Shown here piece by piece: positions 1 to 14,218 of a stretch of 14,218 nucleotides of DNA. The stretch's first letter is position 1; every line of letters starts with the position of its first letter. The translations under genes were made by a program, and so were the position numbers. This DNA is from Candidatus Poribacteria bacterium. Lineage in GTDB: Bacteria; Abyssobacteria; SURF-5. The DNA lies in contig JACRIR010000245.1 of the NCBI GenBank assembly GCA_016215705.1, forward strand, positions 1-14,218, given 5' to 3'. The notes beneath the pieces are model-generated. The model searched no databases, had not been told where the DNA came from, and was given only the letters and a program-made list of their open reading frames with translations.

Positions 1-1
1 G

Positions 2-229
2 TCAGTCCGCCAGGCGTTTGAGCGCGCGGCCGTATTTCTTGTTCACTGTTTCCAATGCCTTTTCAAATTTCTTGCGGCGAGCGGAGTCACGGACCGGAGA
101 CATGACAAGCACCTGACCGTCTGTGGAGATTTCCAGCGGCGTGTCAGCGTTGATGTTCAGGAGATCGAGCACCGGTTTGTCTATCACCAATGCGAGGCTG
201 TTCCCGTGTTTTGTGAGTTTCTTGATCAT
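2..229 (-). CDS. AbrB/MazE-family antitoxin, 75 aa
   Basis: Small DNA-binding antitoxin of the SpoVT-AbrB/MazE type. The N-terminus MIKKLTKHGNSLALVIDKP is the swapped-hairpin beta-barrel that binds the operator, and the basic C-terminal tail from about residue 48 (RRKKFEKALETVNKKYGRAL) is the part that would wrap and neutralise the toxin. I chose the ATG at 229 over an upstream start at 277 because it carries a GGAGG Shine-Dalgarno 7 bases upstream, matches the family N-terminus, and lies downstream of the promoter. The stop is at 2-4. In this family the toxin (often Doc/Fic-like, MazF-like or PIN) normally follows directly, so it should lie just left of position 1; its type cannot be seen. 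The promoter is overlapped by a palindrome, which suggests autorepression. Family call is firm; toxin identity is not. Confidence 0.88.
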   Translation of the reverse strand: MIKKLTKHGNSLALVIDKPVLDLLNINADTPLEISTDGQVLVMSPVRDSARRKKFEKALETVNKKYGRALKRLAD

Positions 230-252
230 AACGAATCCTCCATATGGTCTGT

Positions 253-293
253 CTTTGTATATACAAAGTATCACCATAGAGGAGGTGTGTCAA
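253..293 (-). promoter_or_regulatory. Antitoxin promoter with 16-bp palindromic operator
   Basis: On the minus strand there is a perfect -35 TTGACA (288-293), a 17-base spacer and a -10-like TACTTT (265-270). The perfect palindrome CTTTGTATATACAAAG (253-268) covers the -10 and the likely transcription start near 258. This is the expected place for an autoregulatory operator bound by the antitoxin or the toxin-antitoxin complex. The sequence elements are seen; the regulation is inferred from how these systems usually work. Confidence 0.72.
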
Positions 294-686
294 GCCCGCC
301 AAGATGAAACCGGAATCTCGCCTGGCCCAAATGAAGAGAGGAAGACTCATTCATTATCTTCGACGGAGAGGAGGCGTTCAAGAGTGACTGTCAGGGGCGT
401 ATTGTCCAATGTGACTGTCTCCCATGTTCTATCAAGGTGATTGGACAGAACGAGGGCAAAGACAGTAATATATGGAACAAAGAGTCGCGGATCACAAGTT
501 GCGAAGTAATTTGTTTTGGATTGTGGATTGGAAACCCGGCAACCGGGAGATTCTTTTTGAGTGATAAAGGATGAGGCGCCAATCGGGGGGTTCAATTCGT
601 GTTCCCTGTGCGGTTTCCAATCAATACGAATCTGCGCAGTCTGCGGATAGGATTCTTGTCAGGTCCTTTCGTAGTGGGGTCCTTCT
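294..686. other. Intergenic region between divergent genes, no gene seen
   Basis: Region between the antitoxin promoter and the AtuA-family gene. Short open frames here show no family resemblance. Visible items are an inverted repeat TGTCCAAT/ATTGGACA (403-410 and 440-447), a small CCCGG-CAA-CCGGG stem near 535-547 followed by a short T run, and a doubled GTCCTTTCG just before and inside the start of the next gene. No convincing plus-strand promoter was recognised; the best candidate (TTGGAC at 442 and TAATAT at 467) has an unfavourable 19-base spacer. Confidence 0.5.
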
Positions 687-2060
687 ATGGATGAAATCAG
701 GGTCCTTTCGCCTACGGCGATTTTGGGATACGGTTATCCCCGCGCTTCGCTCGAAGAAGGAATGAGGCGCAAGCCACACGTGATTGCCGTAGACGGAGGC
801 TCGACTGACGGCGGACCATACTATTTGGGGATCGAGCCCGGCGCAAGCGGCGGTGACGCATCGGCGTTCATCGAGATGCTCTCGAGCGACGTCGGCCCGT
901 TGCTCGAGGCGGCCTGCGCGGCGCGCATTCCGCTCATCATAGGCTCGGCGGGATTCGCCGGCGCTGAATTGCATTTGCAGGCAACCGTTATGGTGGTCCG
1001 GAACCTGGCGGAGCAACTGGGACTTCATTTCCGAATGGCGGTCATTCACGCGGAGATCGAGAAGGAGTACATTAAGGAGAATCTGCGCGAGGGCAAGGTT
1101 AGCCCGCTTGGGCCAGTTCCGCAATTGACCGAGAAAGAGATCGACGCGAGCGTGCGCATTGTCGGGCAGATGGGAGTGGAACCATTCATTAAGGCGCTAG
1201 AGGCTGACGCGCAAGTGATTGTCGCGGGCAGGTCAAACGATCCGAGCATGTTCGCGGCGATTCCATTCATTGAGGGATTCGACAAAGGGCTGTCGCTCCA
1301 CATGGCAAAGATTCTCGAGTGCGGCGCAATTGCCGCCGAACCCGGTAGCGGAAGCGATGCCGTGATGGGAACATTGCGGAGAGATCATTTTCTCGTTGAG
1401 CCGCTCAATCCGGAGAGGGTTTGCACAACCACGTCGGTAGCCGCGCACAGCCTGTATGAGAAATCGGACCCATTGCATCTTTATGGCCCGGGCGGAATGG
1501 TAGATATGTCCGATGTAAGATTTGAGCAATACAACAAGCGAACGGTGAAGGTATCGGGCAGCCGATATGTCCCGGCTCACGTTTACACAATAAAACTTGA
1601 AGGATCGAAGAGGATCGGCTACAGGACCATCTGCGTTGCCGGAGTCCGCGATCCGGGCACGATACAGCACATGGGCGAGCTTATCCGCGAGGCCCGTCTG
1701 CGCGTGAACGAGAAATTCGGCAAGGAGGCGGACGCGTATCAGTTGATTTTTCATGTCTACGGACGAAATGGCGTGATGGGTGATCTCGAAACTCAAGAAG
1801 GTTCGTGCGGCCACGAACTAGGGGTTGTTATCGAGGCGGTTGCGCCGACGCAGGCGCTGGCAACCGGGGTCTGTGGCTACGCGCACACGATTCTACTGCA
1901 CTACGGATTTGCGGGCCGCATCTCGACCGCAGGCAACCTTGCCTTTCCATTCTCGCCTCTCGATATTCCGGCCGGGCCAGTGTATGAATTCAACGTTTAT
2001 CATTTGATGGAAGAACCCGACCCATGCAAGCTGTTCCCGATGGACATCATTGAGGTCTAG
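687..2060 (+). CDS. AtuA-family (DUF1446) acyclic terpene utilization-like protein, 457 aa
   Basis: Member of the AtuA/DUF1446 family. The namesake belongs to the Pseudomonas acyclic terpene (citronellol/geraniol) degradation cluster, but its reaction is not known to me, and relatives in anaerobes occur away from terpene genes. Visible family blocks are the N-terminal VLSPTAILGYGYP, the glycine-rich AVDGGSTDGGPYYLG near residue 35, GSAGFAGAELHLQ near 90, VAGRSNDPSMFAAIPF near 180, LYGPGGMVDMSDV near 265 and a C-terminal EFNVYHLMEEPDP. Length fits the stand-alone form without the extra C-terminal domain of AtuA proper. The ATG at 687 is supported by homologous-looking N-terminal sequence and a GGGG 7 bases upstream. 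A DUF4387 gene follows on the same strand after 212 bases, the usual partner of this family. No signal peptide, so cytoplasmic. No acyl-CoA carboxylase or other terpene-pathway gene is nearby, so a terpene role is not supported here. Confidence 0.85.
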   Translation: MDEIRVLSPTAILGYGYPRASLEEGMRRKPHVIAVDGGSTDGGPYYLGIEPGASGGDASAFIEMLSSDVGPLLEAACAARIPLIIGSAGFAGAELHLQATVMVVRNLAEQLGLHFRMAVIHAEIEKEYIKENLREGKVSPLGPVPQLTEKEIDASVRIVGQMGVEPFIKALEADAQVIVAGRSNDPSMFAAIPFIEGFDKGLSLHMAKILECGAIAAEPGSGSDAVMGTLRRDHFLVEPLNPERVCTTTSVAAHSLYEKSDPLHLYGPGGMVDMSDVRFEQYNKRTVKVSGSRYVPAHVYTIKLEGSKRIGYRTICVAGVRDPGTIQHMGELIREARLRVNEKFGKEADAYQLIFHVYGRNGVMGDLETQEGSCGHELGVVIEAVAPTQALATGVCGYAHTILLHYGFAGRISTAGNLAFPFSPLDIPAGPVYEFNVYHLMEEPDPCKLFPMDIIEV

Positions 2061-2120
2061 CGGTTGCCTTAAATCTTACTCAAGAGACTGTCTCATAATT
2101 GCCGAACCAGGATGGGATTC

Positions 2121-2193
2121 TGTAGGAGCCATTTATTCGCACAATCTTTTCGGACTCTTTCCGCATCGCGCATGCGAATAAATTGGCGCCCAC
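2121..2193. repeat. Imperfect inverted repeat, GCGAATNAATT family
   Basis: The left arm (2121-2141) and right arm (2173-2193) are near-perfect reverse complements with the core TGCGAATAAAT. The same motif family recurs three times at 12699-12774. It sits between the AtuA-family gene and its DUF4387 partner and lengthens a spacer that is expected to be short. A small palindrome GAGACTGTCTC lies just upstream at 2084-2094, and a TCCCC-TTT-GGGGA stem at 2217-2229. Confidence 0.65.
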
Positions 2194-2272
2194 AAAATTG
2201 CGGCAAGGTTTTTCGCTCCCCTTTGGGGAACGCCCCGGGATCCAGCCGGTAGCTTCTTGTTGGAATAGGAAG

Positions 2273-2599
2273 ATGCAAAAGAAAAAGCTCACAGAACTTG
2301 CGCGCGTGATCAGGAGCAAGAATGCCGGCCCGTTCGAGCTCACGTTCGACATCATATTCAAAGACGCCGAAATCTATGAGCGAGTCAAGAGGAGCGGTGT
2401 GTTTTCGCGTGAGCTGTTTGCCGAGCTCTACCGAATACCGGTCGATAAGGTTCTGCTCTTTTGTTATTTTGACCAGGCGTATGCTATTAAGGCCACGATC
2501 GCGCGGAGGACAAGTTCCGGGACTGTCGGTGACAGCGATGTTTTCGGCGCGCAGCAGCACGCTCCGCTGCTCGAAGTTGACATCCCGTGGGCGGAATGA
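2273..2599 (+). CDS. DUF4387 protein, partner of AtuA-family protein, 108 aa
   Basis: Recognised as DUF4387, a small single-domain protein of about 100-110 residues that is usually encoded next to an AtuA/DUF1446 protein. Diagnostic blocks are KLTELARVIRSKNAGPFELT at the N-terminus, FDIIFKDAEIYERVK, YFDQAYAIKATIAR and the C-terminal DSDVFGAQQHAPLL. The ATG at 2273 gives the family length; an in-frame ATG 90 bases upstream would add residues unlike the family and encoded by repeat-like DNA. AGGAAG lies directly before the ATG, so the ribosome site is poorly spaced and expression may depend on coupling to an upstream message. Function is unknown; constant pairing suggests a subunit or accessory of the AtuA-like enzyme. 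Cytoplasmic, no membrane segment. Confidence 0.85.
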   Translation: MQKKKLTELARVIRSKNAGPFELTFDIIFKDAEIYERVKRSGVFSRELFAELYRIPVDKVLLFCYFDQAYAIKATIARRTSSGTVGDSDVFGAQQHAPLLEVDIPWAE

Positions 2600-2636
2600 G
2601 AAGTTCCAGGCTCGCTTCTGCCAAACAGCATACATC

Positions 2637-2656
2637 GGGCGCGATTCATCGCGCCC
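2637..2656. repeat. Perfect small inverted repeat GGGCGCGAT/ATCGCGCCC
   Basis: Two 9-base arms, GGGCGCGAT and ATCGCGCCC, separated by TC, lie downstream of the DUF4387 gene. With the larger palindrome that follows at 2672-2712 it may help end the message, although there is no T tract. It resembles the short dispersed palindromes seen elsewhere in the window rather than a classical terminator. Confidence 0.6.
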
Positions 2657-2671
2657 CTGCAAGTCGCCTCG

Positions 2672-2712
2672 GAAAATCGGGGACACGATGTCGCATCGTT
2701 TCCCCGATTTTC
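2672..2712. repeat. Palindromic element, GGGGACAC core, AAAATC-flanked form
   Basis: A 41-base imperfect palindrome centred at 2692, with the left arm core CGGGGACACGATG and the right arm CATCGTTTCCCCG, flanked by GAAAAT and ATTTTC. It shares the GGGGACAC...GTGTCCCC core with the perfect palindromes at 6959-7001 and 10886-10932 but has different outer flanks, so it represents a subfamily. Only one clear mismatch plus one wobble-like pair near the centre are present. Confidence 0.75.
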
Positions 2713-2734
2713 TGCATTGACCTTGTGCGCGCGC

Positions 2735-2763
2735 TTGACAAGAAAAAGGGCGTGTGGTATATT
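2735..2763 (+). promoter_or_regulatory. Near-consensus sigma70-type promoter of the cold-shock leader
   Basis: Perfect -35 TTGACA (2735-2740), a 17-base spacer and a -10 TATATT (2758-2763). Transcription should begin near 2770, giving a leader of about 130 bases before the cold-shock gene. No other promoter-like sequence is seen between the leader terminator and that gene, so this is its probable promoter. Confidence 0.8.
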
Positions 2764-2798
2764 TTCTGGTGAAGAGTGAATCTTTTGGTGTCGAATTT

Positions 2799-2816
2799 AT
2801 GAAGGAGTTGGCCTGA
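2799..2816 (+). CDS. Candidate leader mini-ORF 1 (MKELA)
   Basis: A five-codon frame ATG-AAG-GAG-TTG-GCC-TGA inside the cold-shock leader. Its stop overlaps the start of the second mini-ORF in a TGATG, an arrangement that can couple translation. A weak GGTG lies 8 bases upstream. Its AAGGAG codons also form the Shine-Dalgarno of the second mini-ORF, so this frame may be incidental. Confidence 0.25.
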   Translation: MKELA

Positions 2817-2860
2817 TGTCCGTAAGAGTTCTGAAGTGCTCTTACGGATTTTTTTGTTAG
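2816..2860 (+). CDS. Candidate 14-aa leader peptide overlapping the attenuator
   Basis: A 14-codon frame encoding MSVRVLKCSYGFFC. GAAGGAG (2801-2807) lies 8 bases before the ATG, a near-ideal ribosome site. The frame runs through both arms of the terminator hairpin and its T tract, and stops just after it at 2858-2860. A ribosome translating this frame would physically prevent the hairpin, so the layout is that of a translation-sensitive attenuator. I do not recognise the peptide as a described leader. Whether it is translated is unknown. Confidence 0.5.
   Translation: MSVRVLKCSYGFFC
2819..2855 (+). terminator. Intrinsic terminator within the cold-shock leader (attenuator)
   Basis: A perfect 10-bp stem TCCGTAAGAG/CTCTTACGGA (2819-2828 and 2839-2848) with a 10-base loop, followed directly by a run of seven T. 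It lies about 50 bases downstream of the predicted start of transcription and 48 bases upstream of the cold-shock start codon. Because no second promoter is seen after it, expression of the cold-shock gene should require readthrough. Confidence 0.85.
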
Positions 2861-2884
2861 AAACCACACTACATTAATATCAGA

Positions 2885-2895
2885 TAAGGAGGTGA
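2885..2895 (+). promoter_or_regulatory. Extended Shine-Dalgarno of the cold-shock gene
   Basis: TAAGGAGGTGA is complementary along its full length to the usual 16S rRNA 3' end. It ends 7 bases before the TTG start at 2903. Its strength probably compensates for the rare start codon and decides the start choice. Confidence 0.8.
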
Positions 2896-2902
2896 ATGCA
2901 GT

Positions 2903-3103
2903 TTGCCAGAAGGAACAGTAAAGTGGTTTAACAATCAGAAGGGTTACGGGTTCATTACCCAGGACGATGGTCCGGATGTGTTTGTACACCATACGTCCAT
3001 TCAGGGTGGGGGCTTCAAGACCCTCGCCGAGAATGACCGCGTCCGGTTTGAGACGGTCCCGGGCCCCAAAGGACCTAAAGCAGAGAACGTGGAGAAGCTG
3101 TAA
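2903..3103 (+). CDS. Cold-shock domain protein (CspA family), 66 aa, TTG start
   Basis: Single cold-shock-domain protein that binds single-stranded nucleic acid and acts as an RNA chaperone; family members such as CspA and CspE of E. coli can melt terminator hairpins. RNP1 is K13-GYGFI-18 and RNP2 is V26-FVHH-30, both intact; the aromatic residues W8, F17 and F27 of the binding face are present. Length is typical. The start codon is TTG at 2903, chosen because it gives the usual [10 protein letters not shown] start and follows an 11-base Shine-Dalgarno; a nearby ATG at 2896 is out of frame. The gene is monocistronic, preceded by a leader with an intrinsic terminator and followed by its own terminator. 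Autoregulation through readthrough of the leader hairpin is an inference. Confidence 0.95.
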
Positions 3104-3127
3104 AGGTTTCCATAATTACTGCACATG

Positions 3128-3160
3128 AAACCCCGCATCTCTCTTGAGATGCGGGGTTTT
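3128..3160 (+). terminator. Intrinsic terminator after the cold-shock gene
   Basis: A 14-bp stem AAACCCCGCATCTC/GAGATGCGGGGTTT (3128-3141 and 3146-3159) with a TCTT loop and trailing T residues, 25 bases after the cold-shock stop codon. The A run on the other side makes it potentially bidirectional, so it could also end the facing DUF1847 message. Confidence 0.9.
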
Positions 3161-3177
3161 CGTTTCGAGAAGCTCTC

Positions 3178-3205
3178 ACCGCAAAGATGCGAAGGACGCA
3201 AAGAG
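3178..3205. repeat. Simple repeat of the CGCAAAGA type
   Basis: ACCGCAAAGATGCGAAGGAC followed by GCAAAGAG is built from repeated (C/T)GCRAAGGA-like units. A similar stretch lies at about 3912-3933, and related CGCAGA units occur at 12171-12210, 12294-12330 and 14175-14195. Such stretches are dispersed, non-coding filler in this window. Confidence 0.55.
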
Positions 3206-3248
3206 AAAATAGGGACAGACCCTCTGCTGCGGGTCTGTCCCTATTTTC
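3205..3248. repeat. Palindromic element, AGGGACAG form, abutting a stop codon
   Basis: Perfect 18-bp arms, GAAAATAGGGACAGACCC at 3205-3222 and its complement at 3231-3248, separated by 8 bases. It is related in design to the GGGGACAC palindromes and has the same AAAAT flank as the copy at 2672. The right arm supplies two bases of the TGA stop of the DUF1847 gene, so the element sits exactly at the 3' end of that gene. Confidence 0.75.
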
Positions 3249-3885
3249 AGACCGAGAAAAGTTTCCTGTAGTAAAAATGGCTGGTGTAGAGAGCGGCAGC
3301 GGGGTTGTGGCCGGTCACCCTGTCCTTGACAACAAGAACGGTAGTCGGCGCTTTGGCCTCTTTCAGGAAGAGCATATCGTGACCAACGCACAGGCCCATG
3401 ATGATATTCATATCCGTGCCGACCTCATTGAGGATGCGCGCCTGCGCCACGGGATTACAAATGGCCTCGAAGAAGCCTTCCGCTATTTTCTCTTCCTGTT
3501 TGAGGCCAATCTCGGTTTTGTCTTTGCCGCCGGTTTTACAGCAGACGCTGACGGGCTCGAACTCATTCTCTTCAAGAATACGCATGAGCATCTGTGACTC
3601 TTTCAGCAGGCCGATGCAAGTGGCGATGCCTATCTTCTTCGCGCCGATTTTGCGAGCAAAAATAATGGTTTCCTCGACCCGGCTCCATCGACCGTAGCCT
3701 TCGCCTTCGACGCGCGCCGCTGCAAGCGCGAGTTTGCTTTTCTGCGGGTCATCTTTGTATTCGGCGATAGTCGATGAAATGATCCCGGAGAAATTCTGCA
3801 TCGGACAGAAATCGGGTGGCCCGGATGCGGGCGCAGATTGCATGCAATTCAGTTTTCCGCAATAGGCGCATTTTGGTTCGTTCAT
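3247..3885 (-). CDS. DUF1847 cysteine-rich, probably metal-binding protein, 212 aa
   Basis: Recognised as a DUF1847 protein. The N-terminus MNEPKCAYCGKLNCMQ has the C6-C9-C14 pattern, followed by DFCPM, typical of the family and suggesting a bound metal or iron-sulfur cluster. Further conserved blocks are RVEETIIFARKIGAKKIGIA with a nearby cysteine (TCIGLL), VCCKTGGKDK, NPVAQARILNE and the C-terminal MGLCVGHD and KDRVTGHNPAAALY. No signal peptide or membrane segment. ATG at 3885 has AAAGGAA about 7 bases upstream. It is transcribed toward the cold-shock gene and lies downstream of the glycosidase-like gene on the same strand, 163 bases away across a palindromic repeat. The role is unknown; family members are scattered in anaerobes. 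Family call is firm. Confidence 0.88.
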   Translation of the reverse strand: MNEPKCAYCGKLNCMQSAPASGPPDFCPMQNFSGIISSTIAEYKDDPQKSKLALAAARVEGEGYGRWSRVEETIIFARKIGAKKIGIATCIGLLKESQMLMRILEENEFEPVSVCCKTGGKDKTEIGLKQEEKIAEGFFEAICNPVAQARILNEVGTDMNIIMGLCVGHDMLFLKEAKAPTTVLVVKDRVTGHNPAAALYTSHFYYRKLFSV

Positions 3886-3992
3886 GACGCATTCCTTTCA
3901 AAGTTCTCAAAAAACGCAAAGGCGCAAGGAGAAACGTTCCCCCTCTAGTTTCTCGCGAAGTAGTGAGTTTCCTAATTCCTGCGACATATCTT

Positions 3993-4021
3993 GTAGGGGC
4001 GACCTGCCGGGTCGCCCCTAC
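3993..4021. repeat. Palindromic repeat GTAGGGGCGACC
   Basis: Arms GTAGGGGCGACC (3993-4004) and GGTCGCCCCTAC (4010-4021) enclose TGCCG. The outer flank CATATCTTGTAGGGGCGA, read in reverse, matches the flank of the palindrome at 12789-12808 (CGCCCCTACAAGATACG), so the two belong to one dispersed family. It lies just downstream of the glycosidase-like gene; a second small stem GATACG/CGTATC (4034-4049) overlaps that gene's stop. Confidence 0.75.
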
Positions 4022-4048
4022 GGAGGTCACGCGGATACGTCGTCGTAT

Positions 4049-6664
4049 CTATGAAGACGTGTGCGAAGAGGCGTATTCGTCCGGATATGCCCATTGTCTG
4101 TGCGGCGGCTTACCGATGCGGCCTGAGCGCGAAATGACGGCATATGGATAGGCGAATGCCTCGGCGTCACGTCTGATCTCTTCCGGCGGCTGATCGCCAG
4201 TATATGGCGCGACCAAAAGCAAGAAGCTCTCCTCGTGTCCGTTGTAAGAAGGCGCATAGGGATCGAGTTGGTCCGCCATGAGCATCGCGATCTGTTTTCC
4301 CAATCCGGTGTTCGCTGTGATGTAATTCAGTTGTTTCCCGTAATAGCTGCCGAACGGGTTCAGGAAGATGCGGCTGCCTTTCGGGCTCGAGCGGGACCGC
4401 ATCGGACAGAATGCGAGAGAGGAATTGAAATCGGCGGTCTGCGCCACGAGAAGCCCCTTCTCTTGATCCGATACGGCAACCCACGCATGCGTGATGTGAT
4501 TATTGAAGGAATCCAGTTGTGTGTTTTTCGAGAATTCGGCATAGTTGAGATCATAAGAGCTTACGTGACCGCAATAGTTATGTTTCCATATCCTGAGCGG
4601 TTTATGTTTCTTCCCGAGCAGCGCCGGTTTCAGTTCGCAGGGCATAACCTCGAGCCAGTTATTGTCGTAAATCTGCTCGAGTCTGCGCGCTTTGGCCTTA
4701 TTGTAGTTATTCGAGTGAGTCGGAGGATACTTTACGCGGGTGGTCACATATAGATACGGGAGGCCGGAGGCAAGCAGAATCTCGCGTTCGATCTCGACCC
4801 GTTTCTCTCCGTCGGCCTCGAAGGGGATTTCGGCTGCCAGCCTTTTGTATGCAATCAGACCGCTGCCGATGACGGCGGACTCGACGGTCTTCCACCGCAC
4901 AGGTTCGGTTACGCGCCCGGCGTAGTTGATTGCGGTTCGCATGAATGTTCCGTCGGCGAAATCGGCTCCACGGAATGAGAGGCCGACCGGCTGCATAAGT
5001 TTGTCGAACTCGAGGCGAACAAACTCGTTTTCCAGTTTTCCGCCGTCGGTTGACGCGGGTTTGTCTATGCTTATTCGGGGACGCGATGCGGCGCTTTGCT
5101 GCGGAATAGGCTCCGCCTGCCCGCTGCCAAAGTCGAGCGAATAATCTTTTCGCTCGTTGCCCTGCATGGTCTCGATGAACAAAAGCTCCGAGTCTGCGGG
5201 CACGTCGCTTGCCAGAGATTTGACTGCGCAGGGATGGTCATGCCCGTCGGCGTCCAGCAAGCTAATGTTCCTCGTCGCAATAGTGGAATCGGAAAGGGGT
5301 ATCCTCACGAGCGCGCGTGAGGGCTTTGCCGTATATTCGATTGCTTCAGTAGATACGCCACGCACATAGTCAAACAGCACAAACTTGATGGGTTCACTCG
5401 CGGCGTCAGTAGGCGCGTTACCGTTGACTTGATGAGAGACGTTGTCGAATGCGAGCGACGCCTTGTCGATTGAAGTCCTCACAAGATCAACAGCCGCTTT
5501 GCGACGGGTGACGTTCATGACAGGAGAGGCCAGCCCGAAATGAGTTGTCGAAAGTGATTTCAGGCGCGCCTCGTAGGATTCTGCGAGGAGGCGCTCGATG
5601 TCAGTGATCCCCTCACCAACCGGTTCTTCCATCAACCTTCGTGTTTGTAGTTCAAGGACACGCGAGCGTTCGACGCCGGTCCACAGTCGGTGGTTATCCC
5701 ACTTCTCGGCCCAACTCGAATAGCCGTCGAAACTGCCGTCAGCGGTGTCTTGCCCGATGGTTATTTCACCGACGACCGGGTGCGACTTTACGTACTCGCT
5801 CGGTGTCGTGAACGCGACGTAGTCGAGGTCGTGCACGCTTTCGATCAAGCCCCGGAGGCCCCGTGCAGTGGAGAGAAGTCTGCTGATTACCGGCCAGTTG
5901 AATCCGCACCAATACTCATCGTCCGCGTCGGCATCGATCAACAGGATCAAATCCTTTGGTTCAGGCATCGAGAGTTGGTTGCGCCTGAGTCGCTTGAGCC
6001 AGCGCCTGAGCGAGATGTTGTCGGCAACATCGCCGTGGTTATATGCGGGGAGCAGGAACATGGTTCCGGCTACGCCCGGATAAACGAGTTTCAGCGGGTT
6101 GTAGCGCTGCTCGAGAGGAAGCGGCTTCACGAAATTGCTGAATGCATTGAAAGGAATGGAGCTATAGTAAAGACTGATGCAGGTGACGCCGTGACGCGGA
6201 TACATGTTGAGGTGTATCGGAGTATACATCATCTCTTGCGGGCGCACCATTGGGCCGAAGGCGGCAAAGATATCGCGCAGTCCGGAGGCTGCTTCGTTTG
6301 TAATCGCGCGTCCTATCGCATCATCGAATTCGACGGCCGTGTGAGCGCTCAGGAGGCCGTTGTTATAGGACATGACCTGCGCTTCGTCTTTGCCCTCCGC
6401 GATTCGACGACGCAAAGATTCGATGATGTCGGGACAGTGTACAGGCATAATTTTTTCCAGAGAAAAGTAGTTTTCGATATCCCACGTGCCCCGGGCAGGC
6501 ACACCGCCGGCATTGAATTCGTCAAGGACCTTGATAGTGTGCCTTATTATCCGGATGTCTTTTCCGAAGCCGAGTTCATCCGGCGTGTCGCCACGGTAGG
6601 AGTGGTAGAAATTGGCGTGGAATCTGAAGGCCAGATGGATTCTGGGAGAGAAAGCGTCAGGCAC
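4049..6664 (-). CDS. Glycoside hydrolase 38/57-like protein, 871 aa
   Basis: Large cytoplasmic protein without signal peptide, organised like an alpha-mannosidase-type enzyme. The N-terminal part (about 8-340) reads as a (beta/alpha)7 glycosidase/deacetylase-like domain with IHLAFRFHANFYHSYRG (9-25), RGTWDIENYF (58-67, with D62), HGD near 210, LIDADADDEYW near 240 and SSWAEKWDNHRLWTGVERSR near 315-335. A linker is followed by C-terminal beta-sandwich-like sequence beginning at ENEFVRLEFD, as in GH38 enzymes. The classical GH38 nucleophile motif was not recognised, so activity and substrate are uncertain. The start is GTG at 6664, overlapping the upstream membrane-protein gene by 8 bases, with GGGG 7 bases upstream. 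Residues 518-532 are encoded by what looks like a decayed copy of the palindromic element. The fold assignment is from recognition by eye. Confidence 0.6.
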   Translation of the reverse strand: MPDAFSPRIHLAFRFHANFYHSYRGDTPDELGFGKDIRIIRHTIKVLDEFNAGGVPARGTWDIENYFSLEKIMPVHCPDIIESLRRRIAEGKDEAQVMSYNNGLLSAHTAVEFDDAIGRAITNEAASGLRDIFAAFGPMVRPQEMMYTPIHLNMYPRHGVTCISLYYSSIPFNAFSNFVKPLPLEQRYNPLKLVYPGVAGTMFLLPAYNHGDVADNISLRRWLKRLRRNQLSMPEPKDLILLIDADADDEYWCGFNWPVISRLLSTARGLRGLIESVHDLDYVAFTTPSEYVKSHPVVGEITIGQDTADGSFDGYSSWAEKWDNHRLWTGVERSRVLELQTRRLMEEPVGEGITDIERLLAESYEARLKSLSTTHFGLASPVMNVTRRKAAVDLVRTSIDKASLAFDNVSHQVNGNAPTDAASEPIKFVLFDYVRGVSTEAIEYTAKPSRALVRIPLSDSTIATRNISLLDADGHDHPCAVKSLASDVPADSELLFIETMQGNERKDYSLDFGSGQAEPIPQQSAASRPRISIDKPASTDGGKLENEFVRLEFDKLMQPVGLSFRGADFADGTFMRTAINYAGRVTEPVRWKTVESAVIGSGLIAYKRLAAEIPFEADGEKRVEIEREILLASGLPYLYVTTRVKYPPTHSNNYNKAKARRLEQIYDNNWLEVMPCELKPALLGKKHKPLRIWKHNYCGHVSSYDLNYAEFSKNTQLDSFNNHITHAWVAVSDQEKGLLVAQTADFNSSLAFCPMRSRSSPKGSRIFLNPFGSYYGKQLNYITANTGLGKQIAMLMADQLDPYAPSYNGHEESFLLLVAPYTGDQPPEEIRRDAEAFAYPYAVISRSGRIGKPPHRQWAYPDEYASSHTSS
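5069..5111. repeat. Decayed palindromic element inside a coding region
   Basis: The left half GCTTATTCGGGGACGCGATG matches the left arm of the perfect palindrome at 6959-7001 and of the copy at 10886-10932 with one or two differences. The 43-base length is the same as the 6959-7001 copy. The right half is eroded but keeps GGAATAGGC against CGAATAAGC. It is in frame in the glycosidase-like gene and encodes EPIPQQSAASRPRIS in a linker between domains. Confidence 0.5.
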
Positions 6665-6914
6665 TTTTGGACCCCATGATTTTCCCGCCCCAAATTTGGC
6701 CGAGAACTGCGGCGACGACGAGCAGCGGTATGACGTATACGGTGAGCATAAACAGGTGACGAAGGTAGTATATAAAGGGGATCGGCAAATGGATGCAAAG
6801 GAACCAGCGCAAGGAATATCTCTTTGCCTTTGCCCGCAGAAAGCCGAAGGGCAGGTTGAGAATTAATGTGATGGCCGCAAGCGCGACCGCCCAGAGGTAA
6901 ACGTCGAGTGTCAA
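6657..6914 (-). CDS. Small membrane protein, 85 aa, unknown function
   Basis: Unrecognised by name. Hydropathy by eye gives two or three membrane segments: about 5-26 (LWAVALAAITLILNLPFGFL), a proline-containing stretch about 38-52 (FLCIHLPIPFIYYL) and about 54-76 (LFMLTVYVIPLLVVAAVLG). A basic loop RAKAKRYSLRW lies between the first two. The start is TTG at 6914; an in-frame TAG sits directly before it, so no longer protein is possible, and AGGAG lies 10 bases upstream. The 3' end overlaps the start of the glycosidase-like gene by 8 bases, so the two are probably translated together and may work together at the inner face of the membrane. Likely a real gene because of this coupling and coherent hydrophobic pattern. 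Confidence 0.65.
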   Translation of the reverse strand: MTLDVYLWAVALAAITLILNLPFGFLRAKAKRYSLRWFLCIHLPIPFIYYLRHLFMLTVYVIPLLVVAAVLGQIWGGKIMGSKSA

Positions 6915-6958
6915 CTATTGGTTGCTCCTAAATGGTTACTGGCCCCCAAGAAATTCCT

Positions 6959-7001
6959 GCTTATTCGGGGACACCATGCCGCATGGTGTCCCCGAATAAG
7001 C
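6959..7001. repeat. Perfect palindromic element, GGGGACAC core, TTATTC-flanked form
   Basis: Perfect 21-bp arms around a single base at 6980; the left arm begins GCTTATTCGGGGACACC. The core is CCATG.CATGG here and CGATG.CATCG in the copy at 10886-10932, so the change is compensated on both arms. It lies in the 165-base space between porB and the small membrane-protein gene. No T tract follows. Confidence 0.85.
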
Positions 7002-7036
7002 TAGTCTCGCGTTCTTGCCGTTGAGCCCTTGCAGGA

Positions 7037-7061
7037 GATTCTTCGCTTCGCTCAGAATGAC
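7037..7061. repeat. Dispersed hairpin repeat, ATTCT/AGAAT version
   Basis: GATTCTTCGCTTCGCTCAGA followed by ATGAC. A second copy at 13061-13085 reads GATTGCTTCGCTCCGTTCGC then AATGAC. The ends pair in both (ATTCT with AGAAT; ATTGC with GCAAT), so the variation keeps a stem. It lies just downstream of the porB stop codon. Confidence 0.55.
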
Positions 7062-7079
7062 GGTAAATCCTGTACAGGG

Positions 7080-7982
7080 TTATCCTTCGTGGAACTCGAA
7101 TTTCTCCAACATCGCCTTATGGAGGAGGTGTTCCCAGTCATAATCGACGCGCGCCTGTATCTCGTCTGTCTGCCGTTTCGTGAGATGGGCGAAGCGCCCC
7201 TGCATCGCCAGGTATTCGGTTACCGGTTTGCCCTCGGGCTCGACGTTGATGACATAGTGTTCGCCGTCGAATACTTCATATATGGGGAACACCTTGCAGT
7301 GGGTCGCGAGCCTTGCGACTGAGACGGTTAGCTCGGATGAATACTTCCAGCCGGGCGGACAGGGCGACAGCACGTGAAGGAATTTAGTGCCCGCAATACT
7401 TTTGGCCTTCTCGAATTTCGCCCGCAGATCGTCAGGGAAACCAATTGAAGTCGTGGCGACGTATGGGATTTTGTGGCCCGCGAGGATCTGCACGATATCT
7501 TTCTTCGGGGTTTCCTTGGGATAAAGGTCCGGCGTCGTCGTTGTCCACGTGCGCAGCGGCGTGGCTGAGCTTCTCTGTATTCCCGTATTCATATAAGCTT
7601 CGTTGTCGTAGCATGAGTAGATGATATTCTCATTCCGCTCGACCGCGCCTGAAAGCGATTGCAGGCCGATGTCGAATGTGCCGCCGTCTCCCGCCCACGC
7701 AAGCACGTTGATGTCGGTTTTTCCCTGAATGTCGAGGGCCGCGCGGACGCCGGAGGCCGTCGAGCCGCCGGTTTCGAAGGCTGCATGGAAAACCGGGACT
7801 CCGAGCGCGGAGTACGGGAACGGTCCGGCTATGACCGACCAACAGCACGCCGGTAAAACCACTATCGTTCTTGGCCCTAGCGCACGGAGCGCATGCCGCA
7901 TCGCGATGACGCCTCCACACCCCTGGCATGCATAATGTCCGGAGCACACCAGTTCCTCATCATGCTTTCTCTCGTGATTCAT
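7080..7982 (-). CDS. porB: 2-oxoacid:ferredoxin oxidoreductase, beta subunit (PorB-like), 300 aa
   Basis: Thiamine-diphosphate-binding beta subunit. The TPP/Mg site is G98-DGG-101 with DIGLQSLSGA, then CYDNEAYMNTG to 134 (N127 and N132 as expected). Cysteines C19 and C22 (HYACQGCGG), C46/C47 (LPACCW) and one in LSPCPPGW match the four ligands of the [4Fe-4S] cluster of pyruvate:ferredoxin oxidoreductases, including the 25-residue spacing from the second to the third. It carries the decarboxylation centre and passes electrons out through its cluster. The start at 7982 is chosen because its ATG overlaps the porA stop as ATGA; an upstream in-frame GTG/ATG would give six extra residues. Last gene of the por operon; palindromic and hairpin repeats follow. 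Substrate (pyruvate or another 2-oxoacid) cannot be fixed from sequence alone. Confidence 0.92.
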   Translation of the reverse strand: MNHERKHDEELVCSGHYACQGCGGVIAMRHALRALGPRTIVVLPACCWSVIAGPFPYSALGVPVFHAAFETGGSTASGVRAALDIQGKTDINVLAWAGDGGTFDIGLQSLSGAVERNENIIYSCYDNEAYMNTGIQRSSATPLRTWTTTTPDLYPKETPKKDIVQILAGHKIPYVATTSIGFPDDLRAKFEKAKSIAGTKFLHVLSPCPPGWKYSSELTVSVARLATHCKVFPIYEVFDGEHYVINVEPEGKPVTEYLAMQGRFAHLTKRQTDEIQARVDYDWEHLLHKAMLEKFEFHEG

Positions 7983-9133
7983 GCCTTCAGTCCTATCCAT
8001 TCGATTTCTCTCGCGGGCTCGTCGAGCTTGTCGGCGGTGGCAATGACTTCCTCGATGGCTGCGGGAGTAATATCGCGCCCGCCCAGCCCCGCGATGAAAC
8101 CGAACACTTGCGGCTTTTCCTTTTCATTACAGAGGGCCGCTCGCAGTTCCTGCGCGAATATCCCGCCCTGTCCGAAGGAAATATTCCGATCGAGAACAGC
8201 GACTTTTTTGTATCCCCTGAGCGCTTCGCGCAGGGGGCGAGCGGGGAACGGGCGGAACAGCCGGATGTTAAGCCGGCCGACGCGTTTCCCGGCCTCACGC
8301 AGTTTGTCTATCACGATACGGGCAGTGCTCGAGACAGTGCCCGATGTGACGAGGAGCAAGTCGGCATCATCACAGCGATAGCCTTCGAGGACGTCGTACC
8401 GTCTTCCAAAGATATTGTGGAACTCTGCGTAAACCTGCGGGAGAAGCTCATGTACCCGTTCGGTGGCCTCCTCGATTTTATGCCGCATTTCCATATAATA
8501 TTCAGGCGTTGTCAGCGAGCCGAACGCCTTGGGCTTTTCGACGTCCAGTTTTACTTCCGGCTTGTATGGCGGCAGAAATCTGTCCACGAGCTGCCGGTCC
8601 GGAATATCCACTGCCTCATACGTGTGCGAGAGGTAGAATGCGTCGTAGACGACCATTGCCGGCAGAGACACCATTTCGGCGACGCGAAAAGCTATGAGAA
8701 TGGAATCGAGTATTTCCTGATTGCTCGTGCAGTAGAACTGAAGCCAGCCTGTGTCGCGCTGAGCGAGCGCATCGCTCTGGTCGGCCCATATATTCCATCC
8801 GGGCGCAAGCGCGCGATTGACTTCGGCCAGCACAACCGGAGTTCGAGCGCCCGCTGCCCAATGAAGAAGCTCGTGCATTAGCGCGAGACCCTGTGACGAG
8901 GTAGCCGTGAATGCGCGGCTGCCGGCCGCCGACGCTCCGATGCAGCATGCCATGGCGGAATGCTCCGACTCAACTTTGATGAACTTCGCCTTCAGCCTGC
9001 CTTCGGCGCACATGTTCGAGAGCTCCTCGACTATCTGTGTCTGCGGAGTTATCGGATACGCCGCGATGACCTCGGCGCCCGCAAGCATAACGGCGTGTGA
9101 AACCGCGTGATTGCCCATGATCACTTTCTTCAT
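7979..9133 (-). CDS. porA: 2-oxoacid:ferredoxin oxidoreductase, alpha subunit (PorA-like), 384 aa
   Basis: Alpha subunit that holds the pyrimidine side of thiamine diphosphate and part of the 2-oxoacid site. Signature blocks are Y26-PITPQT-32, E55-SEHSAM-61, TATSSQGLALMHELLHWAAG near 76-95, NRALAPGWNIWADQSD near 105-120 and RDTGWLQFYCTSNQE. The transketolase C-terminal-like domain contains VTSGTVSSTARIVIDKLREAG and FGQGGIFAQELRAAL. Start at 9133: the ATG overlaps the stop of the upstream flavoprotein gene as ATGA and has GAGGA about 9 bases upstream; a longer frame to 9175 would overlap the ferredoxin domain and lacks family resemblance. It is nearest in feel to pyruvate synthases and 2-oxoisovalerate-type enzymes. 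It forms the catalytic unit with the PorB and PorG subunits encoded beside it. Confidence 0.92.
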   Translation of the reverse strand: MKKVIMGNHAVSHAVMLAGAEVIAAYPITPQTQIVEELSNMCAEGRLKAKFIKVESEHSAMACCIGASAAGSRAFTATSSQGLALMHELLHWAAGARTPVVLAEVNRALAPGWNIWADQSDALAQRDTGWLQFYCTSNQEILDSILIAFRVAEMVSLPAMVVYDAFYLSHTYEAVDIPDRQLVDRFLPPYKPEVKLDVEKPKAFGSLTTPEYYMEMRHKIEEATERVHELLPQVYAEFHNIFGRRYDVLEGYRCDDADLLLVTSGTVSSTARIVIDKLREAGKRVGRLNIRLFRPFPARPLREALRGYKKVAVLDRNISFGQGGIFAQELRAALCNEKEKPQVFGFIAGLGGRDITPAAIEEVIATADKLDEPAREIEWIGLKA

Positions 9134-10818
9134 GTGCGGATTTCCTCGTCTATCGACATGGCGTTTCGCGGGCATTCATGCACGCAGATTCCGCAGCCCT
9201 TGCAGAAGTCGTAGTCAATCGAATATGCGCCGTCCGCCGCTTTCTTCACTGCGATGTCGGGACAATAGAGGTAGCAGTTGTCACACGAAATACACACGCC
9301 GCAGTGGAAGCAGCGATCAACTTCTTCGGCGGCGCCATTGGCGGCAATGCCCAGGTTGATTTCCTTGAAATTTCCAGCGCGCTCGCGGAGCGGCAGCATC
9401 GACAGGCGAACCCTCGGCTTATGCGGGAAGTAGTCGAGATTGAGGTCTTCAAACCGGACTACCCGGCCGTCGAGATAATCGGCCGGGTCGGCGCCTGAGC
9501 CGCCGAGATACTTGTCGATCTCGACAGCGGCCCTGCGGCCGGAGCCGATGGCGTAGGCGACAGTCCTCAGCGAGGAAGTGAGGTCTCCTCCCGCAAATAC
9601 GCCGTTGGGCAAATTACGGAGGACATCGGGGTACGCCGCCGTCTCAGACCCACTCGTTCGTTTATGCGAGCCGACAAGCGATTTCAGAAGCTGTTCATCC
9701 GGCATCTCTCCGGCGGCAACGATAACGGCCTCAGCATCAATAACGAAGTTAGAACCCGGCGTCGGAACCGGTTGTCTGCGGCCCGAATCATCGGCCTCAC
9801 CAAGCTCATTGCGGACGCATTCCACAAGCACGACGCGTCCGTTTTCACGGATTATTTCCACTGGTTGGACTAGATACCGAATGGGGATGCCTTCCTTTTC
9901 GGCCTCCTCGATTTCGGGCAAGTTAGCGGGCATCTCCGCGCGCGAGCGCCTGTAGACAATAGTCGGCTCGGCACCGAGCCGCAGGGCAGTACGGGCGGAG
10001 TCGATGGCAGCGTTGCCGCCACCCACGACGAGGACTTTTCCTTGCATTTCCGGCGCGTGCCCGGCATTGACGAGCTTGAGAAACTCAAGCGCGTCGAGCA
10101 CGCCGGAACCCTGCTCGCCGGATACGTTAAGCCGATTGCCTTTGCCAAAGCCGGTTGCCACAAAGAGCGCATCGTGAGCCTTGCGGAGTGGTTCGAGTTG
10201 CTCGATTCGTTTCCCAGTTTGCACCTCGATGCCAAGTTTAATGATATCGCCGATTTCTTCGTCGAGGACGTCCTTCGGGAGGCGATAAGCGGGAATCCCA
10301 TAGCGAAGCAGTCCGCCGAGTTGGGTTTCGGCTTCATATAACGTTACCGAATGCCCCCGTCTTGCGAGGTGGTAGGCGCAGGACAGACCTGCGGGCCCTG
10401 AGCCGATGACGCCGACGCTTCTGCCGTTTTTCCTTATCTTGGGTGGTTGCGAATTGTCGATGGATTTGCCATAGTCGGCTACGAATCGCTCGAGCGTGTG
10501 AATTGCGATTGGCCGGTCAAGCCGGCCCCGGTTGCATTCAGTCTCGCACGGATGGAAACAGACTCTGCCGCATATGCGCGGGAACGGATTGACGGCCTTG
10601 ATGAGTTGCCATGCCTCGAAGTACTGCTTTTCCTCAATCAATCGAATCCACGCCTCGATGCGTTCACCTGCCGGGCAGGCTGCGATGCATGGCGCAAGTT
10701 TTTTCTCGTATCGCGGGCGGAGGTAGCGCCAAGTGCCGGTCAGATTGTAAAGCTGTCCGGCCTGAGAGACCGCGCTGGGCGGCATGTCGGACCTATGGTC
10801 AAAACGAATCCTTTTCAC
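9130..10818 (-). CDS. GltD-like NAD(P)H/FAD oxidoreductase fused to 2x[4Fe-4S] ferredoxin, 562 aa
   Basis: Multidomain electron-transfer protein. The N-terminal helical domain has cysteines C44, C48, C83, C87, C91 and C95 (PCIAACP and RICGRVCFHPCETEC), as in the glutamate synthase small subunit. The FAD site is GVIGSGPAGLSCAYHLARRG near 136-155 and the NAD(P)H site VVGGGNAAIDSARTALRLGA near 264-283; VFAGGD near 430 completes the flavin fold. The C-terminal 70 residues hold CFHCGVCISCDNCYLYCP and CKGCGICVHECP, a PorD/delta-type ferredoxin. No separate porD is present, so this fusion probably serves as delta subunit and links the oxoacid enzyme to NAD(P)H. The start is GTG at 10818, giving the MKRIRFDHR start; a later ATG at 10785 is possible. 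A 71-base gap separates it from porG, and its stop overlaps porA by 4 bases. Not glutamate synthase: no large subunit is nearby. Confidence 0.88.
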   Translation of the reverse strand: MKRIRFDHRSDMPPSAVSQAGQLYNLTGTWRYLRPRYEKKLAPCIAACPAGERIEAWIRLIEEKQYFEAWQLIKAVNPFPRICGRVCFHPCETECNRGRLDRPIAIHTLERFVADYGKSIDNSQPPKIRKNGRSVGVIGSGPAGLSCAYHLARRGHSVTLYEAETQLGGLLRYGIPAYRLPKDVLDEEIGDIIKLGIEVQTGKRIEQLEPLRKAHDALFVATGFGKGNRLNVSGEQGSGVLDALEFLKLVNAGHAPEMQGKVLVVGGGNAAIDSARTALRLGAEPTIVYRRSRAEMPANLPEIEEAEKEGIPIRYLVQPVEIIRENGRVVLVECVRNELGEADDSGRRQPVPTPGSNFVIDAEAVIVAAGEMPDEQLLKSLVGSHKRTSGSETAAYPDVLRNLPNGVFAGGDLTSSLRTVAYAIGSGRRAAVEIDKYLGGSGADPADYLDGRVVRFEDLNLDYFPHKPRVRLSMLPLRERAGNFKEINLGIAANGAAEEVDRCFHCGVCISCDNCYLYCPDIAVKKAADGAYSIDYDFCKGCGICVHECPRNAMSIDEEIRT

Positions 10819-10885
10819 TTTGCCAACTCGCTTCCCTTCAAGATGTGCGCGACATAAGAGGCACGCTGCCGAGTCGGAAGTTGCC

Positions 10886-10932
10886 GCTCTTATTCGGGGA
10901 CACGATGCGGCATCGTGTCCCCGAATAAGAGC
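10886..10932. repeat. Perfect 47-base palindromic element at the 3' end of porG
   Basis: Perfect 23-bp arms around one base at 10909; the left arm begins GCTCTTATTCGGGGACACG. It shares its inner 20 bp design with the 6959-7001 copy. It encodes the last 13 residues ([13 protein letters not shown]) and the TAA stop of the PorG-like protein, so insertion appears to have replaced the original end of the gene and widened the gap to the next one. Confidence 0.88.
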
Positions 10933-11471
10933 GTCTGCTCATATGCGTCGCGGGCAGCCGCAACATTCTTTTCCGCGCCTTTGGGCACGCCTTCGCGGAT
11001 AGATTCCAGAATCGAATCGAGGCCCACAAGTCCGGTCGCGCGGGCGAATGCTCCGAGGATTGCGGTATTCACGATTGGATTAGAACGGCTCCCTAGTCCG
11101 TGGCGAACGGCAAGCTCGGTAGCGTTGACAGTGGCGACCGCAAATGGTTTGAACGCAGGAATCTCGACGCGCTGATTGGGGGAATTGAGCAATACTTTTC
11201 CGCCGCTCTTGAGCCCGCCAACAACGTCGGTTTCGCCGACAAGCGTAGGGTCGAGCACCACGACGATGTCCGGCTCATAGACATTGCAGCGGATGAAGAT
11301 AGGGTTCTCGTCAATGCGTGTGAACGCCATGACAGGCGCACCCCGTCTCTCGACGCCGAATGCGGGGAACGACTGCACGTGCTTATTTTCGCGGAAGAAA
11401 GCATCGGCCAGTATTTTTGCGGAAGTGACCGCTCCCTGTCCGCCTCTGCCGTGGAATCTTATCTCTATCAT
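10890..11471 (-). CDS. porG: 2-oxoacid:ferredoxin oxidoreductase, gamma subunit (PorG-like), 193 aa
   Basis: Gamma subunit, a Rossmann-like domain that helps bind CoA in the oxidoreductase complex. The signature [19 protein letters not shown] is at residues 4-22, with [16 protein letters not shown] near 40 and [11 protein letters not shown] near 68; [18 protein letters not shown] near 131-148 is also typical. Length is slightly above the usual 180 or so because the final 13 residues come from a palindromic repeat. The start ATG at 11471 overlaps the stop of the regulator gene as ATGA, so the two are coupled. It belongs with the alpha, beta and ferredoxin subunits encoded downstream on the same strand. 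Whether the altered C-terminus affects function is unknown, but the conserved part is complete. Confidence 0.92.
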
Positions 11472-12061
11472 GATTCTGGGTAAACGACAACTATTGCTCG
11501 CGGCTTGGTGTTCCCTCTGCCGACAAAGGCGTGCGGGAGGCTCGAATCGAAGTAGAGGCTGTCGCCCTGTGTGAGGCGGACGATTTCGTCCTCCACGTGG
11601 AATTCAAGTTCGCCATTAAGGAGGTAGACAAATTCCTCTCCCGTGTGGCTGACCGGGGGCACGTCCTCCTGTATGTCGATATCGAATTCAGCGAGAAACG
11701 GCTCCATGTGTCTTTCTGTCAAACGATATGCGAGCGCCTCGTATGAGTAGCTCAGGGGTGACTTTTCGGGCGTCGGTTTGCGCGAGACTTTTTTGTGCTC
11801 GCCGCCTCGGACGACTTCGTATCGCTTGTGCGGGCCGGCATCGACGAAAAAATCGCCTATATGCGAGTCCAGGGCGCGCGCGAGTTTGAGCAAAGTGGCG
11901 ACGGGCGGCGTCACGGTCTCGCTCTCGATTTGTGACAGCAGGATTGGCGCAAGCGACGCCTTTTCGGCGACGTTTTCGATCGAGAGCTTTTTCGCCTCGC
12001 GGATGGTTCTTATTTTTCTTCCGAGGCCGAGTTCCTTAACGTCCGAGTTTTTTTGAGGCAT
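11468..12061 (-). CDS. XRE-family regulator with C-terminal cupin domain, 197 aa
   Basis: Transcription regulator of the XRE-cupin type. The helix-turn-helix is about residues 14-66, with [20 protein letters not shown], a recognition helix in [24 protein letters not shown] and [13 protein letters not shown]. The cupin is about 115-195, with [19 protein letters not shown] carrying potential metal-binding H and E, then [14 protein letters not shown]. The cupin probably senses a small molecule. ATG at 12061 has AAGGG about 6 bases upstream and lies within the expected distance of a good promoter; a longer frame from 12091 would add ten arginine-rich residues with no better site. It is the first gene of the por operon and overlaps porG by 4 bases, so it most likely controls this operon, including itself. 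The ligand may be the 2-oxoacid or a related metabolite; this is inference. Confidence 0.9.
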
Positions 12062-12099
12062 GATTTCCCTTCTCCTTCTCTCTTTCAACATGCAACCTC

Positions 12100-12129
12100 A
12101 TTATAGCATTGTGGTTAGGGTTGATTCAA
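12100..12129 (-). promoter_or_regulatory. Promoter of the regulator-por operon
   Basis: On the minus strand TTGAAT (12124-12129), an 18-base spacer and a perfect TATAAT (12100-12105), with an extended -10 TGC just before it. The start of transcription should be near 12093, about 32 bases before the regulator's ATG. A loose CAACC...GGTTG pair flanks the -10 and could be part of an operator, but this is weak. Confidence 0.75.
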
Positions 12130-12522
12130 TTTTGGATTTTAGATCACTGCTGTCCAAAACAAAAATCCTGAACCGCAGAGGGCGCGGAGGGGCGCAGAGA
12201 AAAACGGCAAAGAGCCAATGTCCTTCCGACCTGGAACCACGGATGCACACGGATTTGGGGAAAAGAAGAAGAAACAAAAAGAAGCATTATTAACCGCAGA
12301 TGGACGCCGATGGACGCAGATTTGGGAAAAGAAGAAGAAAAGGAAATCATGACAGAAACTCACGATTTCAAACGTGAGTAGTACAGGGACAAAACCATCA
12401 ATAGACATACTTCACCCCTTTTTCAGAGCCAATCACAACCACTTTATGGAGAGCCTCCAAAAGACATCTCTTGCCACAGAGAGCTCAGAGGTCTCCGAGA
12501 GATTCTGCGCTTCTTTAAGAAG

Positions 12523-12557
12523 CGGGTTTACGGTTCACGGTCCACGGTTTACGGTTG
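12523..12557. repeat. Short heptamer array, ACGGTTY type
   Basis: Five consecutive 7-base units in phase: CGGGTTT, ACGGTTC, ACGGTCC, ACGGTTT, ACGGTTG. Same unit as the long array at 13914-14081. A two-unit remnant ACAGTTT-ACGGTTG occurs at 13847-13860. Confidence 0.75.
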
Positions 12558-12698
12558 CTAATTAGTCGGTCTTTGGAACTGTGAGCAGCGGACCAAGCAA
12601 CTGTGAGCTGCATCCGCCGCGTGCTTTGCGAAGCTCCTTTTGCTCTTGTTCCTTTCGGGTTTCGCCTTCGGTTTCCCCAGGCGCCTTCGGGTGAAAGC

Positions 12699-12774
12699 GT
12701 GCGAATGAATTCACGCCCACAGCGCCATGCGAATGAATTCGCACCTACAGTCATGTGGACAAATTCGCACCTAC
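12699..12774. repeat. Three tandem-like copies of the GCGAATGAATTCGCACCTAC repeat
   Basis: Copies at 12699-12720 (ending CACGCCCAC), 12728-12748 (TGCGAATGAATTCGCACCTA then C) and 12755-12774 (degenerate, GTGGACAAATTCGCACCTAC). The unit contains the self-complementary GCGAATGAATTCGC-like core. Two more arms of the same family form the inverted repeat at 2121-2193. Confidence 0.7.
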
Positions 12775-12788
12775 CGTGCATTGTTTTC

Positions 12789-12808
12789 GGGCGACTCGCG
12801 AGTCGCCC
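12789..12808. repeat. Perfect 20-base palindrome GGGCGACTCG/CGAGTCGCCC
   Basis: Perfect palindrome followed by CTACAAGATACG. The palindrome at 3993-4021 carries the same flank in the opposite orientation, with differing but still paired inner bases, so these are two members of one family. Confidence 0.7.
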
Positions 12809-12880
12809 CTACAAGATACGTCATACGCCTACAAAATACGCCACAGGAATTATGAAGCGTACGCCTAATGAAGCCTGGGG

Positions 12881-12900
12881 CTCCACGCCCGGGCGTGGAG
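12881..12900. repeat. Perfect 20-base palindrome CTCCACGCCC/GGGCGTGGAG
   Basis: A fully self-complementary 20-mer in the repeat island with no adjacent T tract or gene. A second copy was not noticed in this window. Confidence 0.6.
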
Positions 12901-12993
12901 TTGATTGTTTGGCCATGCGCTCCTTCCCGCGCGCATGTTTTGAACTGTGAAGACAAGCGGCTGCCTCCGGTCCCCCACCACGCTTGCCAGAAA

Positions 12994-13049
12994 GAAGGCA
13001 AAAGGCGAAAGGTCAAAGGGCCGCAGGCCCGAGGCGAAAGGGTAAAAGC
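12994..13049. repeat. Purine-rich heptamer array, GAAAGGC type
   Basis: Eight 7-base units in phase, among them GAAGGCA, AAAGGCG, AAAGGTC, AAAGGGC, GAAAGGG and TAAAAGC. Related units occur near 13113-13140 and at 13332-13359 (GAAAGAC, GAAAGGA, GCAAGGC, GAAAGAG). The unit sequence is unrelated to the GGTTC heptamers but has the same length. Confidence 0.6.
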
Positions 13050-13060
13050 AAAGAAGAAGA

Positions 13061-13085
13061 GATTGCTTCGCTCCGTTCGCAATGA
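13061..13085. repeat. Dispersed hairpin repeat, ATTGC/GCAAT version
   Basis: Second copy of the repeat at 7037-7061. The outer stem differs in sequence but stays paired, and both end in ATGAC. Confidence 0.55.
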
Positions 13086-13280
13086 CCGTCGCGCATAAAG
13101 CCTTCCTCTCACAAAGGAAAGCGAAAGGCGAAAGGGGCCGCGCAAGGCGCGGAGTTCCGAGTTTCGAGTCGAAACCAGGGCTGTCTGCGGATCGTGCGAA
13201 GCCTCGACGTGAGGTTTGAGGGTGAAATTTCGCTTCCATTTTCCTATTCTGCCTTGTAACTCTTTGGCGCAGAAGGATAT

Positions 13281-13462
13281 GACACAAATGACGCAAGCAT
13301 GACGCAAGACCTGAATGAGAGACGAACAGGGGAAAGACGAAAGGAGCAAGGCGAAAGAGAATGCGTAACCAATGCTTTTGTAAGAACTTGTGAAGACAGA
13401 ATGCGCGGGGCCTCGAGACCTTTTTTGAAGAAATATGACACAAATGACGCAAATGACGCAAG
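13281..13462. repeat. Two clusters of 9-mer ACRCAAATG units
   Basis: Units such as ACACAAATG and ACGCAAATG or ACGCAAG(C)ATG occur at 13281-13308 and again at 13435-13462. Both clusters are preceded by ATATG, so they look like copies of one repeat. Four GAAAG-type heptamers (13332-13359) lie between them. Confidence 0.55.
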
Positions 13463-13913
13463 AAATCGTGTTTCGTTTGAAAAAAATTTGGGCTTAAACG
13501 ATCCAGTTGATTTTGGAATCGCGCGAGGCGAGGGACTTCGCAATGATCAGCCTGCCGATGAACGCCGGCCGGGCAAGGCGCGGGGTTTTGAGTACATGGT
13601 TCCGGGTTTCTAGTCAGAGAAGGAAGAGGGGGAACACGAATGGCGCGAATCATGGCGAATGGCACGAATGAGAACTTTTCCTTGCCAACGCATTTATCGA
13701 CTGACCAGTCAGCGAACAAAGAACGTATTGCAGTTGGCTTGGGCTCGAGCCGGGTCGTTGCTCCGGTCATTTCCCTTGTGAACATATCAGTCGTCTTCCT
13801 TCCCTTTGTGAGCGTGGCAAACAGTCTTCTTACTGACATCTACTATACAGTTTACGGTTGGGTGGAGAGTTGGTCAACGAACTTTTTGTTAACAAAAAGG
13901 ACCAAAGGCGGAA

Positions 13914-14081
13914 GTGGTTCACGGTTCACCGGTTACGGTTCACAGTTTATAGCAACCGGTTCATAGTTCATAGTTCATAGTTCATGGTTCATGGTTCATG
14001 GTTTAGGATTCATGGTTCATGGTTTATGGTTTATGGTTTAGGGTTTAGGGTCCACAGTTTACGGTTCACGGTTCGCGGTCA
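13914..14081. repeat. Heptanucleotide tandem array, about 24 units in uninterrupted phase
   Basis: The stretch parses without a gap into 24 units of 7 bases, consensus A-[C/T/G]-G-G-T-T-[C/T]. Examples are ACGGTTC, ATAGTTC (three in a row), ATGGTTC, ATGGTTT (three in a row) and AGGGTTT. Units vary, but spacing is strict through 168 bases. Seven is not a multiple of three, so the array cannot encode a repeated peptide of constant frame. Confidence 0.85.
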
Positions 14082-14218
14082 GGACAAGAGAGGGTTTGGG
14101 GTTCATGGTTGGGTTAAGGCTGGAACACGAATGGGATACGAATGAAACGAATGAGGCGAGGGAAGCTTCTTTATCCGCAGATTACGCAGATTTGCTCAGC
14201 GCAGCGGAGCCGCAGCCA

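Follow-up and report, generated by a model that had tools for sequence, protein, structure and literature searches.

A candidate terminator/antiterminator attenuator in the leader of cold-shock genes of Candidatus Abyssubacteria

The csp locus and its leader

We analyzed a stretch of 14,218 nucleotides (hereafter the window) from a member of the lineage described as Candidatus Abyssubacteria (PMC6121073). On its forward strand, a cold-shock (csp) gene is preceded by a promoter, a conserved 5′ element and an intrinsic terminator (T), and is followed by a second terminator (Table 1); the gene looks like a one-gene unit. The promoter ranked top among nine promoter-like matches in the window, and transcription is predicted to start at approximately 2770–2773. 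A strong terminator was defined as a stem of ten or more contiguous pairs, including no fewer than 4 G-C pairs, with six or more T in a stretch of 8; exactly two were present in the window (called at 2848 and 3156, on either side of csp), where 0.025 would be expected per shuffled window. The stem of T is a perfect 10-bp helix (2819–2828 with 2839–2848), and its T run occupies 2849–2855. The spacing from T to csp comprises 42 bases (2861–2902), ending immediately before the TTG start codon (2903); the closest approach to a promoter within them was an 8/12 match, which relatives do not share. An earlier note on this DNA had described these bases as lacking a promoter, as our search bears out, and its near-consensus promoter, mini-ORF, 14-codon ORF with a Shine-Dalgarno sequence and 10-bp hairpin are likewise all present (Table 1).

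Table 1. Features of the csp locus in the window.
Feature	Coordinates	Strand	Remarks
Sigma-70-type promoter, TTGACA-17-TATATT, TG ahead of the -10	2735..2763	+	11/12 consensus matches
Conserved 5′ element AGAGTGAATCTTTT (family consensus AGAGTAARRCTCTT)	2773..2786	+	Alignment A1; at the predicted transcription start
Antiterminator helix, 5′ strand	2778..2784	+	Predicted by folding RNA that stops short of the 3′ arm of T
Mini-ORF MKELA, ATGAAGGAGTTGGCCTGA	2799..2816	+	Overlaps the next ATG; not conserved
14-codon ORF MSVRVLKCSYGFFC	2816..2860	+	Found in the window copy alone
Intrinsic terminator T, TCCGTAAGAG-loop-CTCTTACGGA then 7 T	2819..2855	+	In 12/12 leaders
Shine-Dalgarno of csp gene, AAGGAGGTGA	2886..2895	+	GGAGGTG kept in 12/12 leaders
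csp gene, TTG start, 66-aa cold-shock protein	2903..3103	+	Pfam CSD, E = 2.6e-27
Terminator 3′ of csp gene	3128..3160	+	Strong-terminator call at 3156

We noted several further features of the window. An ATG lies right behind the csp Shine-Dalgarno sequence (2896–2905), out of frame with the TTG at 2903, and among csp paralogs the starts alternate between ATG and TTG. A REP-like palindrome (TCGGGGACACGATG..CATCGTGTCCCCGA) occurs at 2672–2713, 6960–7000 and 10889–10929, one copy thus lying just upstream of the csp promoter; a search of the genome with this pattern gave 130 matches over both strands, and the reversed control gave none. Lastly, several stretches of degenerate 7-base repeats (GGTTCAT/GGTTCAC) are found at 12526–14079.

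A leader shared by twelve csp genes

A search with the csp protein returned Candidatus Abyssobacteria SURF_17 (locus L006) as a close relative, at 83% identity. The same leader (class A) was found in front of 12 csp genes, four in each of three genomes of one family (the MAG that holds the window, G001, and G002). The promoter, the 5′ element and T are common to all 12 leaders, in the same order and spacing: TTGACA, a 17-base spacer, AGAGTAARRCTCTT, a divergent spacer of 30–37 bases, T, a divergent stretch, AAGGAGGTGA, and csp. None of them departs from TTGACA or from a spacer of exactly 17 bases. Mean pairwise identity across the 12 leaders was 0.86 for the 5′ element and 0.92 and 0.89 for the two arms of T; elsewhere it was 0.28–0.45 (spacers), 0.41 (the loop of T) and 0.55 (third codon positions of csp). 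Conservation of the hairpin in relatives, which the earlier note had named as a check, was found: the consensus of T reads TCCGTAAGAGTTTTG-nnn-GCTCTTGCGG plus a T run, 99% of cells are paired, and the pairs include one fully compensatory change (G-C to A-U) as well as a neighbouring position with three pair types. The arms keep their sequence beyond what this pairing needs, which is what a second partner for the ascending arm would lead one to expect.

To look for the leader elsewhere, we used a covariance model of the terminator and a 5′-terminal hairpin, P1 (model R1), which recovered the 12 leaders at E below 1e-9 among 290 genomes. No copies were found at other genes in these genomes, except for one weak match (G166), which was rejected as an ordinary terminator before purH. 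Judged by these matches, the leader is specific to csp genes and, within the 290-genome sample, to this lineage. A plasmid search with the leader gave no match. When the window and 20 related loci were compared with Rfam 15, no family matched at gathering thresholds, in agreement with the earlier remark that the leader is unlike described ones; the Rfam cspA thermosensor model likewise gave no match at its gathering score.

Pairing of the 5′ element with the terminator

The 5′ element, which the earlier note had overlooked, has two options. It can form P1, a weak hairpin (2773–2776 with 2782–2785) in which 98% of cells are paired over the family, or it can pair with the ascending arm of T through complementarity between the 3′ half of the element (RCUCUU) and AAGAGU in the arm. 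For RNA ending just before the descending arm, the second pairing, a putative antiterminator, was the predicted fold in all 12 leaders, usually around a small hairpin, and only 0–3% of shuffled 5′ elements matched the real fold. A helix that is an alternative to T and shares one of its arms is therefore predicted in 12/12 leaders, if weak in the window copy. Over the family, 94.8% of cells in the 8-bp antiterminator helix are paired; the helix has 7–12 contiguous pairs in 10 of the 12 copies, and 10–12 in seven of 11 copies, a count that takes in just one member of a near-identical pair; the strongest pairing is that of G002_C23. The window copy is the weakest: its element reads UCUUUU and forms 7 bp with one bulge (approximately -2 kcal/mol), 2778–2780 being paired with 2829–2831 and 2781–2784 with 2824–2827, with G2828 bulged. 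Compared with shuffles, pairing in the window copy gave P = 0.02 in one test and P = 0.34–0.72 in others, among them the first test, in which the 5′ element alone was shuffled (P = 0.40–0.72).

Once the descending arm has been made, T is predicted to be far more stable (approximately -18 to -21 kcal/mol) than the antiterminator (-2 to -7 kcal/mol), hence the outcome should be set by kinetics or by a strand-exchange factor. In equilibrium folding of the truncated RNA, the antiterminator was alike at 4–45°C, and a thermometer that works by simple melting is not supported by these predictions. We also noted that the 5′ half of P1 (GAGUAA) can pair with UUACUC behind T in some copies, the window not being among them; the combined P of 0.003 comes from related sequences that are not independent, and we take this pairing as a hint.

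In its anatomy and its conservation, the leader gives good support to the attenuator reading. We consider it likely that the leader is a cis-acting terminator/antiterminator transcription attenuator dedicated to csp genes, which are probably switched according to whether RNA polymerase gets past T. Control by readthrough had been proposed in the earlier note; the attenuator, with its anatomy, its conservation and its attachment to csp, stands, and control via a 14-codon leader peptide does not (see below).

That such a switch operates in living cells, and what would set it, we infer; the course of events would be as follows. Transcription would begin at approximately 2770, and the 5′ element, the first ~16 nt of the RNA, would pair with the ascending arm of T immediately upon synthesis of the arm. 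If this antiterminator persists, polymerase would pass the T tract and csp mRNA would be produced; if the descending arm displaces the 5′ element, T would fold and a short RNA of ~88 nt would be released. Self-folding of the 5′ element into P1 would free the ascending arm and thus favour termination. The 14-codon ORF would not be needed. As the trigger we favour either the amount of free Csp protein or the kinetics with which the strands exchange at low temperature. Csp itself may be the most natural factor, the identity of the regulator being a reasoned guess: Csp proteins are RNA chaperones that alter intrinsic termination, and would therefore feed back on their own synthesis. E. coli CspA, CspC, CspE and CspD make termination at intrinsic terminators less efficient (PMC9765468; PMC4347634), whereas B. 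subtilis CspB/CspD seem to favour it (PMC8307031), hence the sign of the feedback could be either way.

The complementarity might instead be a by-product of Csp or another protein binding the 5′ element and the arms of T at similar sites (AGAGU...CUCUU twice). The antiterminator helix of the 12 class-A leaders has an invariant core and hence shows no compensatory changes; on conservation alone, pairing and recognition by a protein cannot be told apart, and the retention of primary sequence in the arms of T beyond pairing needs would suit binding sites equally. In most copies, however, the pairing outruns the shared core and extends up to 12 bp, and unrelated Desulfobaccales leaders also pair their 5′ end with the terminator (P = 0.003–0.01), which makes recognition by a protein unlikely as the explanation.

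Even less probable, in our judgement, is a separate small RNA gene that finishes at T, with csp transcribed from its own promoter in 2856–2890. The terminated product of ~88 nt has a conserved structure and could be stable. Nevertheless, no consistent second promoter was found between T and csp across the 12 leaders (best matches 7–8/12, in differing places), and a second promoter after T was rejected on this ground. Moreover, model R1 finds csp-linked copies alone, and the element never occurs away from csp in the three genomes; a trans-acting RNA would seldom be so confined.

The 14-codon ORF, which the earlier note had cast as an embedded regulator, is preceded in the window by AAGGAG, a good Shine-Dalgarno sequence, and spans both arms of T and the T tract, such that ribosomes on it could enter T and block its folding. 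Its ATG and any shared frame are absent from all 11 other class-A leaders; of the two things whose lack of conservation in relatives the note had named as refuting, the hairpin is thus kept and the frame is not. In the nearest ortholog, G002_C61 (same locus as L006), CAGGTCCG stands where the window has TGATGTCCG, the ATG of the mini-ORF is lost, AAGGAG has become AAGCAG (ATAAAGCAG), and the sole GTG-started ORF across T sits in another frame. With start codon, Shine-Dalgarno sequence and frame missing from 11 of 12 leaders that all keep the promoter, the 5′ element and T, and with a would-be ribosome-site spacer as divergent as the promoter spacer (mean pairwise identity 0.45 versus 0.43), leader-peptide coupling was rejected as a general mechanism and strikes us as highly improbable; the ORF is probably incidental.

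Other csp leaders and known systems

Similar layouts of a terminator in the csp leader recur in other phyla. The remaining three csp genes of the Abyssubacteria genomes (class B) likewise show a promoter, a leader terminator and the gene, in different sequences; pairing between 5′ end and terminator in class B leaders was not significant in comparison with shuffles. In other genomes, a promoter and then a terminator precede 16 of 77 csp genes, the SURF_17 ortholog being one of the 77, versus none of 62 control genes at the same loci. By eye, most csp genes of single Desulfobacterota genomes have this layout.

One class, from Desulfobaccales/Syntrophobacterales, comprises 14 leaders (alignment A2; loci L009, L019, L023, L026, L030, L039, L042, L046, L047, L055, L059, L065, L072 and L077) with GTTTAGCATGTCAGAC at the start. 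The terminator loop, ATGCTAA, is complementary to GTTTAGCATGTCAGAC, the segment behind the terminator pairs with AGCAUGUCAG in nearly all sequences, and this is the class in which pairing between 5′ end and terminator exceeds that of shuffles. These leaders, approximately 180 bases upstream of csp, are strongly conserved (GTTTAGCATGTCAGAC ... GATCGGA..GGATGCTAA..CCGATTTTTTT..GCCTGACTGCTG..CCCTGC). They matched nothing in Rfam 15 at gathering thresholds and, like the Abyssubacteria leaders, appear to represent an RNA family missing from that release.

Beyond class A, individually significant antiterminator pairing was found in the Desulfobaccales class and two single leaders only, and an antiterminator in every class of csp leader was rejected accordingly. 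It is possible, and we put it forward tentatively, that csp genes of Abyssubacteria, Desulfobacterota and some Acidobacteriota have attenuators unrelated in sequence, in which the leader terminator faces competition from the transcript's 5′ end, and that Csp, an RNA chaperone that alters terminator folding, senses its own level through them.

Two further groups of leaders were noted. In Desulfobacterales (L050, L053, L064, L079; approximately 150 bases upstream of csp), a terminator-like hairpin and T run follow soon after the predicted start, and a ACATCCTCC segment is complementary to GGAGGATGT, which contains the Shine-Dalgarno sequence. Acidobacteriota leaders (L022, L029, L032, L038) share GCACTAGTGGCCG..CTGGCGTTCG..GCGCTAGTCAG without a T run, which looks like another structured leader.

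In the literature accessible to us, outside which lay most subscription journals and a 2017 survey of 224 candidate RNAs, we found no description of a csp leader with its own terminator switch. Control of the amount of Csp is known mainly from the enterobacterial cspA leader. That leader, represented in Rfam by the cspA thermosensor, is likewise a structured 5′ UTR before a csp gene, and its effects are on translation and on the stability of the mRNA (Giuliodori 2010, as cited in PMC3738593 and PMC6239172); unlike the leader in the window, it is without an intrinsic terminator switch. Leader-peptide attenuators of the trp/his type carry a conserved ORF with a start, a Shine-Dalgarno sequence and regulatory codons, which the class-A leaders do not. 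The pyr, bgl/sac RAT and trp-TRAP leaders resemble the csp leader in having mutually exclusive helices that share a terminator arm upstream of a gene. By contrast, the csp leader is unrelated to them in sequence, it would control the gene of an RNA chaperone, and it is the extreme 5′ end of its transcript that supplies the putative antiterminator strand. Terminators modulated by Csp proteins (metY-rpsO; SgrS, tnaCAB) share with it a plausible trans factor, but their targets are other genes. At metY-rpsO, Csp proteins reportedly modulate intrinsic termination, in work attributed to Bae in 2000. CspD modulates it at SgrS and tnaCAB (PMC9765468). The csp leader permits a direct test of an RNA chaperone that would regulate itself via the folding of its own terminator.
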